Below, piece by piece: positions 1 to 64,000 of a stretch of DNA of 64,000 bases. Source of the DNA: Phycisphaerae bacterium RAS2 (GTDB lineage Bacteria; Planctomycetota; Phycisphaerae; UBA1845; UTPLA1); contig CP036352.1 in the NCBI GenBank assembly GCA_007753915.1, positions 2,108,001 to 2,172,000 on the forward strand, given 5' to 3'. The position numbers were made by a program, and so were the translations under genes. The stretch's first letter is position 1. Each line of letters starts with the position of its first letter. A model generated the notes under the pieces. That model did no database searches. It was given only the letters and a program-made list of their open reading frames with translations, and had not been told where the DNA came from.

Positions 1-929
1 GCTTCGCGCGACACCATGGATGCCAGGATCATGACGACAAGGAAAATCGCGACAACAACAAAGCCACGCACCTGTCCGGCCGTGAAGGTCGCCAGGTGAG
101 TCGGCCAATTCGGGGCTGTCGAGGTCCAGATGATGAACGCAATTAGGGCGGCCGTGAGGAGCATGACGGGCAGCGGCTGAAATGTCGTCGGCGCATCGTG
201 ACTTGCCGCGGCCGCTTCACAGGAAGTCGCAATGTCAGCACTTGGGGCTGCGCCCGTCGAATCACTGGCTGCGGCTTCGCCGTCGGTTGCTACCGGCGCG
301 GACTCGGTTCGCTCCGCTGTATCGTGATCGCTCGTACGCATCGCCAGACGCCGGGTCAGCGGCCAACCCAGAAGCCATCCGACGCCGGCAGCCAGGGCGA
401 CGCAGGTCATTCCCGGTGGAATTCCGCTGCTTCCGGATTTCAGCGGTGTGGCGACTTCTTGAATGCCCAGCAGAATCACCGAAACGGCGAGGGTAAAAAG
501 CGGCACCCGAATGTCCAGCGAGTAGGACTCAATGTCCATCCCTGCGGTCGCGATCAATCCGGCGTACATCACGATCAGCGAAGCGACGTAGGCCCAATGA
601 GCGGGGTCGCTGCCGGGTGCGGCGTTGACACGCCCCGTGAAGCATGCATCCCAGGTCGTGACGAATAGCAGGGCCGTGAGACACTCCACAACCGGATAGA
701 CGACTGGAATCGACTGGGAACAGAAATGGCATCGCCCGCGCAGGAACAGCCATCCGATGATCGGGACGTTGTGCCACGGGAGAAGGTGCTTTTCGCAACT
801 GGGGCAGAAAGACCATGCCGGCGAGCAAACGGACATCCCGCGTGGGAGTCGGAAGATGACGACATTTAGAAAGCTACCGACGAGCGCCCCGAGAATGCCC
901 ACGGGTATGATCCACGCTCCCTCTGCCAA
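1..929 (-). CDS. Prepilin peptidase (A24 family), 3' end beyond window
   Basis: Inner-membrane aspartic protease that cleaves and N-methylates type IV prepilins or type II secretion pseudopilins. The frame was read directly on the minus strand. An N-terminal GSFLNVVIFRLP segment is followed by a four-cysteine zinc motif (CPSC then CHFC) typical of PilD/GspO. Hydrophobic segments follow, with a GMDIE segment that probably carries the first catalytic aspartate. A hydrophilic loop rich in Ala, Thr, Ser and Glu lies at about 340-180 on the window before more membrane segments. The C-terminal half, where the second aspartate (GxGD) should be, is off the window. No ATG is present; TTG at 929 or GTG at 902 could start it. 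It begins just behind aroK. Confidence 0.8.
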   Translation of the reverse strand, partial: MAEGAWIIPVGILGALVGSFLNVVIFRLPRGMSVCSPAWSFCPSCEKHLLPWHNVPIIGWLFLRGRCHFCSQSIPVVYPVVECLTALLFVTTWDACFTGRVNAAPGSDPAHWAYVASLIVMYAGLIATAGMDIESYSLDIRVPLFTLAVSVILLGIQEVATPLKSGSSGIPPGMTCVALAAGVGWLLGWPLTRRLAMRTSDHDTAERTESAPVATDGEAAASDSTGAAPSADIATSCEAAAASHDAPTTFQPLPVMLLTAALIAFIIWTSTAPNWPTHLATFTAGQVRGFVVVAIFLVVMILASMVSRE

Positions 930-942
930 GAATCCGTCCTCG

Positions 943-1500
943 TCAGAGTTTGGTCTGCGGCTCGTCCGCGGCCGCGTCGGCGTCGTTCGCGTCCAGCCAG
1001 AGTTCGATGGACTCGGCGATGTCCTCCGGCAAGGTCGCCACCGAGTCGACGATGTGATTCGCCACGGCACGGTAGAGCGGTGTCCGTTCGTTGAGCTTCT
1101 GCTCCACCTCGTGCAGCCCGCCACCGGGTAGCAGTTCCGGTCGCACTTTCCCGGCCTTCGCGTCCTTTTGCAGTCGCGAATGAAGAATCGCGGCCGGCGC
1201 CTGGAGCCATACCGCCTTGCCCATTCGCTTGACCAGGGTGCGCACTTCGGGGCTGACGATGGCACCGCCACCCAGGGCGATCACCTGCTGCTTCTGCCGG
1301 CGAATGCTCTCCAGGGTTGCACGCTCGCGCTGTCGAAAAGCCTCCTCGCCCTCCTCGCGGAAGAGGTCCACGACGGACTTACCGGCCTGCTTCTCGATCA
1401 ATTCGTCCAAATCGACAAACGTCCATCCTAAACGGCGCGCGAGAATCGCGCCGGTCGTGCTCTTGCCGGATCCGCGGTAGCCGATCAGGAAAACATTCAC
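943..1500 (-). CDS. aroK: Shikimate kinase
   Basis: Cytoplasmic enzyme phosphorylating shikimate at the 3-hydroxyl with ATP, step five of chorismate synthesis. The 185-residue protein has the P-loop GYRGSGKST at residues 8-16, a DLDELIE segment corresponding to the shikimate-binding DxD region, and the GGGAI motif near residue 78. Length fits the family (about 170-190). The start is GTG; its GTGA overlaps the stop of the upstream metallophosphoesterase, so the two are translationally coupled. The acidic C-terminal tail (DANDADAAADEPQ) is an extension of no known role. aroDE lies upstream on the same strand, which supports the shikimate assignment. Confidence 0.95.
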   Translation of the reverse strand: MNVFLIGYRGSGKSTTGAILARRLGWTFVDLDELIEKQAGKSVVDLFREEGEEAFRQRERATLESIRRQKQQVIALGGGAIVSPEVRTLVKRMGKAVWLQAPAAILHSRLQKDAKAGKVRPELLPGGGLHEVEQKLNERTPLYRAVANHIVDSVATLPEDIAESIELWLDANDADAAADEPQTKL

Positions 1501-2351
1501 GCGCGTTGTCCGTGACGAACGTCGGCGACGCTGCCGTCGGCGGCGTTGAATTCAATGACGGCGAAATGCAGCACGCTCCGAGACTGGCCCGGATTGACCG
1601 CCACCGTGCGGCCGAATGCATCGCGGACCTCGCCGGATACACTGGGCGACTCGTGGATATGGCCGTGGAGCGAAAGGTTCGGCTGCAAGCGCTCAAGCGC
1701 CTCGCGAACCGCTTTCGACCCCCACGAATTGTTGCCGTGATACTGGTCCAGCTTGGAACCATGCGGCGGGCAGTGAGCCACCCAGACCCAGACGCCTTTT
1801 GGCGCTGCCAGACCCGTCAGTTCTTCCTTCATCGTGCTGCGGGTGTTGAAAAGTGTCTCGGCGCTTAACATGGATGGCCGATTGAAACGCGCATCCCACC
1901 TTGCACCTCCAAGCAAGGGCGGCACGTCGCCAGGCATGTCGAGCCGTTCGAAATCCTTCACAAACCAGGGAGTCGGGGGTGTGCTGGAATAGCCGAGAAA
2001 CGTTACGCCATCCAGAACAGCCGGAGCGGAAAGGTCGAGAACTGAGACCAACCCGTCCGCAGCCAACTCGTTCATCGCTTCGACGCTGCTGCTCCAGTCG
2101 TGGTTGCCGAAGACGGTGAGAACGGGCTTGCCGCCGGTCGCGCTCTTCAAGCCGGAAAGGATTGATCGAAACTTGTCGCGAACCCATGCGGGCTGGCCCT
2201 TGCCCATGTTGGCGCGATCCAGCGCCGAATCGTCAGGCAGCATGTCGCCACCCAGCACCACGACGTCGGGGCGGACTTCCCCCGCGACAGCGGTCAGGCG
2301 AGCGAAATGCGGCTCGCTTCCATGAAGGTCGGTAGCGAAAAGTATCTTCAT
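1497..2351 (-). CDS. Calcineurin-like metallophosphoesterase
   Basis: Predicted two-metal phosphoesterase of about 284 residues. All family blocks are visible in order: DLHG near the N-terminus, GGDML, GNHDW, a VAHCPPHG histidine block and GHIHES near the C-terminus, supplying the Asp, Asn and His ligands. The start is placed at the ATG opening MKILFATDLHG; an upstream in-frame ATG would add 15 residues with no similarity to the fold. Substrate is unknown. Members of this family without extra domains act on nucleotides, phosphodiesters or phosphoproteins. It is coupled to aroK by a 4-base overlap, but nothing shows a direct role in aromatic synthesis. Confidence 0.85.
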   Translation of the reverse strand: MKILFATDLHGSEPHFARLTAVAGEVRPDVVVLGGDMLPDDSALDRANMGKGQPAWVRDKFRSILSGLKSATGGKPVLTVFGNHDWSSSVEAMNELAADGLVSVLDLSAPAVLDGVTFLGYSSTPPTPWFVKDFERLDMPGDVPPLLGGARWDARFNRPSMLSAETLFNTRSTMKEELTGLAAPKGVWVWVAHCPPHGSKLDQYHGNNSWGSKAVREALERLQPNLSLHGHIHESPSVSGEVRDAFGRTVAVNPGQSRSVLHFAVIEFNAADGSVADVRHGQRA

Positions 2352-2573
2352 CTCAAAGAAGGCGGCGCTGGTCGGGCCGTGCATCTCCTTACGCACCGGG
2401 GGGCCGGGATAAACCGGGCATCTTGGGCGGAATGACGCGATTGGTCAATCAGGACCGCACCCATCCCTCGCCGCTAGTCGCCGTCCGCCGCCCCGGAACA
2501 GGGTAACAGCCGGACGCAATTCCCTCGGCAAACAAGCCTAAGACAATTCATCGGGAGCCGCAACTGTTTATGT

Positions 2574-4181
2574 TCAAGGAAGTTGGCAATCGGGCCGCGG
2601 GGCGGCCAAAGCGGAATCGACCAATTCGGATAGATGAGCTTCTGGTGGGCTTGCCCCAAACCAGTGTTTCAACTGCAACGAGGCTTGCCGGGCAAAGAGA
2701 ACCCTCCCATCCATTGCTCGGCAACCCGCTCGTTTGGCGGCAGTGACGATCGGCGTTTCATCTGCAGAGTAGACCGTGTCCAGGACACGAACATCGGGCG
2801 AAAGGCGCTCTATCGGAAACGTCGTTTGGGTATCGTCATGCGGCCCATTCTTTCGCCCCATACCGATGCTCGTGCAGTTCACGAAGAGGTCGGCCGATTC
2901 GCTCAAAAGCCGATCCCACGGCCCCCACTTGCATTTGAGTTGCTCGGCGACTGTGCGTGCCCGGTCCATCGTTCGATTGAATACCGTCACATCGGCGCCG
3001 GATTCGTGCAACACTGCGGCGACGGTTCGACCCATTCCGCCCGCCCCGGCGACAGCCACCCGCCGCCCCGCCAACGATCCGCCCAACAGGTCAGTCGCGC
3101 ACTGCAGCACGGCTGGTCCGTCGGTGTTGGCGGCGCGCAGCATCCCATCCGCGTTCATGACAAACGTATTCACTGCGCCCCAGCGAACGTCGTCGTCGTC
3201 GATGGTCGCGCCGTTCTCACGCGCGAAACGCAGGGCATTCTCCTTGTGAGGGATCGTGATTGAAAACCCTCGCGCGTCCAGCCACGGCCGAGCCAGCACT
3301 TCCACCATGAATGCCTTGAAGGACTCGTATCCCTCCGCCACGCGAAATGGAAGATAGATCGCGTCCACCGACAGGCTCTCGTACGCGGCATTGTGAACAC
3401 TCGGACCGATGGAATGCGACACCGGGTCGCCGATCAATCCACAGACGCGAGTCGCGGGGCCGATGCGATCCCAGCGATAGCGCCGGCGCATCTCGGCGAT
3501 CGTGAGCTGGCCCGGCGCGGACTCGCCGCCCGCTTCAACTGCGGTGAACGACCCGAATGCGCCAAACTTTTTCACCAGCACGCGCGATGGCAGACCATCC
3601 TCGCCCATGCAGATCGCCAGCATCGGTCGGGGCGCGCCGCGCAACAGATCGAACGCCTCGAAGTTGTCGCGAACGGTCCTCACGCGCCAGGCCATCTTCG
3701 GAACATCACACGCTGCTTCAGAAAGCATCCCAAGCAGATCTGCCTGCATCGTCCGCGGCCGACCCGACGTGTCATGCCGCGAAAGGATCAGCCGCCGCGT
3801 CGAATCGGTTGGCGGCGCTCCCTCGACGCCACGCCCCAGCGCGAGCATGACTTTCTGACGCAGATTGGCCGACCGCTGCCACGACGCCCATTCGATGTCG
3901 AGGTAATCCGCCGCTCCGCCGAGGGCAATCAATCGGCTCATGCGATCCATGTCGCTGCCGTCCCAATGCCCGCCTTCGGCCGTGGAACGCAGCGTGAGGA
4001 GAACCGGGACCTTCGCCGCGGCGGCGATGTCGCGCAACGCGGGCACGTCGGCATCGGCGACGCCCTCCATTATGTCCAGCCGCAATTCGATCATCGTCGC
4101 GCCTTCGGCGAGCGCGCGGCGAATCTGTTCGGCGGCAGCCGGCGATGTGTCCGTGATGATTGAAGCGATGAGATGCGTCAT
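2574..4181 (-). CDS. aroDE: Bifunctional 3-dehydroquinate dehydratase / shikimate dehydrogenase
   Basis: A 535-residue fusion covering steps three and four of the shikimate pathway. Residues 1 to about 235 form a type I dehydroquinase (MTHLIASI start, EGATMIELRLD, LILSRHD, a Schiff-base lysine region later). From about residue 245 a shikimate dehydrogenase begins (VCGLIGDPVSHSIGPSVHNAAY), with substrate-binding TIPHKENAL, NTDG, and an NADP-binding glycine loop VAGAGGMGRTVA followed by FNRTMDRA. Such fusions are known in plants, Chlamydiae and Planctomycetes; other bacteria usually have separate genes. Downstream on the same strand lie the phosphoesterase and aroK, so this is an aromatic amino acid locus. 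Confidence 0.93.
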   Translation of the reverse strand: MTHLIASIITDTSPAAAEQIRRALAEGATMIELRLDIMEGVADADVPALRDIAAAAKVPVLLTLRSTAEGGHWDGSDMDRMSRLIALGGAADYLDIEWASWQRSANLRQKVMLALGRGVEGAPPTDSTRRLILSRHDTSGRPRTMQADLLGMLSEAACDVPKMAWRVRTVRDNFEAFDLLRGAPRPMLAICMGEDGLPSRVLVKKFGAFGSFTAVEAGGESAPGQLTIAEMRRRYRWDRIGPATRVCGLIGDPVSHSIGPSVHNAAYESLSVDAIYLPFRVAEGYESFKAFMVEVLARPWLDARGFSITIPHKENALRFARENGATIDDDDVRWGAVNTFVMNADGMLRAANTDGPAVLQCATDLLGGSLAGRRVAVAGAGGMGRTVAAVLHESGADVTVFNRTMDRARTVAEQLKCKWGPWDRLLSESADLFVNCTSIGMGRKNGPHDDTQTTFPIERLSPDVRVLDTVYSADETPIVTAAKRAGCRAMDGRVLFARQASLQLKHWFGASPPEAHLSELVDSALAAPRPDCQLP

Positions 4182-4293
4182 GCGCGCTGCGTTCCGTCGC
4201 TGCGTCCGCCCCAGGGATGCGGACTGAATCTCGCGACACTATAGCAGGAGAAGGTTTCAGTGGGGATCGCGAAGACGGTCGATCGGACAGGAA

Positions 4294-4797
4294 TTAACGC
4301 TCGACCACGTCGGCCTGCCATGCGTGATACGCCAGCACGCCGAATCCGCCCAGGGCACAAGCCATGGCGGCGGCCCCGTGTTGCAGGTCGCCCGTCCAGA
4401 TCGTTGACACGATGAAGTAAAGCGCCAGCCCCTGGAGTGCCATGACTCCGACACAGCGGATCGTCTCCCACAGCGTCATGGGCAGCAGCCGCCGGCGACG
4501 GTTCAGCAAGCAGTCGGCGCACATCCGCCCGCCGCCCAGCGTGCGAAACAGCAGCTCCACGCGATCGCACCGCGAGCAAACGTCCATGGGTTCATCGTTC
4601 GGGGTTGGTCGCTCGCGCAACCGCTTCAACACCGCGTACGCCTCGGTCACTTCGCAGAATCGCGCCCGGCTGACCGGGTCGTCGCCGCAACGGTCTGGGT
4701 GATAACGCAGCACCAACCGCTTGAACGCGCGATGCAACTCGCGCGGTTCAGCGTTGTGACGTAACCCCAACACGCGATAACATTCGGTCGGCTTCAA
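4294..4797 (-). CDS. J-domain membrane protein
   Basis: A 167-residue protein with an N-terminal J domain (YRVLGLRHNAEPRELHRAFKR, then the diagnostic HPD in RYHPDRCGDD), so it should recruit and stimulate a DnaK-type Hsp70. Behind it are two CxxC pairs (CSRC and CADC around residues 93-120) that could bind one zinc. Two hydrophobic stretches follow (about residues 131-160), suggesting membrane attachment. It lacks the Gly/Phe-rich and substrate-binding domains of DnaJ, so it is a specialised J protein, not the general co-chaperone. The client is unknown and no chaperone gene is nearby. Confidence 0.8.
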   Translation of the reverse strand: MKPTECYRVLGLRHNAEPRELHRAFKRLVLRYHPDRCGDDPVSRARFCEVTEAYAVLKRLRERPTPNDEPMDVCSRCDRVELLFRTLGGGRMCADCLLNRRRRLLPMTLWETIRCVGVMALQGLALYFIVSTIWTGDLQHGAAAMACALGGFGVLAYHAWQADVVER

Positions 4798-5036
4798 TCA
4801 CCGCTCCACGGGCACATGGGCTTGCCGGCCGGTTCAGCTCGGGGCAATTGTTCGGACCGCTTGGGGTCGCGTGCCGCACGCCCGGAATTCACAGGCCCCG
4901 TAACCCGACATCAACGCCATTACTGTACGAAATCGGGCGCTTGGCTGTCCAGCGGCGTCGCCATGCGGCGTTTCGTCGGGGTCCCCGTCATCCGACGGAC
5001 GCCTATCGACGTTGTTCGGCGATTATCATCTCCGCC

Positions 5037-5750
5037 ATGCGTCCCCTGGAAATCAGCAAGGAGCTTTCCCAAAAGGTCGGGCGTTTGCGGTTTCGCTCCC
5101 CCGTGGCGAAGGTCTATAACCCGCTGGACTATGCGATCGGAGCCTTTTCGGAGTATCTCCGGCGGTACGGCAACGGCCCGCGCGATGTCCTCCTGATCGG
5201 CATGAACCCGGGCCCTTGGGGAATGGCCCAGACCGGCATCCCGTTCGGCGAAGTCAACGTTGTGCGCGACTGGCTGGGAATCCGCGACGGCATCAAGCCG
5301 CCGACCGACCAGCATCCCAAGCGGCCGATTCAGGGGTTGGCATGCAATCGGAGCGAAGTGAGCGGGCGGCGGATTTGGGGTTGGGCACAGGAGGCGTTCG
5401 GTTCGCCCGCGAGTTTCTTTCGCCGGTTCATGATCCTGAATTATTGCCCGCTCTGTTTCATGGAGGCATCGGGCAAGAATCTCACGCCTGACAAGTTGCC
5501 GGCGCGCGAACGCGAGCCGCTCTTCGCCGCGTGCGACGCGGCGCTGCGCGACCTGGTGGAGTTTTATTGCCCGAAATTCGTCGTGGCTGTCGGTGGGTTC
5601 GTCGAAGCGCGGGCGAAGGAATCACTCGGCGGCCTGGCAGTCACAATCGGCCGCATCCTGCACCCCAGCCCGGCCAGCCCGCTGGCGAACAAAGGCTGGG
5701 CGAAGCAGGCAACGGAGCAGATGAAGCAGATGGGGATTGTGTTGGACTAA
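5037..5750 (+). CDS. SMUG1-type uracil-DNA glycosylase
   Basis: Removes uracil, and in characterised members 5-hydroxymethyluracil, from DNA to start base excision repair. The 237-residue protein carries the SMUG1 active-site block GMNPGPWGMAQTGIPFGE and the second motif HPSPASPLANKGW, both nearly identical to vertebrate SMUG1; the Asn of GMNPG and the His of HPSP are the catalytic positions. The start is set at the ATG at 5037, whose product opens MRPLEISKELSQ; an open frame extends 63 codons further upstream but is not family-like. A TATCAT hexamer at 5024-5029 lies only 7 bases before the ATG, so the transcript may be nearly leaderless. SMUG1 is rare in bacteria, and Planctomycetes are among the carriers. 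Confidence 0.92.
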   Translation: MRPLEISKELSQKVGRLRFRSPVAKVYNPLDYAIGAFSEYLRRYGNGPRDVLLIGMNPGPWGMAQTGIPFGEVNVVRDWLGIRDGIKPPTDQHPKRPIQGLACNRSEVSGRRIWGWAQEAFGSPASFFRRFMILNYCPLCFMEASGKNLTPDKLPAREREPLFAACDAALRDLVEFYCPKFVVAVGGFVEARAKESLGGLAVTIGRILHPSPASPLANKGWAKQATEQMKQMGIVLD

Positions 5751-5796
5751 ATCGTCGCCACGTGCAGCCGGCGCGCAGACTCGGTGCGGTCGGCTT

Positions 5797-5895
5797 GTCG
5801 GGTCTGCTGACCCGACCTACGAAAGTGCGCAGGGTGGCAACGTCCGCCATCACAACGGACAGCCGCTTGTCAATTTGTGGTGGGCCGTGCCCACC
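5797..5895. repeat. Two intergenic palindromes
   Basis: Two perfect inverted repeats lie in the 270-base space between the convergent glycosylase and hydrolase genes. The first has an 8-bp stem, GTCGGGTC / GACCCGAC (5797-5804 and 5809-5816), with loop TGCT. The second has a 7-bp stem, GGTGGGC / GCCCACC (5879-5885 and 5889-5895), with loop CGT. Neither is followed by a T-run, so they are not plain terminators. They look like dispersed REP-type palindromes; this is inference from form only. Confidence 0.5.
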
Positions 5896-6020
5896 CTACT
5901 GGAATCGCCGGCCCATCATCGCGACCCCGCCATTTGCCGCGCAAAAGATGGGGTACCCCGCCCGCGCTTAGAATGCGAAGACACACGGTGCGACGGAATT
6001 CGTCTTGAGGATGAGGGGCG

Positions 6021-7469
6021 CTACGGGCGCCGCGCCCCCGGGCCATGGCGCGTGTCGAAGAACGACAAAATAAGATTGAAGTAGTAGCGGCGGTTCCATG
6101 CGGCGAAGCCGACGTGGCCCCCGCCGGGGGTGAGCAGCGCGGCGACGCCTGGATTCCTCACGCCGGCGATGAAATCGGCCAGGTCTTGCCCGCCGACCAG
6201 CGGGTCGTTTGCGGCCACGACGATCAGCGTCGGAATGCGGATTGACGACGCTTTGTCATGAGCGGGCTTGATGCGCGCCCGCCCCTCGTGCGCCGGGTCA
6301 TCGTGCGCGGGCACTTCGGAAGCCTGATTATCGTCTCCCTGCGGGGCCTGAAACGGCATCCAGCGCAGAAACGTCAACCCCTCTTCCACCGCATTGGGAT
6401 AACTCAAGACGCTTCGCTCGTATTCACGATCAATCAGCCAGCGCAAGTCGCCCGTCGGGTTGGCATAGGCCTTGTGCTGCGCGCGACCCAGCACCATGTC
6501 CTGCAGCCCGGCGTACATGGGCTCCTTCGACATGCTGCGCGGGGTCTTGAGAACTTCCAATACCTCCTCGTACCGCAGCGTCGGGCTGAAGGCGATGACG
6601 CCGGCGGAGAAATGCCGTCCCGATCGAGGCGGGCCAAGAATCTCGCGCAAGCGCGGTGACAGATTCGGGTCATCTGCCGAGCGCCCATCAAACCATGCCG
6701 CGATCATGGCTGTGTTCGCGCCCCAGCAGAACCCGACGAGGCCTGTCCCCTTGATGTGCGGCCTCGCTTCGAGCCATTCCGAGACCAGTAGAAGATCCTG
6801 CACCTCGGTGACGCCGAAGTTGTAGCCGATGTCCGGGTAGCGGAGATCGGTCTTGCCGTGTCCGCGCAGCTCGACGGAAAGAACGTGGTGTCCGTTGTCG
6901 AGCAGCGCGCGGGCCAGGTCGCGCGTGCGATTTATTTCGTGGTTGCCCAGCAGACCGGGCAGCAACACGATGCAGTTGGAATCGAGGACGGGCGCGCCTG
7001 ATCGGCCGCCCTCGCGCGCCATGGCGAGCCAGCCGCAGAGTGACAGGTCTTCGCGGATGGGAATCCAGACTTCTTCGAAGCCGGGCCACGGCGTGCCTTC
7101 GCCGGGATTGAAACCCGCGCCGACGCACTGGGCCGTGTGAACGATGCCGCTGAAGTTGCCGAAGAGCTTCTGCAGCCGGCGCGGATCGCGGCCGAAATGC
7201 GCCATGACATCGACCGGCTTCCCATTCTGTGTCAACTCTTCGGTCAGGAGCGGAGGCTTCGTGCCGCGTGGCAGGAGTTGATTCAGCCCTGGACTGACTC
7301 GAGCAAGCCAATCACGGGCGACGAGCGGCGCGCCTGACGGGCAATCCATCGACATCGGTACGAGGTCGCCCGTTCGCATTGGGAACGACTGCTCGGAGAG
7401 ACAGCCGGCGGAGACTGTTGCGAGGCATGCGACCGCGAAGAGACTGGAAGATCGTGTGGGGCGAATCAT
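6021..7469 (-). CDS. Lipoprotein alpha/beta hydrolase
   Basis: A 482-residue envelope protein. The N-terminus is a lipoprotein signal ending at the lipobox VSAGC (Cys about residue 23). The hydrolase fold follows: LLPGLLGNHEINRTRDLAR, a VELRGHGKT block, the nucleophile elbow GFCWGAN, an Asp in VVAANDPLVG and a His in GGGHVGF. The elbow has Cys where most of these hydrolases have Ser, as in dienelactone hydrolases. Overall layout resembles the YheT-like AB hydrolases. Substrate unknown. A region near residue 380 is rich in His, Asp and Glu (EVPAHDDPAHEGRAR). It faces the SMUG1 gene and stands alone. Confidence 0.8.
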   Translation of the reverse strand: MIRPTRSSSLFAVACLATVSAGCLSEQSFPMRTGDLVPMSMDCPSGAPLVARDWLARVSPGLNQLLPRGTKPPLLTEELTQNGKPVDVMAHFGRDPRRLQKLFGNFSGIVHTAQCVGAGFNPGEGTPWPGFEEVWIPIREDLSLCGWLAMAREGGRSGAPVLDSNCIVLLPGLLGNHEINRTRDLARALLDNGHHVLSVELRGHGKTDLRYPDIGYNFGVTEVQDLLLVSEWLEARPHIKGTGLVGFCWGANTAMIAAWFDGRSADDPNLSPRLREILGPPRSGRHFSAGVIAFSPTLRYEEVLEVLKTPRSMSKEPMYAGLQDMVLGRAQHKAYANPTGDLRWLIDREYERSVLSYPNAVEEGLTFLRWMPFQAPQGDDNQASEVPAHDDPAHEGRARIKPAHDKASSIRIPTLIVVAANDPLVGGQDLADFIAGVRNPGVAALLTPGGGHVGFAAWNRRYYFNLILSFFDTRHGPGARRP

Positions 7470-7555
7470 GAATCGAGGGACTCTAACAGGGATGGCGCGT
7501 CGCGACGAACCGGGGCGGCAGGAAACATGAGATGAGATAAAGTGACGGAAACCAC

Positions 7556-7616
7556 AAAAAAGGGCCAGGGTCCGGGCGCGGTTGGGGGGAACCGCGTAGC
7601 TCCGGAGCGCCTGGCC
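7556..7616 (-). terminator. Rho-independent terminator of the amidohydrolase gene
   Basis: On the minus strand, a nested hairpin (outer 7-bp arms 7563-7569 and 7610-7616, GGCCAGG/CCTGGCC; inner 7-bp arms 7577-7583 and 7590-7596, CGCGGTT/AACCGCG) is followed directly by a run of six T (7556-7561 read in complement). It lies about 150 bases after the stop of the amidohydrolase gene transcribed from 9032 and before the hydrolase gene at 7469. Confidence 0.7.
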
Positions 7617-7766
7617 GAGAGCGCAAGCTTATCATTTTTAGGCAATTAGGGCAAGAGTTTGCGGACGTTGAGGGGTCGAAAACATGCAAGTCGTTTGCGT
7701 GGGAGCGATTACCACATGGGTCAGCGAGCAGTCCGGCCCCGGCGCATCGCTACCTATGTCGATATG

Positions 7767-9032
7767 TCAAGCGCCCGGCCCGCTCACGCACTGTCCCCCA
7801 ATCCAAGCTCCGGTCACAGGGTTGTCTGAATCGAGTAACCAACCGATGGGGTCATTGGGCGGCGTCCCCGGGAGCGGGACCGCGATAAAATCAGCGAACC
7901 GACCCGGGGCAAGTTCGCCAATCGCATCCCCCCACCCCACCGCTGCAGCGCCGTGGAGCGTGGCAAGACGAAGGAGGCGTCGGGCCGACACTTCCGGGAA
8001 ACGGCGGCGCAGAAATCGAAGCTCGCCAAGAATGGACAAGTCCGGATTGCTTGCGAGGCTGTCGGTTCCGATGCAGACATTGACACCGGCGGCAAGCATC
8101 TCGCGCCAACGGTGAGGCGAATGCCCGAAATATTCGTGCGTTCGTGGGCAGTATGCGACGCTCACGCGCGCCGAAGCCAGCGCCGCGATCACAGCGTCAT
8201 CCGCGTAATTGGCATGCGCCAAAATCGTCGGTGCGGCTGCGCTGTCGTATGCTTGAAGCAGGTCCGCATCGCGCAGCCACGTTAACGGCGAATCAGGAGG
8301 CGCCGCCCCACGGGTCGGCAGGTTCACGGCCGTGAGGAATCGCTCCACCGCAGCAGCTGCGTCCGAATCGCGCTCGGCCGCCGTGAGCCAGGCGCGCTCC
8401 TCGACTGTCTCCAAAAAGTGCATCATGAGCGGGCGACCGGTTTTGCGGGCCAGGCGCACCGCCGCTACGGCGTCTTCGCGCGTAGCCGTGTACGGTGTGT
8501 GCGGCGAAAGACCCAGCCCGATTTGAAATGACTTTTCGTATGGCACCAGTCGTTGAATCGTTTCGCGAAGCGATGCAGGGTCATTGGGCGGTCGCGCCGC
8601 GCCGCTGATCATCTCCACAAAACAGCGAGCGCGCATCGGCATGCGGGCCAGCACGGGAACTGCGTCGCCGGTCCGAGAGACATCGGCGATGCACGTTACC
8701 CCTGCCGCGAGCGATGCGGCTGCACCAGCCGTGACGGTACGTTGAATGTCGTCGAGTGTAACAAGCCGCCGGGGAAGGATCGCCGACTCAAACCAGTCCC
8801 AAAGTGAGCGCGGTCTCGCTTCATCACGCGGGCCGGCGAGGTCAAGGTGCGCGTGCGAGTTGATCAATCCCGGAAAAACTGCGCAGCAGCCAAGATCGTG
8901 CTTCGGACCCGGGGGGGAATCGCAAACCGCGCCGATGGCCGTGATACGACCGGTCGAGTCAACCGTCAGCGCGCCATCGAGGATCGGAGGCGCGTCAACC
9001 GGACAGATCAGCTTGGCTGAAAAAACGGTCAC
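7767..9032 (-). CDS. Metal-dependent amidohydrolase (deaminase-like)
   Basis: A 421-residue TIM-barrel amidohydrolase of the ATZ/TRZ/guanine deaminase type. Visible metal and catalytic positions are NSHAHLD (HxH) near residue 60, MMHFLE, LAHANY and the terminal Asp in CIGTDSLASN. A small beta-sandwich frames the barrel (N-terminal FSAKLICPVDAPPI and C-terminal GELAPGRFADFIAVPL). Family members remove amino groups from heterocycles such as adenosine derivatives, guanine or aminofutalosine; the last would place it in menaquinone synthesis, but no neighbour supports that. Its own terminator follows at 7556-7616. Confidence 0.82.
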   Translation of the reverse strand: MTVFSAKLICPVDAPPILDGALTVDSTGRITAIGAVCDSPPGPKHDLGCCAVFPGLINSHAHLDLAGPRDEARPRSLWDWFESAILPRRLVTLDDIQRTVTAGAAASLAAGVTCIADVSRTGDAVPVLARMPMRARCFVEMISGAARPPNDPASLRETIQRLVPYEKSFQIGLGLSPHTPYTATREDAVAAVRLARKTGRPLMMHFLETVEERAWLTAAERDSDAAAAVERFLTAVNLPTRGAAPPDSPLTWLRDADLLQAYDSAAAPTILAHANYADDAVIAALASARVSVAYCPRTHEYFGHSPHRWREMLAAGVNVCIGTDSLASNPDLSILGELRFLRRRFPEVSARRLLRLATLHGAAAVGWGDAIGELAPGRFADFIAVPLPGTPPNDPIGWLLDSDNPVTGAWIGGQCVSGPGA

Positions 9033-9061
9033 GAGTTCACCGCGACTCGCAGGCGTGGTCG

Positions 9062-9571
9062 TCAGCCGCCGACAAGCACGGTGGAATCAATGACGGCATT
9101 CAGCGCGTCCAGCAGCGCCGGATCATCGCTGAATCCGACGAGCGTGATGCTCAAGACGTTCCCACTGGAAAGGGTATGGGTGCCGATGTACGACGTCACA
9201 TTCAGCGCTTCCACCTGGGCTTTGACCCGTTCGAATGTCACGCCGTTCGTGTTAGTCCGGTCGGCCAGTTCCTCAACGGTGATCCCTTCTTCTTCGGTCG
9301 GAGCCGTGTCACCGGCCGGGCCGACGATGATCGAGCAGACGTTTCCAGTCGATTCCTGTCGATATCGCACGCTCATCAAGAGCGCCGCATTAGGGAACAC
9401 GTTGTAGCACTCGTATCCGGACGGTGCGGTCAGGGTAAAACCGAACTCGCTGGCATCGAGGTCCGGCGTGCAAACGACGCCGATGCTGGGCACCGGGCAG
9501 GATGTGCCCAGGAAGATCAGCGTCGTCAGACTCAACAAACAACCTTTGACAAGATGACCGCGCTTCAACAT
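9062..9571 (-). CDS. Predicted lipoprotein, unknown function
   Basis: No family recognised. Translation is placed at ATG 9571 because GGAG lies 6 bases before it; the open frame extends 35 codons further upstream without a ribosome site. The 169-residue product begins MLKRGHLVKGCLLSLTT and has a lipobox ending LGTSC (Cys near residue 24). The mature part is acidic and contains GYECYNVFPNAALLMSVRYR followed by alternating strand-like segments. It probably sits in the envelope. The gap to the amidohydrolase gene is 29 bases, so they may be co-transcribed. Confidence 0.7.
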   Translation of the reverse strand: MLKRGHLVKGCLLSLTTLIFLGTSCPVPSIGVVCTPDLDASEFGFTLTAPSGYECYNVFPNAALLMSVRYRQESTGNVCSIIVGPAGDTAPTEEEGITVEELADRTNTNGVTFERVKAQVEALNVTSYIGTHTLSSGNVLSITLVGFSDDPALLDALNAVIDSTVLVGG

Positions 9572-9698
9572 GCAGAACTCCATTTCGATTTCCGCGAGGA
9601 ACCCGGGGGATACCACCCCCGCGCGAGGCGAGGCCGAAATGGTAGCCCCAGCCATAAAGCCAGGCAAGCGGCTCAACCCAGGCAGGATTGCAGCGGCC

Positions 9699-10064
9699 CT
9701 ATTTAACGTGGACGCCGAAGAACTTGAGTGCAGCCGCGTCGTTCGGGAAGAACTTAAACAGCTTGTCGAGACTCGTGATCGTGAAGACCTTCATCAATTC
9801 GGGGCGGAGGCTGCAAATCGAGAGTGTGCCTTTGATCGCTGTGAGCTTCTTGTTCAATGTGATGAGAATGCCCAGCGCGTGCGACGAGAGGAACTTCACA
9901 TTGATGAAATCGAGGACGACCTTTTGTTTGTTCTGAACGTCCGGCAACTGGAACAAGTCATTGCCGATCTGGGTGATGGTAGCCGTGTCGAGAATCGAGC
10001 TGTCGGAAAACGTGACGACGGTGACGCCGGCGTAGTCTTGGATAACCAGTCGGGATGCGGGCAT
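9699..10064 (-). CDS. STAS-domain anti-sigma factor antagonist
   Basis: A 121-residue single-domain STAS protein of the SpoIIAA/RsbV group. The core reads VVLDFINVKFLSSHALGIL; the serine in LSSHALG sits where these proteins are phosphorylated by an anti-sigma kinase. Unphosphorylated forms bind the kinase and release a sigma factor. The start is set at ATG 10064 (product opens MPASRLVIQDYAGVTVV, the first strand of the fold). No kinase, phosphatase or sigma factor gene is adjacent, so its partner is unknown. Stand-alone STAS proteins are frequent in Planctomycetes. Confidence 0.85.
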   Translation of the reverse strand: MPASRLVIQDYAGVTVVTFSDSSILDTATITQIGNDLFQLPDVQNKQKVVLDFINVKFLSSHALGILITLNKKLTAIKGTLSICSLRPELMKVFTITSLDKLFKFFPNDAAALKFFGVHVK

Positions 10065-10229
10065 GTGCGAGGGTCCTGAATAGCCGCGACCGTGCGCCCA
10101 ATCGGCGACGTTTACGCGACTCGTGCGTCCATCTATCCTACGGCGCATTGGTTCGACGCACAAAACGCCGGCTGAAGCCGCCTCCGGGCTTCATGAATCG
10201 ACGAACGGCCGCTTCCGGGTCCACCAACG

Positions 10230-10967
10230 ATGTCGCCCCCCCGCATCCTTGCCATCGAAACGAGCGGTCGCCGAGGGTCCATCGCACTCGCGTTGGGCGA
10301 AAAGCTTGTCGCCGAATCGCCATTTGCCGCTGACGCCGAACACGCTCGTGAGCTCCTGCCGACGGCTGACTCCTTGATTCGCCGCGCCGGTGGAGATTTC
10401 TTCGACGACGCCCGTCAGGTCCCTCGGCTGGATCAGTGTTATGTTTCGATTGGGCCGGGGAGCTTCACCGGTTTGCGCGTGGCGGTCACGTTCGCGCGCC
10501 ATCTGGCACTGGCGATCGGCGTGAAGGTCGTCGCAGTGCCGACATTGGATGTGATCGCGGAAAACGCCCTGTCACAATCGAGTCCGCCAGATCGCCTTGC
10601 CGTCGTGCTGGATGCCAAGCGAAAGCAAGTATTCGGCGCATTGTACAAGCTGCGCGCCGGGCGATATGAGCGGCAACAAGGCCCCCTGCTGGCTGCTCCA
10701 GCGGAATTGCTTGTCGGCGAGCGTTGGTCTGTGATCGGAGAGGGTGTTGCCTATCACCGTGAAGCGATTGATGCAGCCGGCGCAGTGACCCTTGATGAAT
10801 CGCTCTGTTGGCCGCGCGCTGCGATGGTACACCGAATCGGATGCTCCCTGGCGCAAGCGGGCAAGTTCACGGCGGCGCAGGAGCTTGTGCCGGTTTATGT
10901 GCGCCGACCCGAGGCGGAGGAATTGTGGGAGAAGCGCCAGGCATCGCGCGACGGACCAACGATTTGA
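10230..10967 (+). CDS. tsaB: tRNA threonylcarbamoyladenosine biosynthesis protein TsaB
   Basis: Non-catalytic partner of TsaD in forming N6-threonylcarbamoyladenosine at position 37 of ANN-decoding tRNAs. The 245-residue protein opens with ILAIETSGRRGSIALALG (ASKHA phosphate-1 loop), then HARELLPTADSLI and SIGPGSFTGLRVAVTFA, the signature of TsaB/YeaZ, and QVFGALY. Length matches the family. A 40-residue C-terminal part contains LVPVYVRRPEAEE, the usual TsaB ending. TsaD and TsaE are not in the window. It stands alone between a STAS gene and a small lipoprotein gene. Confidence 0.92.
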   Translation: MSPPRILAIETSGRRGSIALALGEKLVAESPFAADAEHARELLPTADSLIRRAGGDFFDDARQVPRLDQCYVSIGPGSFTGLRVAVTFARHLALAIGVKVVAVPTLDVIAENALSQSSPPDRLAVVLDAKRKQVFGALYKLRAGRYERQQGPLLAAPAELLVGERWSVIGEGVAYHREAIDAAGAVTLDESLCWPRAAMVHRIGCSLAQAGKFTAAQELVPVYVRRPEAEELWEKRQASRDGPTI

Positions 10968-10982
10968 CTAATTCGATGCGTG

Positions 10983-11162
10983 CTAGATGGCCGCGCCGAA
11001 GATCAAGGCGCGAAGCAGCTCGTTGATCGGGAGCGTGATCGAGCTGAAGGCCGTGCGAAGACCGAACAAGGCCAGGTCTTCGCGACAGGTTGAAAGCTGC
11101 ATCGCGGTGCCAACGGTCAGGGCAGCGAGGGCGAACCACTTTCGACGACGATATTCCTTCAT
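10983..11162 (-). CDS. Very small lipoprotein
   Basis: A 59-residue product whose start at ATG 11162 is supported by GGAGG 5 bases upstream. It has basic residues (MKEYRRRKW), a hydrophobic stretch and a lipobox ending MQLSTC, so the mature peptide would be only about 35 residues and lipid-anchored. Its tail is hydrophobic (TLPINELLRALIFGAAI). A second gene of similar design is at 37183-37398. No function is known. Confidence 0.6.
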   Translation of the reverse strand: MKEYRRRKWFALAALTVGTAMQLSTCREDLALFGLRTAFSSITLPINELLRALIFGAAI

Positions 11163-11286
11163 GACGGCCTCCATGCACGGGGAGGTCAACTCCCCTTCTC
11201 GCCTACAGCATATACCATCGGCAAGTCGGCCTGCAAAGGCGGACGGCCCGGCTTAGAATGAAGGCCGCATTGGAGGAAATGGCCCC

Positions 11287-12327
11287 ATGAACCGGTTTCC
11301 AATCGACCTGTCCAGCGACACGCAGACCCGGCCCACCGAGGGCATGCGGCGGGCCATTGCCTCGGCGGAAGTGGGTGATGAACAGAAGCGCGAAGACCCG
11401 TCGGTGAACCGGCTTCAGGAAATGGTCGCGGAACTGACCGGCAAAGAGGCGGCGCTCTTCCTTCCGACGGGGACGATGTGCAACCTGATCGCGCACGCAA
11501 TTCATTGTCGGCCGGGCGACGAGATCATCCTTGATTCGCTAAGCCACCCGGTGCATTTCGAAGGCGGCGGGCCGGCGGTCCACAGCCGCGCCGCGATTCG
11601 CGTCGTCGACACAAAGGCCGGCGTATTCACACCGGAACAAGTCGAAGCGGCGATTCGGCCGGACGATCCGCATTTTCCACGGTCACGATTGATTTGTGTT
11701 GAGAACACGCACAATCTCCACGGCGGGCGGGTGTGGCCGATCGAGGCGATTCGCGCGGTCACCGGCTGCGCGCGCAAGCACGGGCTGATGTGTCACCTTG
11801 ACGGCGCGCGACTGATGAACGCAGTCATTGCGAGCGGGACGAGCGCTCGGAGCTACTGCGAGCCATTTGACTCATGTTGGATTGACTTGTCGAAGGGTCT
11901 TGGCTGTCCTGTCGGCGGTGTGCTGGCGGGAACGCGCGAGTTCATCGCCCTGGCATGGCGATACAAACACACTTTCGGCGGCGCGATGCGTCAGGCCGGA
12001 ATTCTCGCGGCGGCGGGCGTGTATGCGCTGGAGCACCATGTTCAGCGGCTGGCGGAGGATCATGCCAACGCAAGAAAGCTGGCGGAGGGGCTGGCGGCGA
12101 TTCGCGGCATCTCGGTGGACGTGCCGGCCGTGGAGACAAATATCGTCATCTTCGACATCGCGGCAACGGGCGTGGCGCGGTCGGAATTCCTCGAACGCCT
12201 CGCGCCGCATGGCGTGCGGTTTAGCGGACTCATGCAGCCGACGCGGCTGCGAGGGGTGACGCATTTGGATGTGACGGCCGCGGGGGTCGACAAGGCACTA
12301 ACAGCGGTACAGCATGTTATTGCCTGA
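11287..12327 (+). CDS. ltaE: Low-specificity threonine aldolase
   Basis: PLP enzyme splitting L-threonine or L-allo-threonine into glycine and acetaldehyde. The 346-residue fold-type I protein opens with IDLSSDTQTRPTEGMRRA and continues with VGDEQKREDPSVNRLQE, both typical of this family. LFLPTGTMCNL, ENTHNLHGG and HLDGARLMNA follow, and the PLP lysine is in DLSKGLGCPVG (about residue 202). Length fits the family (about 340). A beta-eliminating lyase of related fold is the only alternative, but the Asp-Thr-Gln N-terminus favours aldolase. It precedes the methionine synthase gene by 85 bases, linking two steps of one-carbon and glycine metabolism. Confidence 0.9.
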   Translation: MNRFPIDLSSDTQTRPTEGMRRAIASAEVGDEQKREDPSVNRLQEMVAELTGKEAALFLPTGTMCNLIAHAIHCRPGDEIILDSLSHPVHFEGGGPAVHSRAAIRVVDTKAGVFTPEQVEAAIRPDDPHFPRSRLICVENTHNLHGGRVWPIEAIRAVTGCARKHGLMCHLDGARLMNAVIASGTSARSYCEPFDSCWIDLSKGLGCPVGGVLAGTREFIALAWRYKHTFGGAMRQAGILAAAGVYALEHHVQRLAEDHANARKLAEGLAAIRGISVDVPAVETNIVIFDIAATGVARSEFLERLAPHGVRFSGLMQPTRLRGVTHLDVTAAGVDKALTAVQHVIA

Positions 12328-12412
12328 ACCAAGTCATTCAACAACGACCATGCTCGAACTCCTGTCGCTGTTTCGGCTACAATAGTTGACCTTGCGAGAC
12401 CTTAAATCAGAA

Positions 12413-15400
12413 ATGCACTCGTCCTTAGACCACCCATTGTTGAACCTCCTTTCCCAGCGCGTCGTTGTCATCGACGGCGCGATGGGAACCAGCATTTACG
12501 CGCACGACTTGTCCGTCGACAAGGACTACTGCGGCTGCGAGAACTGCCCGGAAGTGCTGCTTAAGACCCGTCCCGATCTGATTGAGTCCATCCATGCCGA
12601 CTTCTTGCGCGTCGGCGTCGATTGCGTAGAGACAAACACATTCGGGGCCAACAAGATCGTCCTCGCCGAGTTCGACATGGCCGACCAGACGCGGGTGCTC
12701 AACACCACGGCCGCCCGGATCGCGCGGCGCGCCTGCGACGGATTCAGCACGCCCGACCGGCCGCGCTTCGTGCTTGGGTCGATGGGGCCGGGCACAAAAT
12801 TGCCGACGCTTGGGCACACGACGTTCGACATCCTTGAGGACAGCTACGCCGAACAGGCGCGCGGCCTGCTGGACGGCGGCGCGGATGCGTTCATCATCGA
12901 GACTTGTCAGGACATTCTGCAAACCAAGGCGGCCATCTGCGGCGCGACTCGCGCCATGCAGGAGGCCGGCCGGCAGGTGCCCATCATCGCGCAGGTGACG
13001 ATTGAAGTGACCGGGACCATGCTCGTCGGCACGGAAATCGGCGCTGCCATGACGGCGCTGGAGGCCTATCCGCAGGTCCAGGTCATTGGTCTGAACTGCG
13101 CCACCGGCCCGCAGGAGATGTCCGAACACGTGCGGTTTCTCGGCCGGCACTGCACGCGTTATGTCAGCGTCGTACCCAACGCCGGCCTGCCGCAATTGGT
13201 CGACGGCAGGACGCATTATGCCCTTACGCCGCACGAACTGGCCCGCTGGTTGAAGGAGTTTGTCGTTACCGACGGCGTGAATCTCGTCGGCGGCTGCTGC
13301 GGCACGACACCGGCGCACCTCGCGGCGGTGGTTGAAGCGGTCCATGGTCTTCAACCCGCGCCGCGCAAACCGCTGCACCAGCCAAGCGTGTCGAGCATCT
13401 ATCAGGCTGTCACGCTTCGTCAGGACAACAGCTTCCTTATCGTCGGCGAACGCAGCAATACCAACGGCAGCAAGAAATTCCGCGACCTCCTGCTGGCCGG
13501 CGACCTCGACGGGCTGGTCGATGTCGGCCGTGAGCAGGTGAAGGAGGGCGCGCACGTCCTGGATGTCTGCGTGGACTATGTCGGGCGCGACGGCGTGCCC
13601 GACATGGAAAAACTGGTCGCGCGGTATGCCCAGGACGTGACCGTGCCGTTGATGCTGGACTCGACCGAGTGGCAAGTGCTTGAGGCCGGACTGAAACGCG
13701 CCGGCGGCAAGTGCATCGTCAATTCGGTGAATCTCGAAGATGGCGAAGAGAAGCTCGAGCGCGTCTGCCCCCTGCTCCGCAAGTATGGTGCGGCTGTGGT
13801 CGCACTGACCATCGACGAAGACCCGGCCGAGGCGATGGCGAAGACGGCCGACCGCAAGATTGAGATTGCGAAGCGGCTGCATGACCTGCTGACCAACAAG
13901 TACGGCATCGCCGAGGAAGACATCTTGTTTGACTGCCTGACGTTCCCGGTCACGACGGGCACAGAGGCCGATCGGCGGCTGGCATTGGAAACGCTCGACG
14001 GCATCGAGCGGATCATGACGGAGATGCCGCGCTGCGGCTCGATTCTCGGCTTAAGCAATGTGAGCTTCGGCTTATCGCCCGCGGCTCGGGCCGTGCTGAA
14101 CAGCGTCTTCCTGCATGAGGCGATGCAGCGTGGCCTGACGGCGGCGATTGTTCATGCCAGCAAGATTCTGCCGCGAAACAAAATTTCCGACGAGCGGTGG
14201 AACACGGCGCTGGACCTGCTCTACGACCGGCGGCGCGACGGTTACGACCCGCTCCAGGCGTACATCAAACTCTTCGCCGAGGGGGAAAAGCTCGGCGCGG
14301 AGAAAAAATCCAACGCGCATCTGCCTGTCGAAGAGCGGCTCAAGCAGCGCATCATCGACGGCGATCGCATCGGCCTGGAGAAAGACCTCGACGAAGCAAT
14401 GCAGCGCTACAAACCGCTGGAGATCATCAACACGATTCTGCTCGACGGCATGAAAGTTGTGGGTGATTTGTTCGGCGCGGGCAAGATGCAACTGCCGTTC
14501 GTGTTGTCCAGCGCCGAGACGATGAAGGCTGCCGTTGCTTTCCTCGAACCGCACATGGAGCGTGTGCAGGGTGACAGCAAGGGAACCATTATTCTCGCGA
14601 CCGTCAAGGGCGACGTGCACGACATCGGCAAGAATCTCGTCGACATCATCCTGACCAACAACGGCTACACCGTCCACAATCTCGGCATCAAGCAGCCGAT
14701 CGCGAATGTCATTGACGCGTTTGAGAAGCATGGCGCCGACGCAATCGGCCTGTCCGGCCTGCTGGTTAAATCCACGCTTGTCATGCGCGACGATCTGATC
14801 GTATTGAACGAGCGTAGCCTGACGATGCCCGTGATTCTCGGCGGCGCTGCGCTGACGCGCAGCTACGTTGAAGACGATCTGCGCGGAATTTACAAAGGCC
14901 CGCTGGCCTACGCGAAGGATGCCTTTGACGGTCTTGCTCTGATGAACCGGCTCGCTGAAGGCCAACCGCTCGTGGAGGCCGGCGCGACCGCCGCTGCTCG
15001 GCGAAAGGCCGGCGCAGAATCCCCGGTGCCGCTCGGCGTGGAGGCGCCGCCGCGCAGCGGCGTGGCGACGACCAATCCCATTCCGCAACCGCCCTTCTGG
15101 GGCTCGCGCGTCATCGAAAAGATCGACCTGCAAACCGTCATGCCGTACATCAATGAGAAAATGCTCTTTGGCGTGCAATGGCAATACACGCCGGCCGGTC
15201 GCAAGAAGGACGAATACGATGACTACATCCGTCGCGAGGTGCGCCCCATCCTGCATGACCTCGCTCGCCGCTGTGCGAAGGAGAAAATCCTCGTGCCGCA
15301 GGCGATCTACGGCTACTGGCCCTGCAACAGCGATGGAGCCGATCTCATCCTTTATGAGCCGCCCGCCAATGGATCGCCGCCGGCGCGCGGCCGCGAGATC

Positions 15401-15946
15401 ATGCGCTTCAGCTTCCCTCGCCAACCGACGCCGCCGTACTTGTGCCTCTCTGATTTCTGGCGGCCGATTGAAAGTGGCGAAACAGACGTCGTCGCTTTTC
15501 ACATCGTGACAGTGGGCCGCGCGGCAAGCGAGGTGGCTCGCCAGTGGTTTGAGAAGAACTTGTATCGCGACTACCTGCACCTGCACGGCCTGGGCGTCGA
15601 AGCAGCCGAGGCACTGGCTGAATACATGCACAAGCAGATTCGCATGGAACTGGGAATCGCCGATGACGACGAGCGTGATGTTCGCGCGTTGTTCCGGCAG
15701 GGATATCGCGGCAGCCGCTACAGTTTCGGCTACCCCGCCTGCCCGAACCTGGAGGATCAGGCGAAACTCTGGCCGCTCCTGGAGCCGGGTCGGATCGGCA
15801 TCGAATTGAGCGAGGAGTTCCAACTCGACCCCGAGCAAAGCACCAGCGCAATCATTACCCACCACCCGGAAGCGAAGTACTTCACGATCAAGGGTGCCCG
15901 CGTGGACGAGCAGTTGGAACAACGACTCGACGTCTCTCCTTCGTAA
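12413..15946 (+). CDS. metH: Cobalamin-dependent methionine synthase
   Basis: Transfers a methyl group from methyltetrahydrofolate to homocysteine through cobalamin. About 1177 residues when started at ATG 12413. The homocysteine domain (about 1-315) has VIDGAMGTSIY, NTFGANK and zinc-ligand GGCCGTTP. The pterin domain (about 340-600) has VGERSNTNGSKKF and VDYVGRDG. The B12-binding domain (about 640-870) has the cobalt-ligand motif DVHDIGKN and SGLLVKST. The reactivation domain (about 910-1177) ends with a family-like RGSRYSFGYPACP. An Ala/Arg linker near residue 860-890 is poorly conserved. A TACAAT hexamer at 12378-12383 is a possible -10 element. No cobalamin or SAM riboswitch fits in the 85-base leader. 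Confidence 0.95.
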   Translation: MHSSLDHPLLNLLSQRVVVIDGAMGTSIYAHDLSVDKDYCGCENCPEVLLKTRPDLIESIHADFLRVGVDCVETNTFGANKIVLAEFDMADQTRVLNTTAARIARRACDGFSTPDRPRFVLGSMGPGTKLPTLGHTTFDILEDSYAEQARGLLDGGADAFIIETCQDILQTKAAICGATRAMQEAGRQVPIIAQVTIEVTGTMLVGTEIGAAMTALEAYPQVQVIGLNCATGPQEMSEHVRFLGRHCTRYVSVVPNAGLPQLVDGRTHYALTPHELARWLKEFVVTDGVNLVGGCCGTTPAHLAAVVEAVHGLQPAPRKPLHQPSVSSIYQAVTLRQDNSFLIVGERSNTNGSKKFRDLLLAGDLDGLVDVGREQVKEGAHVLDVCVDYVGRDGVPDMEKLVARYAQDVTVPLMLDSTEWQVLEAGLKRAGGKCIVNSVNLEDGEEKLERVCPLLRKYGAAVVALTIDEDPAEAMAKTADRKIEIAKRLHDLLTNKYGIAEEDILFDCLTFPVTTGTEADRRLALETLDGIERIMTEMPRCGSILGLSNVSFGLSPAARAVLNSVFLHEAMQRGLTAAIVHASKILPRNKISDERWNTALDLLYDRRRDGYDPLQAYIKLFAEGEKLGAEKKSNAHLPVEERLKQRIIDGDRIGLEKDLDEAMQRYKPLEIINTILLDGMKVVGDLFGAGKMQLPFVLSSAETMKAAVAFLEPHMERVQGDSKGTIILATVKGDVHDIGKNLVDIILTNNGYTVHNLGIKQPIANVIDAFEKHGADAIGLSGLLVKSTLVMRDDLIVLNERSLTMPVILGGAALTRSYVEDDLRGIYKGPLAYAKDAFDGLALMNRLAEGQPLVEAGATAAARRKAGAESPVPLGVEAPPRSGVATTNPIPQPPFWGSRVIEKIDLQTVMPYINEKMLFGVQWQYTPAGRKKDEYDDYIRREVRPILHDLARRCAKEKILVPQAIYGYWPCNSDGADLILYEPPANGSPPARGREIMRFSFPRQPTPPYLCLSDFWRPIESGETDVVAFHIVTVGRAASEVARQWFEKNLYRDYLHLHGLGVEAAEALAEYMHKQIRMELGIADDDERDVRALFRQGYRGSRYSFGYPACPNLEDQAKLWPLLEPGRIGIELSEEFQLDPEQSTSAIITHHPEAKYFTIKGARVDEQLEQRLDVSPS

Positions 15947-16112
15947 CGGCCGGGTAACTGATTGAAGTGGAACGCGTCGCGCTTGCGTCAATCGATTGCG
16001 ACCGTGCATGAGGGTCGATTGGCTTTGGCAGAGTGAGTCTGCTATCATGAGGCCGTATAAGAAAACGGTCGAACGGCCCCTCCAATTGGGCTGGAAGATG
16101 ATCAGGAACCGA
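15947..16112. other. Intergenic stretch downstream of metH
   Basis: Together with the possible small gene that follows, the space from 15947 to 16712 is 766 bases without a recognised gene. No hairpin with a T-run was seen behind metH, and no tRNA, riboswitch or clear repeat was seen. Confidence 0.4.
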
Positions 16113-16481
16113 ATGCACATACGGTCCGTAAGCAATTTGCTGATTGCAGAAGCCTCTTCGGCACGATGCCGGACGGCGGTTCTCTGCTGCCTGTTGCTCG
16201 TGCTGGGTGGGCCCGCCTTGTGGGGTTCCACATCGCCCGGGGTCTTGCGCACCGCACAGACCGGAACGGAAGAAGAATCGCGGCCGACGAATCTCAATGA
16301 GGTCAAGGAAGAGGCTCCGCGGCCTCGCGAAGAGCGATTTCAACATCGGTATTGCGCCACCGGACGGAAGCAGTCGATGCGATGCATCCGGATCAACGAG
16401 CTTGCAGGGCAGCTTCATCAAAAGTCGGCGACATCCGAACATGCCCTGCGTAACGGCTTGGGCGCCCCCCTTCTGTGTTGA
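16113..16481 (+). CDS. Possible small secreted protein
   Basis: Open frame of about 122 residues from ATG 16113, which has AGGA 5 bases upstream; the frame also extends upstream to 15996. A basic start is followed by a strongly hydrophobic segment (TAVLCCLLLVLGGPALWG), fitting a signal peptide, and then a charged mature part with no recognisable domain (EEESRPTNLNEVKEEAPRPR). The last third looks less protein-like, so the gene may be spurious or decayed. Confidence 0.35.
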   Translation: MHIRSVSNLLIAEASSARCRTAVLCCLLLVLGGPALWGSTSPGVLRTAQTGTEEESRPTNLNEVKEEAPRPREERFQHRYCATGRKQSMRCIRINELAGQLHQKSATSEHALRNGLGAPLLC

Positions 16482-16712
16482 TGCGTGCGCGGTGCCTTCG
16501 AGGCATTCACCGCGGTGAGGTTGCTTGATTGCGTACCCCGCGACGAGTCCCGCGCACCGCATCCGCCGACCGTTCGGCCGGCGGGGCAGACATTCTGACA
16601 ATCAAAGCAACTCAACCTCGGATTCAAAGAACATTGTGCATTCGCGGCGGACGCCGCGCAGTCGCTTCGGCGACCGCGCCGTCATCGTCGCCGCGTTGGG
16701 AGATTAGCAGGC

Positions 16713-17375
16713 ATGGAAAAGATCATTCAAGGCGTCCGTCATTTTCATGACAAAGTGTTCCCGGCCAAGAAGGCCCTGTTTCGAAAGCTCGCCAAGCAGC
16801 AACGCCCGCGCGCGCTCTTCATCGCATGCAGCGACTCGCGCGTGCATCCAAACTTGATCACGCAGACCGATCCCGGCGAGCTGTTCATCATGCGAAATCC
16901 CGGCAACATGGTGCCGGCGTATCACGCCGGGGACGACAGCGAATCGGCCACCATCGAGTTCGCAGTCGCCAAGCTCGACGTCATCGACATCATTGTCTGC
17001 GGCCATTCCGACTGCGGCGCGATGAACGCCCTGATGCAGCCATCGCCGCCGAGCGCCTTGCCGGCGGTCGCTTCGTGGCTGCGTCATGCCGAGGGAACGC
17101 GGCGCGTCGTATCCACCAATTACGGTCGCCTGCCGCTCAAGAAGCAGGTCCAGCTTGCCATCGAGCGCAACGTGCTTATTCAATTGAACAATCTTCGCAC
17201 ACATCCGTCGGTCGCCGCAAAACTGGCGGCGGGCAATCTTCGACTTCATGCGTGGACCTATGACATCGCGACGGGAGACGTCGCCTCCTACGACTGTGTT
17301 TCCAATCAGTTTCATTCCCTCACGCAGCGCGGCCGGGCGGGCAAGGCTGCGAAGCGCTCACGGAGGGGAAGATGA
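16713..17375 (+). CDS. Beta-class carbonic anhydrase
   Basis: Zinc enzyme interconverting CO2 and bicarbonate. The 220-residue protein shows the beta-class zinc site: Cys and Asp in ACSDSRVHP, and His and Cys in CGHSDCGAMNAL. It ends with LHAWTYDIATGDVASYD, the usual C-terminal strand. The stop overlaps the start of the SulP transporter gene (ATGA at 17372-17375), so the two are coupled. The pair is a likely bicarbonate uptake and interconversion unit, comparable with SulP-carbonic anhydrase fusions known in other bacteria. Confidence 0.92.
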   Translation: MEKIIQGVRHFHDKVFPAKKALFRKLAKQQRPRALFIACSDSRVHPNLITQTDPGELFIMRNPGNMVPAYHAGDDSESATIEFAVAKLDVIDIIVCGHSDCGAMNALMQPSPPSALPAVASWLRHAEGTRRVVSTNYGRLPLKKQVQLAIERNVLIQLNNLRTHPSVAAKLAAGNLRLHAWTYDIATGDVASYDCVSNQFHSLTQRGRAGKAAKRSRRGR

Positions 17376-19048
17376 GCGCCACCCAAGCGGATACCGCTTC
17401 CTCCTCCAAGCCGGCGAACGGCAATGCGCCACGGTTTAGCGCCGCCAATCTTGGGCGGGACTTGCTGGCGTCGGTGGTTGTTTTCCTGGTCGCATTGCCG
17501 CTTTGCATGGGTATCGCCATCGCGTCAGGCGTAGAGCCCGCGGCCGGCATCATCACCGGCATTGTCGGCGGCATCATCGTCGGCCTGCTCGCCGGTGCGC
17601 CCTTGCAAGTGAGCGGCCCCGCTGCAGGCCTAAGCGTGATGGTTTATGAAATCGTGCAGCGAGAAGGCCCCAAGGAGCTTTCCGGCGTAGCGATCCTCGG
17701 CACGATTGTGTTGATCGCCGGCACGGTGCAGTTGCTCGCGGGTGTGCTGAAACTCGGCCAATGGTTCCGTGCCGTGTCGCCTGCGGTCATTCGCGGCATG
17801 CTTTCGGGCATCGGTGTGCTCATCTTCGCCAGCCAGTTTCACGTCATGGTGGACGACGCTCCCAAAGGGAGCGGCCTCGCCAACTTGATCTCCATTCCGG
17901 AAGCCGTTTGGAAGGGCATCGTCCCGATGGATGATTCGCCGCACCATTTTGCGGCGCGCGTCGGGGCGCTCACGATTATCGCGATCCTGCTGTGGAGACT
18001 GGTTCCAAAGCAGGTTCGGAGCATTCCTGGCCCGCTCGTCGCCGTCCTGCTGGCGACACTGGTCACGTATCTGTCCGGCGTCAAAATCAACCTCGTTCCG
18101 CTTCCGGACAATCTGGCTGATACGATTCGCACTCCGGGCATCGCCCAGTTAAAGGGCTTGCTCGACGGACAGATTATCCTCGCGGGACTTGCCGTTGCCT
18201 TCGTCGCGAGCGCGGAAACGCTCCTGTGCGCCACGGCCGTCGATCGACTGCACACCGGCCCGCGATGTAAATACGACAAGGAACTCGCCGCGCAGGGCGT
18301 CGGCAACATAATCTGCGGCCTGCTGGGCACGCTTCCCATGACAGGCGTCATTGTTCGCAGCGCCGCCAACATTGACGCGGGCGGCAAGACTCGCGCGTCC
18401 GCCATTCTTCATGGCATCTGGCTATTGCTCTTTGCCGCTGCGCTGCCGTGGGTGCTTCGCATGATTCCGACGGCCAGCCTCGCCGGCATTCTTGTTTTCA
18501 CCGGCTGGAAGCTGATCGACATCAAGGCCATTCGCGACTTGCGCCAGTACGGCCGCAGCGAAGTTTGGATTTTTCTCGCCACGCTCGGCTCGATCGTCGC
18601 CGCTGACTTGCTCACGGGCGTGCTGGTCGGAGTGGGCCTTTCTGTCGCGAAACTGCTCTACATGTTTTCGCATCTGGATGTTCGCGTGGACGATCAATTC
18701 GGCCGGAATCGCACGGAGATGTATCTGCGCGGCGCGGCCACCTTCATGGCACTGCCCAAGTTGGCGTCAGCGCTGGAAACAGTACGCTCCAACACCGAGT
18801 TGCACGTTCATCTCGAACGGCTGGACTACATTGACCACGCTTGTCTCGACCTGCTCATGAACTGGGAGAAGCAGCACGAAAACAACGGCGGGCGCCTGGT
18901 GATCGACTGGGAATCGCTCACCGCAAAACTACACCGGCAGGAACAGGAAACCGACGAGGGTGAGCCGCCCGCGCCGGCGGCATCGCGCACGCTGGAGGCG
19001 ATTGCAATCCAGCGCAACCGTGAGAACGCGGGCGTTGGCGGGCACTAA
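17372..19048 (+). CDS. SulP-family anion (bicarbonate/sulfate) transporter with STAS domain
   Basis: A 558-residue inner-membrane transporter. The N-terminal membrane part (about 25-430) opens with DLLASVVVFLVALPLCMGIAIASG and has the SulP hallmark GPAAGLSVM. A STAS domain occupies about 450-525 (ATFMALPKLASALE, then LDYIDHACLDLL). Coupling to the carbonic anhydrase gene suggests bicarbonate as substrate, although sulfate cannot be excluded from sequence. The Pro- and Ala-rich C-terminal tail is not conserved. The FabF-like gene downstream is convergent, with 20 bases between stops. Confidence 0.9.
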   Translation: MSATQADTASSSKPANGNAPRFSAANLGRDLLASVVVFLVALPLCMGIAIASGVEPAAGIITGIVGGIIVGLLAGAPLQVSGPAAGLSVMVYEIVQREGPKELSGVAILGTIVLIAGTVQLLAGVLKLGQWFRAVSPAVIRGMLSGIGVLIFASQFHVMVDDAPKGSGLANLISIPEAVWKGIVPMDDSPHHFAARVGALTIIAILLWRLVPKQVRSIPGPLVAVLLATLVTYLSGVKINLVPLPDNLADTIRTPGIAQLKGLLDGQIILAGLAVAFVASAETLLCATAVDRLHTGPRCKYDKELAAQGVGNIICGLLGTLPMTGVIVRSAANIDAGGKTRASAILHGIWLLLFAAALPWVLRMIPTASLAGILVFTGWKLIDIKAIRDLRQYGRSEVWIFLATLGSIVAADLLTGVLVGVGLSVAKLLYMFSHLDVRVDDQFGRNRTEMYLRGAATFMALPKLASALETVRSNTELHVHLERLDYIDHACLDLLMNWEKQHENNGGRLVIDWESLTAKLHRQEQETDEGEPPAPAASRTLEAIAIQRNRENAGVGGH

Positions 19049-19068
19049 GGTCCCTGCGGACTGCAAAA

Positions 19069-20391
19069 TCAGCCCTCGTAGGCCGAGACCGCCAGGGTAT
19101 CGTTCTGCCCGCCGAAGCCGAAAGAGTTGCTCAAACAGGTGCGAACGGTCGTCTTGCGCGGAGCGTTGGGCACGTAATCGAGATCGCACTCGGGATCGGG
19201 CGTCTCGTAGTTCATGGTCGGCGGGAGAACCTGGTCCCGAATTGCGAGTACGCAGGTAATCAGCTCGCACGCACCGGCCGCCGCGATCAGGTGCCCGAGC
19301 ATCGATTTCACGCTGCTGACCGGGACGTTCTTTGCATGCTCGCCGAAGACGCCCTTGATGGCGAGTGTCTCGATTTTGTCATTCTCGCTCGTGCCGGTGC
19401 CGTGGGCCGAGATGTAATGAATGTCGGTCAGGCCCAGTCCGGCGTCCGCCATCGCGGCGCGCATGGCAGCGATGCCGCCTCGGCCGTCCTCGTGAATGTC
19501 TGTAATGCGAAACGCATCGGCCGTCGAGCCAAAGCCGACGATTTCGCAGAAGATGTGCGCCCTGCGGGCCTTGGCGTGCTCCAGTTCTTCCAGAATGAGC
19601 ATGCCCGCGCCTTCACCGAGAACAAAACCATCTCGCGTGCGATCAAACGGGCGCGATGCCGAGATGCACGAGTCGTTTCGCGTCGAGAGCGCGGTCAGGC
19701 GGTTGAATCCGGTGACGCCGAACGGGTGAATCATGCTGTGACACCCCCCGGAGATCATGATCTTCGCATCGCCACGACGAATGAGGTTGGTCGCCTCGCC
19801 GATCGCCTGGGTGCTCGCGGCACACGCGGTCAATGTGTTGAAGTTCGGACCTTCCACGCCGAAGTACTGGGCAATGTGCCCCGCGGCCATGTTCGGGTCC
19901 TGCTCGGCTTCGACGATTTCGCTAAGCCGCTTGTAGGCCACATCGGCCCAACGCTGGGCGTCCAGATCGGTTTTCGCGTAATCCCAACCCTCCACGGCAG
20001 CCGCCGTGAAATTGTCGAAATCCATCGGGCCTTCGCCACCGCCGAGATAGACGCCGATCTGCGTTTTGTCGAGCGACTGCGTCGCGTGCAGGCCGGCAGA
20101 CTCCCACGCCATTTTCGCTGCGGCCATGGCAAAGCCCGCCTGCCGACTGACGGACTTGTGGTGCTCGTAGTCGGCACCGAGAAACTTCTTGAGATCGAAG
20201 TTCTTCACTTCCGACGAGAACTGCGTCGGAAACGTCGACGCATCGAAGATCGTCGTCGGCGCGATGCCGCTATCGCCTTTCAGTATCCGTGCCCAGGCGG
20301 TTTCAATGTCGTGCCCGAGCGGCGTGATCCAGCCCATGCCGGTGATGACCACGCGCTTATCCGAACGATTTCGTCTGCCGCCCGCGCTCAT
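19069..20391 (-). CDS. Beta-ketoacyl-ACP synthase II-like, catalytic partner
   Basis: Condensing enzyme of FabF type, about 440 residues. The catalytic triad is intact: Cys in NTLTACAAST, His in SAHGTGTSENDK and His in KSMLGHLIAAAGA. Start is ATG 20391, overlapping the stop of the upstream KAS gene (ATGA); an upstream in-frame start would lie inside that gene. It extends an acyl-ACP by two carbons using malonyl-ACP. Its tight coupling to a His-less homologue suggests a heterodimer in the manner of KS-alpha/chain-length-factor pairs. It is the last gene of a five-gene minus-strand set (23250 to 19069) with an ACP and two dehydratase-like genes. Confidence 0.88.
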   Translation of the reverse strand: MSAGGRRNRSDKRVVITGMGWITPLGHDIETAWARILKGDSGIAPTTIFDASTFPTQFSSEVKNFDLKKFLGADYEHHKSVSRQAGFAMAAAKMAWESAGLHATQSLDKTQIGVYLGGGEGPMDFDNFTAAAVEGWDYAKTDLDAQRWADVAYKRLSEIVEAEQDPNMAAGHIAQYFGVEGPNFNTLTACAASTQAIGEATNLIRRGDAKIMISGGCHSMIHPFGVTGFNRLTALSTRNDSCISASRPFDRTRDGFVLGEGAGMLILEELEHAKARRAHIFCEIVGFGSTADAFRITDIHEDGRGGIAAMRAAMADAGLGLTDIHYISAHGTGTSENDKIETLAIKGVFGEHAKNVPVSSVKSMLGHLIAAAGACELITCVLAIRDQVLPPTMNYETPDPECDLDYVPNAPRKTTVRTCLSNSFGFGGQNDTLAVSAYEG

Positions 20392-21740
20392 TCCTGATAC
20401 CTCCGGATCGCCAAGGCCGCCGTTTGCCCGCCTGATAGCGCCGCCGCAGCCGACAGGACCAGGTCCGCGCGGCAATCGGTCGGGTCGCCGCACACCACGT
20501 TGAGATTGCATGCGGGGTCCACTTGCTTCGTATTCAACGAAGGCGGAATCACCCCGCGCTTCAGCGCCATGATGGCGACTGCCAAATCAATCGCACCGCT
20601 GCCCGCGCCGTTGTTTCCCATCGACCCCTTCGTGGCGAGGACGGGCACGGACTTGGCGCGCCCACCGAGCACAGCATGAACCGCGGCCGCTTCCGAAGCG
20701 TCGTGCGATGGCGTGCCGATGCCGGGTGTGCTGATTAAACCGACTTGTTCGGCCGAAGCGCCCGCATCGGCCAGCGCCTTGCGCATGGCCATCGCGATCG
20801 CGCGTCCGTCGGCCTGCGGCGTGAGCCAGTGACTCGCGTTGGTGGCTGCGCCGAATCCGACCAGCTCCGCGTAGATTTTGGCGCCGCGCTTCTTCGCGTG
20901 CTCGAGCTCTTCAAGAATGAGCAGGCCGCCCCCCTCGCTGATGACGCTTCCCTTGCGCGAGGCATCGAACGGCCGGCACGCGGTCAGCGGCGATTCGTTC
21001 GAATCGGTAACGAGCCGACCGAGCAGCGATTGCCGCATCAGCCCCATCGGGTTGAGCTTGCTTTCGGCGCCGCCGCAGATGCAGATGTCGGCCGTGCCGC
21101 GCTGGATCGTGCGATACGCCTCACCGATGGCGAGATGAGAACTGGCCTCGCCGCAGGTGATCGTATTGGACGGCCCCTGACAGTCATGGACAATCGTCAC
21201 GTGACAGGCGAGCATGTTCGGAAGGAACTTGAGCAGCCAAAGCGGGGTCAGGTTGCTCATGCCCTCGGCGCCCCATTTTTTCAACGAGAAGCCGCGATTG
21301 CTTGCCGCATCCTGGCGCTCGGCGGACGTCGCCAGCGCGCCGGCCAGTTCGGTGAGGTCGGCGCAAATGAGTCCGGCGCCGATGTTCGCTCCAAAGCGTG
21401 TGTGATCGACCGTCGCCAGCCCCTCGCCTTCGCCGCGATCGACCATGCACTTGGTCTTGAGGCCTGCATCTTTCACCGCGTGATAGGCCGCGACGACGGC
21501 CAACTCGATGTCGCGCGCCATGACCTTCGCTGCTTTGCGGTAGCCCTTGGGTATGACATCGGCGACGCGCAGCTCGCGGACCTCGCCGGCGATCTGTGAG
21601 GTGAACTTCGTCGGGTCAAAGGCGGTGATACGTCCGACGCCGCCCCGCTTCTCGACCAGGGCCTCGAACGTCGGCTCGATGCCGATGCCCAGGGGGCTGA
21701 CCACCCCCAGGCCGGTGATGACGACGCGTTTGCTGGACAT
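20388..21740 (-). CDS. Ketosynthase homologue lacking the catalytic histidines
   Basis: About 450 residues of KAS fold beginning MSSKRVVITGLGVVSPLG. A cysteine is present at the nucleophile position (NTITCGEASSHL). Both histidines are lost: the HGTGT position reads TPGIGTPSHD and the GHLxGAAG position reads KGSMGNNGAGSG. It should therefore not decarboxylate or condense normally. Known His- or Cys-degenerate KAS proteins act as the chain-length-factor half of a heterodimer, which is the likely role here with the intact KAS just downstream. An insertion around residues 130-180 (TDLTEL to GAEGMSNLTP) is unusual. Start at ATG 21740; the TTG at 21749 is too close to the ribosome site. Confidence 0.8.
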   Translation of the reverse strand: MSSKRVVITGLGVVSPLGIGIEPTFEALVEKRGGVGRITAFDPTKFTSQIAGEVRELRVADVIPKGYRKAAKVMARDIELAVVAAYHAVKDAGLKTKCMVDRGEGEGLATVDHTRFGANIGAGLICADLTELAGALATSAERQDAASNRGFSLKKWGAEGMSNLTPLWLLKFLPNMLACHVTIVHDCQGPSNTITCGEASSHLAIGEAYRTIQRGTADICICGGAESKLNPMGLMRQSLLGRLVTDSNESPLTACRPFDASRKGSVISEGGGLLILEELEHAKKRGAKIYAELVGFGAATNASHWLTPQADGRAIAMAMRKALADAGASAEQVGLISTPGIGTPSHDASEAAAVHAVLGGRAKSVPVLATKGSMGNNGAGSGAIDLAVAIMALKRGVIPPSLNTKQVDPACNLNVVCGDPTDCRADLVLSAAAALSGGQTAALAIRRYQE

Positions 21741-21833
21741 GGCTGTCAATTCCTCGCTTGGCCGCGTTGGGTGGCAGTCAGTTGGAAACCTCGTCGCGAG
21801 CGATACGTCGCGCCGCCCGACCCGCGGGACGGC

Positions 21834-22322
21834 TCACGCTTTGCCCGTCGCCCCTCGGCTGACATTGTAGGTGCGCAGGAGCGACTTGAAATCGTCGGTA
21901 AACACGAAATTCTCTTCGGGGAACTGCAACCCGCTTAGGTTGTTATCGATATGCGAGAAGACGATATCCACCTGTCCGATCTCGTCGCCATCGGCGAAGA
22001 CCCGGCCGACCGTGCTGGCCGCCTCGGGTGAGACCTGTTCAATGGTCGCGTCATAACGAAGCTGCTCGCCCGGACGAATCTCGCGCGCGAACCGGGCGCG
22101 CTTAACCTTGGCGAGAATGACCTTTTCCTTGAAATCGCGCGCCTCGCCCACGAGGATGCCCGCCGTCTGCGCCATGCCCTCGACCATGAGGCTCGCGGGC
22201 ATGACCGGGTAGGCCGGCCAATGGTCGTGCAGGTGCTCCTCGGCCAGGCTGACGTTCTTGATCGCAACCGCCCGGACGCCCGACTCGAACTCCACGAATT
22301 TGTCGATCCAGATCCAGCGCAC
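21834..22322 (-). CDS. FabA/FabZ-like beta-hydroxyacyl-ACP dehydratase
   Basis: A 162-residue hot-dog fold protein. The core HDHWPAYPVMPASLMVEGMAQTAG carries the His of the HxxxxxVMP motif and the Glu of the central helix, the catalytic pair of FabZ. It would remove water from 3-hydroxyacyl-ACP. Compared with FabZ it has a longer C-terminal tail (EENFVFTDDFKSLLRTYNV). It lies 5 bases downstream of the ACP gene, and a second homologue stands upstream of that ACP gene, so the locus has paired dehydratases. Confidence 0.8.
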   Translation of the reverse strand: MRWIWIDKFVEFESGVRAVAIKNVSLAEEHLHDHWPAYPVMPASLMVEGMAQTAGILVGEARDFKEKVILAKVKRARFAREIRPGEQLRYDATIEQVSPEAASTVGRVFADGDEIGQVDIVFSHIDNNLSGLQFPEENFVFTDDFKSLLRTYNVSRGATGKA

Positions 22323-22327
22323 GGAAC

Positions 22328-22717
22328 CTAGGCCGCCATCTTGTTGGTCACATAATTGACAATCGTCTTAACAGTAAAAAGGTTGGGCATCTTGGCAACA
22401 TCCGGGTCCTTTTCGAAGCCCGAGAAGTCCGCATGCGGCATGGCCTTCTTCAGCGTGTCCAGCCCCTTGGCCGTCATCTTGCCGCCTTCGACGTACTCGG
22501 GATTCTGGAGAATGTCATCAGGGAAAAGCTCCCCGCGCGGAATCTTGATCGAGAACGTCTTCTCGAGGCGGAAGACGATATCGAGGAAGTCGATCGATTC
22601 TGCGCCGAGGTCGCCCGTGAGCGTGGCGTCCTCCTTGATTTCATCGTCATCCACGCCCAGCGCATCGATCAACACATCCTTGACCTTGCTGAACACCTCA
22701 TCACGACTCATTGCCAT
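22328..22717 (-). CDS. Acyl carrier protein, long form
   Basis: Carrier for a growing acyl chain on a phosphopantetheine arm. Attachment serine is in GDLGAESIDFLDIVFRLE (about residue 40; the usual DSL is ESI). The product is 129 residues, against about 78 in typical ACP; the extra length lies between helices II and IV (EYVEGGKMTAKGLDTLKKAMPHADFS). Acidic helix I (VFSKVKDVLIDALGVDDDEI) is normal. It sits between two dehydratase-like genes and upstream of two ketosynthases, so it probably serves this pathway only. Confidence 0.88.
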   Translation of the reverse strand: MAMSRDEVFSKVKDVLIDALGVDDDEIKEDATLTGDLGAESIDFLDIVFRLEKTFSIKIPRGELFPDDILQNPEYVEGGKMTAKGLDTLKKAMPHADFSGFEKDPDVAKMPNLFTVKTIVNYVTNKMAA

Positions 22718-22746
22718 ACCAAGCGTCCTCCCTGCGGACTTGACCG

Positions 22747-23250
22747 TTAAGCGTTCAACGCGGCCGCTGACTTCATCGCGCCCGGACCGCCCAGCAACGC
22801 GAAGGTCTTCTTCGCATCGGCGATCAATCGGGCATCCACGTCAGCCATGGCGGTATTCGCATCCGCCAGGTTGTAATGCCGCAATCGAAACCTTGCCTTG
22901 ACCATTTCTTCGGCGCCACTGCGTCCGAAGGCTTTGAAATCACTCCAGTTGTCGCCCGATTCGGCCAACTCGGCCGTTACTTCCAGCGTGCGACCGGGTG
23001 ATACGAAACTCTTGTAATTGATATTCTTCGCCTCTTCCAGCGCCACCACGCTGTGGCGAAACTCACTGCCCGCCCGAACTAGCCACGCCGCCGACTGGAC
23101 CATCGCCTCCAGCATCATCACGCCCGGCATCACCGGAAACGTCGGGAAATGATCGGCCAGATACTCCTCGGCCAGCGTCAACGATTTGGACGTGACGATC
23201 CTCGAGGGAAGCTCCAGGCTTACAATGCGGTCGATCAGAACGAACTTCAT
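22747..23250 (-). CDS. Second FabA/FabZ-like dehydratase
   Basis: A 167-residue hot-dog protein opening MKFVLIDRIVSLELPSRIV, with active-site block ADHFPTFPVMPGVMMLEAMVQ. The His and Glu positions are kept, so it may be an active 3-hydroxyacyl-ACP dehydratase. The C-terminal half is longer than FabZ and contains RFRLRHYNLADANTAMADVD. It is first in the minus-strand set ending at 19069. Pairing with the homologue at 21834-22322 could give a heterodimer or two activities (dehydration and isomerisation). Confidence 0.8.
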   Translation of the reverse strand: MKFVLIDRIVSLELPSRIVTSKSLTLAEEYLADHFPTFPVMPGVMMLEAMVQSAAWLVRAGSEFRHSVVALEEAKNINYKSFVSPGRTLEVTAELAESGDNWSDFKAFGRSGAEEMVKARFRLRHYNLADANTAMADVDARLIADAKKTFALLGGPGAMKSAAALNA

Positions 23251-23502
23251 CGACTCCTCGACGACTCCGCTAATTTGATGCTCGGCCGTGGCTGGGCTGA
23301 CCTCGCTCCATCGGAGCCGTCAGCCCGCACGGGTTTCCTGAATCGTGCCCTTTTAGTGGATAAGCAGGTGGTTTGCAAGTTGGAATTGGCAGCGGATCGG
23401 CATTTATTTTCAGCGAACTCGGCCATAATGCTTTGTGCCGATTGAACTTATGAATCGACCCTGCTTCGGCCCTGGAACAACCCCTTGGAAGCGCGCATCG
23501 AC

Positions 23503-24543
23503 CTACAGTCGAAGAAACTCGCGGGCTGTCTTGTTCAGCAATTGCTCCCGGTTTTCTTCCGACAAGTCCGCCATGGAGCAAATGAGCTGCCCCGGTTCGG
23601 ACTCCCCCAGTGGAAACGGGTAATCCGACCCAAGAGCGATGCGAGTCGGCCCCATCAAATCAATCAGGTAGCGCAACACGGCCGCATCGTGAACGAGCGA
23701 GTCAACAAAGAAACGCGCCGGGGTTCCGTCGGAACGGCGCAGGTAATCGCGCGGCGAGGTCGGGCAATTCACGGCGCACAGGTCGGGACGCACGCGATGT
23801 CCGTGCTCGATGCGGCCGATGCTCGACGGAAACGCGCCGCCGCCGTGCGCAAAGGCGATGCGCAACCGCGGGTATCGATCAAGGACGCCGCCGAAAATGA
23901 CTGAACAAATTGCGAGCGAGGCCTCGGCCGGCATGCCCACGAGCCACGGCAGCCAGTAGCGCGGCATGCGATCCTTGCCCATCATGTCCCAGGGATGAAC
24001 GAACACCGCCGCACCGAGTCGTTCGGCGGTAGCCCAGAACGGCTCGATCGCCGTCTCATCGAGATTCCAGAGGTCCGCGCGGTTGGTAAAGCGATTCGCG
24101 TCGATATGCGTGCCGATCTGCACGCCGCGCAAGCCCAGATCACCCATGCACCGTTCCAGCTCGCGGCAGGCCAAGTCGGGATCCTGCAGCGGCACCGTGC
24201 CCAGCCCGGCAAAATGCGCCGGATAATCCCGCACGATGCCGGCGATGTGGTCGTTCAGGATTCGCGAGACCACGAGCGCGTCGGCCGATTTCGCCCAGTA
24301 GCTGAACATGACCGGTACGGTGGAAAGCACCTGCATGGTCACGCCGGCGCGATCGCATTCCTCCATCCGCCGCGCCGGGTCCCAGCAGTTGTCAGTGATT
24401 TCCCGAAAGACGCGCTGCCCCTGCATCATCTTTGCGCAGCAGGGCTTGTAATGATCGAGCCGGATGAAGCCGCCGTAGCCGAACTTCGCGTCGAAGTCTT
24501 CCCACTCGCGCGGGAGGATGTGAGTATGAAGATCGATTCTCAT
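23503..24543 (-). CDS. 2-amino-3-carboxymuconate-6-semialdehyde decarboxylase (ACMSD-like amidohydrolase)
   Basis: TIM-barrel zinc decarboxylase of 346 residues. It opens with DLHTHILPREW (HxH zinc ligands) and continues with FVHPWDMMG and AFAHGGGAFP. The metal Asp is in LGSDYPFPLGE. The arrangement follows ACMSD of the kynurenine pathway closely, including the WAKSADALVVSRILNDHIA segment. ACMSD takes the product of 3-hydroxyanthranilate dioxygenase, and a gene for that enzyme lies at 25306-25836 on the same strand, with one membrane protein gene between. Together they would send carboxymuconate semialdehyde to oxidation instead of quinolinate. Confidence 0.88.
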   Translation of the reverse strand: MRIDLHTHILPREWEDFDAKFGYGGFIRLDHYKPCCAKMMQGQRVFREITDNCWDPARRMEECDRAGVTMQVLSTVPVMFSYWAKSADALVVSRILNDHIAGIVRDYPAHFAGLGTVPLQDPDLACRELERCMGDLGLRGVQIGTHIDANRFTNRADLWNLDETAIEPFWATAERLGAAVFVHPWDMMGKDRMPRYWLPWLVGMPAEASLAICSVIFGGVLDRYPRLRIAFAHGGGAFPSSIGRIEHGHRVRPDLCAVNCPTSPRDYLRRSDGTPARFFVDSLVHDAAVLRYLIDLMGPTRIALGSDYPFPLGESEPGQLICSMADLSEENREQLLNKTAREFLRL

Positions 24544-24562
24544 TCGCGGCCGCCGCAGGCTG

Positions 24563-25255
24563 TCAACGCTCGTTTCGCTTCTGTTTCGGAGCCAACGTTA
24601 ACTTAAGCATGATCGGCGGTTCGGCGGCCTTTCGAATCACAAACACCAAAAGGGCAGCCGTAATGATTCCGCCTGTAATGAGAACGCCTGTCGGCCCAAG
24701 CAATTCGATCACGGGGCGCAGGAGTCGATATCCTAGTTCGCTCTTGGGCGTTCCCGGTTTGTAGTTCCCATCCAGGGCCACCCGCCAAAAGGCCCACGTC
24801 ACCAGTGCTGCAAACGTCGGCAAGAAGCCCAATGTGCAGAAGGTTCGCAACGACGACCATTCGCTCCGCGTGTACTTCATTTTCGGCTCCAGCCTGGCGC
24901 GCACGGACGAAAAGAATCGATCTCGCTCCTCGGCCGAGTCGAATTGAACCTTGTCGATGTCGAACCGATTGTTGGTCAGCCCTGCTTTTAACATGCCGCG
25001 TTCGCGAAACAGCTGCACTTCCGTCGTGCGCTCATTGCTTTGGACGCGACACAACTCCTCAAGCGGCACGATTGCGGCTCGTTCGTGGAGAGACAGCCCG
25101 TGCGGCGTGCCGGCGATTTGAAACGCCTGAAGCGCCTCCAATTCATCGGGACCCAGGGTCAGGATCAACACTTGCGTCTCAGTCAGAACCAATGCGTTGG
25201 CGTTCGATCTTCGTCGGTTGACCCAGATTGGACGTTCGGATCTTGTGGTACTCAT
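24563..25255 (-). CDS. Membrane protein of unknown function
   Basis: A 230-residue protein with no recognised family. Residues 1 to about 130 look soluble and PH-like in layout (VLILTLGPDELEALQAFQIAG, VQLFRERGMLKAGL). Two hydrophobic helices follow near residues 145-165 and 190-212 (TGVLITGGIITAALLVFVI), with a basic tail (KQKRNER). It lies 19 bases upstream of the ACMSD gene and 50 bases downstream of the dioxygenase gene on the same strand, so it is probably co-transcribed with the kynurenine enzymes, though no catalytic role is evident. Confidence 0.65.
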   Translation of the reverse strand: MSTTRSERPIWVNRRRSNANALVLTETQVLILTLGPDELEALQAFQIAGTPHGLSLHERAAIVPLEELCRVQSNERTTEVQLFRERGMLKAGLTNNRFDIDKVQFDSAEERDRFFSSVRARLEPKMKYTRSEWSSLRTFCTLGFLPTFAALVTWAFWRVALDGNYKPGTPKSELGYRLLRPVIELLGPTGVLITGGIITAALLVFVIRKAAEPPIMLKLTLAPKQKRNER

Positions 25256-25305
25256 ACTTGCGCCCCATCAAAAGCGAAACTCGCAAGCGCCGGGCATGCG
25301 CGGGA

Positions 25306-25836
25306 CTAAATCGCTTTCATCGGCTCGGGCTTCTCCACTTTCTTCCCGCAGTGTTTGCAGGTCCGCCGCTTCTCGTCGGCCCAGAAGTCTTTCATCGCCT
25401 GCGCGAAGTGCTGCACGATGTCCGCGCAGTCAAAGTGAATGTCCTCCACCACGCGCTCGCAGCCTTCGCAGTAAAACACCACGTGCTCCTTCTCACCCGG
25501 GGGCCGGCGGCGCTCGACGACCACCCCCACCGTGTTCGGCGGACGCTGCGGTGAATGCGGCACGTTCGGCGGGATGAAAAACGTCTCGCCCTCATGGATC
25601 ACGTGTTCGACGATTTTTCCACCCTCGATCAATCGCACCTTTACATCGCCCTTGAGCTGGAAGAAGTATTCCTCGGAATCGACGATGTGAAAATCGTTTC
25701 GCGCGTTCGGCCCGGCAATCACCATCACGAAAAAATCGCGGCCGTCGTACAGGTATTTGTTCGCCACGGGCGGCTTGAAGTCGGCCCGGTGCTGTTCAAT
25801 CCATGCGTTCAAGTCGATCGGCGGGTTGACGGGCAT
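25306..25836 (-). CDS. 3-hydroxyanthranilate 3,4-dioxygenase
   Basis: Cupin Fe(II) enzyme opening the ring of 3-hydroxyanthranilate with O2. About 176 residues from ATG 25836, chosen because AGGAGG lies 7 bases upstream. Iron ligands are visible in [17 protein letters not shown] (His and Glu) and [11 protein letters not shown] (His). The C-terminus has two CxxC pairs (CEGC and CKHC), the rubredoxin-like second metal site of bacterial forms. It pairs with the ACMSD gene downstream. The 3-hydroxykynurenine-producing enzymes are not in the window. Confidence 0.93.
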
Positions 25837-25915
25837 GGGTGGACCTCCTGCAAAATCGTTCAATGGTCGCTCGGCAAATGCTGACGCCCTGCCAGCGCAT
25901 TACAATAGTACCACC

Positions 25916-27364
<1,449 letters not shown>

Positions 27365-27804
27365 GCGGCGGCAAGTCTGTCAAGTTTTTTGTATTCTGAC
27401 GCCTTTTCTTTCTTTTGCTTGTATGCCATCAATTTCTTGAAAGCGGCAAATATGCCCGTCGCGTTAGCTAGCCCCTGTCGCCATCAATTTGCCCGCAGGG
27501 CGCGCGGACGTTGCCAGGGGCGCAGTGAGCGAAGCGAATCAGCCCCTGGATGGCGATGGCCCCTCTTACTTCTGCCGTCCGGAGGACGGAGGCTTTCTTA
27601 TCAACGCCTAGCATGCTGCCGGCTGGTAAAAGATGGGTGCAACTCACCGCCAAAACGTAATGGCCATTGGCAATACGCGCGGCTCACGGGCGAGGTGGAA
27701 ACCCTCGTCTTTCAAGCTTTGCCGTGATAAAGGCGGTGTGTGAAACCCGGCCCGGGCGGAATCAGTCGGCATGCACGACTTGCAACCTACGCGTCCAGAT
27801 CGAC
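27365..27804. other. Intergenic region with structured stretch
   Basis: 440 bases without a convincing gene. Small hairpins occur: GGTG-CAACT-CACC near 27632-27647 and CGAGG-TGGAAAC-CCTCG near 27690-27710. A region near 27510-27560 has CCAGGGG and CCCCTGG arms. The GTGCAACTCACC style of stem is reminiscent of group II intron domain I fragments, but no reverse transcriptase or domain V was recognised. Confidence 0.3.
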
Positions 27805-28575
27805 TCAGGGCGTGAGCAGGCGCGTTACAAACCCCGCGATATCCGCACCGGTCGCATTGCCGTCACCGGTGAAATCGCCGTTCACAAGCGGGCAGCCGCC
27901 GGACTCCGCCGCGAACTGATCAGGATCCAGCAGAGTCGCCACAAACGGCTCCACGTCGTCGAGGTTGGTGACTCCGTCGCAATTCATGTCGCCGGGAATC
28001 GGCACCGCCGTGACGCGGGCACTGAATGGCGGCTCGTTCAAATTGACGAACTCCCAATCGGTCGGCCCCACGCCGAAGCGCCGCCAGAATCCAAAGGGCG
28101 CACTTCCAATGGTGGGCGGGTTGTATTCCGCCGGACCCATTGTCGCCATGTTGATTTGTCGATTGGTAAGCTGAATCGTCCACGTGAACGAGTCGGGAAC
28201 ATAGACATTCGGAACGTTGACGCCGTACTGAAGATCCGCGCCGCTGTCGATCACGCTTGGCAACACAGCACTCGACCAGAGGAGTGTCCCGGGGCGACCG
28301 TCCGGCCCGTCATTTCGGTAAAGTCGAACTTGCATGCCGAAGGTGGCGGGCCCGGCGCCGAGAATGCGCATATAGAAATCCAGCCGCGTGACCGCGCGCG
28401 GCCCGGTGATGAGCGCGACCTGGCAGCCATGCTCGAGACTGTTTGACTGTCCCTGCGCGAGAAGCACGTTGACCTGTTGGGTGGTCGTTGTCATGTTTTG
28501 AAACACGACGGCTGCGGAAGCCTGGGATGCAAGCAATACAACAAACGAGCTTTGCAACAAGCGGGATGGGTTCAT
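27805..28575 (-). CDS. Secreted protein with C-terminal dockerin-like repeats
   Basis: About 256 residues from ATG 28575 (GAGGG 7 bases upstream). The signal peptide ends about SQASA. The mature part (about 22-190) is strand-rich, unrecognised and has a repeated FQNMTTTTQQVNVLLAQ start. The last 65 residues hold two calcium-loop segments, GDMNCDGVTNLDDVEPFV and NGDFTGDGNATGADIAGFV, the dockerin type I-like tail common on secreted planctomycete proteins. These tails are thought to mediate surface attachment or sorting. No cohesin gene is nearby. Confidence 0.8.
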   Translation of the reverse strand: MNPSRLLQSSFVVLLASQASAAVVFQNMTTTTQQVNVLLAQGQSNSLEHGCQVALITGPRAVTRLDFYMRILGAGPATFGMQVRLYRNDGPDGRPGTLLWSSAVLPSVIDSGADLQYGVNVPNVYVPDSFTWTIQLTNRQINMATMGPAEYNPPTIGSAPFGFWRRFGVGPTDWEFVNLNEPPFSARVTAVPIPGDMNCDGVTNLDDVEPFVATLLDPDQFAAESGGCPLVNGDFTGDGNATGADIAGFVTRLLTP

Positions 28576-28635
28576 GGCTTGGCCCTCGCTGTTTGATTGA
28601 GATGTGCTTGTGCACGATGGCCGCGCCGTACGCAA

Positions 28636-28957
28636 CCGGCGTCTAAGGGCATTATAACGCCCGAGGAGTGTTGCGACAGGAAAAGATCAAGTTGTTTGGG
28701 CCTAAGTAATTGACAATTGGAATGCAACGGAATGATTGCACGTCACGGCCACAACGGAATGGAGAAGGCGGTCGCAATTCGAGTCACGCAATCCACTTAC
28801 GCGTCGCGTTCGTATTGAGCGACCGGCACGCGATGCTTCATAAAGGTGGCGTCCTTGCGAAGGCGGAGAACCCGATTCAATACTTGGCGTGATTCAGACT
28901 AACACAGGGATTCCCGCTTTTGCGGGAATGACGGATGCAGAAGCCTAAGTCCACGGC
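28636..28957. other. Intergenic region with a small palindrome
   Basis: 322 bases with no supported gene. A perfect inverted repeat ATTCCCGC / GCGGGAAT lies around 28911-28930, a common intergenic palindrome type. It could act as a weak terminator for either side. Confidence 0.35.
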
Positions 28958-30061
28958 CTACGCCTGCATCTTCAAGGCCATCGATTCGGCCGACGGGACG
29001 CGGACGTTCCACGCGAGGCCCAGCGCCGCGAGCGTGCGGATGATGACGTAGCTCACGTCGAATTCCCACCAGCGCAGACCGTGGCGGGCCGACGTGGGGA
29101 AGGCGTGGTGGTTGTTGTGCCAGCCTTCGCCCCAGCCGATGAACCCGAAGATGGCATTGTTGCGGCTTTCATCGTGGCTGCGAAACGGGCGCGTGCCCCA
29201 GATATGGCACACCGAGTTGATGCTCCACGTGACGTGATGCACGAAGAAGATGCGCACGAGGCCGCCCCAGATAAAGCCCAGCAGTGCCCCGGTCCAGGAC
29301 TGCGCGATCAACCCGCCCAGGACCGTGGGAATCGCCACGCCGACAACGACCCAGAGCGGGAAGAGGTCGCTGACCCGCCGCACGAGGCGGTCCTTCACGA
29401 GATCGTTCACGTAGCTGAAGAGGTTTGGCGAGTCGGGCTGGAACATCCAGCCCATGTGCGCGTGCCACATCCCCTTTACCAGGCCGACGAAACCCGCCCC
29501 GTGCATGTTGGGTGAGTGCGGGTCTTCGTGTTCGTCACTGTGTTGATGGTGGCGGCGGTGCGTGGCAACCCAGCGGAGGATCGGCCCCTGCACAGCCATG
29601 CAGCCCAGTACCGCGAGCAGCAGCCTGATCGGGCGCGTGGTCTCGAACGCACGGTGCGTGAATAGCCGGTGAAAGCCGATGGTGATCCCAAGGCCGGTCA
29701 TGGCGTACATGCCGATAAACAGGCCCAGGTGCAGCCAGTCGAATCCCCAGCCCCACATGAGGACGATTGCGGTGATCAACCCGGCAAATGGGAGGATGAT
29801 GGCGATGAGATTGGTGATCCGCACGGGCAGGGAGAGAACCGGCGCGCGCGAAAGCTCGGCGATGGACTCAGGCGCTTCGGGGGCATGGCCATGCACGACC
29901 GGGCCGCCGACTTCATCGCGCAGCATGTCGGGGATGATCGGAAGAAACTCGGGCCTGGGCAACCGGGACGTGTGCAACGAGTCGCCGGTTTGATGGTTGT
30001 CTGGGTTGTCGAGCGCAGGATGCGCCGGGCCGGTGCGTTGCGTGGTTTGCAAGACGATCAT
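28958..30061 (-). CDS. Acyl-CoA/acyl-lipid delta-9 fatty acid desaturase
   Basis: Membrane di-iron desaturase of 367 residues. The three histidine boxes are present: HRLFTHR, HRRHHQHSD and HNNHHAFP, along with GFIWGGLVRIFFVHHVTW. Four or more hydrophobic segments surround them. Introduces a double bond into saturated acyl chains. It has a 70-residue hydrophilic N-terminal extension before the first membrane helix. It is the last gene with chromosomal character before the island; the next minus-strand gene upstream is replication-like. Confidence 0.9.
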   Translation of the reverse strand: MIVLQTTQRTGPAHPALDNPDNHQTGDSLHTSRLPRPEFLPIIPDMLRDEVGGPVVHGHAPEAPESIAELSRAPVLSLPVRITNLIAIILPFAGLITAIVLMWGWGFDWLHLGLFIGMYAMTGLGITIGFHRLFTHRAFETTRPIRLLLAVLGCMAVQGPILRWVATHRRHHQHSDEHEDPHSPNMHGAGFVGLVKGMWHAHMGWMFQPDSPNLFSYVNDLVKDRLVRRVSDLFPLWVVVGVAIPTVLGGLIAQSWTGALLGFIWGGLVRIFFVHHVTWSINSVCHIWGTRPFRSHDESRNNAIFGFIGWGEGWHNNHHAFPTSARHGLRWWEFDVSYVIIRTLAALGLAWNVRVPSAESMALKMQA

Positions 30062-30431
30062 CCTTGTTTGCGTCTCGCATCGGAATCATCGCATGCAAGC
30101 GCGATTGCGGAAGTCGAATCGCGCGGCGTGATCGGCGGGAAGCAGGTACGACCGGAGCATGATAGTGCGGAACGGAGTGCGCCGCTATGGCATTGAACCG
30201 AACAATGCTGGAGCGTCCGGTGCGCGGGAATGCGCAATTCAATATGCGACCGCGCAATCAACGGAGAGGGAGGGATTCGTTCTACCCCGATTCCTCAAAC
30301 TCTTCCAAACGCTCACTTTATCGCCCAACTTGCGAAACGACAACGACTTCGCTCGTCTCGCAGACATCCTGTTCCTCCACGGTTTTTTACTGTCTCGTGA
30401 CGCGTTTTGAGGGCAGTTTGAGGGCAGTTTT
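30062..30431. other. Probable left junction of the mobile island
   Basis: 370 bases between the desaturase and the replication-like gene. On the minus strand, 30261-30279 reads CGAATCCCTCCCTCTCCGT, matching the T-loop to acceptor end expected of a tRNA-Ser (acceptor strand CCTCTCC, discriminator G), without the rest of a tRNA. A short minus-strand frame of 42 codons (30367 to 30239) has GGAGG 6 bases upstream. Two copies of TTTGAGGGCAG lie at about 30406-30428. These fit an integration boundary but do not prove one. Confidence 0.4.
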
Positions 30432-31745
30432 TCATGCGACCACTCGGTGCGGTTCTAGCACGATGTTGTGTTGTCGTGTGGTTGCGAACTCCGCTGGCTT
30501 TCCTAGCGACCTCTCGATGATTGCCCGAATTGCAACCGGCTCAGTTGAATCGGTGAGTGATTGTTCTCGCTTGCTCAGGATTGTCTGTCCCACGTTATCG
30601 CCATTGCGAATCGCAGGCCGTTGCATCGCGAGCCATCGCAGCCGCCTTCGAGCAGCATCCTCGTCTCCCTGCGTTGCAAATTGCCAGAGCCTCCGACGAA
30701 CAACCGTCACAAAGAGCCCGCACGGATTCCGCGTACCGATTGTCTTGGCGTGCTCCGCCGCCGCGAAGAAGCGAAGCCGATCACACTCAGAGGTGCTCAC
30801 GAGCCTCGCGATGACTGCCTGTCTAAAAAGCTCCAGGAGCCGCGTTGGATCTCGGAGGTCCTCAGCCACCACGTGCCGAAGCGTCGGTTGTGTTCCCCTT
30901 CCATTTTGTTTGAAAACACCAGCCGGCCCGTGCGCGGGTTTCTGGTGTTGATCAAATCTCGAAGAGAGTTTCTTGTCTTTATAAGGGGGTGCTGATCCGG
31001 TGGTGGAAAACGCCGGAGGGGGTGATCGTTTGCCATCCAGACTCTTGTCATTTCTCGACCACTCAAGGTTGATTCGCATGCGCTGACCGAACCTGTTGAG
31101 GTAGGTTTGACCGCAGACGACCGGCAGTAGCCAACCGATGCTCACAAGATGTTGCCGAGCCGACTTGACGTTGCGAAGGCTCACGCCAAAAACCTCCGTA
31201 ATCCACGAAGCCTTGCATGACCCCTCCGGTTCGCAGCGACCGTTTCGGTAGTAGAGGCAGCGAAGGAGGTGTCCCAAGATGGTTGCAATCACCACGCGCC
31301 TCGCACCGCCCGCGATCAGGCGGACGATGCGACGCGGCACCGGCACCAGCCGCCGATGATTAGCGACATGCTCGCACATTCGGTCATAATCTGGATCAAC
31401 CAGCGAATCGTCACACTTCGGCACCGTGATGCACGATTCGCCCCAGATGACAAGCCTCGATTTTTCGAGCCGACGCACCGCGTGGCGAAGGTGCTCGCCT
31501 CCTGCCCCGCCGACCAGTGACCGAATTTCATCGATGCGGTATTTCGGACGAATGCCCTTTGTAGCCACGCAGCGCCTCGCCACAAGCTCAAGGCATGCAA
31601 ACCATACCCGGAGGTCTAACAAGTGAAGATCGCCTCGCCTATAAGCCGCCCAGGCCCTTGAAAGTAATGTTCCAGAGACCAGGCAGAATCCGCCAGCCGG
31701 TTTTCGCGGTGAGGCATCCCCTGCCCCGCTTAATTTTGATTCCAT
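30432..31745 (-). CDS. Putative replication-initiator-like winged-helix protein
   Basis: A 437-residue basic protein from ATG 31745, chosen because GAGGG lies 5 bases upstream. The N-terminal 220 residues look like tandem winged-helix domains (LRVWFACLELVARRC, IDEIRSLVGGAGGEHLRHAVRRLEKSRLVIWG, WITEVFGVSLRNVKSARQHL), the layout of plasmid Rep proteins and replication-associated regulators. The C-terminal part is Arg-rich with no clear domain. The divergent partition genes about 590 bases away support a replicon role. No exact family was recognised, so a transcription regulator is possible. Confidence 0.5.
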   Translation of the reverse strand: MESKLSGAGDASPRKPAGGFCLVSGTLLSRAWAAYRRGDLHLLDLRVWFACLELVARRCVATKGIRPKYRIDEIRSLVGGAGGEHLRHAVRRLEKSRLVIWGESCITVPKCDDSLVDPDYDRMCEHVANHRRLVPVPRRIVRLIAGGARRVVIATILGHLLRCLYYRNGRCEPEGSCKASWITEVFGVSLRNVKSARQHLVSIGWLLPVVCGQTYLNRFGQRMRINLEWSRNDKSLDGKRSPPPAFSTTGSAPPYKDKKLSSRFDQHQKPAHGPAGVFKQNGRGTQPTLRHVVAEDLRDPTRLLELFRQAVIARLVSTSECDRLRFFAAAEHAKTIGTRNPCGLFVTVVRRRLWQFATQGDEDAARRRLRWLAMQRPAIRNGDNVGQTILSKREQSLTDSTEPVAIRAIIERSLGKPAEFATTRQHNIVLEPHRVVA

Positions 31746-31858
31746 GAGTTCCCTCGTTTGATACACGGAGAGCGTTTGCCCGAGATTCCGGGCGGCGTGA
31801 GGTACACGACATCGATGCAGCGATGAGAAAACTCTTGACGGAGTCGAAGGGCGCGGGC

Positions 31859-31956
31859 TAAGTTGAACTTGCGAGATTCACTTGGCCTTGCGATCTTCGG
31901 CCCTGCCGCAGATTCTCAAGCTACGAAAAGAGGCGACCCAACGGTCGCTTTTTTCG
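31859..31956 (+). ncRNA. Candidate small RNA between rep-like and par genes
   Basis: A TTGACG hexamer (31835-31840) followed after about 17-18 bases by a weak -10 (TAAGTT, 31859-31864) precedes about 90 bases ending in a strong intrinsic terminator, with no good reading frame between. The position beside a replication-like gene is where plasmids often carry copy-control RNAs. The promoter match is poor, so this is tentative. Confidence 0.3.
31933..31956 (+). terminator. Intrinsic terminator
   Basis: Stem GCGACC (31933-31938), loop CAAC, stem GGTCGC (31943-31948), followed by TTTTTTCGTTTTT on the plus strand. No plus-strand gene ends here, which suggests it ends an untranslated RNA. Confidence 0.7.
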
Positions 31957-32120
31957 TTTTTGGTGTTCGCGCTACGTCATACGCTCTCCTGCGATTGCAC
32001 GGCGCCGGGCGGGAACAATTTCCCGCCCCTTCCGCCGATCATCCCAGCTCTTGCACGCCTGCAACTGCCTGACAAGACACAATCTTCTGCATGCACTACC
32101 GAATCCCCGCATGCCGGAAT

Positions 32121-32312
32121 GCGGGGATTCAGGAATGCGGGAGTTCGCGCACGCGGGCACCCAGGATTGCAGGCATGCGGGAGCGATTCCGCCAGAAAAT
32201 ACCATCTTGTTCAAATACTTGATTCATGATGGAACGAAGGAATGCGGGCGCGCGGGCGTTCGGGCAGGCCCGAACGCGGGCCAGCAGCCATGCGGGCATT
32301 CCTGCAGGCGGG
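32121..32312. repeat. Phased GCGGG repeats upstream of parA (candidate centromere)
   Basis: GCGGG or GCAGG units start at 32121, 32137, 32153, 32169 and 32177, then at 32244, 32252, 32264, 32276, 32292, 32304 and 32308. Most intervals are 8, 16 or 24 bases. The two clusters flank a 62-base AT-richer stretch that could hold the par promoter. Ribbon-helix-helix partition proteins bind short repeats at similar spacing upstream of their operon, so this is a candidate centromere/operator. Confidence 0.55.
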
Positions 32313-32334
32313 ATAGGAAGCAGTGGAGGCAAGC

Positions 32335-33237
32335 ATGACGAATTCAAATCAACAGGGCGTGGCGATCGCCGTGGGAAACCAGAAGGGCGGTGTAGGGAAG
32401 ACCACCAACACCGTTCACATTGCCGCGGCACTTGGACAACAGGGATTTCACTGCCTGATCATGGACCTCGATCCTGCGGCAGGGGCGACGAAGCACTTGG
32501 GCATTCCCGTCAATAGTTTCGCAGGGGCACTGGAGCTTCTCACCACCGATGAGACGGTGGAGACTCTCGCCATTGCCGAAAACATGCCGCAAAACGTACA
32601 TCTTGTTCCATCGAGGCCCCAGCTCAGCGAAATCGACAACCTCGTTTCCAAGTACGTGGATCGCACCCGGATTCTTGAACGTCCCATCGAGCAGGCGAGG
32701 GCGAAGTACGACTTCATTTTCCTTGACACCGGACCATCGGCCGCTTTCACCACCACCGTCGCGGCCTACTCGACCGCCGAATGGTTCTTGCTATCGGCCT
32801 TTCCGCATCCGCTTTCACTCGGCGGATTGACCGAGGCCTTCAACGACATCGCCGACGTTCGCAAGCATCGCAACCCCGGCCTGGAGGTTTTGGGCGTTGT
32901 GTTCACCAATGTCGATCGGCGGGCCACGAAACTTCGCGCTCAACTGGAGGACGTGGTGAATGAGGCACTTCCCGGGCGGCGCTTCGACACATCGATCTCG
33001 CAGGCCGTGATCCTTCCCGATGCCTCGGGACGCGGAAAGACGCTCTTTCAGTTTCCCAAGTTCGAGAACATTCCAGTTGCTCAGCAATATCTGCGGCTCT
33101 CGATAGAGGTCGAACACCGCGTGCGACATCGGGAGGAGTTTCTGCAGGGCATGCTGGGGGCTCCGCCCTTCGCCGCTTTCGACATGCCCGACAGCGAGGC
33201 CGAGCAGGTCGCACCGGCATTGGCAGCCAACGAATAG
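32335..33237 (+). CDS. parA: ParA-type partition ATPase
   Basis: A 300-residue deviant Walker ATPase. Residues 14-23 are KGGVGKTTNT in the context AVGNQKGGVGKTTN, then DLDPAAGATKHLG (Walker A-prime) and FIFLDTGPS (Walker B). Start at ATG 32335 with GGAGG 5 bases upstream; the in-frame GTG at 32323 lacks a ribosome site. There is no N-terminal HTH, so it resembles the short ParF/ParA-Ib type that pairs with a small ribbon-helix-helix protein, and such a gene follows 10 bases later. It would segregate the extrachromosomal form of the island. Confidence 0.9.
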   Translation: MTNSNQQGVAIAVGNQKGGVGKTTNTVHIAAALGQQGFHCLIMDLDPAAGATKHLGIPVNSFAGALELLTTDETVETLAIAENMPQNVHLVPSRPQLSEIDNLVSKYVDRTRILERPIEQARAKYDFIFLDTGPSAAFTTTVAAYSTAEWFLLSAFPHPLSLGGLTEAFNDIADVRKHRNPGLEVLGVVFTNVDRRATKLRAQLEDVVNEALPGRRFDTSISQAVILPDASGRGKTLFQFPKFENIPVAQQYLRLSIEVEHRVRHREEFLQGMLGAPPFAAFDMPDSEAEQVAPALAANE

Positions 33238-33247
33238 GTGAGGGGAT

Positions 33248-33736
33248 ATGGCCAAACCGCTCCGCACATTGCCCCCTTCATCATCCATCGCGAGGCTCTT
33301 CGACCTCGACGCCGCCGCACGAGCCGTCGCAGCGCCGGTCGTGACGCGAGAGACGACGGACAGCCAACCAGCGCAACAACCAGAGCCAGTCCTGTCAGCC
33401 AGAATTTCCGCCAGCCCGGCTCCAGCGATCGCTACTCGACACATCAAGCGCGAATTCGTATTCACGCCCGCATCGGAGGCCACCTTCTCGCAACTCGTCG
33501 AGATCTACCGGCGAAGCACGGGAACAAAGCTCACCGCGAGTCACGTCGCCCGTGCTTTGATGAAGGGCGTCGCTCACTGCATGGAGTACCTCGAAAAGGA
33601 AGCCAAGCGAATCGGACCGCTGAAATTGCCCTCCAATGCACGCGGAAAGGAGTTCGAGCGAGATCGCTTTGAGGCCCGAATCGCCGATGCCTTCATCACG
33701 GGTATCCGCTCCGCGCCCGCAATCGACCGTGAATGA
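33248..33736 (+). CDS. Putative ribbon-helix-helix partition partner (ParG/ParB-like)
   Basis: A 162-residue protein. The first 75 residues are low-complexity and probably flexible (rich in Ala, Pro, Ser). Residues about 80-125 read IKREFVFTPASEATFSQLVEI, a strand-helix layout that fits a ribbon-helix-helix DNA-binding dimer, then LTASHVARALMKG. A flexible tail before an RHH fold is the design of ParG, which stimulates its ParA through the tail. It sits 10 bases behind parA, and the phased repeats upstream of parA would be its binding site. The family assignment is inferred from layout, not a clear match. Confidence 0.6.
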   Translation: MAKPLRTLPPSSSIARLFDLDAAARAVAAPVVTRETTDSQPAQQPEPVLSARISASPAPAIATRHIKREFVFTPASEATFSQLVEIYRRSTGTKLTASHVARALMKGVAHCMEYLEKEAKRIGPLKLPSNARGKEFERDRFEARIADAFITGIRSAPAIDRE

Positions 33737-34050
33737 TTTCGGCCAACGCGCGGCATGCGCTTGATTCGAGATTCACCGGTCGTAATCTGTTGGGCATGAA
33801 TCCAAGCACACAGGCGCCATCGCCGTTTTTTCACTGGCTCTCCGTAAACCAGATACGTAAGATGCAGCGGATGCGCCGCCAGACTGTGATTCTTGCCATG
33901 GAATCCGGCGAGCTTCCGTTCGAGCGCCGTGGACGGATTCGCTACGCTCGGCTCGCCGACGTTCTCGCCTGGGAGGAACGCCGTCTTTCGCATCCCACAA
34001 CACTCAGCGCATTCCCTATCCATCCCGATCTCGCCGACCTTGCTGGATAG
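33733..34050 (+). CDS. Excisionase-like HTH DNA-binding protein
   Basis: A 105-residue protein whose ATG at 33733 overlaps the stop of the RHH gene (ATGA). Residues about 38-80 contain a MerR/excisionase-type HTH with wing: VNQIRKMQRMRRQTVILAMES, ELPFERRGRIRYARLADVLAWE. Such proteins direct integrase in excision or repress element genes. An internal ATG at 33796 (MNPSTQ) would give a shorter form covering the same domain. Being in the par operon suggests it controls element maintenance or excision. Confidence 0.6.
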   Translation: MISANARHALDSRFTGRNLLGMNPSTQAPSPFFHWLSVNQIRKMQRMRRQTVILAMESGELPFERRGRIRYARLADVLAWEERRLSHPTTLSAFPIHPDLADLAG

Positions 34051-34133
34051 CCGACACGCATCAACTCGCCGAAGACGCCCTCAACCTGCCCGCCATTTCT
34101 GCAATTCGTCTGGCGAAGCGGGCTTGATTGCGA

Positions 34134-34157
34134 TATAATTATCTAAAGAGGCGCTCG
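34134..34157 (+). promoter_or_regulatory. Promoter -10 and ribosome site of the toxin-antitoxin operon
   Basis: A perfect TATAAT (34134-34139) and GAGG (34147-34150) precede ATG 34158 by suitable distances in otherwise GC-rich DNA. No good -35 was found at 17 bases upstream. Confidence 0.5.
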
Positions 34158-34433
34158 ATGCAGATGCTAAGTTTCCCAGGACCCATTGAAGAGACGCTAA
34201 AAAAGGCGTTCGGGCAGGACCTCGACCAAGCCGCGCTGGAAGCGCTGGCGATCGAGGGCTATCGCTCCGCCAAACTCACCGCGGGCGAAGTAGCCAAGAT
34301 TCTGGGACTTGCAACCTCCATCGAGGCCGTCGATTGGCTTGGCCGTCACGGCGTCGCCCTTAACTATTCGCTCGAAGACCTGGAGCAGGACCGAGCGACC
34401 TTAGCGAAGCACTTCCCCGAGATGGCGCGATGA
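34158..34433 (+). CDS. UPF0175-family antitoxin
   Basis: About 91 residues from ATG 34158 (GAGG 6 bases upstream). The family core reads ALEGYRSAKLTAGEVAKILG-like (AIEGYRSAKLTAGEVAKIL) and LGRHGVALNYSLEDLEQD, a small DNA-binding fold of UPF0175 proteins. These are paired with DUF3368 PIN-like proteins as toxin-antitoxin systems. Its TGA overlaps the ATG of the toxin gene. In the island it would stabilise inheritance of the element. Confidence 0.85.
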   Translation: MQMLSFPGPIEETLKKAFGQDLDQAALEALAIEGYRSAKLTAGEVAKILGLATSIEAVDWLGRHGVALNYSLEDLEQDRATLAKHFPEMAR

Positions 34434-34918
34434 TCGTTGTGTCCGACGCGAGCCCGCTGAATGTGCTCGTTCGAATCGGATACATTGACACCCTTCCGAA
34501 GCTCTTTCAGGTTGTTTTCATTCCCCCCGCCGTCGCCGCAGAACTCACCCATGCCGGGACGCCCGAGCCCGTTCGAAGCTGGCTCGCCTCAAAGCCCTCG
34601 TGGCTGACGATCAAAGCACCGACCCGCATCGATGCCACGCTGGAATTCGACGACGCGGGAGAACGCGAAGCGATCAGTCTTGCCCTGGAGATCAAGGCTG
34701 ACCTCTTGCTCGCCGACGACCGCAAGGCCCGCAAGGCGGCGCTCGCCCGCGGCCTCGCCATCACCGGAGCGGTCGGCGTTCTCGAAGCCGCTTCCGCCAA
34801 GGGCCTTCTCGACCTTTCCGAAGCCTTCAAGCGACTCCGGACCACCGACTTCATCATCGCAGATAGCATTCTCGCCGAAGCGCTGCGGCGCGATGCCGCT
34901 CGAAAAGGCATCACTTAA
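34430..34918 (+). CDS. DUF3368 PIN-like toxin
   Basis: A 162-residue PIN-fold protein, predicted RNase. It opens IVVSDASPLNVLVRIG, where the Asp is the first acidic residue; acidic positions follow in DDAGEREAISLALE (Glu/Asp) and LLADDRKARKAA (Asp pair), giving the metal site of PIN nucleases. The start overlaps the antitoxin stop. The last about 205 coding bases and 62 bases beyond are duplicated at 45671-45930, where only the C-terminal third survives. Confidence 0.85.
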   Translation: MIVVSDASPLNVLVRIGYIDTLPKLFQVVFIPPAVAAELTHAGTPEPVRSWLASKPSWLTIKAPTRIDATLEFDDAGEREAISLALEIKADLLLADDRKARKAALARGLAITGAVGVLEAASAKGLLDLSEAFKRLRTTDFIIADSILAEALRRDAARKGIT

Positions 34919-34980
34919 GCCGACTCCCGTCGGCGCCGGTTAAAGGCACTCCATTCGACCGCTGACAGGGTTGTTCACTT
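34712..34980. repeat. Direct repeat, left copy (toxin 3' end)
   Basis: Covers the end of the DUF3368 gene, a GCCGAC-TCCC-GTCGGC hairpin (34919-34934) and some downstream bases. The partner at 45671-45930 is offset by 10,950 bases with one 9-base gap and about 90 percent identity by eye. The two copies are in the same orientation and enclose the metal-efflux block. Confidence 0.85.
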
Positions 34981-35184
34981 GACGCGACGGAATCTCAGGC
35001 GACCACGGCCCCCGGTGCCATCGATGTCAATCTGGCGTGCGATAATGCCGCCGGACTGGCTGCTGCACTTGCCAATACGCCCGTATTCAGCGACGAGTGT
35101 ACGGCGCCAAACCTCTTGGCAGCACGCCTTTTTTGGAACATCCGAGGGCTTGACCCTTTTTCTGTTCCGGCCGATGATTATGGC
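34981..35184. other. Leader of the metal-efflux block
   Basis: Contains TTGACC (35150-35155) and GATTAT (35176-35181) with a 20-base spacer. Long spacers of 19-20 bases are a feature of promoters activated by MerR-family regulators, but no clear dyad is present. Confidence 0.3.
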
Positions 35185-35532
35185 ATGAGGAAGATTTGGG
35201 CCTTATTCATAGGTCTTTGGACGCTGCTTGCCGCGCCCTCGCTTTGCACGGCGGGCGTCCTCGCACACCCATGCGACTGCGGCCAAGCGGACTCATGTTC
35301 GCACGAGTCGGAATGCGAGCAAGATCCTTGTTCATCCTTAGTCGCGATCAAGGACGGCAGCCAGACCGTCGCGAAGGCCATCGTCCCCGACTTCGTCGCT
35401 CAGGTCTCATTCCTTTTGGTGCATCCGTCAACCTACTTCGGACACCAGGCACCCTTTCGTCCTCCCGAGGACGCCCTATCACTCTGGCACGGGCGACCAT
35501 TTCCGCCCAGCGAACTGCCCCTTCTGATCTGA
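35185..35532 (+). CDS. Small Cys-rich secreted protein heading the efflux operon
   Basis: A 115-residue product from ATG 35185 with a signal peptide (MRKIWALFIGLWTLLAAPSL) and then a Cys-, His- and acid-rich segment (HPCDCGQADSCSHESECEQD, six Cys) that looks able to bind metal. The remainder is unremarkable. Small periplasmic metal-binding proteins of this sort often precede czc/cus genes, but no named family was recognised. A possible MerR-type promoter lies just upstream. Confidence 0.55.
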   Translation: MRKIWALFIGLWTLLAAPSLCTAGVLAHPCDCGQADSCSHESECEQDPCSSLVAIKDGSQTVAKAIVPDFVAQVSFLLVHPSTYFGHQAPFRPPEDALSLWHGRPFPPSELPLLI

Positions 35533-35639
35533 TTTCCCAGCTCAATATGTAGTGCGCGTCACCACGGCGATAAATCGTCGCTTGTGGGCGGCGGTCTAGT
35601 TTCGCGTTCTGCTGCGTGCGTTTTTGGGAGTCAGATTGA

Positions 35640-37196
35640 ATGAATGGTTTATCGTTTGCAAAGACCTTGATTGGAAGCATCGGCGCGTGCTCGCTCATTT
35701 GCGGCTGTGCAGCTGTTAACGCCGCACACGATTACGCGAGGGCTCGCCAGACGATCATGGACGCCACGGGGAGCAGCTCTGTCTTTGAGCCCGAGGAGGC
35801 CGGTGTGGTGACTGCGGCAGTTTCAGAGAGGATAGCCGACGGCATCACAACCGACGAAGCAGTCGAAATCTGCCTGCTTAACAATCCCTCGCTTCAAGCC
35901 GCGTTTCTAAACGTCGGCATCGCTCGTGCTGACCTTGTGCAGTCGGGCCTACTCTCTAACCCAACGCTCGCTCTTTCAATCGCGTTTCCGGAAGGCGGCG
36001 GACGAAGCAACATCCAGGCAACGCTTGCCCAGAGCATCGTCGATCTGTGGCAGATACCCGTGCGAAAGCGGCAAGCGGCCCGCTCGCTCGACGCCGCGAT
36101 TCTTGATCTGGCAAGGCAAGCAGCACAAATAGCAATTGATACGAAAGCCGGGTACTACTCTGCCGTCGCAGCGGACCAGACGCTCCTCATTGCACGAGAA
36201 AACCTCCAACTCGCCGAGCAACTTCTGGAAGCCGCCCAGGCCCGTCAGCAGGCAGGGACCGTTGGGGAACTCGATGTTAATCTTGTCCGCGGCACGCTCT
36301 ATTCCGCCGAGCTTGAAACCCAGCGCGCACGTCTCGAATCAAGCACCGCCCGCCGCCGGCTTGCGATTCTTCTCGGGCTAACCGATGTAGCACAGACCCT
36401 TGTACTGACCACGCCGATTTCGATTGAAACGCCAACTCCGCTTGATGCTGAGCGCATCACCGACTTAGCCCTGGCGAGTCGGCTGGATGTCCAGGCCAGT
36501 CGGCAAGAGATCGAAGCCAACCGAGCCCGCGTGGACCTTGAGTATCGAAAGATCTTCCCAGACATCTCCATCGGAGCGTATCTGGAGCGAAACGAACGCC
36601 GCGCGTTGCCGGGCCGAAACATTGCTGCCGATACAGCCCGCGCCAGTGTCGCGGCCGGTCAGCTTACCGCTCCCGAAATCCAGTCACGTGGCCAGAGGGA
36701 GCAAGAGCGAAGTCAAGAGATCGATTCGATTTTTGGACCTGCATTTAACCTGACACTGCCAATCTTTGATCAGAACCAAGCACAGATCGCCAAGGCGAGG
36801 TTTTCGTATGAGCAGGCCCTGAAACAACTCGAAGCGATTGAGCGTAGTGTCATCCAGCAAGTCCGCCAAGGGGTCGACCAGGCCGAGACTGCCCGAAGCG
36901 TCGCTGAGTATTTCCGAGGAAAACTCCTACCTCAAGCCCAATCGAACCTGGATCTCTCGCGAGAGTCTTACGCGGCTGGGCGAGCTTCCCTCATCGTGCT
37001 GCTTGACGCGCAGCGGGTCCTGCTCGCAACTCGTCGCGATGCCATCGCGGCCGAGAGGGACAGGGCCACTGCGCTAGCCGAACTTGAGCGGGTAGTGTCA
37101 AAGCCGATTTCGGCCATCCTGACACCGCAGACAACGTCTGCCCCTTCCGATGCGTCGCCGGCAAATCAAATGGAGGAGACAAATGTATCGCCCTAA
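35640..37196 (+). CDS. czcC: Outer-membrane efflux protein of TolC/CzcC type
   Basis: A 518-residue lipoprotein trimer component that forms the outer-membrane duct of an RND pump. A signal with lipobox LICGC ends near residue 23. Two OEP repeats are visible, each with long helices (AARSLDAAILDLARQAAQIA and QVRQGVDQAETARSVAEYF), and SYAAGRASLIVLLDAQRVLLATRRD in the second. Length is usual for CzcC. It precedes a small lipoprotein gene, the adaptor and the pump gene of the same system. Confidence 0.88.
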   Translation: MNGLSFAKTLIGSIGACSLICGCAAVNAAHDYARARQTIMDATGSSSVFEPEEAGVVTAAVSERIADGITTDEAVEICLLNNPSLQAAFLNVGIARADLVQSGLLSNPTLALSIAFPEGGGRSNIQATLAQSIVDLWQIPVRKRQAARSLDAAILDLARQAAQIAIDTKAGYYSAVAADQTLLIARENLQLAEQLLEAAQARQQAGTVGELDVNLVRGTLYSAELETQRARLESSTARRRLAILLGLTDVAQTLVLTTPISIETPTPLDAERITDLALASRLDVQASRQEIEANRARVDLEYRKIFPDISIGAYLERNERRALPGRNIAADTARASVAAGQLTAPEIQSRGQREQERSQEIDSIFGPAFNLTLPIFDQNQAQIAKARFSYEQALKQLEAIERSVIQQVRQGVDQAETARSVAEYFRGKLLPQAQSNLDLSRESYAAGRASLIVLLDAQRVLLATRRDAIAAERDRATALAELERVVSKPISAILTPQTTSAPSDASPANQMEETNVSP

Positions 37197-37398
37197 GAAA
37201 AACACGACTGGACGCTCTGGTCTTTACTGCCTGAGCATCGTCCTTCTCTTCGGAGCTGTCGGAGTGATTGCTACAGGCTGCACGCCGGACGACCAGGGAA
37301 CGGACCCTGTTATCTCACCAGCGGGCGGGGCGGTCTCTCAGATTCTGGGATTTGTCTCAGACTTTGCGAGGCAACTGCTTGCGGCTTTTTTGTTTTAG
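37183..37398 (+). CDS. Small lipoprotein with hydrophobic C-terminal tail
   Basis: A 71-residue product from ATG 37183 (GGAG 4 bases upstream), overlapping the end of czcC by 14 bases. A lipobox ends VIATGC, followed by TPDDQGTDPVIS and a tail SQILGFVSDFARQLLAAFLF. The general build matches the short lipoprotein at 10983-11162. It is placed exactly between czcC and czcB, so it may be an accessory of the pump or an unrelated planctomycete envelope peptide. Confidence 0.6.
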   Translation: MYRPKKNTTGRSGLYCLSIVLLFGAVGVIATGCTPDDQGTDPVISPAGGAVSQILGFVSDFARQLLAAFLF

Positions 37399-37411
37399 AG
37401 GAGCGAGAAAC

Positions 37412-38728
37412 GTGTCAGAAACCAAAGCTCAGTATTGGAAACGTCGAGGCATCCGGCAGGCTGCCTTGCTCATAGTGGGTCTTTTCGTCGGCGTCATCGG
37501 CACTCGCTACTGGATGAGTCGGGCCGACATAGACGGCGCTTCGACCAAGGGTGCATCAAAGGCAGCGCACTCCGCAGACCCGACTGACGAACACGGGCAT
37601 GAGGGAGAACATGAACACGGAACAGGCGATGAACACGGGCATGATTACGCAGGAGAGCACGGCGAACACGAAGAAGGAGTCGTGCGGCTGTCGCCCGAGG
37701 CGGTCAAGACTCTTGGCATTACCGTGGTAGAGGCCGCACCCGGAAAACTAGAGAAGACGGTAATTCTCCCCGGCGAGGTCGGCTTGAACTCCGACCGTGT
37801 CGCCCACATCGTTCCTCGCGTCTCGGGCATGGTCCGTGAAGTAAGAAAGAATCTTGGCGACGCTGTAAAGCCGGGCGAGGTAATCGCCGTGCTCGATAGC
37901 CGCGAGCTTGCGGATGCGAAGGCAGCAGACCTTGCCGCCTCCTCGCGACACGCGCTGGCACAGGCAAACGTGGAACGAATTGAAACGCTCTTCTCCAAGA
38001 AAATCGCACCGGAAGAAGAGCTACTCAAGGCCAAGCAAGCGCTTGCTGAAACCGACATCGAACATCGCACGGCCGAAGCGAAGCTCCATGCATTGGGTCT
38101 AACGCAGGAGCAGGTTGAGAGCCTCCACACAGAGAAGGATACTGACTACTCGCGGTACGAAATCAAGGCCCCTTTTGCCGGCACAGTGATCGAGAAGCAC
38201 ATCACCCTCGGCGAAGTCGTTAACCCTGATACGAGTTGTTTTGTCCTCGCCGACCTCTCGAATGTATGGGTGGATGTGACCGTCTATCCCCAAGACATTC
38301 CACAGATCACGGTGGGCCGGCCCGTAAACGTTCTCGCAACCGGGATCTCCGACCCACACCGCGGAGAGGTCGCGTACGTCAGCCCCAAGATTGACGAGAG
38401 CACAAGGACTGGCATGGCTCGCGTCGTCCTAGCCAATCCCGACGGTCACTTGCGGCCGGGAATGTTCGTGCGAGCGGATCTGGTTCTCTCGGAGGAAGAC
38501 GTAGGCATCCTTGTGCCAGACTCCGCAGTACAGACTATCGACAATCAGACGGTTGTATTCGTCGAAGAGCATGGCGGCTTCGAGAAGCGGCCCGTCATTC
38601 TGGGTAAGAAAAGTGGAAAGGACTGCGAAGTGCTGTCGGGGTTGAGTCCAGGTGAGCGATACGCAGCGACTAGCACGTTCATCCTAAAGGCTGAACTTGG
38701 GAAAGGGGAGGCGGAACACGAGCACTAG
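37412..38728 (+). CDS. czcB: Membrane-fusion protein of HME-RND efflux (CzcB-like)
   Basis: Periplasmic adaptor of 438 residues with a GTG start (GAGGAG 8 bases upstream). One N-terminal membrane anchor (LLIVGLFVGVIGTRYW) is followed by a His-rich metal-binding stretch (about 50-90, with DEHGHEGEHEH), a lipoyl/barrel-sandwich part (VSGMVREVRKNLGDAVKPGEVIAVLD), a helical hairpin and beta-barrel (IKAPFAGTVIEKHITLGEVV). The tail is also His-rich (GEAEHEH). The His segment suggests divalent metals such as Zn, Co, Cd or Ni. Confidence 0.9.
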   Translation: MSETKAQYWKRRGIRQAALLIVGLFVGVIGTRYWMSRADIDGASTKGASKAAHSADPTDEHGHEGEHEHGTGDEHGHDYAGEHGEHEEGVVRLSPEAVKTLGITVVEAAPGKLEKTVILPGEVGLNSDRVAHIVPRVSGMVREVRKNLGDAVKPGEVIAVLDSRELADAKAADLAASSRHALAQANVERIETLFSKKIAPEEELLKAKQALAETDIEHRTAEAKLHALGLTQEQVESLHTEKDTDYSRYEIKAPFAGTVIEKHITLGEVVNPDTSCFVLADLSNVWVDVTVYPQDIPQITVGRPVNVLATGISDPHRGEVAYVSPKIDESTRTGMARVVLANPDGHLRPGMFVRADLVLSEEDVGILVPDSAVQTIDNQTVVFVEEHGGFEKRPVILGKKSGKDCEVLSGLSPGERYAATSTFILKAELGKGEAEHEH

Positions 38729-38737
38729 GCTGATCAG

Positions 38738-39241
38738 ATGCGAAAGATACCCAATAGATGCTTTCAAGACTCCAGGAGAACATCGCGTGCGCGCTATAGG
38801 ACGCCCCTTGTCTTCGCGATCGTCTTTCTCTCAGATTCAGGATGCGCCCTGATGCAGAGAGACTTGCTCGCCGAGGGCAGAGTGCATCTCGAAGAGGTCG
38901 CCTCCGACACAGCTCAGCTTTCGCGCGTTCGAGTGTATGAAGACCGTGGAGACATGGTCGTGTACGGAAAAATCGGACGGCGCGTCGGCGTGAAGGGACG
39001 TGTGGAGGCAATGGCTCGTGTGATTCTCCATCTTCCAAACGGCGAAAGTCTGGAAGAGACCGCGCGCGCCTTTCCTCCACGCCTTCCGATTAGGCGGAGC
39101 CGAAAGTCCAACTTTTCGGTTCGTTTTCACGGCCTGCCGCCAGAAGGATCGGTCGTGCGGATTGAATGTATGCCTAGACCATCGGACACCGCCACGCAGA
39201 CTTCGGCACCTCTTGTTTTATCAGCAAGTTTGGAGAAATAG
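38738..39241 (+). CDS. Hypothetical lipoprotein in the efflux operon
   Basis: A 167-residue product. A basic start is followed by a hydrophobic stretch and a possible lipobox (FLSDSGC, Cys about residue 36). The mature part has strand-rich segments (VRVYEDRGDMVVYGKIG, VKGRVEAMARVILHLPNG) that may form a small beta-sandwich. No family recognised. It lies 9 bases behind czcB and 2 bases before the PII-like gene. Confidence 0.6.
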   Translation: MRKIPNRCFQDSRRTSRARYRTPLVFAIVFLSDSGCALMQRDLLAEGRVHLEEVASDTAQLSRVRVYEDRGDMVVYGKIGRRVGVKGRVEAMARVILHLPNGESLEETARAFPPRLPIRRSRKSNFSVRFHGLPPEGSVVRIECMPRPSDTATQTSAPLVLSASLEK

Positions 39242-39243
39242 TC

Positions 39244-39585
39244 ATGAAAGAAATCAAAGCGATCATCCGTCCTCACATGCTGTCCAAGATCATGGAGGCT
39301 TTGCACGCCCTTCCGTACTTTCCCGGCGTCACCGTCAGCGACTGCCAAGGGCAGGGGCGCGGTCGAGGCAGCGGCGGGCGGTTCGAAGCAACCGAAGAAA
39401 CGATCTATTTTGCGAAGATGACGAAGCTGGAACTTTTCTGCGCGGACGACATCTGTGACGGGATTGTGGACACGATTTGCAAGGCGGCGCACACGGGTTC
39501 TCCTGACGATGGCTTGATCGCCGTCATCGACCTCTCACGTCTCGTCAGCATCCGTACGGGCAAGGAGCAGGAGAAGGCGGTCTAG
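39244..39585 (+). CDS. PII-like signalling protein of metal-efflux operons
   Basis: A 113-residue ferredoxin-like protein of the GlnB superfamily: MKEIKAIIRPHMLSKIMEAL is the PII first strand and helix. The T-loop region (GQGRGRGSGGRFEATEETIYF) lacks the GlnB uridylylation tyrosine context, so it is not a nitrogen regulator. PII-like proteins with Cys or His recur beside czcA-type genes and may sense metal or nucleotide state. It overlaps the start of the P-type ATPase by one base. Confidence 0.7.
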   Translation: MKEIKAIIRPHMLSKIMEALHALPYFPGVTVSDCQGQGRGRGSGGRFEATEETIYFAKMTKLELFCADDICDGIVDTICKAAHTGSPDDGLIAVIDLSRLVSIRTGKEQEKAV

Positions 39586-41765
39586 TGGCGAGCGTTTCGT
39601 TCCAAATCCGCGGGATGGACTGTGCCGAGGAGACGGCCGCGCTGCGGAGCGCGCTGTCATCGGTGACGGGCATTCAAGAGGTAACGTTCGACCTTTTAAG
39701 CGCGAGGATGACCGTCCGATCCACGAACGACCGCTTTCCCACCGAAGAAGTCCTCCGCGCCGTTAAGCAGACCGGTATGTCCGCAGAGTTTGTGACGGAC
39801 GCCAAGTCGAGTCCGGTCCGCGAGCACAGGGAAGGCCGCAGTCTCCGCGCAGTCCTGACCATCATTAGCGCCGTCCTCGCGGCATTCGCTTTCCTTGTCC
39901 ACGGGATGCAGGCGGCATGGCAGGCCGCGCTCACCGGACAAGAGGCAGGAGCGCTTCCGACCGCCAGCCGACTGCTCTACCTCGCCGCGATAGCCGCCGG
40001 GGGATGGTTCGTCGCGCCAAAAGCGTGGCTTGCCGCGAGACGACTCCGTCCGGATATGCATCTTCTCATGACCGTGGCCGTATTCGGGGCGGTGATTCTC
40101 GGCGAATATCTTGAAGCCGCCACAGTCACCGTTCTGTTTTCACTTTCACTGACGTTGGAGCATTGGAGCGTCGCTCGCGCCCGCCGGGCCGTGGCTGAAC
40201 TTCTTGCCCTTGCGCCCCCGAAGGCCCGCGTACTCCAAAATGACGGCTCCGAGCAAATGTTAGATGCGGAGGCCGTGCCGGTCGGCTCGCGCATCGTGAT
40301 AAAGCCCGGAGAGAAGTACCCGCTCGACGGCCGTGTTCTGGAAGGCCAAACGACCGTCAATCAAGCGCCGATCACGGGGGAATCCATGCCGGTCACCAAA
40401 ACCGTGGGAAGCGAGGTGTTTGCAGGCACCATCAATGTGGACGGCGCAGTCCTCGTCGCTACGACCAAGCCCGTTTCAGACACGACGCTCGCACGAATCA
40501 TTCGCATGGTGAGCGAGGCGCAGAGCCGAAGAGCGCCGAGCGAACAGTGGGTCGAGCAGTTCGCCCGTATCTACACACCCGTTGTCCTGTGTCTAGCACT
40601 GCTCGTTGCCATCATCCCGCCACTTCTGCTCAGCCAGCCGTGGGCGACATGGTTCTACCAAGCGCTTGTGCTTCTCGTTATTGCCTGTCCCTGCGCACTC
40701 GTGATCTCAACACCGGTCACCATCGTCGCGGCGCTCGTCGCCGCCGCCCGTCACGGCATCCTAATCAAAGGCGGGCTCTACATGGAGGTACCGGCCAGGT
40801 TGCGGGCCGTTGCCCTGGACAAAACCGGGACGCTTACGATGGGGCGACCACGCGTTCAAAAAGTCGTTCCTCTGTCCGGTCATTCGGAGAGGGAACTGCT
40901 TGAGATCGCCGCTTCCGTGGAGATGCGATCTCAGCATCCGCTCGCTCAGGCCGTTGTGCAGCACGCCACAGCCGCTGGCATCGCAGCGCGGGCATCCGCT
41001 GACTTTCAGGCCATCGCCGGTAAGGGGGCAACGGCCATCGTAAACGGCAACCAAATCTGGATCGGCTCGCACCGGCTTCTCGAAGAACGAAGCCAGGAAA
41101 CGCCCGAACTCCACGAACAACTGACTCAACTGTCCGCTTCAGGGGCCAGCGTGGTCGTCATTGGTGAAGAGCATCACGTCTGCGGCTTCATCGCCGTTTC
41201 GGATACCGTGCGTCCAGAGGCAAGGAACGCTGTCGCTGAACTGAAATCCCTTGGCATCAATCCCGTCGTCATGCTGACCGGAGACAATCGCGGAACGGCC
41301 GAGACCATCGCGCGTGAGACAGGCGTAGATGAAATAAACGCAGAACTCCTTCCAGAGGCCAAAGTCAAAGTTGTTGAAGACCTTGTGCGGCGGTTTGGTG
41401 TCGTCGCAATGGTTGGCGACGGCGTGAACGATGCACCGGCAATGGCACAGTCCAGCCTCGGGATCGCAATGGGCGCCATCGGCACGGATGCGGCCATCGA
41501 GACGGCGGACATCGCCCTAATGACCGATGATCTATCGCGCCTCCCGTGGCTGATCCGCCACTCCCGACGCGCTCTTAGGACGATTCGTGCCAACATCGCC
41601 GCGTCACTTGTCGTCAAAGCGGCATTCGTTTGCCTCACCGTGCTTGGAAAAGCCTCGCTCTGGGCTGCGATTGCGGCGGACACCGGTGTTTCATTGCTCG
41701 TCGTCTTGAATGCCCTCCGTCTCCTTCGGACGACGGAGATACCAAGGATACCTGACCATGCTTGA
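39585..41765 (+). CDS. Heavy-metal P1B-type ATPase (CadA/ZntA-like)
   Basis: A 726-residue inner-membrane pump with a GTG start overlapping the PII-like stop. An N-terminal HMA domain has GMDCAEE in place of GMDCxxC, so one Cys is lost. Transmembrane motif CPCAL (VIACPCALVIS) marks a P1B type; DKTGTLTMG has the phosphorylated Asp; TGES, GDGVNDAP and HPLAQ complete the set. CPCAL, with no CPC/HPD specific to copper context, favours Zn, Cd or Pb. It exports metal from cytoplasm to periplasm, where the Czc pump can take it out. Confidence 0.92.
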   Translation: MASVSFQIRGMDCAEETAALRSALSSVTGIQEVTFDLLSARMTVRSTNDRFPTEEVLRAVKQTGMSAEFVTDAKSSPVREHREGRSLRAVLTIISAVLAAFAFLVHGMQAAWQAALTGQEAGALPTASRLLYLAAIAAGGWFVAPKAWLAARRLRPDMHLLMTVAVFGAVILGEYLEAATVTVLFSLSLTLEHWSVARARRAVAELLALAPPKARVLQNDGSEQMLDAEAVPVGSRIVIKPGEKYPLDGRVLEGQTTVNQAPITGESMPVTKTVGSEVFAGTINVDGAVLVATTKPVSDTTLARIIRMVSEAQSRRAPSEQWVEQFARIYTPVVLCLALLVAIIPPLLLSQPWATWFYQALVLLVIACPCALVISTPVTIVAALVAAARHGILIKGGLYMEVPARLRAVALDKTGTLTMGRPRVQKVVPLSGHSERELLEIAASVEMRSQHPLAQAVVQHATAAGIAARASADFQAIAGKGATAIVNGNQIWIGSHRLLEERSQETPELHEQLTQLSASGASVVVIGEEHHVCGFIAVSDTVRPEARNAVAELKSLGINPVVMLTGDNRGTAETIARETGVDEINAELLPEAKVKVVEDLVRRFGVVAMVGDGVNDAPAMAQSSLGIAMGAIGTDAAIETADIALMTDDLSRLPWLIRHSRRALRTIRANIAASLVVKAAFVCLTVLGKASLWAAIAADTGVSLLVVLNALRLLRTTEIPRIPDHA

Positions 41766-44700
41766 AAAAGTCCTACAGTTTTCCATCCGACACCGCTTTC
41801 TCATCGTCTTGCTGACGTTGGCTGCGGCAGCGGGCGGCGTCTATTCGCTGATACATCTGCCCATCGACGCCGTGCCGGACATCACCAACAACCAGGTGCA
41901 GATCAACATCGTTTTTCCGGCCCTGTCGCCCGTGGAGATTGAGAAGCAGGTGACGTTTCCCATCGAGACGGCGCTCGCCGGCATTCCGGGACTTCAGTCC
42001 ACACGATCACTTTCACGCAATGGCTTTTCGCAGGTGACCGCGATCTTCGAGGACGACGTGAATATCTATTTCGCCCGCCAACAGGTGAATGAGCGACTCT
42101 TGGAGGCGAGAGAGAACATACCGCCGGGGGCCGAACCCAAGATGGGTGCTATATCCACGGGGCTTGGCGAGGTTTACATGTGGACCGTGGAGTACGAGCA
42201 CCCCGATGGGAAGGGGGTAAAGGTGGTTGACGGTGAACAGGGTTGGCAGAATGACGGCTCCTATTTAACACCGGAAGGCGAAAGGCTCGCGACACCGCTT
42301 GAGAAGGCTGCCTACCTCCGAACCGTGCAGGACTGGATCATCCGCCCGCAGCTAAAAGGTGTGAAAGACGTGGCAGGGGTCGATGCCATCGGCGGCTACG
42401 TCAAGCAGTACCACGTCCAGCCCGACCCTATGAAACTCGTCGCTTACGGACTCACCTTTGCTGACGTGATTGAGGCGCTCGAAAGGAACAACGTCAGCGT
42501 CGGCGCCGGTTACATCGAGCACAAAGGCGAGGCATATCTGGTGAGAGCCGCCGGCAGGATTCGAAACGAGGACGAGATCGGCAACATCGTCCTCGGCGTG
42601 AAGGATGGCACGCCCATTTATGTCCGCCATGTTGCCGTCGTACGAGTCGGAAAGGAACTTCGAAGCGGGAGCGCCAGTGAAAACGGACATGAAGTCGTCG
42701 TCGGAACGGCGCTCATGCTAATCGGCGCGAACAGCCGAACCGTCTCGGTCGGCGTCGATGAAAAGCTCCAGGAAATAAACAAGGCTTTGCCGCCTGACAT
42801 TCGCGCAAAGACCGTTCTCAACCGAACGAAACTCGTAGATGCAACGATTCATACCGTCGCCAAAAACCTGACCGAAGGGGCGATCCTCGTTATTGTGATT
42901 CTGTTCTTGATGCTCGGAAACATCCGTGCGGCTTTCATTACAGCGTTAGCCATTCCGCTCTCGATGCTGCTGACCGCCATCGGCATGGTTCAAACCCGTG
43001 TCAGCGGCAATCTAATGAGTCTCGGCGCTATTGATTTTGGCCTCATCGTCGATGGGGCCGTCATCATCGTTGAAAACTGTCTGAGAATGCTGGCTGAGAA
43101 GCAACACGAACTTGGCCGAAAGCTCACGCTCGCGGAGCGGCTTGAAGTTGTTTTTGTCGCCAGTAAGCAGGTCCGAAGCGCCACCGCATTCGGTGAAGCG
43201 ATCATCATCACGGTCTATATTCCAATCCTCGCTCTTACGGGGATCGAAGGCAAGATGTTTCATCCAATGGCTCTGACGGTCATCTTTGCTCTGGCTGCGG
43301 CATTCGTCCTCTCGCTCACGTTTGTTCCCGCGATGGTGGCGCTGGGAATCACCGGCAAGGTTAGTGAGAAAGAGAATGTTCTCATCCGCGCCTCCAAGTG
43401 GCTGTATGAGCCGACCGTTCGGCTAGCTATTCATCACCGTAAGGCGGTGGTCTTCGCCGCCGTGGCAGCGTTCGCGGCCTCTTTGCTCTTGTTCATGACT
43501 CTTGGACAAGAATTTGTTCCCACGCTCGACGAAAAGGACATCGCGATGCACGCGATGCGCATTCCAAGCACCTCGCTCACTCAATCATCCGACATGCAGT
43601 TTGAAGTCGAAAAAATAGTCAGTCAGATTCCCGAAGTCGCTTTTGCATTCTCTAAGACGGGCACGGCCGAGATGGCATCGGACCCCATGCCCCCAAACGT
43701 CTCCGACACTTTCATCATTCTAAAGCCAGAGGCAGAGTGGCGCACTGAGGCCGAGCTTGAAAAGCTCATTTCCGAAAAAACTGAGGAAAAGGAGAAGGCG
43801 GGCGGGCACGAGAACGAGAGTAAAGGTCATGAGGAGGGAGCGCACGAGCACGAGGAAATTAAGATCGAAGGTCACAAGGGCAAGCTCCTAAAGCTAATCG
43901 AGCTGACCGTCAAGACTCTGCCGGGCAACAATTACGAGTTTACGCAGCCGATACAGATGCGCTTCAATGAACTGATCGCGGGTGTTCGCGGCGACGTGGC
44001 CGTGAAAGTCTTTGGAGATGAGTTTGAGCTGATGGAGCCGTCCGCGCAGAAGATTGCCAATGTTCTCCGAAGCGTGAAGGGCTCCGCTGACGTAAAAGTT
44101 GAACAGACCAAGGGCCTTCCGGTCATGAACATTGAGATCGACCGGGCCGCCCTTGCTCGGTACGGATTGAATGTCGCCGACGTGCAGGACGTAGTCGCCA
44201 TCGCTGTTGGCGGGCGCGATTCCGGGTTGGTATTCCAGGGCGACCGTCGATTCGACCTTGTGGTGCGCCTCCCGGAGCATCTGCGGCGCGACATCGAAGC
44301 CATCCAGAGCCTCCCCATTCCATTGCCGCAGCACGAATCCGCGCGCTCGACTGTGCGCGTCGCTGCAATCTCCGATCCCAATCCTCGCGTCATGCCAGGC
44401 GGGTTTGTTCCGCTCGGGGCCGTCGCCAATATTGACATCGCCGAAGGCCCGAATCAGATCAGTCGCGAAAACGGGAAACGCCGCGTTGTCGTGCAGTGCA
44501 ATGTCAGAGGCCGCGACATCGGCTCCTTCGTCGTCGAAGCGCAAAGTAAGATTAACGAGCAGATTAAACTCGCCGCTGGGACGTGGCTCTCTTGGGGTGG
44601 TCAATTCGAGAACCTGATCGCTGCCCGCCAGCGGCTCATGATCGTCGTGCCGATCTGTTTCTTTCTGATCTTCATTTTGCTATTTAGCACATTCAACTCG

Positions 44701-45174
44701 GTTAAGTACGCCGCACTCGTCTTTAGTGGCGTCCCGCTTGCCCTAACGGGCGGAATCGTCTCTCTCTGGCTGCGGGACATGCCTTTTTCCATTTCGGCTG
44801 CGGTCGGCTTCATAGCACTTTCGGGCGTTGCCGTGCTTAACGGTCTTGTCATGATCACATTCATCAACCAACTTCGTGCCGAGGGTCAGGATCTCGAACA
44901 GGCGGTGATCCACGGCTCAATGACCAGGTTGCGGCCGGTCTTAATGACGGCGCTTGTCGCAGCACTCGGTTTCGTCCCGATGGCGCTCGCTACGGGGACC
45001 GGCGCGGAAGTGCAGCGTCCGCTCGCAACCGTTGTTGTCGGCGGCATTGTTTCATCGACGTTGCTAACTCTCGTCGTGCTCCCCGCGCTCTACCGCATGT
45101 GGCATCGCCCTGTCCCGGAAATGACGCAGACAAGCGAAGGGAATCGGTTTGACCAGGAGAAGGCAAAGTCGTAA
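41758..45174 (+). CDS. czcA: HME-RND heavy-metal efflux pump (CzcA-like)
   Basis: A 1138-residue inner-membrane RND pump, with ATG 41758 overlapping the ATPase stop by 8 bases. It starts with RHRFLIVLLTLAAAAGGV, has the HME signature AIDFGLIVDGAVIIVEN in transmembrane helix 4, and two large periplasmic loops. A charged His-rich insert around residues 675-720 (GGHENESKGHEEGAHEHEE) echoes that of the adaptor. Together with CzcB and CzcC it would span both membranes and expel divalent metals. Confidence 0.93.
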   Translation: MLEKVLQFSIRHRFLIVLLTLAAAAGGVYSLIHLPIDAVPDITNNQVQINIVFPALSPVEIEKQVTFPIETALAGIPGLQSTRSLSRNGFSQVTAIFEDDVNIYFARQQVNERLLEARENIPPGAEPKMGAISTGLGEVYMWTVEYEHPDGKGVKVVDGEQGWQNDGSYLTPEGERLATPLEKAAYLRTVQDWIIRPQLKGVKDVAGVDAIGGYVKQYHVQPDPMKLVAYGLTFADVIEALERNNVSVGAGYIEHKGEAYLVRAAGRIRNEDEIGNIVLGVKDGTPIYVRHVAVVRVGKELRSGSASENGHEVVVGTALMLIGANSRTVSVGVDEKLQEINKALPPDIRAKTVLNRTKLVDATIHTVAKNLTEGAILVIVILFLMLGNIRAAFITALAIPLSMLLTAIGMVQTRVSGNLMSLGAIDFGLIVDGAVIIVENCLRMLAEKQHELGRKLTLAERLEVVFVASKQVRSATAFGEAIIITVYIPILALTGIEGKMFHPMALTVIFALAAAFVLSLTFVPAMVALGITGKVSEKENVLIRASKWLYEPTVRLAIHHRKAVVFAAVAAFAASLLLFMTLGQEFVPTLDEKDIAMHAMRIPSTSLTQSSDMQFEVEKIVSQIPEVAFAFSKTGTAEMASDPMPPNVSDTFIILKPEAEWRTEAELEKLISEKTEEKEKAGGHENESKGHEEGAHEHEEIKIEGHKGKLLKLIELTVKTLPGNNYEFTQPIQMRFNELIAGVRGDVAVKVFGDEFELMEPSAQKIANVLRSVKGSADVKVEQTKGLPVMNIEIDRAALARYGLNVADVQDVVAIAVGGRDSGLVFQGDRRFDLVVRLPEHLRRDIEAIQSLPIPLPQHESARSTVRVAAISDPNPRVMPGGFVPLGAVANIDIAEGPNQISRENGKRRVVVQCNVRGRDIGSFVVEAQSKINEQIKLAAGTWLSWGGQFENLIAARQRLMIVVPICFFLIFILLFSTFNSVKYAALVFSGVPLALTGGIVSLWLRDMPFSISAAVGFIALSGVAVLNGLVMITFINQLRAEGQDLEQAVIHGSMTRLRPVLMTALVAALGFVPMALATGTGAEVQRPLATVVVGGIVSSTLLTLVVLPALYRMWHRPVPEMTQTSEGNRFDQEKAKS

Positions 45175-45430
45175 TCGGCGCCAAGGACGATTCTGCCGCA
45201 GGCGTGAGAAGCCACTAAGCCTGCGACGGCTCATCATAGCTTGGGCTCCAATCGCCGCACTGGCGGTGCTAGTCGACTGGATGCTGTACCGCTCGGCGAT
45301 AGCGCATCGCGAGCGGTACGGTCACCTACACCTACCCCAAAACCAGTTGGTGTTTGCAATTCTCCTTTCAGGAGTGTCGCTCTGTGTCCCCATCGTTTGG
45401 TTTGTGCTTCGACGAACGGGCAAGCCCTAA
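45149..45430 (+). CDS. Possible small membrane protein
   Basis: A 93-residue frame overlapping the czcA end by 26 bases, with a TTG start and no strong ribosome site. It has a very basic N-terminus and two hydrophobic segments (LIIAWAPIAALAVLVDWMLY and FAILLSGVSLCVPIVWFVL). No family recognised. The helices are convincing as membrane segments, the start is not. Confidence 0.4.
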   Translation: MTRRRQSRNRRQGRFCRRREKPLSLRRLIIAWAPIAALAVLVDWMLYRSAIAHRERYGHLHLPQNQLVFAILLSGVSLCVPIVWFVLRRTGKP

Positions 45431-45670
45431 CACGTGCCGGCCAACCCCAGAAAAACGCCGGTAATCTTCGTCTGGGGCAGGGGCTACTCACGTGGACCGA
45501 AGAGGAAGAAAATGATCTGCTACACGTTCCTCGAAACAGCCCCATGCCGGAACTAGAGAAACGGCGGTTGATCGCCGATATTCAGAGTTTGGTTCGATCC
45601 GGAGCCTGACATTGGGCTCATCGTCCGCTTGATCTAGACCTTTCAATCTTCATCGCGATGGGTCCCATAG
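45431..45670. other. Gene remnant before the right repeat
   Basis: A frame ending at 45609 reads TWTEEEENDLLHVPRNSP and LEKRRLIADIQSLVRSGA, protein-like but without a sensible start, so it may be the 3' end of a broken gene. The rest up to 45670 shows nothing else. Confidence 0.3.
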
Positions 45671-45868
45671 GCCGACGAACGCAAGGCGGCGCTCGCCCGT
45701 GGCCTCGCCATCACCGGAGCGGTCAGCGTTCTCGAAGCCGCTTCCGCCAAGGGCCTTCTCGACCTTTCCGAAGCCTTCAAGCGACTCCGGACCACCGACT
45801 TCATCGTCGCTGAAAGCATTCTTGCCGAATCGCTGCGGCGCGATGCCGCTCGAAAAGGCACTGCTTGA
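45671..45868 (+). pseudogene. Truncated copy of the DUF3368 toxin gene
   Basis: Encodes only the last third of the toxin (RKAALARGLAITGAVSVLEA onward to RKGTA), without the first acidic residue or a start. No antitoxin gene accompanies it. It is the right-hand partner of the repeat at 34712-34980. Confidence 0.8.
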
Positions 45869-45930
45869 GCCGACTCCCGTCGGCGCCGGTTAAAGGACCT
45901 CCATTCGACTGTTGACGGGCTTGCTCACTT
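45671..45930. repeat. Direct repeat, right copy
   Basis: Same orientation as 34712-34980, offset 10,950 bases, lacking 9 bases near its left end. It includes the GCCGAC-TCCC-GTCGGC hairpin (45869-45884). Similarity ends at a shared CACTT (45926-45930). Confidence 0.85.
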
Positions 45931-46155
45931 TCTGATCGCTCCGCCTCCGGTCCGCTCCCGGCTATCGCCGCCGGTCCGGGCTTGCATCAGTCGCGCCAGG
46001 CACACTTCGCTCTCCGCCTTCGGCCTGTCACGCCCGCTGCCATCAGCCCGCCCCTGGAGCGGCCCGGCCGCGTCGCTCGTGTCCGTCCGGTTCGGGATTT
46101 TGGTTTCCCACGGTTTGTGAGGAAACACAAAACCCCAAACACGGAGGACAAGACC
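45931..46155. other. Leader of the antirestriction gene
   Basis: GC-rich and without a gene. A GTTTCCCACGG/TGAGGAAAC arrangement near 46104-46127 is a weak inverted repeat. GGAGG at 46143-46147 serves the ATG at 46156. Confidence 0.3.
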
Positions 46156-46968
46156 ATGAAAGTAGAGCAAGCCAAACAACTCGCCGAAGAGGCCCTCAAC
46201 CAACTCATCGCCGACGTGGAGCGCGGCGGAAGCGACGCCTTCAAGGCATATCTCGCCACCATGGCCCGCTTTCACCGCTACAGCTTTGGCAACTGCATGC
46301 TGATTGCGATGCAGCGACCCGATGCGACGCACGTGGCTGGATTCAATCGCTGGAAGGAGATCGGTCGGTACGTGAAGGCCGGCGAGAAGGGCATCGTCAT
46401 TATCGCGCCGATGCTGCTCCGGAAGCAAGCCGATGACGTAAGGGACGAGCCGGCCACAGACGAGGCCGCCGAGAAGCTCTTGCGGTTCAAGGCGGTGTAC
46501 GTCTTCGATGTCAGCCAGACCGACGGCAAGCCGCTGCCCGAGCTTCACCGCGTCGGCGGGAATCCCAACGGCCACACCGAGCGGCTCAGGGATTTCATCG
46601 CCAAGAGTTCCATCGCCGTCGAATACTCCGACGACATCGGTTCTGCCGACGGCGTCTCCAAGGGCGGGACCATCGTGGTTCGCACCACACTCAGCCCGGC
46701 CGAGGAGTTCTCGGTGCTGGTGCATGAGCTGGCCCACGAGATGCTGCACAAGACTGACCGGCGCAAGGAAACTACCAAGACTATCCGAGAGACTGAAGCC
46801 GAGGCTGTCGCGTTCGTCGTCTCTCAGGCCATCGGCCTCGACACCAATGGCGCCGCCGCGGACTACATCAAGCTCTACAACGGCGACAAGGAGACGCTCA
46901 CCGAGTCGCTCGACCACATCCAGAAGACCGCCACGAGCATCATCGAGGCCATCAGCGAGGCGCCATGA
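46156..46968 (+). CDS. ArdC-like antirestriction protein with zincin domain
   Basis: A 270-residue protein; ATG 46156 has GGAGG 8 bases upstream. The N-terminal part (about 1-130) matches the ArdC ssDNA-binding domain (FHRYSFGNCMLIAMQRPDAT, NRWKEIGRYVKAGEKGI). The C-terminal part has the metallopeptidase motif LVHELAHEMLH and a downstream Glu in ETEAEAVAFVV. ArdC proteins protect incoming single-stranded DNA of conjugative plasmids from restriction. It belongs with the transfer backbone of the island. Confidence 0.85.
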   Translation: MKVEQAKQLAEEALNQLIADVERGGSDAFKAYLATMARFHRYSFGNCMLIAMQRPDATHVAGFNRWKEIGRYVKAGEKGIVIIAPMLLRKQADDVRDEPATDEAAEKLLRFKAVYVFDVSQTDGKPLPELHRVGGNPNGHTERLRDFIAKSSIAVEYSDDIGSADGVSKGGTIVVRTTLSPAEEFSVLVHELAHEMLHKTDRRKETTKTIRETEAEAVAFVVSQAIGLDTNGAAADYIKLYNGDKETLTESLDHIQKTATSIIEAISEAP

Positions 46969-47061
46969 TGCGACGCCTCCTATGCGGCATGGTTGCCCGC
47001 CATGCCGCACGCCATCCGCATCACGAACCATGAGCATACTCGCATAACAGGCATATCCGAT

Positions 47062-47979
47062 ATGAGCCGGCACACGCAGCAACTCTTTGAATGGGCGCGG
47101 GAATCGCGAGAAAACCCGAGGATTCCGCAGCCGACTACACCCGAGATGCCAGCGCCGGAGCACGTGCAACTGGAACCCGACCCCAAGCTCGAACAACTCC
47201 AAGCCCCCGATTGGTCGGCAGTTCCCTGTCCGAAGCCTCTGCCAGAGGCCGTCGCCGAGGGAGTCTTTGGCACCACGACCGAGGGACCCATTGAACCCGA
47301 TGATGAAGAGATTCGCGGCATGACCGAGGAACATGGCCGCGAGCTGGTCGCCATCCTCGCCGACATTCAGGCCGTCCAAGATGCACGGCGTACCGGAGAA
47401 GACCCAAGGACTGGCAAGCAGCCGCGAATGCCCGAGGCCGAAATCAAGCTTCGCGAATTTCTTGACCAGGAGGAGCCGAGGCTTCGCTCCGCCTATGCAG
47501 CGGCACTCGAAGCCTACGCGAGGGGATTCGGTCCGCAGGCAACAGCGGCGCTCGATAGTTGGACGCGGAAGACCGTCGCCGATTGCACTATTGAACCCAA
47601 AGACCGCTACGACCCCGGCCATCCGTGGCACTATCTGCCGGAAGGTGATAACGCCGCTCCGGTCCCCGTCGATTCAATTGAGCCTGACATCGACGTAGGG
47701 AAGTTCCTCGAACGTGAACTTCCCAAGAACCCCATTAAGCGCAAGGAAAAACTCCGAGCGATGTTGGAGCAGGAAAAGCAGCGCGTCGCCCACGACAAGC
47801 GACGTTATCAGGAGATCGTCGAGCTAGGCGCAGAGGCCCTTTCGCGGTACGACCGCGAAATCGCCCACACCACTGACGAAATGGCGAGAGCGACGGCCCT
47901 GGCTCTCAAATACAACCACCTGCGCTACGGACTCGGCCGTGTGGCATGGCTTGAAGTGCGGCTTGGCGTCACCTCATAG
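47062..47979 (+). CDS. Hypothetical helical protein of the element backbone
   Basis: About 305 residues from ATG 47062 (product opens MSRHTQQLFEWARES); an in-frame ATG at 46993 would add 23. The first 100 residues are Pro- and Glu-rich. From about 105 to the end it is highly charged and helical, with probable coiled coil (FLERELPKNPIKRKEKLRAM). No family recognised. It is found just behind the ardC-like gene and before the mercury module. Confidence 0.55.
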   Translation: MSRHTQQLFEWARESRENPRIPQPTTPEMPAPEHVQLEPDPKLEQLQAPDWSAVPCPKPLPEAVAEGVFGTTTEGPIEPDDEEIRGMTEEHGRELVAILADIQAVQDARRTGEDPRTGKQPRMPEAEIKLREFLDQEEPRLRSAYAAALEAYARGFGPQATAALDSWTRKTVADCTIEPKDRYDPGHPWHYLPEGDNAAPVPVDSIEPDIDVGKFLERELPKNPIKRKEKLRAMLEQEKQRVAHDKRRYQEIVELGAEALSRYDREIAHTTDEMARATALALKYNHLRYGLGRVAWLEVRLGVTS

Positions 47980-48101
47980 TTCCAAGACCTCCACAGCAAG
48001 CAGTCGGCATCCAAGCCGTTGAAGGCGAGGCCGCATCACGGCATGTAAACCATTGAAAATGTGACAGTTGCAAGAAGCAACAATTTTTTTCGAAATCCGC
48101 C

Positions 48102-48132
48102 TTGACCTTAAAGTTAAGTGCAGGGCTTATAC
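48102..48132 (+). promoter_or_regulatory. MerR-type operator-promoter
   Basis: TTGACC (48102-48107) and TTATAC (48127-48132) are separated by exactly 19 bases, the underwound spacing activated by MerR-family regulators. The spacer contains imperfect dyad arms CCTT and CAGG. The merR-like start follows at 48151, so the regulator controls its own operon. Confidence 0.75.
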
Positions 48133-48150
48133 TTTCTGTGAGGTAACGTG

Positions 48151-48576
48151 ATGGCAGGAAAAAAAGCGCTACTTACGGTAGGGCAGGTTGCCGAGGCCGT
48201 CGGTGTCCCCTCCAGTACGCTTCGCTACTACGAGCGAGAGGGGATCTTCACGCCCTCGAACCGAAACGGAGCGGGCTACCGGCTCTACGAACCGCAGGCC
48301 GTGGAGCGGCTCCAGTTTATCCGCTCCGCCCAAGCCGTCGGCTTTACCCTTGAAGACATCCGCGCGCTCCTCGATCTCGACCAACACGACCCAAAGTCTT
48401 GTAAGACTGGAGTGCAACGGTTGCTCCACGAGCGGCTTGGGGAAGTCGAGGCAAAGATGAAAGAACTCAAACGCGTCCGGGAAGCTCTGAGGCGTGCCCT
48501 GGACAAGTGCCGAGACTCGACAGGCGAGTGCCCGGTCTTAATCGAGCTTAGCACGCCCAAGAAGCGAAGGAGATGA
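48151..48576 (+). CDS. merR: MerR-family regulator, mercury type
   Basis: A 141-residue activator/repressor from ATG 48151 (GAGG 7 bases upstream). The N-terminal HTH with wing reads TVGQVAEAVGVPSSTLRYYE and NGAGYRLYEPQAVERLQFI. A dimerisation helix follows, with three cysteines in MerR positions: PKSCKTG, LDKCRDS and GECPVLIEL, which in MerR coordinate Hg(II) between subunits. The 19-base-spaced promoter upstream and the MerT/MerP-like gene downstream support mercury sensing. As in Gram-positive mer loci, it is first in a co-directional operon. Confidence 0.88.
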   Translation: MAGKKALLTVGQVAEAVGVPSSTLRYYEREGIFTPSNRNGAGYRLYEPQAVERLQFIRSAQAVGFTLEDIRALLDLDQHDPKSCKTGVQRLLHERLGEVEAKMKELKRVREALRRALDKCRDSTGECPVLIELSTPKKRRR

Positions 48577-48579
48577 ACG

Positions 48580-48885
48580 ATGACACGAAGAACTTTACTC
48601 ACCACGGCCGTGGCCGCGGGTCTTATCGGCTTGGCTGGCTTCGCTGCGCTCGCCGCAGCCGCCGCGGGCCGGCCGGATTGTCCGGGCAAGATCGTCTGTC
48701 CACAGACAGGCCAGCTCATCTGCCGCGACAAATGCCCGACGGTTGATCCCAACCGGCCCGATTGTCCGGCTCGAATCACGTGCCCACAGACGGGCGAGCT
48801 TGTTTGCCGTGATCGGTGTCCGCTGAACGGGAGCGAGGCGACCGCGGCCAAAGACACGCCGCCGTGCTGCCGAGGCCGCAAATGA
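48580..48885 (+). CDS. Secreted tandem-repeat Cys-rich protein of the mer operon
   Basis: A 101-residue product, ATG 48580 with GGAG 7 bases upstream. It opens MTRRTLLTTAVAAGL and has a signal peptide to about residue 29. The mature part is two near-identical units, DCPGKIVCPQTGQLICRDKC and DCPARITCPQTGELVCRDRC, then a CC pair near the end (TPPCCRGRK), ten cysteines in all. It is likely an envelope metal chelator that could pass Hg(II) to the transporter encoded next. No family was recognised. Confidence 0.75.
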   Translation: MTRRTLLTTAVAAGLIGLAGFAALAAAAAGRPDCPGKIVCPQTGQLICRDKCPTVDPNRPDCPARITCPQTGELVCRDRCPLNGSEATAAKDTPPCCRGRK

Positions 48886-49934
48886 GTGGCACGCCACCAG
48901 TTCGGCAAACACGGAAGGTCTCCGTCCTCTATTTCGACGGTTGTCCGAACCACCAGCCGACGGCCGACCTTGTGCGGGCGCTCATCAAGGATTTCGACCT
49001 CGACGCTGATGTGGAAGAGGTCGAGCTGGCAAGCCCGGAGGATGTGGAGCGGCTCCACTTCCTTGGCTCGCCGACGGTTCAAGTTAACGGCTTGGACATC
49101 GAGCCCGCAGCGCGAAGCCGTACGGACTATGCGATGTCCTGCCGCCTTTACAAAACGCCGGACGGTCTCCCGTCCCGAGACATGTTGGTTTTGGCCCTCG
49201 GCGCTCCTGGTGATGGGTCGAAAGTTGAACCAACGGGACGGCACAAGTCCGGGGGAGCCGCTTGCTGCTGCGAGGCGAGCGACAGGCCGTTGCCCCCCGC
49301 GGCGATGCGTCGATTGCCGAGCGTTCGAGGCGGTCTGATCGCTACCGGCGGCTCAGTCGTTGCCGCCGTGCTGTCGAGCGCCTGCTGCTTGGCACCCCTG
49401 CTTCTCGTTGCATTCGGGGCGTCGGCAGCGGGCGTGTCGAATCTCTTTGGCCCATGGCGCCCGTTTTTCATCGCGGCTGCCGTGACGATGCTGGCGCTTA
49501 GTTTTTATCAAACGTTCATTCGCAAGCCGGCTGCCGAGTGCTGTTCAGGCGAAGGGTCCTCGCGCCGCAAGCTCGGCCGCGCAACGTGGTGGGTGTCGGC
49601 CGTGGTCGTGGCCGCATTCGTCTTCTTCCCCAAGTACGTCGGACTCGGCGTGGTTGGCTCGCCTTCGCGTGCCTCCCCCGGCAATCCGGCGGGGCAAGTT
49701 CCGTCGCTTGAGTTCGCTTTCCGGGTCGATGGCATGCACTGCGAGGCTTGCGCGACTTCGCTTACCGCAACGCTGTCCAAGGTTGAGGGAGTCACCCGAG
49801 CGAATGTAGAGTTCGGCTCCAAGGTGGCCCAAGTGGACGTAACCGATGAGCACGTGATTCGGCGCGTCCTTGACGCGACTCGCCGCGCCGGTTTTTCTGT
49901 AGCGTCGAAGTCAGGGAACAGCGATACACCATGA
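48882..49934 (+). CDS. Three-domain mercury transporter: thioredoxin-like, MerT and MerP (HMA)
   Basis: About 350 residues, ATG 48882 overlapping the previous stop (ATGA). Residues about 10-90 form a small thioredoxin-like domain with a single active-site Cys (LYFDGCPNHQ, FLGSPTVQVNG). A CCC triplet (GGAACCCEAS) follows. Residues about 145-235 are MerT-like, with the Cys pair SSACCLAPLLL in the first helix and AECCSGEG at the loop, plus a third helix near 245-260. Residues about 275-345 are an HMA domain with GMHCEACATSL. All Hg-handling steps of uptake are thus in one chain. MerA was not seen in the window. Confidence 0.85.
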   Translation: MSGTPPVRQTRKVSVLYFDGCPNHQPTADLVRALIKDFDLDADVEEVELASPEDVERLHFLGSPTVQVNGLDIEPAARSRTDYAMSCRLYKTPDGLPSRDMLVLALGAPGDGSKVEPTGRHKSGGAACCCEASDRPLPPAAMRRLPSVRGGLIATGGSVVAAVLSSACCLAPLLLVAFGASAAGVSNLFGPWRPFFIAAAVTMLALSFYQTFIRKPAAECCSGEGSSRRKLGRATWWVSAVVVAAFVFFPKYVGLGVVGSPSRASPGNPAGQVPSLEFAFRVDGMHCEACATSLTATLSKVEGVTRANVEFGSKVAQVDVTDEHVIRRVLDATRRAGFSVASKSGNSDTP

Positions 49935-50277
49935 GGCCAGCCACGTCGCAACCAGGAGGCAAGGTAGGCAAGGGCTGGCCTAACAGGCGGAAGCAACCTC
50001 TAAAGGTGTCGAAGTAGGCTACTAAACGACGCTGCGCCCCGCCGGAGCATCGGCCGTGCTCCGCGTCTCGCAGATTCATCCGTCAAATCCTGAGGCCCCT
50101 CCGAATCTGCACCGATCCGGCAGAAGGCGCGGGGAGGGAGTATCGTGTTTCAACCGATGCCGCTTCAGCCCTCCTCGTCGGGGACCCTGTCTTGCGAGCC
50201 CCGACGATGACGGCCGAAGACGGCAGAATCAGGTGAACGTAATTGAGTAGCCGAGGTGCTCATGCTATGGATCTTAA
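49935..50277. other. Intergenic stretch after the mer module
   Basis: 343 bases with no recognised gene, tRNA or strong hairpin. The reading frames present are short and lack ribosome sites. Confidence 0.3.
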
Positions 50278-50832
50278 ATGAGGCGAAGGCGAGTGGCGGC
50301 GCTACAAAAGGGGAGAGGCGGATCGTGGAGGCCGTTCCGACGGCGTCGACGTTTCGCAGCGACGCGGTGCCGAGAGGCACTCCCTTATGAAGGCCGCGGA
50401 ACGCTCCTCACTAAGGGCGAGGCCGCATTTTTTAGTCCTCTCCAGGAGGCCGTCGGCGCTGAGTTTCAAATCATGTGTAAGGTCCGCGTCGCCGACGTGC
50501 TCACCTGCTCGGATGCCGATTGGCGCCGTGGGTTCGGCGGGGCGATTTCCCAGAAACACCTCGACTTCGTGCTCTGCGAACCGAGGACGACGCGAATCAT
50601 CCTCGCGGTCGAACTGGACGACCGCTCGCACGAGGCGCCCCACCGTCAGCGTCGCGACCGGTTCCTGAATGAGAGCCTCCAAGCCGCCGGCATTCGGCTT
50701 CTTCGCATCAAGGCCCGTGCCCGCTATTCGGCCGACATCATCCGGCGACTTGTGTTCGCCCGACTTCACCGGGAGTCCCCGCGACTCCCAACAACGCCGC
50801 TCGCGTCACATTACCCGCCGCTCGCACCATAA
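50278..50832 (+). CDS. DUF2726 protein, predicted nuclease
   Basis: Up to 184 residues. The domain starts near residue 36 (LPYEGRGTLLTKGEAAFFSPL) and includes KVRVADVL, the GAISQKHLDFVLCE segment and VELDDRSHEAPHRQRRD. That gives the Asp and ELD positions of a PD-(D/E)XK-like site. DUF2726 occurs alone or fused to topoisomerase-type zinc fingers and is thought to process DNA. The very basic first 35 residues may not be translated; the real start is uncertain. It lies in the element backbone. Confidence 0.7.
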   Translation: MRRRRVAALQKGRGGSWRPFRRRRRFAATRCREALPYEGRGTLLTKGEAAFFSPLQEAVGAEFQIMCKVRVADVLTCSDADWRRGFGGAISQKHLDFVLCEPRTTRIILAVELDDRSHEAPHRQRRDRFLNESLQAAGIRLLRIKARARYSADIIRRLVFARLHRESPRLPTTPLASHYPPLAP

Positions 50833-50880
50833 CCATCCTTAACAGGTGGATTGTCCGACCTCCGGAAAGGATGGTGCTTT

Positions 50881-51126
50881 ATGCCGAAGAACGAGAAGAA
50901 TCGACCGGCCCGAGAGATCCGTTACGGAAGTTGCAAGGTCCTGGTCTGGGAGAACGAGACCCAGAACGGCTCGATGCACAACGTAACCGTCTCACGGCTC
51001 TACAAGGACGGCGACGAGTGGAAGGAGACCTCCGGCTTTCACGCCGAGGACCTCCCCATTCTCGCCAAGGCCCTCAATGACGCCCACACGTGGATTCACG
51101 GACAGGCGACGCGAAAGGCTTCCTGA
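50881..51126 (+). CDS. Small conserved element protein
   Basis: An 81-residue product from ATG 50881. It has strand-rich first half (REIRYGSCKVLVWENETQNG, NVTVSRLYKDGDEWKE) and a final helix (ILAKALNDAHTWIHGQ). The arrangement resembles small single-stranded DNA-binding folds, but that is only a suggestion. Proteins of this pattern are frequent in integrative elements of Planctomycetes, from general knowledge. No catalytic residues are evident. Confidence 0.6.
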   Translation: MPKNEKNRPAREIRYGSCKVLVWENETQNGSMHNVTVSRLYKDGDEWKETSGFHAEDLPILAKALNDAHTWIHGQATRKAS

Positions 51127-51296
51127 ACCGCCAACGTCTCGAAGGGTTTTTTTCAAGAAAGACAACTCGAACAGGTTTCATGTGAGGTCCGGGCACCCAC
51201 CTGCCCATTTCGGCCACTTGTAGCCGTCAATCAAATCGCCCGGCTTCGCCGGACTCAATTCTCGCCAGGGATCGTCTCGGCTCCGGTTGCGGGGTC

Positions 51297-51359
51297 GCAA
51301 GGACCGCGCCGGCCTTCGGCCGCCCGCTACGCGGGCCGCTCCGCGGTCACGGTCCTTGC
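51297..51359. repeat. Cloverleaf-like inverted repeat with three inner hairpins
   Basis: Perfect 10-bp outer arms GCAAGGACCG (51297-51306) and CGGTCCTTGC (51350-51359). Inside are three adjacent hairpins with three-base loops: CGGCC-TTC-GGCCG (51310-51322), CCCGC-TAC-GCGGG (51323-51335) and CCGC-TCC-GCGG (51336-51346). Confidence 0.75.
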
Positions 51360-51442
51360 CATGCCCCCGCCGTCCTCCGCCTTCGACTCACCCCGCGTTC
51401 ATCCAAGCGGAATCGAGCAGTAGCTCGATGCAGTGTTTTTTC

Positions 51443-51512
51443 GCTTTTCCCTGGGCCCGGTTTTTTCCGGCAAGAACAGTGACCGAAAAAAACCGACCCC
51501 GACGGGAAAAGC
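51443..51512. repeat. Nested 70-base palindrome
   Basis: Outer 9-bp arms GCTTTTCCC (51443-51451) and GGGAAAAGC (51504-51512), and inner 9-bp arms CGGTTTTTT (51458-51466) and AAAAAACCG (51487-51495), around nearly the same centre. The 20-base middle is CCGGCAAGAACAGTGACCGA. Confidence 0.75.
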
Positions 51513-51589
51513 TGGTTTGGCTGGCGATAACCCGCGGACAACGTGCCGGCGCGCTCGGGGTAGTGCCGGCTGAATTGGAGATGAACCAT

Positions 51590-51814
51590 ATGAACGGTGA
51601 ATTGAAACCCACACCACTGCCCGAGGACCTTCGCAGGTCTCTGTACGTCGTACTGGAACGCATCCGGTTTGCCGAGTACTTCGACCTCTTCGTGCCTGAC
51701 GATTGGCTGCGCGATGCCTTAGAGGTTATCCGCTGTCACCTTGTCGGCATCGATAACACCACCGAGGACGACGTTACAGAGCCACAAGTCCGCGGGGAGG
51801 GCTGGAGCCTATGA
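51590..51814 (+). CDS. Small acidic hypothetical protein
   Basis: A 74-residue product from ATG 51590 (GGAG 9 bases upstream; the ATG at 51581 is too close). It contains two predicted helices (LPEDLRRSLYVVLERIRFA and VPDDWLRDALEVIRCHLVG). No family recognised. Its TGA overlaps the next ATG (51811), forming a run of coupled small genes that ends at 52387. Confidence 0.55.
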   Translation: MNGELKPTPLPEDLRRSLYVVLERIRFAEYFDLFVPDDWLRDALEVIRCHLVGIDNTTEDDVTEPQVRGEGWSL

Positions 51815-52128
51815 AATCCAACGACAACAAGATTCAAGGCGGCAGCCTGACAAAGCTAGGCAGCGGCGCATTCCAAGGTCATTTCGGGGGATGCCCACAA
51901 TGCGGATACAGCGATGGACCCTACAACGTCGGCCGTGCCCATTGGCTGGTATGTCCTGAGCACCGCGTGCGGTGGTGGATTGGCGAGAACCTCTTTGGAG
52001 CATGGCGAAGCGAAAGCCCGGTGGAGTGGGAAGCCACCCGGCAATGGCTGAGCGGCTTCCAGATTGTCGACCCTGTCTATGGGGAAGACTCGAAGCCGGG
52101 CGGGGAGGCCGACAGCGATGGCCGCTAG
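51811..52128 (+). CDS. Small hypothetical protein with CPxC/CPEH pairs
   Basis: A 105-residue product coupled by ATGA to the previous gene. Residues about 28-52 have GCPQCGYSDG and LVCPEHRVRWW, a possible zinc ribbon. The rest (GENLFGAWRSESPVEWEATR) is Trp-rich. No family recognised. It overlaps the following gene by 11 bases. Confidence 0.55.
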   Translation: MKSNDNKIQGGSLTKLGSGAFQGHFGGCPQCGYSDGPYNVGRAHWLVCPEHRVRWWIGENLFGAWRSESPVEWEATRQWLSGFQIVDPVYGEDSKPGGEADSDGR

Positions 52129-52387
52129 GTTCAAACTGGGAAGGACCGTCATCACGACTTCAGCCCTGGAACTCCTGCACCCTGGAGACATGCATGCTGC
52201 TTTGCAGCGGCATGCCGGCGGCGACTGGGGCGACGTGTGCCAAGAGGATTGGGCGGAAAACGAGCTTTCGCTGGAGCAGGGCTTCCGGCTCCTGTCGGTC
52301 TATCGGGACCGAAATGAGCAGAAGTTCTGGATTATCACCGAGGCCGACCGCTCGGCGACCACCATCTTGATGCCGGACGACTACTGA
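52118..52387 (+). CDS. Plasmid-related small protein
   Basis: An 89-residue product from ATG 52118 (GGAGG 9 bases upstream). The pattern FKLGRTVITTSALELL, HAGGDWGDVCQEDW, ENELSLEQGFRLLSVYRD, FWIITEADRSATTILMPDDY is that of a small family found on plasmids and integrative elements of many phyla, of unknown function. It supports the mobile nature of this region. Confidence 0.75.
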   Translation: MAARFKLGRTVITTSALELLHPGDMHAALQRHAGGDWGDVCQEDWAENELSLEQGFRLLSVYRDRNEQKFWIITEADRSATTILMPDDY

Positions 52388-52707
52388 AATATTCAGGCCG
52401 ACGGGAATGTCCGTCGGCCCTATCACCACGAACGCCAAATTTCTACACGAAGGCCGATGAATGCACCACATGGATGTGTTTAAGAGAATCTCGCCAACGG
52501 TCGCGAATTCGCAGCCGGCCTGACGGGACAGACCGCCAGCGACTTTCACGGTCCTTCCTTACCGTTTCGAACTCCGATTCGATTACACTAGTACCATCAG
52601 TTGAATCGGACAAATTCAGATTCATAACGTGCTTCTGCAAAGCAAATTACAAACGCTGTCTCGCCCGAATTCCGCCCCATCCAAGATGGCCGGAGAATGT
52701 ACCCACA
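52388..52707. other. Intergenic region with hairpin and operator-like repeat
   Basis: 320 bases. Immediately after the stop is a perfect 9-bp hairpin GGCCGACGG / CCGTCGGCC (52396-52404 and 52411-52419) with loop GAATGT and no T-run. Further on, CCGATTC (52574-52580) and GAATCGG (52603-52609) flank TACACT (52584-52589), a possible -10. Confidence 0.45.
52574..52609 (+). promoter_or_regulatory. Candidate operator-promoter of the transfer genes
   Basis: A 7-bp inverted repeat CCGATTC...GAATCGG encloses the -10-like TACACT, about 100 bases before the first winged-helix gene. A dimeric repressor could block the promoter here. Confidence 0.35.
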
Positions 52708-53358
52708 ATGGTGCCAAGCCACCTCCATTTGAGCGAACGAGACCGGGACTTGCTTGACGCCCTAACGCTCCGCGTCCGCGTCCTTTCCGTCCCGCAGATC
52801 GCCCGGTATTGGTTCGGAAAAGTCGGTGACCCAATCCGGCAGGCAGCCCGCCGAATCTCGGCCCTGAAGAGGGCTGGCCTTGTCGAACAGGCAGCGGTGC
52901 CGGCGCGGCCGGAGCTGGCACTCCACCGGCCGCTGGTGACTTGGATTCCGGGCGAGGCGGAGCCGGATTTTCAGCGGTTCGCCACCATCTTGGATGCCAG
53001 GTGGAGGGAACCCGCGACACCCACGAGAATCGTCATCGCCACCCGCAAGGCTGGCAACGCCCGCGGAGGCAGCGGCGGTCGATGGCCGCGGCGTAGCGAG
53101 GTCAGTCATGACCTGACGCTGGCCGGGTTATACTTAGCTTGGCGGCGACGAAGGCAGGGCAAGGAAGCGGCGGAGTGGATCTTCGAGGCACGGCTTCGAC
53201 AAGAGGGATTCGGCGACGAGGACCGACTGCCCGACGCCATGATCCAAGAATCAGGCCGTCGCCGTGTCATCGAACTGGGCGGAGCGTATGGCGCCGCCAA
53301 GCTGAGGGACTTTCATCGGTTCTGCGCGGAGCGGGGACTGCCCTATGAGCTTTGGTAA
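52708..53358 (+). CDS. Replication-relaxation-type winged-helix protein 1
   Basis: A 216-residue product from ATG 52708. The N-terminal winged helix begins HLSERDRDLLDALTLRVRVL and continues SVPQIARYWFG, RRISALKRAGLVEQ, the pattern of the replication-relaxation family found on conjugative elements. The C-terminal part resembles a nuclease-like or restriction-like core (VSHDLTLAGLYLAWRRRRQG, VIELGGAYGAAKLRDFHRFC). Its end overlaps the next gene by 14 bases. A role in element replication or transfer is likely; no relaxase tyrosine-histidine triad was seen. Confidence 0.7.
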   Translation: MVPSHLHLSERDRDLLDALTLRVRVLSVPQIARYWFGKVGDPIRQAARRISALKRAGLVEQAAVPARPELALHRPLVTWIPGEAEPDFQRFATILDARWREPATPTRIVIATRKAGNARGGSGGRWPRRSEVSHDLTLAGLYLAWRRRRQGKEAAEWIFEARLRQEGFGDEDRLPDAMIQESGRRRVIELGGAYGAAKLRDFHRFCAERGLPYELW

Positions 53359-54052
53359 ACTGACTGACCGCGACCGCCAAGTGCTTGGCCACATCGCCCG
53401 CTATCGCTTCACCTTCAAGGAGGTCCTAAGCAGCCTCTACTTTGATGGAGCCGACCCCCAAAAGAGCCTGGACCGACTCCGGGACGATGGTTACGTCGTC
53501 GCCCGAAAACTCTTCAAGGGAAACCGTAGTGCGTACCAGTTGGAGTCGAAGGGAGCTGCCGCCCTCGGCGTGAGCCGACGACGCGCGGAGGGTTTGGGCT
53601 CCGAGGCCCTGCCGACACATCTCGCGATCTTCTCATTCTGCCACCTGCAAGGCCGTCCTCGAATTCGACTCGAAGACGACGAGGTCGCCTCCGTATTTGA
53701 AGACAATGCCCCGCCCGGCCGTTATCACTGCCTTGAACGCAGCACACGGGCGGTACGAGTGCATCACGTGTATGTACCCGGTGACGCCACCAAGCCCGCT
53801 GATGTCGTGGCGATGACCCGATCCCATATCGCCGAAGTAATCCAGACACCGGGGATGCTCCCTTGGCTCGCCAATCAGGTTTATTCGCACGCCATTCTGG
53901 TCGAGTCGAATGAGCGGAGGGAATTGCTGACCAAGGCGATTAACGGCACGAAATTTGATGACCGAATCCAGCTTCGCGAGGTTGCCCACGTCCGCGTCGA
54001 GTGTGTACCGGGGTTTGCCAATTTGGAAGAGGGGTTGCATGCGTTGGCTTAA
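53345..54052 (+). CDS. Replication-relaxation-type winged-helix protein 2
   Basis: A 235-residue product, start overlapping the preceding gene. It opens LTDRDRQVLGHIARYRFTF and KSLDRLRDDGYVVARKLF, again a winged helix of the replication-relaxation type, followed by AYQLESKGAAALGVS. The second half is unlike protein 1. Its own 3' end overlaps the start of the ATPase gene by 14 bases. The three genes form a tightly packed transfer operon. Confidence 0.7.
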   Translation: MSFGKLTDRDRQVLGHIARYRFTFKEVLSSLYFDGADPQKSLDRLRDDGYVVARKLFKGNRSAYQLESKGAAALGVSRRRAEGLGSEALPTHLAIFSFCHLQGRPRIRLEDDEVASVFEDNAPPGRYHCLERSTRAVRVHHVYVPGDATKPADVVAMTRSHIAEVIQTPGMLPWLANQVYSHAILVESNERRELLTKAINGTKFDDRIQLREVAHVRVECVPGFANLEEGLHALA

Positions 54053-56186
54053 GAAACCCAGGACCATCGACCTCAAGCCGTTCGAGAACTATCTCGCCGC
54101 GCAGCCGCAATTGAGTTTGCCGGCGACGCTGGACCCCACCGGCCCGGCACTCCTATGGACGAAGCCATTGGATATCCGACTCAGCCGGATCGACCTGGAA
54201 GCAGTGTGGCGACGGCTTGGCGACAGGGCGTGGGAGATTCTGCAGCGACGCCGGATGAAGGAGATTTTCCATCGTGAGCCACCGAGTGAATTCGCTCGGT
54301 ACTTGGCCACCTTGCATCGGTCCAGCCCCGAGTACCGCGAAGAGATCTTTGTCGGGCTTCGCCATCCGAAAGAAGAGCCACTCTTTGTGCCCCGTGACGT
54401 TTTCAAGAACCACGCTTACATCTTGGGGGGTTCCGGCTCGGGGAAAACATCCCATGCCCTCGCGCAGTTGATCGTGCAATTAGCCGAGGGCTACATCGAC
54501 CAGGAGGGAAACACGCACGCGCCGCCGCCGATTCTCATTGTGGACCTCAAGCAAAACGGGGACCGATATCTTCGCTGTCTGGCTCAACAAATTGCAGAGG
54601 CGAGGGGACAACCCCTGCGATTCTTTTCGGTGGACCCGGAGTATCAGAGCCTGAATTTTGATCCGTTCTACTGTATTCGATCGGTCGCGTATCCGCTCAA
54701 GCGCAGCGAGTTGTTTCTTAAGGCGCTGTCGATGATTTACCCGGAAGGGTACGGCTCAGATTTTTTTACCGATGAGCAGCGGACGCAGCTCAACGAAATC
54801 CTGTATCACGACCGGCCCACGACGATGAATGAGATGATCGCCTTCATCCGTCATGCCACCACCGGCAAGTCGGGCAACAAGGACGCCCGCGGACTTTATT
54901 CGGCGCTTCAGGCGCTGGAGTACGCCAAAAACGTACACACCGACGGAGCGCCCATCGGACGCGACCAGCTCATAGACTTTGACCGGTTTTACGAAGAGTC
55001 CGAAGTGCTCTACGTCCACTTGGATTCTCGCGCGCTGTCACTCTTATCGGCGGACGTGGGAAAGCTCATTTTGTTCTGCCTCCTGGAAACCGCCTCGCGA
55101 CGTGAAAAGGAGGGCAGAAAGACGCAGTGCTTTGTGGCCGTGGATGAGTTTCACCGGCTCGCCGCGCGCAATGTTGTCGAGATGCTGGAGGATGCCCGTT
55201 CCGCGGGCGTGGGCTTCATTCTCGCCCACCAATCTTCCAGCTCCATGAAGACGCGCGAAGCCGACCTGTACGGCAGCGTCTTTGAGAACACCAGTTTCAA
55301 GCAATGCCTCACACTAGAAGATCCGCGAGTCATCGAACTGTTCTCCCTGATTTCCGGCCGGACAACAGAGCGAAGGCTGGGCGGCTCGACTTCAGAGTCG
55401 ACCTCCAAGGGAACGACGACTTCTCATTCGAGCAGTCACGGAACATCGCATGGGGAATCGACGACCTCGCCAGGTGGTCCATTAGCCTACGCTACAAACA
55501 CGACAAGCGATTCAACCAGCAGCAGCTCAGGTTCAAGTTCGGGTACGGCGGAGTCAAAGTCCACGTCTGAGACAAAGTCTTGGCAGGAGGAAAAACTTCC
55601 AGCGCTTACGCCCGAAATGATCACAATCGTAAACGACACCAATCTCATGTCGCTTATGCACGTCAAAGGAACGGGTGGCCGATGCCTCACCCCAACGGGC
55701 GGCGTGCCGCTGCTCGTTCAAGGGCTCTACCCATTCGTCAAGCCGGTGGCCGATGAGATGGGTGAGGAGTTGTGGCCGCTCCGCAAGATTGACGACTCGG
55801 AATGGTATTTTCAGGAAGCCCGGCCATCCCTGCCGAAACGCCTTTCTGGCGACAAGAAATCGCGGCCAAGCGCCGGCGGCAGTCCGCAAGGACAGGCGGG
55901 CGCCTCCAGGCCTTCGCGATTCACTGGGGCAAACGATGGCGACCGCCGAAAACTGGAGGCGCGGGTTCGAGAGTTGGCAGAACGACTTTCAACGGAAATG
56001 CTCGAAGAGCCGATGAACGTCCGAGACTTTTCGCGAGTCTGCCAGGTGCCGATCAAGATGGTTGTGGAGGCGGGGGCGGCCGTCGGCTTGGACCTATCCG
56101 CGCGGCAGAATGAACTTTCACCCACCGAAGTGCGACGACTCAAGCGATCGCTAGCCGCCCGGAAACCCCGCGAAGAGGGGGCGTAA
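54039..56186 (+). CDS. TraG/VirD4-like conjugative coupling ATPase
   Basis: About 715 residues from ATG 54039 (GAGGGG 4 bases upstream). P-loop GGSGSGKTS at about 130-138, Walker B CFVAVDEFHRLA near 364-375, then AHQSSSSMKTREADLYGS as in TraM-recognition domains of coupling proteins. Residues about 450-515 are an unusual Ser/Thr/Gly-rich linker. No N-terminal membrane helices, unlike classical VirD4, so it may be a soluble coupling protein or an AAA-type pump of a reduced system. Residues 640-715 hold a charged region and a small helical domain (RELAERLSTEMLEEPMNVRD). Confidence 0.78.
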   Translation: MRWLKKPRTIDLKPFENYLAAQPQLSLPATLDPTGPALLWTKPLDIRLSRIDLEAVWRRLGDRAWEILQRRRMKEIFHREPPSEFARYLATLHRSSPEYREEIFVGLRHPKEEPLFVPRDVFKNHAYILGGSGSGKTSHALAQLIVQLAEGYIDQEGNTHAPPPILIVDLKQNGDRYLRCLAQQIAEARGQPLRFFSVDPEYQSLNFDPFYCIRSVAYPLKRSELFLKALSMIYPEGYGSDFFTDEQRTQLNEILYHDRPTTMNEMIAFIRHATTGKSGNKDARGLYSALQALEYAKNVHTDGAPIGRDQLIDFDRFYEESEVLYVHLDSRALSLLSADVGKLILFCLLETASRREKEGRKTQCFVAVDEFHRLAARNVVEMLEDARSAGVGFILAHQSSSSMKTREADLYGSVFENTSFKQCLTLEDPRVIELFSLISGRTTERRLGGSTSESTSKGTTTSHSSSHGTSHGESTTSPGGPLAYATNTTSDSTSSSSGSSSGTAESKSTSETKSWQEEKLPALTPEMITIVNDTNLMSLMHVKGTGGRCLTPTGGVPLLVQGLYPFVKPVADEMGEELWPLRKIDDSEWYFQEARPSLPKRLSGDKKSRPSAGGSPQGQAGASRPSRFTGANDGDRRKLEARVRELAERLSTEMLEEPMNVRDFSRVCQVPIKMVVEAGAAVGLDLSARQNELSPTEVRRLKRSLAARKPREEGA

Positions 56187-56401
56187 AAAAGACAACAGAT
56201 CCCGCAGGACCTGTTGTCGATTTCGGCGTGCTGCCCGGTGTTTTTCGATTGTCCCAGGACTGCTCCGGCTGGCCCATGTTTTTCGATTGTCTGGGCCGCG
56301 CGGAGGGCACGCAATAGGTTAATGCCCTTATGTTAGCGGGGCTGCTAACAGGATTCAAGAAGAAATTGATTTCCGCGCCGCGAACGTGCTATCGTGGCCC
56401 C
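56187..56401. other. Intergenic hairpin and promoter region
   Basis: An 8-bp inverted repeat GACAACAG / CTGTTGTC (about 56191-56218) follows the ATPase stop and may end its transcript. Two copies of GTTTTTCGATTGTC lie near 56238 and 56277. TTGATT then TATCGT with an 18-base spacer lies just before ATG 56402. Confidence 0.4.
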
Positions 56402-56545
56402 ATGAAACAAGAAAGCATTCCCTCCAAGATCTGTCGGGCCATCGTCGGCGAGCCGTTCGCTCCCGATGTCTCCTGGCACGTTAAGCTGCAAATGGCGGCG
56501 ACTGGACTGGCGATCGGCATCCTCGTCGGGCTTTGGAGTCTATAA
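56402..56545 (+). CDS. Small single-helix membrane protein
   Basis: A 47-residue product from ATG 56402. A polar first half (MKQESIPSKICRAIVGEPF) is followed by one hydrophobic helix (LQMAATGLAIGILVGLWSL). The -10-like TATCGT lies about 8 bases before the ATG, so translation may be leaderless. Function unknown; it could be spurious. Confidence 0.4.
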   Translation: MKQESIPSKICRAIVGEPFAPDVSWHVKLQMAATGLAIGILVGLWSL

Positions 56546-56572
56546 AAAAAGAGGGAGGTCCGAAGACCTCCC
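56544..56572 (-). terminator. Intrinsic terminator of the minus-strand gene
   Basis: Stem GGGAGGTC (56553-56560), loop CGAA, stem GACCTCCC (56565-56572); read on the minus strand it is followed by CTCTTTTTTT (complement of 56544-56552). It ends the gene 56578-56886. Confidence 0.75.
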
Positions 56573-56577
56573 CAGCA

Positions 56578-56886
56578 TCAATAAGCAGTTAGGCTGTACC
56601 ATGCCCGCAATAATGCGACTCCTGATACCGCCGCGAAGAACAGCCAGAACCTGACTTTCCAACGATCCACTGGCGCCCATCGTTTGAGAACGATGATCGC
56701 GTCACGGAGCGTTTGGTCCTCCGCCTCGTGAAGAAACACGGTGTAACCCGCGTCCTCCAGAAACAAAGGCTTGTCCAGATCCGGCGATACGATCGTGATG
56801 CTCCCGACCGATCGCCATTCCGGCGCTCTTCCTACTTTTTGGTGAAAAATACGAGACTTTCGTCCCGCATATTTGTCGTCTTCCAT
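56578..56886 (-). CDS. Small C-tail-anchored membrane protein
   Basis: A 102-residue product with GGAGG 6 bases before ATG 56886. It has a soluble N-terminal part (about 1-72, strand-rich, IFHQKVGRAPEWRSVGSITI) and one hydrophobic helix near the C-terminus (WLFFAAVSGVALLRAWYSL). No family recognised. It is the only minus-strand gene in this part of the island and has its own terminator. Confidence 0.6.
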   Translation of the reverse strand: MEDDKYAGRKSRIFHQKVGRAPEWRSVGSITIVSPDLDKPLFLEDAGYTVFLHEAEDQTLRDAIIVLKRWAPVDRWKVRFWLFFAAVSGVALLRAWYSLTAY

Positions 56887-57254
56887 AAGGCACCTCCATA
56901 CAAGACCCGGCGGAATTGCCGTGTCATGGAAAGAGGCCCGTGGTATGGAACCACGACGACCAAAAAGCGGCCCGCAGATTTTTCGATCCGAGCGGGCCTA
57001 AGGATCGTTCGTGTATTCGAGCGGCGAACGCATCGCACACGCCCGAACCTCACGAAACCTCAGTATTGATAGAGCCCTGAGGAGCGGCTAGAAAAAACAC
57101 CACGTTTATTCTAACCGCGCCCCGCCGGAATTCGCGGGCTTGCCCGGAAAAATCTTCGACTGTAAAACTTGCATCCGGCGCGGTCAGTCGGCTATGTCCG
57201 CCCCGGGTGGTCCTCCACGATTCGGGAGGGCGGGTCTAACGTTCGCAGGCTCCG
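56887..57254. other. Intergenic region with several inverted repeats
   Basis: 368 bases. GGCCCGC / GCGGGCC arms lie near 56971 and 56992, CGTGGT / ACCACG near 56938-56955, and CCTCAG / CTGAGG near 57058-57082. CGGCTAGAA / TTCTAACCG arms near 57085-57117 form an A/T-flanked hairpin. No gene seen. Confidence 0.35.
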
Positions 57255-58307
57255 ATGGTTAGCTATCAAACGCTTTTCGAGAGATTGGGCGTTGAGCCCG
57301 ACGCCGATGACGAGGCGGTCCATGCTGCCTTCGCCGCGTGGTTGGTTCGGTGCAAAGGCGATTCGGAGGCAATACCCCGTGACGTGGCCAGAGCGTACGA
57401 GTTTCTCGCGGTGCCGACCAACCGGCAGCACTACCGCGACCTCCTGGAGGCATGCGAAAGCGGACAGCCGCTTGAGTTCGCGCCGGACCAGAACGGAAGC
57501 CTTGCCAGGCTTTGCGACCTGACCGAAATCATTGCCTATCCCGACCTCCACCGGAAAAACACGTTCCATTTTCGGCGACCAGACCAGGACCCTCCAAACT
57601 GGCTCCAGGCGCCGATTGAACCGAAGGTCGTCGTCAGGGATGCGTCCTCATTCCTTTGGCGATTTCTGACCTTCCGGCTGTTTCGCGGCGCATCGCCGAG
57701 GCGAAAGCTCGGGCTTGCCCTCGTGTACGCCGTCGTCATGGTCGCTTTGGCTGGCAGCTTGGAATGGGCTTTCAAGGGGCGCGACAACAGCCGCTTCGCC
57801 GCCATCGCCGTTGGCCCGAGCCCTCTCGCCATTGAGCAGGCCCGGCACCGCGCCCTTGAACAGTCGATTCTTGCCAAGCATCGGGAGGCCTCCACGATTT
57901 TCAAGTTGATGGACGATAGGACGGCCAAGCTCCGCAGCGACTTCAAGCAGCTCGTCGGACTTGAGTGGGAGCAGGCCGACGCAAGTGGTGTCCAAAAGCC
58001 CCGCGCTTTGGATCTGGCAATTATCCGCCATGATTCGGTGCGCGAGGCGTGGACGAACCTGCTCGCGTCACGAATTCCCCAAGATGAACTCGAATCTCGC
58101 CGCAAGGTCGTCGATGCCATCGGCCGCAACGCTGGCTCAGGCACTTTTCGCGCCGAGGATGAGGAAGCATTGAAACAAGTCATTGACTGGGGGCAGGGGA
58201 GGGGAACGCAGCTCCAATCCCAAGCCCGCAATATCGAACACCTTCGCGTCATGCTCGCAGCCGAGACCTTCGAAATGGCCGGCAAAGAAGAAAGGAGCGC
58301 GCCATAG
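57255..58307 (+). CDS. Membrane protein with degenerate J-like domain
   Basis: A 350-residue product. Residues 1-65 have the J-domain layout (YQTLFERLGVEPDADDEAVH and ARAYEFLAVPTNRQHYRDLL) but no HPD, so it should not stimulate Hsp70. One membrane helix lies at about 152-172 (LGLALVYAVVMVALAGSLEW), followed by a long helical soluble part. The stop (TAG at 58305-58307) abuts the next ATG. Function unknown. Confidence 0.6.
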   Translation: MVSYQTLFERLGVEPDADDEAVHAAFAAWLVRCKGDSEAIPRDVARAYEFLAVPTNRQHYRDLLEACESGQPLEFAPDQNGSLARLCDLTEIIAYPDLHRKNTFHFRRPDQDPPNWLQAPIEPKVVVRDASSFLWRFLTFRLFRGASPRRKLGLALVYAVVMVALAGSLEWAFKGRDNSRFAAIAVGPSPLAIEQARHRALEQSILAKHREASTIFKLMDDRTAKLRSDFKQLVGLEWEQADASGVQKPRALDLAIIRHDSVREAWTNLLASRIPQDELESRRKVVDAIGRNAGSGTFRAEDEEALKQVIDWGQGRGTQLQSQARNIEHLRVMLAAETFEMAGKEERSAP

Positions 58308-59648
58308 ATGTCCTGTATTACCTCACCGGTGGCCCTGCGCCACTTTGTCGTTCTGACACTGTGTGGACCGATTCTGCTAACGAGTCGCTCGGTCCTTGCC
58401 CAAAGTGCCGACGCCAAGGATCGCGTCGAGGCGGAATCCCGCGAGGCCCTGCGCCAGCAGGAACAAAAGAAAGTCGAGGACGCGCGAACCAAACAGCTCA
58501 TCGAACGGTTCTTGGCATCGGTCCGCGACACGAGCGGACTCCTCGGCCACCTTCAGACTCGCGTGACGGCGCTGCAAGAACAGACGCAGGAACTACTGAC
58601 CAGCGACGAGGGAAAACGAATCGCTCAAGACAAGATCGCGTTCTTTGCCTATCTGCGCGTGCGAGAGGAACCGAGCGTGTCTCTGGAGCAGGTCCGCGCC
58701 CGGAAGAAGCAGGCTGACGAAATCATGCAATCCCTAGGGTCCGTGCTTAAGCAGCCTAGTTTCGGCTGGCTACCCGACGAAACGCAGCGGCGAGACGTTG
58801 ACGGGTTGTACTTCTGGGGAAAGGAGCGAATGGAACAAGTCGAGCACCAGGAGACACTGCTTGCCAATGCCATCGCGCGGAGCGCCAAAGAGATCGACCT
58901 TGCCAAGGCAAAGACGCTGGAAGTAACGATTCGCGAGTACGAGGCAAGCCAAATCGAAGCTTGGCTTATCGTCTCACAACAAGGCAAGGAGTCTGCTCAG
59001 CGAGAGGCGCAGGAAAAAATCCGAGAATCAGCTCGAATCGCGGAGCTTGAAAAAGCCACCATCGAGGCTGAACGGCTCTTGAAAGAAGAGCGCGCAAAGC
59101 TGGCCAACATGAAGGCCGAGTATGAACTCAAGCTGCAAAAACAAGAGACGGAAGAGTACAAGCGGCGCGTGGAGACAGAGACCAAGTTGCGCGACCTTGC
59201 GGCCGAGGTGGACCGCCTGAAGCAAATGGCAGACGCCCAGCGGTTTGCCAAGGACGCTGAGGCAAAGGTCGCGGCGACCACAACGATCTCAGAAGCTGAA
59301 AAGAAGCTCTTGGCACAGAAATGTAACGACCCCGAAGTGCGGCGACTCCTCGCCCCGTTCTTGGCGGCAGGTTACACTCAGCCTAATACTCCTGGCCAGC
59401 ATCCTGACAAGTTACCAATCTCGTTTAGTCAGCTCGGTTCGTGCGGTGCGCTTTCGCCAGATCGCGAGGGAATGCGGCGCCTCATCATTGTGGCTACTTG
59501 GAAGGGCGACAAGGTTCGCCCACGTTGGTCTGTTTCTCAGAACTTTAACTGGCTCTCACCGGACGACATCGAAATGGTCAAGAAAGCGCAGTCGCTCTTG
59601 ATAGAATTGGGGCCAGTGATGGTGGAGCAGAAGTTGCTTTCGCCCTGA
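58308..59648 (+). CDS. Exported coiled-coil protein
   Basis: A 446-residue product starting directly after the preceding stop. It has a signal peptide ending about residue 31 (SRSVLAQ) and very long helices rich in Glu, Lys and Ala (about 40-350), for example EKATIEAERLLKEERAKLAN, that form a coiled coil. A compact C-terminal domain follows (about 355-446: NDPEVRRLLAPFLAAGYTQP, RRLIIVATWKG). No family recognised. With the J-like membrane protein it makes a two-gene unit of unknown purpose, just upstream of the Argonaute operon. Confidence 0.6.
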   Translation: MSCITSPVALRHFVVLTLCGPILLTSRSVLAQSADAKDRVEAESREALRQQEQKKVEDARTKQLIERFLASVRDTSGLLGHLQTRVTALQEQTQELLTSDEGKRIAQDKIAFFAYLRVREEPSVSLEQVRARKKQADEIMQSLGSVLKQPSFGWLPDETQRRDVDGLYFWGKERMEQVEHQETLLANAIARSAKEIDLAKAKTLEVTIREYEASQIEAWLIVSQQGKESAQREAQEKIRESARIAELEKATIEAERLLKEERAKLANMKAEYELKLQKQETEEYKRRVETETKLRDLAAEVDRLKQMADAQRFAKDAEAKVAATTTISEAEKKLLAQKCNDPEVRRLLAPFLAAGYTQPNTPGQHPDKLPISFSQLGSCGALSPDREGMRRLIIVATWKGDKVRPRWSVSQNFNWLSPDDIEMVKKAQSLLIELGPVMVEQKLLSP

Positions 59649-59848
59649 CGAAGTTGCGAAGACGTGCAACACGCCCTGCCCAACGAGGGGGAGATGCCCG
59701 TCGCCAAGCGTGCTTGTTATCGTTGAACCTCACTGCGCCGATCTAGAACGCGGGTGTGGTGCCGCCATGACTCCCGGCACTTCTACAGACTTCGCACACA
59801 TGGTGGCATAACTAAGGTGTGTACAAATAGTTACGAGAGAATAATAAT

Positions 59849-59854
59849 TATAAT
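59849..59854 (+). promoter_or_regulatory. Perfect -10 hexamer of the Argonaute operon
   Basis: TATAAT in a strongly AT-rich 30-base patch (59836-59856) that stands out from the surrounding GC-rich DNA, 45 bases before ATG 59900. A clear -35 was not found. Confidence 0.5.
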
Positions 59855-59899
59855 AGAACCACTTGCGAGCCCGGATCCCATAACTTAAGCTTGCGGGGC

Positions 59900-60214
59900 A
59901 TGGAGATTGTCGCACTGCTCTTGGCGACCCTCACTGCGGGCTGGGCCATATTTGTTTGGTACAGACCATCACCCGCCAATGCAGCATCGTGCTGCGTCTT
60001 CGTCTCGGATCACGCGGGAGCCCCGAAGCGTGTTGTGTTGGTTGGCCCTCGCGGAGAGGAAGCACGTACGGATAGCCGCGGCATCGGGCGCATTCCTCGG
60101 AACTGGCTCGGCTTTAGCGTCTCAGTGCGAAGACTGGATGACTTCCGCGAGGTAGTCGAGATCGAACTCCCACCCGTTTCTCGTACAACGATAAAAATTC
60201 TGGTGAGCGAATGA
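59900..60214 (+). CDS. Small membrane-anchored protein, first gene of the Argonaute operon
   Basis: A 104-residue product from ATG 59900. One N-terminal membrane helix (MEIVALLLATLTAGWAIFVW), then a small domain with possible beta strands (SCCVFVSDHAGAPKRVVLVG, IGRIPRNWLGFSVSVRRL, REVVEIELPPVSRTTIKIL) that may be an Ig-like or carboxypeptidase-regulatory-like sandwich. Its TGA overlaps the ATG of the HTH-TIR-APAZ gene. Such a gene is not part of described SPARTA pairs. It could anchor the complex, sense an invader, or be an immunity partner; this is inference. Confidence 0.6.
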   Translation: MEIVALLLATLTAGWAIFVWYRPSPANAASCCVFVSDHAGAPKRVVLVGPRGEEARTDSRGIGRIPRNWLGFSVSVRRLDDFREVVEIELPPVSRTTIKILVSE

Positions 60215-61986
60215 ACGAACCGGCGCCCAATTCCGCTGTTGCACTGGCAATCGGGATCGCTGACCTCGTCAACCGAGAGGGACTTAGTCAGAGCGAGATT
60301 GCCAAAGCCACGGGCGTTTCGCAGCCCCTTGTATCCAAGTTGCTCTCGGGTGATTACGGAAAACTGCGGCCGAATACCCTGCTCAAGTTGGAGTCGTTTA
60401 AGCGGCTTACCAAGGAGGAGCGTCAACGAATCGTAAACGCAACGCGGACGCGCGATGTCTTTCTTTCTCATCGATCCGCTGATAGTGAGTTTGTTAAGAA
60501 ACTTGCCGCCGACATCGAGGCCACTGATATCGACCGGCGGCGTTTCACGGTTTGGATCGACGAGGCCGAGATAAAAGCTGGGCAGAGCATTCCCGGGGCG
60601 ATTACGCATGGCCTGGAAACAAGTCGGCTTTTTGCGATTGTGATGACACCGGCGTATTTCCGGAGCGAGAGCGGTTGGACAGATGCGGAATGGCATGCGC
60701 TTTTGCACACTGACCCGGATAACCGACGACGGAAAATCATCCCGTTGCTCGCTGCGGATTGTCCATACATTCCGTTCCTGCTGCGGCATCTTCATGCAAT
60801 CGACATGCGCGGCAACCGCTACAAAGCCGGGCTTGATAAACTCATAGCTATACTTGCAGATCAACCCTACGCGCCGCCGGTGGTACATCGGGGGCAGCTC
60901 ATCGCGGGGAGTGGCCGAATCGATCGCAGCACTCTCGTGGCTGAGCGCAGTATTCCAGAAGCCGCCCCGGATCCCGTTCAGGAATCGCTGTATTGCAACC
61001 TCCTTCCTATCGACCGACTCCCACAGTACGTGTACATGGCTCCTATCGCCAAGTCGCTTCGCAGCCCGAGCGGTGCCTTGCCGAGAAAAGAAAAACTCAA
61101 AGAGATAATTCGGTCTGAGCAAAGCGATAACGAGCGACCAATCGTGCCGGCGTTTCGAATTGTTGGTGAGCAGGTTGTTTCGTTCCACGACCTTGAGACC
61201 GCGGAGTCGTTTCTTGCCCCGATTGTTGATGAGAACGCGACCGTATCTCCTGTCGAAGAGTTTGCCCGAGAGGAGGAAGGGAGAAAGATCATCGTTTCTT
61301 TGCTCCACATGGCAATTTCTCGTTATGCAATCCGTTTCGTCGGCGAGGGCACGCTAATCAGTGACGAGTCGAAGCTGCACCGCTATTTCTTTGGACCCCG
61401 CGACGGTAAGGACAACACGATTGAGTGGCGGCCTGTGAAAAACAAGACAACTAGAACGGTCGCTAAGGCGTGTACTCGAAACAGCCACGTAGAATTCTGG
61501 AGGCACCAAGCGGCATATCTGAAGGTCGTGTTTCTTGCGACGAAATTCTACCTTCACATTACCCCGACTTGGGTGCTAACCCGCGACGGCCGTTGCGTGA
61601 TTGCCGGTCCCAAGGTCGGTCGGATCGTTAGCAAATGGACCGCTCCCGAGCGAAACATGCAGGTGCTTTACCATGTGCGTTTTTGGACTTGGGCGCTCCG
61701 GCGCGGACGACCAGGCCCGATCTCAATTCGCGCTGGCGACCAGTGGATGGAGATTGCAACGGTTCCTGCATCAATCGTGCTGAATCACGGTATCGCCGAT
61801 GACCAGCGCGACCTAATGCGACTGCTAGATCTTGAGGCGGCGACGCTTGCCAGGACAGAAGAAGAGGCTGCCGATGCGGCTTCGGCGAGTGGGGAAGAAC
61901 TTGCGGAACTTCTAGATGACTTGGGGGTCGAAGCAGACGAAGATCTGGATTCCTTCGGGACGGAGGAGCCGAGCACTGATGCATAG
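60211..61986 (+). CDS. HTH-TIR-APAZ protein, NADase effector of a SPARTA system
   Basis: A 591-residue protein. Residues about 19-60 are an XRE-like HTH (LSQSEIAKATGVSQPLVSKL). Residues about 82-220 are a TIR domain: DVFLSHRSADSEFVKKLA, FTVWIDEAEIKAG, then SGWTDAEW with the catalytic Glu at about 160. Residues about 225-540 form an APAZ domain (YCNLLPIDRLPQYVYM, FRIVGEQVVSFHDLE, YLHITPTWVLTRDG). A very acidic tail (about 550-591) ends the chain. In SPARTA the TIR-APAZ protein binds a short Argonaute and, on guide-target recognition, degrades NAD(P). The HTH fusion makes it about 70 residues longer than usual. Stop overlaps the Argonaute start. Confidence 0.9.
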   Translation: MNEPAPNSAVALAIGIADLVNREGLSQSEIAKATGVSQPLVSKLLSGDYGKLRPNTLLKLESFKRLTKEERQRIVNATRTRDVFLSHRSADSEFVKKLAADIEATDIDRRRFTVWIDEAEIKAGQSIPGAITHGLETSRLFAIVMTPAYFRSESGWTDAEWHALLHTDPDNRRRKIIPLLAADCPYIPFLLRHLHAIDMRGNRYKAGLDKLIAILADQPYAPPVVHRGQLIAGSGRIDRSTLVAERSIPEAAPDPVQESLYCNLLPIDRLPQYVYMAPIAKSLRSPSGALPRKEKLKEIIRSEQSDNERPIVPAFRIVGEQVVSFHDLETAESFLAPIVDENATVSPVEEFAREEEGRKIIVSLLHMAISRYAIRFVGEGTLISDESKLHRYFFGPRDGKDNTIEWRPVKNKTTRTVAKACTRNSHVEFWRHQAAYLKVVFLATKFYLHITPTWVLTRDGRCVIAGPKVGRIVSKWTAPERNMQVLYHVRFWTWALRRGRPGPISIRAGDQWMEIATVPASIVLNHGIADDQRDLMRLLDLEAATLARTEEEAADAASASGEELAELLDDLGVEADEDLDSFGTEEPSTDA

Positions 61987-63556
61987 TATGCGCTTGCACA
62001 CAGCCCGACGACCCCATTTTCAGTCAGGCATGCTTTCGGAGCCACTGATTGCTGTGGGCGGTCACCATTTGCACGTGGACCCCAAGACGGGTCTTGGTCT
62101 TTATGGCCCCTATTGTCCGACTGGACAGACACGCCCGCCTTTATCCACGATCATCGTTGGTATCGTTGGTCCACCTGGCATGGCGGCCGATGCAACAAAA
62201 TGGCTCGAAGCGTGCCAAAACGTACTCTTAAACGATGGACGTGAGCCTCTTCAGCACCCCCACTTTCCAGGATTTAATGCCGACCACCCGTTCCAGTGTG
62301 ACCTTGTCTTCGGCGACACATGGCGCCACCACTTAAAGAATGACGAGATTGCTGCCGCACTTTCCGAGACTAATTTCTACGAGAGAATTCGACGCATCGT
62401 AGGAGCCTATGTTCAAGGAATCGAGGTCCTCGCTCAACGCGACCCAAAGCCAAACGTTGTGCTGTGTTGTGTTTCCCAGGACGTGATCGATCTTTGCGGA
62501 GTGCGTCCTGCGGGTGCTGGCCAGTTCAAGAGAATTAAGGTGAGCAAATCGGAGCGCGAGGCAATGAAGGATGTCGAATCAGGTCAGGGATTTCTCTTCG
62601 CCGGCATGGATCCGAGCCTTGGCATTGAAGACCAACAACTTGGTCACCAAAACCTCCGTCGCGGTCTCAAAGCGGAAGCCATGCAATACGGAATACCCAC
62701 TCAACTTGTTTGGCCGCGGTCGCTCGACCTGGAGGACTGCGACCCGAAGCCAGGAGAGCGCCGCGTTCAAGACAGAGCGACACGTGCATGGAACTTGACG
62801 ACGGCGCTTTATCATAAGGCAGGGGGTTCACCCTGGCGGCTTGCTCACATCGACCCAACCGTGTGCTTCATCGGAATATCCTTTTACAAAGAGGTCAGAG
62901 AGCGCAATCCACGACTTCGTACCAGTATGGCCCAGGCGTTTACAGCCGCAGGAGATGGGTACGTGCTTCGAGGGAATTCTTTTGAGTGGGACGAGGTGAC
63001 GTACGGTCGGTCTCCGCATCTTGATGCGAGATCTGCGACAGCACTTCTTGCAGACGTGATTGAGCTATACAAAAAGCAAAACGAAGGGAGTCTCCCAAGC
63101 CGGATTGTTGTTCACAAGACTTCGCGCTTTTGGGAGGAGGAGCTAGAAGGGTTTCGAGATGCTTGCGGCATGATCCCCAAAAGTGATTTCGTCGCCTTCG
63201 GATGGCGGGGAATTCAGTTCTATCGCGCCGCTGGAGACTATCCGCCGCTTCGCGGCACGTACATTAAATTCACTGAAACGGATCTTGCATTATATACGGT
63301 GGGCTATATTCCATTTTTGGGAACATATCCTGGTGCGCGTGTTCCAAGACCGCTTGAGATTCTTGAGCATCACGGCGATAGCGGCTGGGATACCACTCTC
63401 CGAGAAATTCTCGCTTTGACGAAAATGAATTGGAACACGGCTGATTTTGCATGTAGTGAACCAATTACCGTCGCCTTTGCAAGGCGTGTCGGTCACATAC
63501 TTGCCGAATTGCCAGCACAATTACCGCTTCAAAACGAGTATCGGTACTACATGTGA
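61979..63556 (+). CDS. Short prokaryotic Argonaute (MID-PIWI), SPARTA type
   Basis: A 525-residue protein; ATG 61979 overlaps the previous stop by 8 bases (an upstream frame to 61916 is inside the TIR-APAZ gene). It lacks N and PAZ domains. The N-terminal segment (VDPKTGLGLYGPY) is typical of short pAgos. The MID domain covers about 130-290 (RRGLKAEAMQYGIPTQLVW), with the Lys and Gln used for guide 5'-phosphate. PIWI covers about 290-525. Catalytic residues are lost: VCFIGISFYKE has Ser (about 301) for Asp, and IVVHKTSRF has Lys for Asp. It would bind a guide and target but not cut, signalling through the TIR partner. Confidence 0.92.
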   Translation: MHSMRLHTARRPHFQSGMLSEPLIAVGGHHLHVDPKTGLGLYGPYCPTGQTRPPLSTIIVGIVGPPGMAADATKWLEACQNVLLNDGREPLQHPHFPGFNADHPFQCDLVFGDTWRHHLKNDEIAAALSETNFYERIRRIVGAYVQGIEVLAQRDPKPNVVLCCVSQDVIDLCGVRPAGAGQFKRIKVSKSEREAMKDVESGQGFLFAGMDPSLGIEDQQLGHQNLRRGLKAEAMQYGIPTQLVWPRSLDLEDCDPKPGERRVQDRATRAWNLTTALYHKAGGSPWRLAHIDPTVCFIGISFYKEVRERNPRLRTSMAQAFTAAGDGYVLRGNSFEWDEVTYGRSPHLDARSATALLADVIELYKKQNEGSLPSRIVVHKTSRFWEEELEGFRDACGMIPKSDFVAFGWRGIQFYRAAGDYPPLRGTYIKFTETDLALYTVGYIPFLGTYPGARVPRPLEILEHHGDSGWDTTLREILALTKMNWNTADFACSEPITVAFARRVGHILAELPAQLPLQNEYRYYM

Positions 63557-63714
63557 AGAGACCGGACGAAGTCGGGAGCGACAAACAAGACCTAGAATCA
63601 CATCGTCGAAACTTGTACTTACGGGTTGCCGAAATCCCCTCAATGAGTTACATAAAGGACGTTATGATACGCCATCCGGGCCGGCAGGGGACTCCTACGA
63701 ACAACGCTGATTGA

Positions 63715-63737
63715 GTTCGAATCCCGTTTCCCACCGA
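63715..63737 (+). other. tRNA-His-like 3' end (probable attachment site)
   Basis: GTTCGAATCCC then GTTTCCCACC: T-loop TTCGAAT, T-stem CCCGT, acceptor strand TTCCCAC and discriminator C, which is a hallmark of tRNA-His. The upstream part is not tRNA-like (its 5' T-stem does not pair), so only the 3' end is here, as left by tyrosine-recombinase integration. Confidence 0.5.
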
Positions 63738-63756
63738 CCTCATCATCCAAGGGAGC

Positions 63757-64000
63757 ATGAGCGACGAGATCGCCCTCGCATCACGGAAGCAGCTTGGCCG
63801 CATCGGGCTTGAGTCGCTTCCGTCCATCATCGCCCAAGCCGGTGAGCGTGCCGGCCGCCGCTTCATAGAGTTCTTCACCGCGAACATCAGAAACCGTAAC
63901 ACGAGGCTAGCGTACGCCCGTGCCGTTGCCGAGTTCTTCAACTGGTGCGACGCCCGAGGACTCCGGCTCGAAACCACCGAGCCGATCATCATCGCCGCGT
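63757..64000 (+). CDS. Tyrosine recombinase/integrase, N-terminal part
   Basis: The first 81 residues, cut by the window edge. It opens MSDEIALASRKQLGR and has FFTANIRNRNTRLAYARAVA, EFFNWCDARGL, the SAM-like core-binding domain of phage-type integrases and XerC/D relatives. The catalytic R-H-R-Y domain is off window. It starts 20 bases after the tRNA-like end, the usual place for the integrase gene of an element. Its ribosome site AGGGAG is very close to the ATG. Confidence 0.75.
   Translation, partial: MSDEIALASRKQLGRIGLESLPSIIAQAGERAGRRFIEFFTANIRNRNTRLAYARAVAEFFNWCDARGLRLETTEPIIIAA

What the first reader, a model, noticed from the sequence alone, without database searches (positions are those of the whole stretch)
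32121..32312. GCGGG repeats phased at 8 bp before a ParA/RHH pair
Twelve GCGGG/GCAGG units have intervals mostly of 8, 16 or 24 bases in two blocks around an AT-richer gap. Type Ib partition proteins (ParF/ParG-like) bind short repeats with such spacing. This would be a new centromere type in Planctomycetota.
Basis: partly seen in the sequence, partly recalled or inferred. Interest (0 to 1): 0.6.

Follow-up and report, generated by a model that had tools for sequence, protein, structure and literature searches.

The report
8-bp repeat array beside partition genes
A stretch of DNA just before a pair of plasmid-type partition genes repeats every eight bases, and many relatives, including some cyanobacterial plasmids, keep the eight-base beat although the letters differ, which points to a docking site for the partner DNA-binding protein that helps a mobile element be inherited.

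Summary
The phasing is real and stronger than reported. Two blocks (32101-32184, 32240-32313) form an 8-bp lattice with an almost invariant G at phase 0 and C at phase 5 (G-N4-C, a dyad); 0 of 5000 shuffles reach it. The blocks flank a 55-bp gap and are 3 bp out of register. Four related loci keep both blocks without indels, and the two lattice bases never change while others do (p=0.0002, 0.0022). Upstream of 38 related parA genes, 28 exceed the 99th percentile of 4726 control windows; of 25 other ParA-family genes, none does. Seven of 7 further relatives do, but only 3 of 12 distant ones. Box letters differ between lineages; Nostoc and Leptolyngbya plasmids show the same beat. A Rep-like gene is near 33 of 38 loci. 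Best reading: tandem operator/centromere for the 162-residue protein, working like type Ib (RHH) partition, in a mobile element. The RHH fold is not confirmed (the models assign no strand, no library matches), and binding is untested. Not confined to Planctomycetota. New variant of a known kind.

The parts
32101..32184 (.). Array block 1: 8-bp units, G at 32101+8k, C at 32106+8k (GNNNNCNN)
   Evidence: alignment with relatives
32185..32239 (.). AT-richer gap between the blocks; probable parA promoter region (inferred; no sigma-70-type match found)
   Evidence: sequence; promoter scan negative
32240..32313 (.). Array block 2: same lattice, shifted 3 bp mod 8 relative to block 1
32101..32130 (.). 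Inverted pair of units at the start of block 1 (12-bp arms GAATCCCCGCAT / ATGCGGGGATTC)
   Evidence: (pair I1), read from the sequence
32335..33237 (+). ParA-type Walker ATPase (300 aa)
   Evidence: Pfam AAA_31 9.3e-33; PHROG 164 ParA-like partition protein 3.6e-40
33248..33736 (+). Candidate centromere-binding protein, 162 aa: low-confidence N-tail, then an extended stretch, two helices and two further helices
   Evidence: alignment; models; no credible family match
30432..31766 (-). Divergent Rep-like protein, 444 aa, conserved neighbour (named for its place only)
   Evidence: 33 of 38 loci; relative on Leptolyngbya pLBX, 33% over 373 columns, 6e-54; 7 plasmid records of three kinds of plasmid
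33733..34050 (+). HTH_17-like DNA-binding protein, recurrent neighbour
   Evidence: Pfam HTH_17 1.4e-4, below cut-off; ORFs of this cluster in 10 of 38 loci
30255..30430 (.). Probable left edge of acquired DNA: homology to a same-genus chromosome stops at 30279, and a stretch of about 170 bp here recurs in 6 of 7 relatives searched
63757..64000 (+). Start of a tyrosine recombinase gene that runs past the window end (to 64731 in window numbering)
   Evidence: PF00589 match at G000:C1:2172165-2172692; ORF

Best explanation
The tract is a tandem binding array for the 162-residue protein encoded just after parA. One symmetric dimer would read one 8-bp box through the dyad G-N4-C; dimers stack side by side at 8-bp steps over about 11 boxes in block 1 and about 9 in block 2. 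Bound protein would (a) repress the parA operon, whose promoter lies in or next to the gap between the blocks, and (b) form the nucleoprotein handle on which the ParA ATPase pulls, so that the element is segregated. It works like type Ib (ParA + RHH protein) partition. Shown here: the lattice, its conservation in relatives, the genes, the Rep-like neighbour, plasmid relatives. Inferred: RHH fold, binding, dimer stacking, promoter position, repression, segregation.
For: Lattice far beyond shuffles (0 of 5000), lattice bases invariant in four loci with no indels while block 1 identity falls to 62%. Period 8 is the best of periods 5-13 upstream of 33 of 38 parA relatives; 33, 28 and 20 of 38 exceed the 95th, 99th and 99.9th percentile of 4726 control windows from the same loci, against 2, 0 and 0 of 25 upstream regions of other ParA-family genes. 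Seven relatives outside the 38, found by ParA alone: 7 of 7 above the 99th percentile, though L156 nearly copies the host's second locus and L143 and L144 resemble each other. G-N4-C lattice score of 14 or more (of 18) in 19 of 23 loci of the IKRE group against 0.77% of 1827 controls. Same beat on Nostoc plasmids pNSMS102 and pNe_5 and Leptolyngbya pLBX, each with ParA plus a downstream small protein that aligns with the family. The small protein has a low-confidence tail and an ordered core of an extended stretch and helix-helix (mean pLDDT 94), the order described for type Ib binding proteins (PMC5016525, section 6 read). In pSM19035 at least four contiguous repeats are needed for ParA activation (PMC9499535, passages).
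Against: No library recognises an RHH fold and DSSP assigns no strand to either model. Phasing fades in the distant tail: 3 of 12 above the 99th percentile; 5 of 38 in the main set have another best period and 10 of 38 are below the 99th percentile. Related plasmids pISOP01, pPSMK1 and pPla133_1 lack the 8-bp beat. The Nostoc plasmids gave no match to the Rep-like protein. Box similarity follows beta-strand similarity (r=0.39) but not once ParA identity is allowed for (partial r=0.004, p=0.47). No consensus promoter was found in the gap. No binding or stability data exist.
Confidence: 0.72

Rival explanations
1. Operator only: the array is a multi-site operator by which the small protein autoregulates parA and perhaps the divergent Rep-like gene; the centromere lies elsewhere, or the module no longer segregates anything because the element is integrated.
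For: The array sits between the Rep-like and parA starts, next to parA; the carrier is a 4.3-Mb contig, where partition of the element is not needed while it is integrated.
Against: About 20 boxes seem more than repression needs (inference); the lattice bases are conserved in four genomes of three genera of one family; in known type Ib systems operator and centromere are the same kind of site.
Confidence: 0.14
2. Replication iterons: the phased boxes are bound by the divergent Rep-like protein as part of an origin.
For: Rep-like gene near 33 of 38 loci and on three kinds of plasmid (7 records).
Against: The array abuts parA and begins about 330 bp from the Rep-like start; 8-bp close packing fits RHH-type stacking better than helix-turn-helix iterons (recalled); the beat is also on Nostoc plasmids, where no Rep-like match was found.
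Confidence: 0.08
3. RNA element: the inverted units form hairpins in a leader RNA (attenuator or small RNA).
For: RNA folding of 32093-32334 is stronger than shuffles, z -4.39.
Against: A dyad lattice gives hairpins as a by-product; no Rfam match; what is constant is spacing and two bases per box without indels; block 1 would lie upstream of a promoter in the gap.
Confidence: 0.03
4. Chance or a dispersed genomic repeat.
For: The words AATGCGGG and CATGCGGG are not enriched in the window as a whole.
Against: 0 of 5000 shuffles; no second copy in the host genome by BLAST; conserved in position before parA in relatives.
Confidence: 0.02

Closest known systems
pSM19035 delta/omega (type Ib), parS heptads
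   Same: Walker ParA plus small DNA-binding protein with flexible N-tail; 7-10 contiguous short units over the promoters, in both orientations; array is operator and centromere
   Different: 7-bp WATCACW units against 8-bp G-N4-C units; genes are transcribed separately there; no sequence match of the small protein to solved structures
TP228 ParF/ParG, parH and OF
   Same: ATPase and small binding protein, site upstream of the genes, degenerate boxes with spacers
   Different: Tetramer boxes with AT-rich spacers; the 162-aa protein has two further C-terminal helices in the model and no match to a ParG model in Pfam
Myxococcus plasmid pMF1 par, iteron AGATGTCT
   Same: ParA with a ParB that had no GenBank similarity, 8-bp imperfect-palindrome units, autorepression, footprint (abstract and sections 6 and 9)
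   Different: Iterons are few at the par genes and scattered over part of the plasmid; extra ParC; head-to-tail 8-bp phasing is not described in the sections read
R1 parC (type II)
   Same: Two repeat blocks flanking the par promoter, RHH protein with a helical cap (passages)
   Different: ParM motor (recalled as actin-like) and 10-bp class repeats; here the motor is a Walker ATPase
MetJ met-box operator (recalled)
   Same: Tandem 8-bp pseudo-palindromes, each read by a symmetric RHH dimer (recalled)
   Different: Metabolic repressor, no partition

Membership tests
Type Ib plasmid partition (ParF/ParG, delta/omega) | Walker-type ParA ATPase | tested here: met
   AAA_31 9.3e-33, PHROG 164, PDB relatives Soj, delta, ParF
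Type Ib plasmid partition (ParF/ParG, delta/omega) | Small binding-protein gene directly downstream of parA | tested here: met
   33248-33736; a downstream small protein was aligned for 36 of the 38 loci (G556 had none, G600b repeats G600a). That it binds DNA is not tested
Type Ib plasmid partition (ParF/ParG, delta/omega) | Binding protein is RHH | tested here: inconclusive
   extended stretch then helix-helix, mean pLDDT 94, but no strand assigned by DSSP in the monomer; no Foldseek, Pfam or PDB-sequence match
Type Ib plasmid partition (ParF/ParG, delta/omega) | Flexible N-terminal tail carrying an arginine finger | tested here: inconclusive
   residues 1-60 have low pLDDT; an arginine stands in the tail motif (ARLLD-like) in 29 of 36 rows, counted by eye; its role was not tested
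Type Ib plasmid partition (ParF/ParG, delta/omega) | Array of short direct and inverted repeats upstream of the operon | tested here: met
Type Ib plasmid partition (ParF/ParG, delta/omega) | Binding protein represses the operon and stabilises a plasmid through the array | not testable with these tools
   needs bench work
Plasmid replication-partition module | Neighbouring rep gene, presence on real plasmids | tested here: inconclusive
   Rep-like neighbour in 33 of 38 loci; Rep-like, ParA and small protein together on Leptolyngbya pLBX; Rep-like and ParA on pPSMK1 and pPla133_1. Not found for the Nostoc plasmids. That the Rep-like protein starts replication is not tested; Pfam gives at most a weak HTH

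The most novel reading that the evidence does not exclude
A so far unnamed family of centromere-binding proteins, shared by Planctomycetota chromosome-borne elements and cyanobacterial plasmids, reads centromeres defined by a fixed 8-bp dyad lattice whose letters drift from lineage to lineage while the beat stays; a few members (Phycisphaera mikurensis pPSMK1, G530) appear to have moved to a 7-bp beat, so the family could show how box length and sequence evolve with the protein.
Probability: 0.45. Interest if true: 0.66.

Novelty: new variant of a known kind. Interest (0 to 1): 0.52.

Why it matters
If true, it gives a natural set of some 38 phased loci (28 of 38, 7 of 7 and 3 of 12 above the 99th percentile, near copies included) in which spacing is kept and letters change: a direct way to learn how a tandem operator and its protein evolve together and how several partition systems share one cell. 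It also gives Planctomycetota a candidate rep-par module for vectors.

Tried and rejected
Co-variation of box and beta-strand: the Nostoc plasmids and G610/G577 share the strand letters REKRVLLT and similar boxes, which looked like a code, but over 36 loci the Mantel test gave r=0.39 overall and partial r=0.004 (p=0.47) once ParA identity was allowed for, so it is not claimed. Dyad symmetry of each locus's own consensus: 7 of 28 loci at p<0.05, mean z 1.27; the window's own was p=0.081. The dyad claim rests on the two invariant bases and the IKRE group test.

Fold searches of the full and core models gave no RHH match; a monomer model of a dimeric ribbon is a poor query, so this is inconclusive. 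PDB sequence searches with A1 and A3 gave nothing credible. Pfam on 36 members and on 8 proteins, 6 of them from plasmids, gave no RHH family. Viral contigs: no relative in two scans. The 162-aa protein found nothing in plasmids at 0.01, although the Nostoc one finds Leptolyngbya. Phage records gave ParA matches only below 60% identity, not followed up.

The longest direct repeat between the two presumed element ends was 14 bases, so att sites are not established. Comparison with same-genus G295 suggests that the left edge is also an inversion breakpoint; the element's extent is therefore uncertain. Isosphaera pISOP01 (5-bp repeats), pPSMK1 (period 7) and pPla133_1 (palindromes, no phasing) do not share the 8-bp beat. 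An earlier count said period 8 was best in 34 of 38; the recount is 33 of 38.

Full report
Observation. One search finds twelve GCRGG words at 32121-32308. Phase is perfect in block 1 and mixed (multiples of 4) in block 2. Read as an 8-bp lattice the pattern is cleaner: in block 1 (32101-32184) G stands at phase 0 in 11 of 11 units and C at phase 5 in 10 of 10; in block 2 (32240-32313) in 9 of 10 and 9 of 9. The self-match sum at lags 8 to 40 is 2.32 against 1.33 (sd 0.07) in shuffles, 0 of 5000 reaching it. G-N4-C is its own reverse complement, which fits the inverted pair of units at the start of block 1 and the raised self-match at lags 4 and 12. The blocks are 3 bp out of register and flank a gap (32185-32239). 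BLAST finds no second copy in the 4,324,589-base host contig.

Genes. 32335-33237 is a ParA-type ATPase. 33248-33736 has no credible family in Pfam, PHROGs or NCBIfam. Its alignment over 36 loci shows a tail with an SSxARLLD-like motif, the stretch IKREFVLTP, then TGTRLxxSHVxRALL and a C-terminal PSNA...FE. AlphaFold2 gives an ordered core with mean pLDDT 94: an extended stretch, then helices 14-31, 37-50, 52-62 and 75-95 of the core; DSSP assigns no strand, as it would not in a monomer if the strand pairs between subunits (inference). This is the order of a ribbon-helix-helix domain plus two more helices. Foldseek and sequence searches of solved structures do not recognise it, so RHH remains an inference.

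Relatives. A ParA search of 397 genomes of the class gave matches in 40 at E 1e-40 or better, in 52 rows. I analysed 38 rows first, chosen by similarity and length of flank, then 12 of the other 14; the remaining two rows are one interrupted gene (G456), examined as L165. Some loci are near copies (G600a/b, G453/G480, G000a/G333, G559a/G514), so counts are not fully independent. The best period among 5-13 is 8 in 33 of 38 (exceptions G420a, G270, G461, G298, G095). Against 4726 control windows from the same loci, which are mostly coding, 33, 28 and 20 of 38 exceed the 95th, 99th and 99.9th percentiles; upstream regions of 25 other ParA-family genes give 2, 0 and 0. In the 12 distant rows (39-44% identical to the window's ParA) the numbers are 5, 3 and 2 of 12, and G530 has a period-7 value of 4.2.

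A separate genome scan by ParA alone returned 37 loci. Most are contigs already in the set. Seven full relatives were not among the 38: L141, L143, L144, L150, L156, L161, L165. All 7 exceed the 99th percentile (values 3.1, 9.7, 9.6, 11.8, 2.9, 4.3, 4.3); L156 is almost identical upstream to the host's own second copy, and L143 and L144 resemble each other. Of the five loci with 31-32% identity, four were tested and none passes; the partial L170 gives 0.4; L168, L172 and L173 were not tested.

Conservation inside the lattice. The tract aligned with G333, G396 and G464a has no gap inside either block. Variability by phase is 0.25.30.23.18, 0.28.10 in block 1 and 0.05.22.22.06, 0.06.06 in block 2; permutation p is 0.0002 and 0.0022. 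Among 23 loci with the IKRE-type strand the G-to-C offset of 5 is best or tied in 19 (25% of 1827 control windows), strictly best in 12 (5.6% of controls), and the lattice score reaches 14 of 18 in 19 (0.77% of controls). In G348b, G600a, G438 and G270 another offset is best.

Other letters, same beat. G577 and G610 repeat GTCGCGA/GACGCGA-like boxes (values 12.7 and 9.5), and G403, G350 and G378 others. On plasmids, Nostoc pNe_5 (8.1) and pNSMS102 (4.0) have CGCGATAA-like boxes and Leptolyngbya pLBX (5.6) CCTACATG-like boxes, each with ParA and a small downstream protein that aligns with the family. The percentiles come from Planctomycetota loci and were not redone for these AT-richer plasmids. 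Isosphaera pISOP01 and pPla133_1 lack the beat. Phycisphaera mikurensis pPSMK1 shows period 7 (5.8), while its small protein is related to the family (hhalign probability 97).

Neighbourhood. A divergent 444-residue protein lies near 33 of 38 loci, usually about 1.9 kb before parA and 5.8 kb in G270. A relative lies divergent from parA on pLBX (33% identity); others lie on pPSMK1 and on the Pla133/Pla86 plasmids, divergent from the annotated ParA in the two regions viewed. I call it Rep-like for this place only; Pfam gives at most a weak HTH for its relatives and nothing for the window's own. In the window the module begins where homology with a same-genus chromosome stops (30279), at a stretch of about 170 bp that recurs in 6 of 7 relatives searched. 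Downstream lie a MerR regulator and efflux genes, a TraD/TraG-like coupling protein (53955-56183), a TIR-HTH protein and a weak Piwi match, and a tyrosine recombinase across the window end. I take this as an integrated mobile element; its ends were not established.

Mechanism. The reading that fits most is a type Ib-like partition site: symmetric dimers stacked at 8-bp steps, operator and centromere in one, as described for omega (section 6 of PMC5016525 read; passages of PMC9499535) and, with tetramer boxes, for ParG (passages of PMC7308502). Two blocks around the promoter recall R1 parC (passages of PMC5016525). An 8-bp imperfect palindrome bound by a ParB without known relatives was reported for pMF1 (abstract, sections 6 and 9 of PMC3235114). 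MetJ boxes are recalled. Binding, repression and segregation are untested.

Novelty. Seven literature searches, seen as listings of at most 20 papers each, showed no paper on a partition site of this kind in Planctomycetota; the library lacks most subscription journals. The kind is known; the 8-bp lattice, a protein family without a name in the three libraries searched, and its spread over two phyla make it a new variant.

Noticed in passing
window 60211-63553: TIR-domain protein with HTH followed by an overlapping gene with a weak, below-cut-off Piwi match; resembles a TIR plus short Argonaute defence pair.
   Followed up: no
window 53955-56183: TraD/TraG-like coupling protein; similar genes recur near 11-12 of the 38 par loci with two small neighbours, which suggests conjugative or mobilisable elements (the link of the window's copy to that cluster was judged by eye).
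   Followed up: partly
L121 / L175 (Phycisphaera mikurensis pPSMK1): Two stretches upstream of parA with a 7-bp period while the small protein is related to the 8-bp family; no control distribution for period 7 was computed.
   Followed up: partly
L174 (pPla133_1), 2668-3880: Several GAGACTATAGTCTC-like palindromes between parA and the Rep-like gene; another type of site with a different-looking small protein.
   Followed up: no
G000:C1 1946017 and 2138279: Comparison with same-genus G295 suggests an inversion with breakpoints near a recombinase gene and at the left edge of the par element.
   Followed up: partly
L141, L156 (contigs titled Nitrospira sp. CR1.3): Two par loci whose ParA is 74% and 66% like the window's, one almost identical upstream to the host's second copy, in a genome labelled Nitrospira; perhaps mis-binned contigs.
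   Followed up: no
window 34128-34918: UPF0175 protein followed by a protein with a below-cut-off DUF3368 match, a likely toxin-antitoxin pair next to the par module.
   Followed up: no
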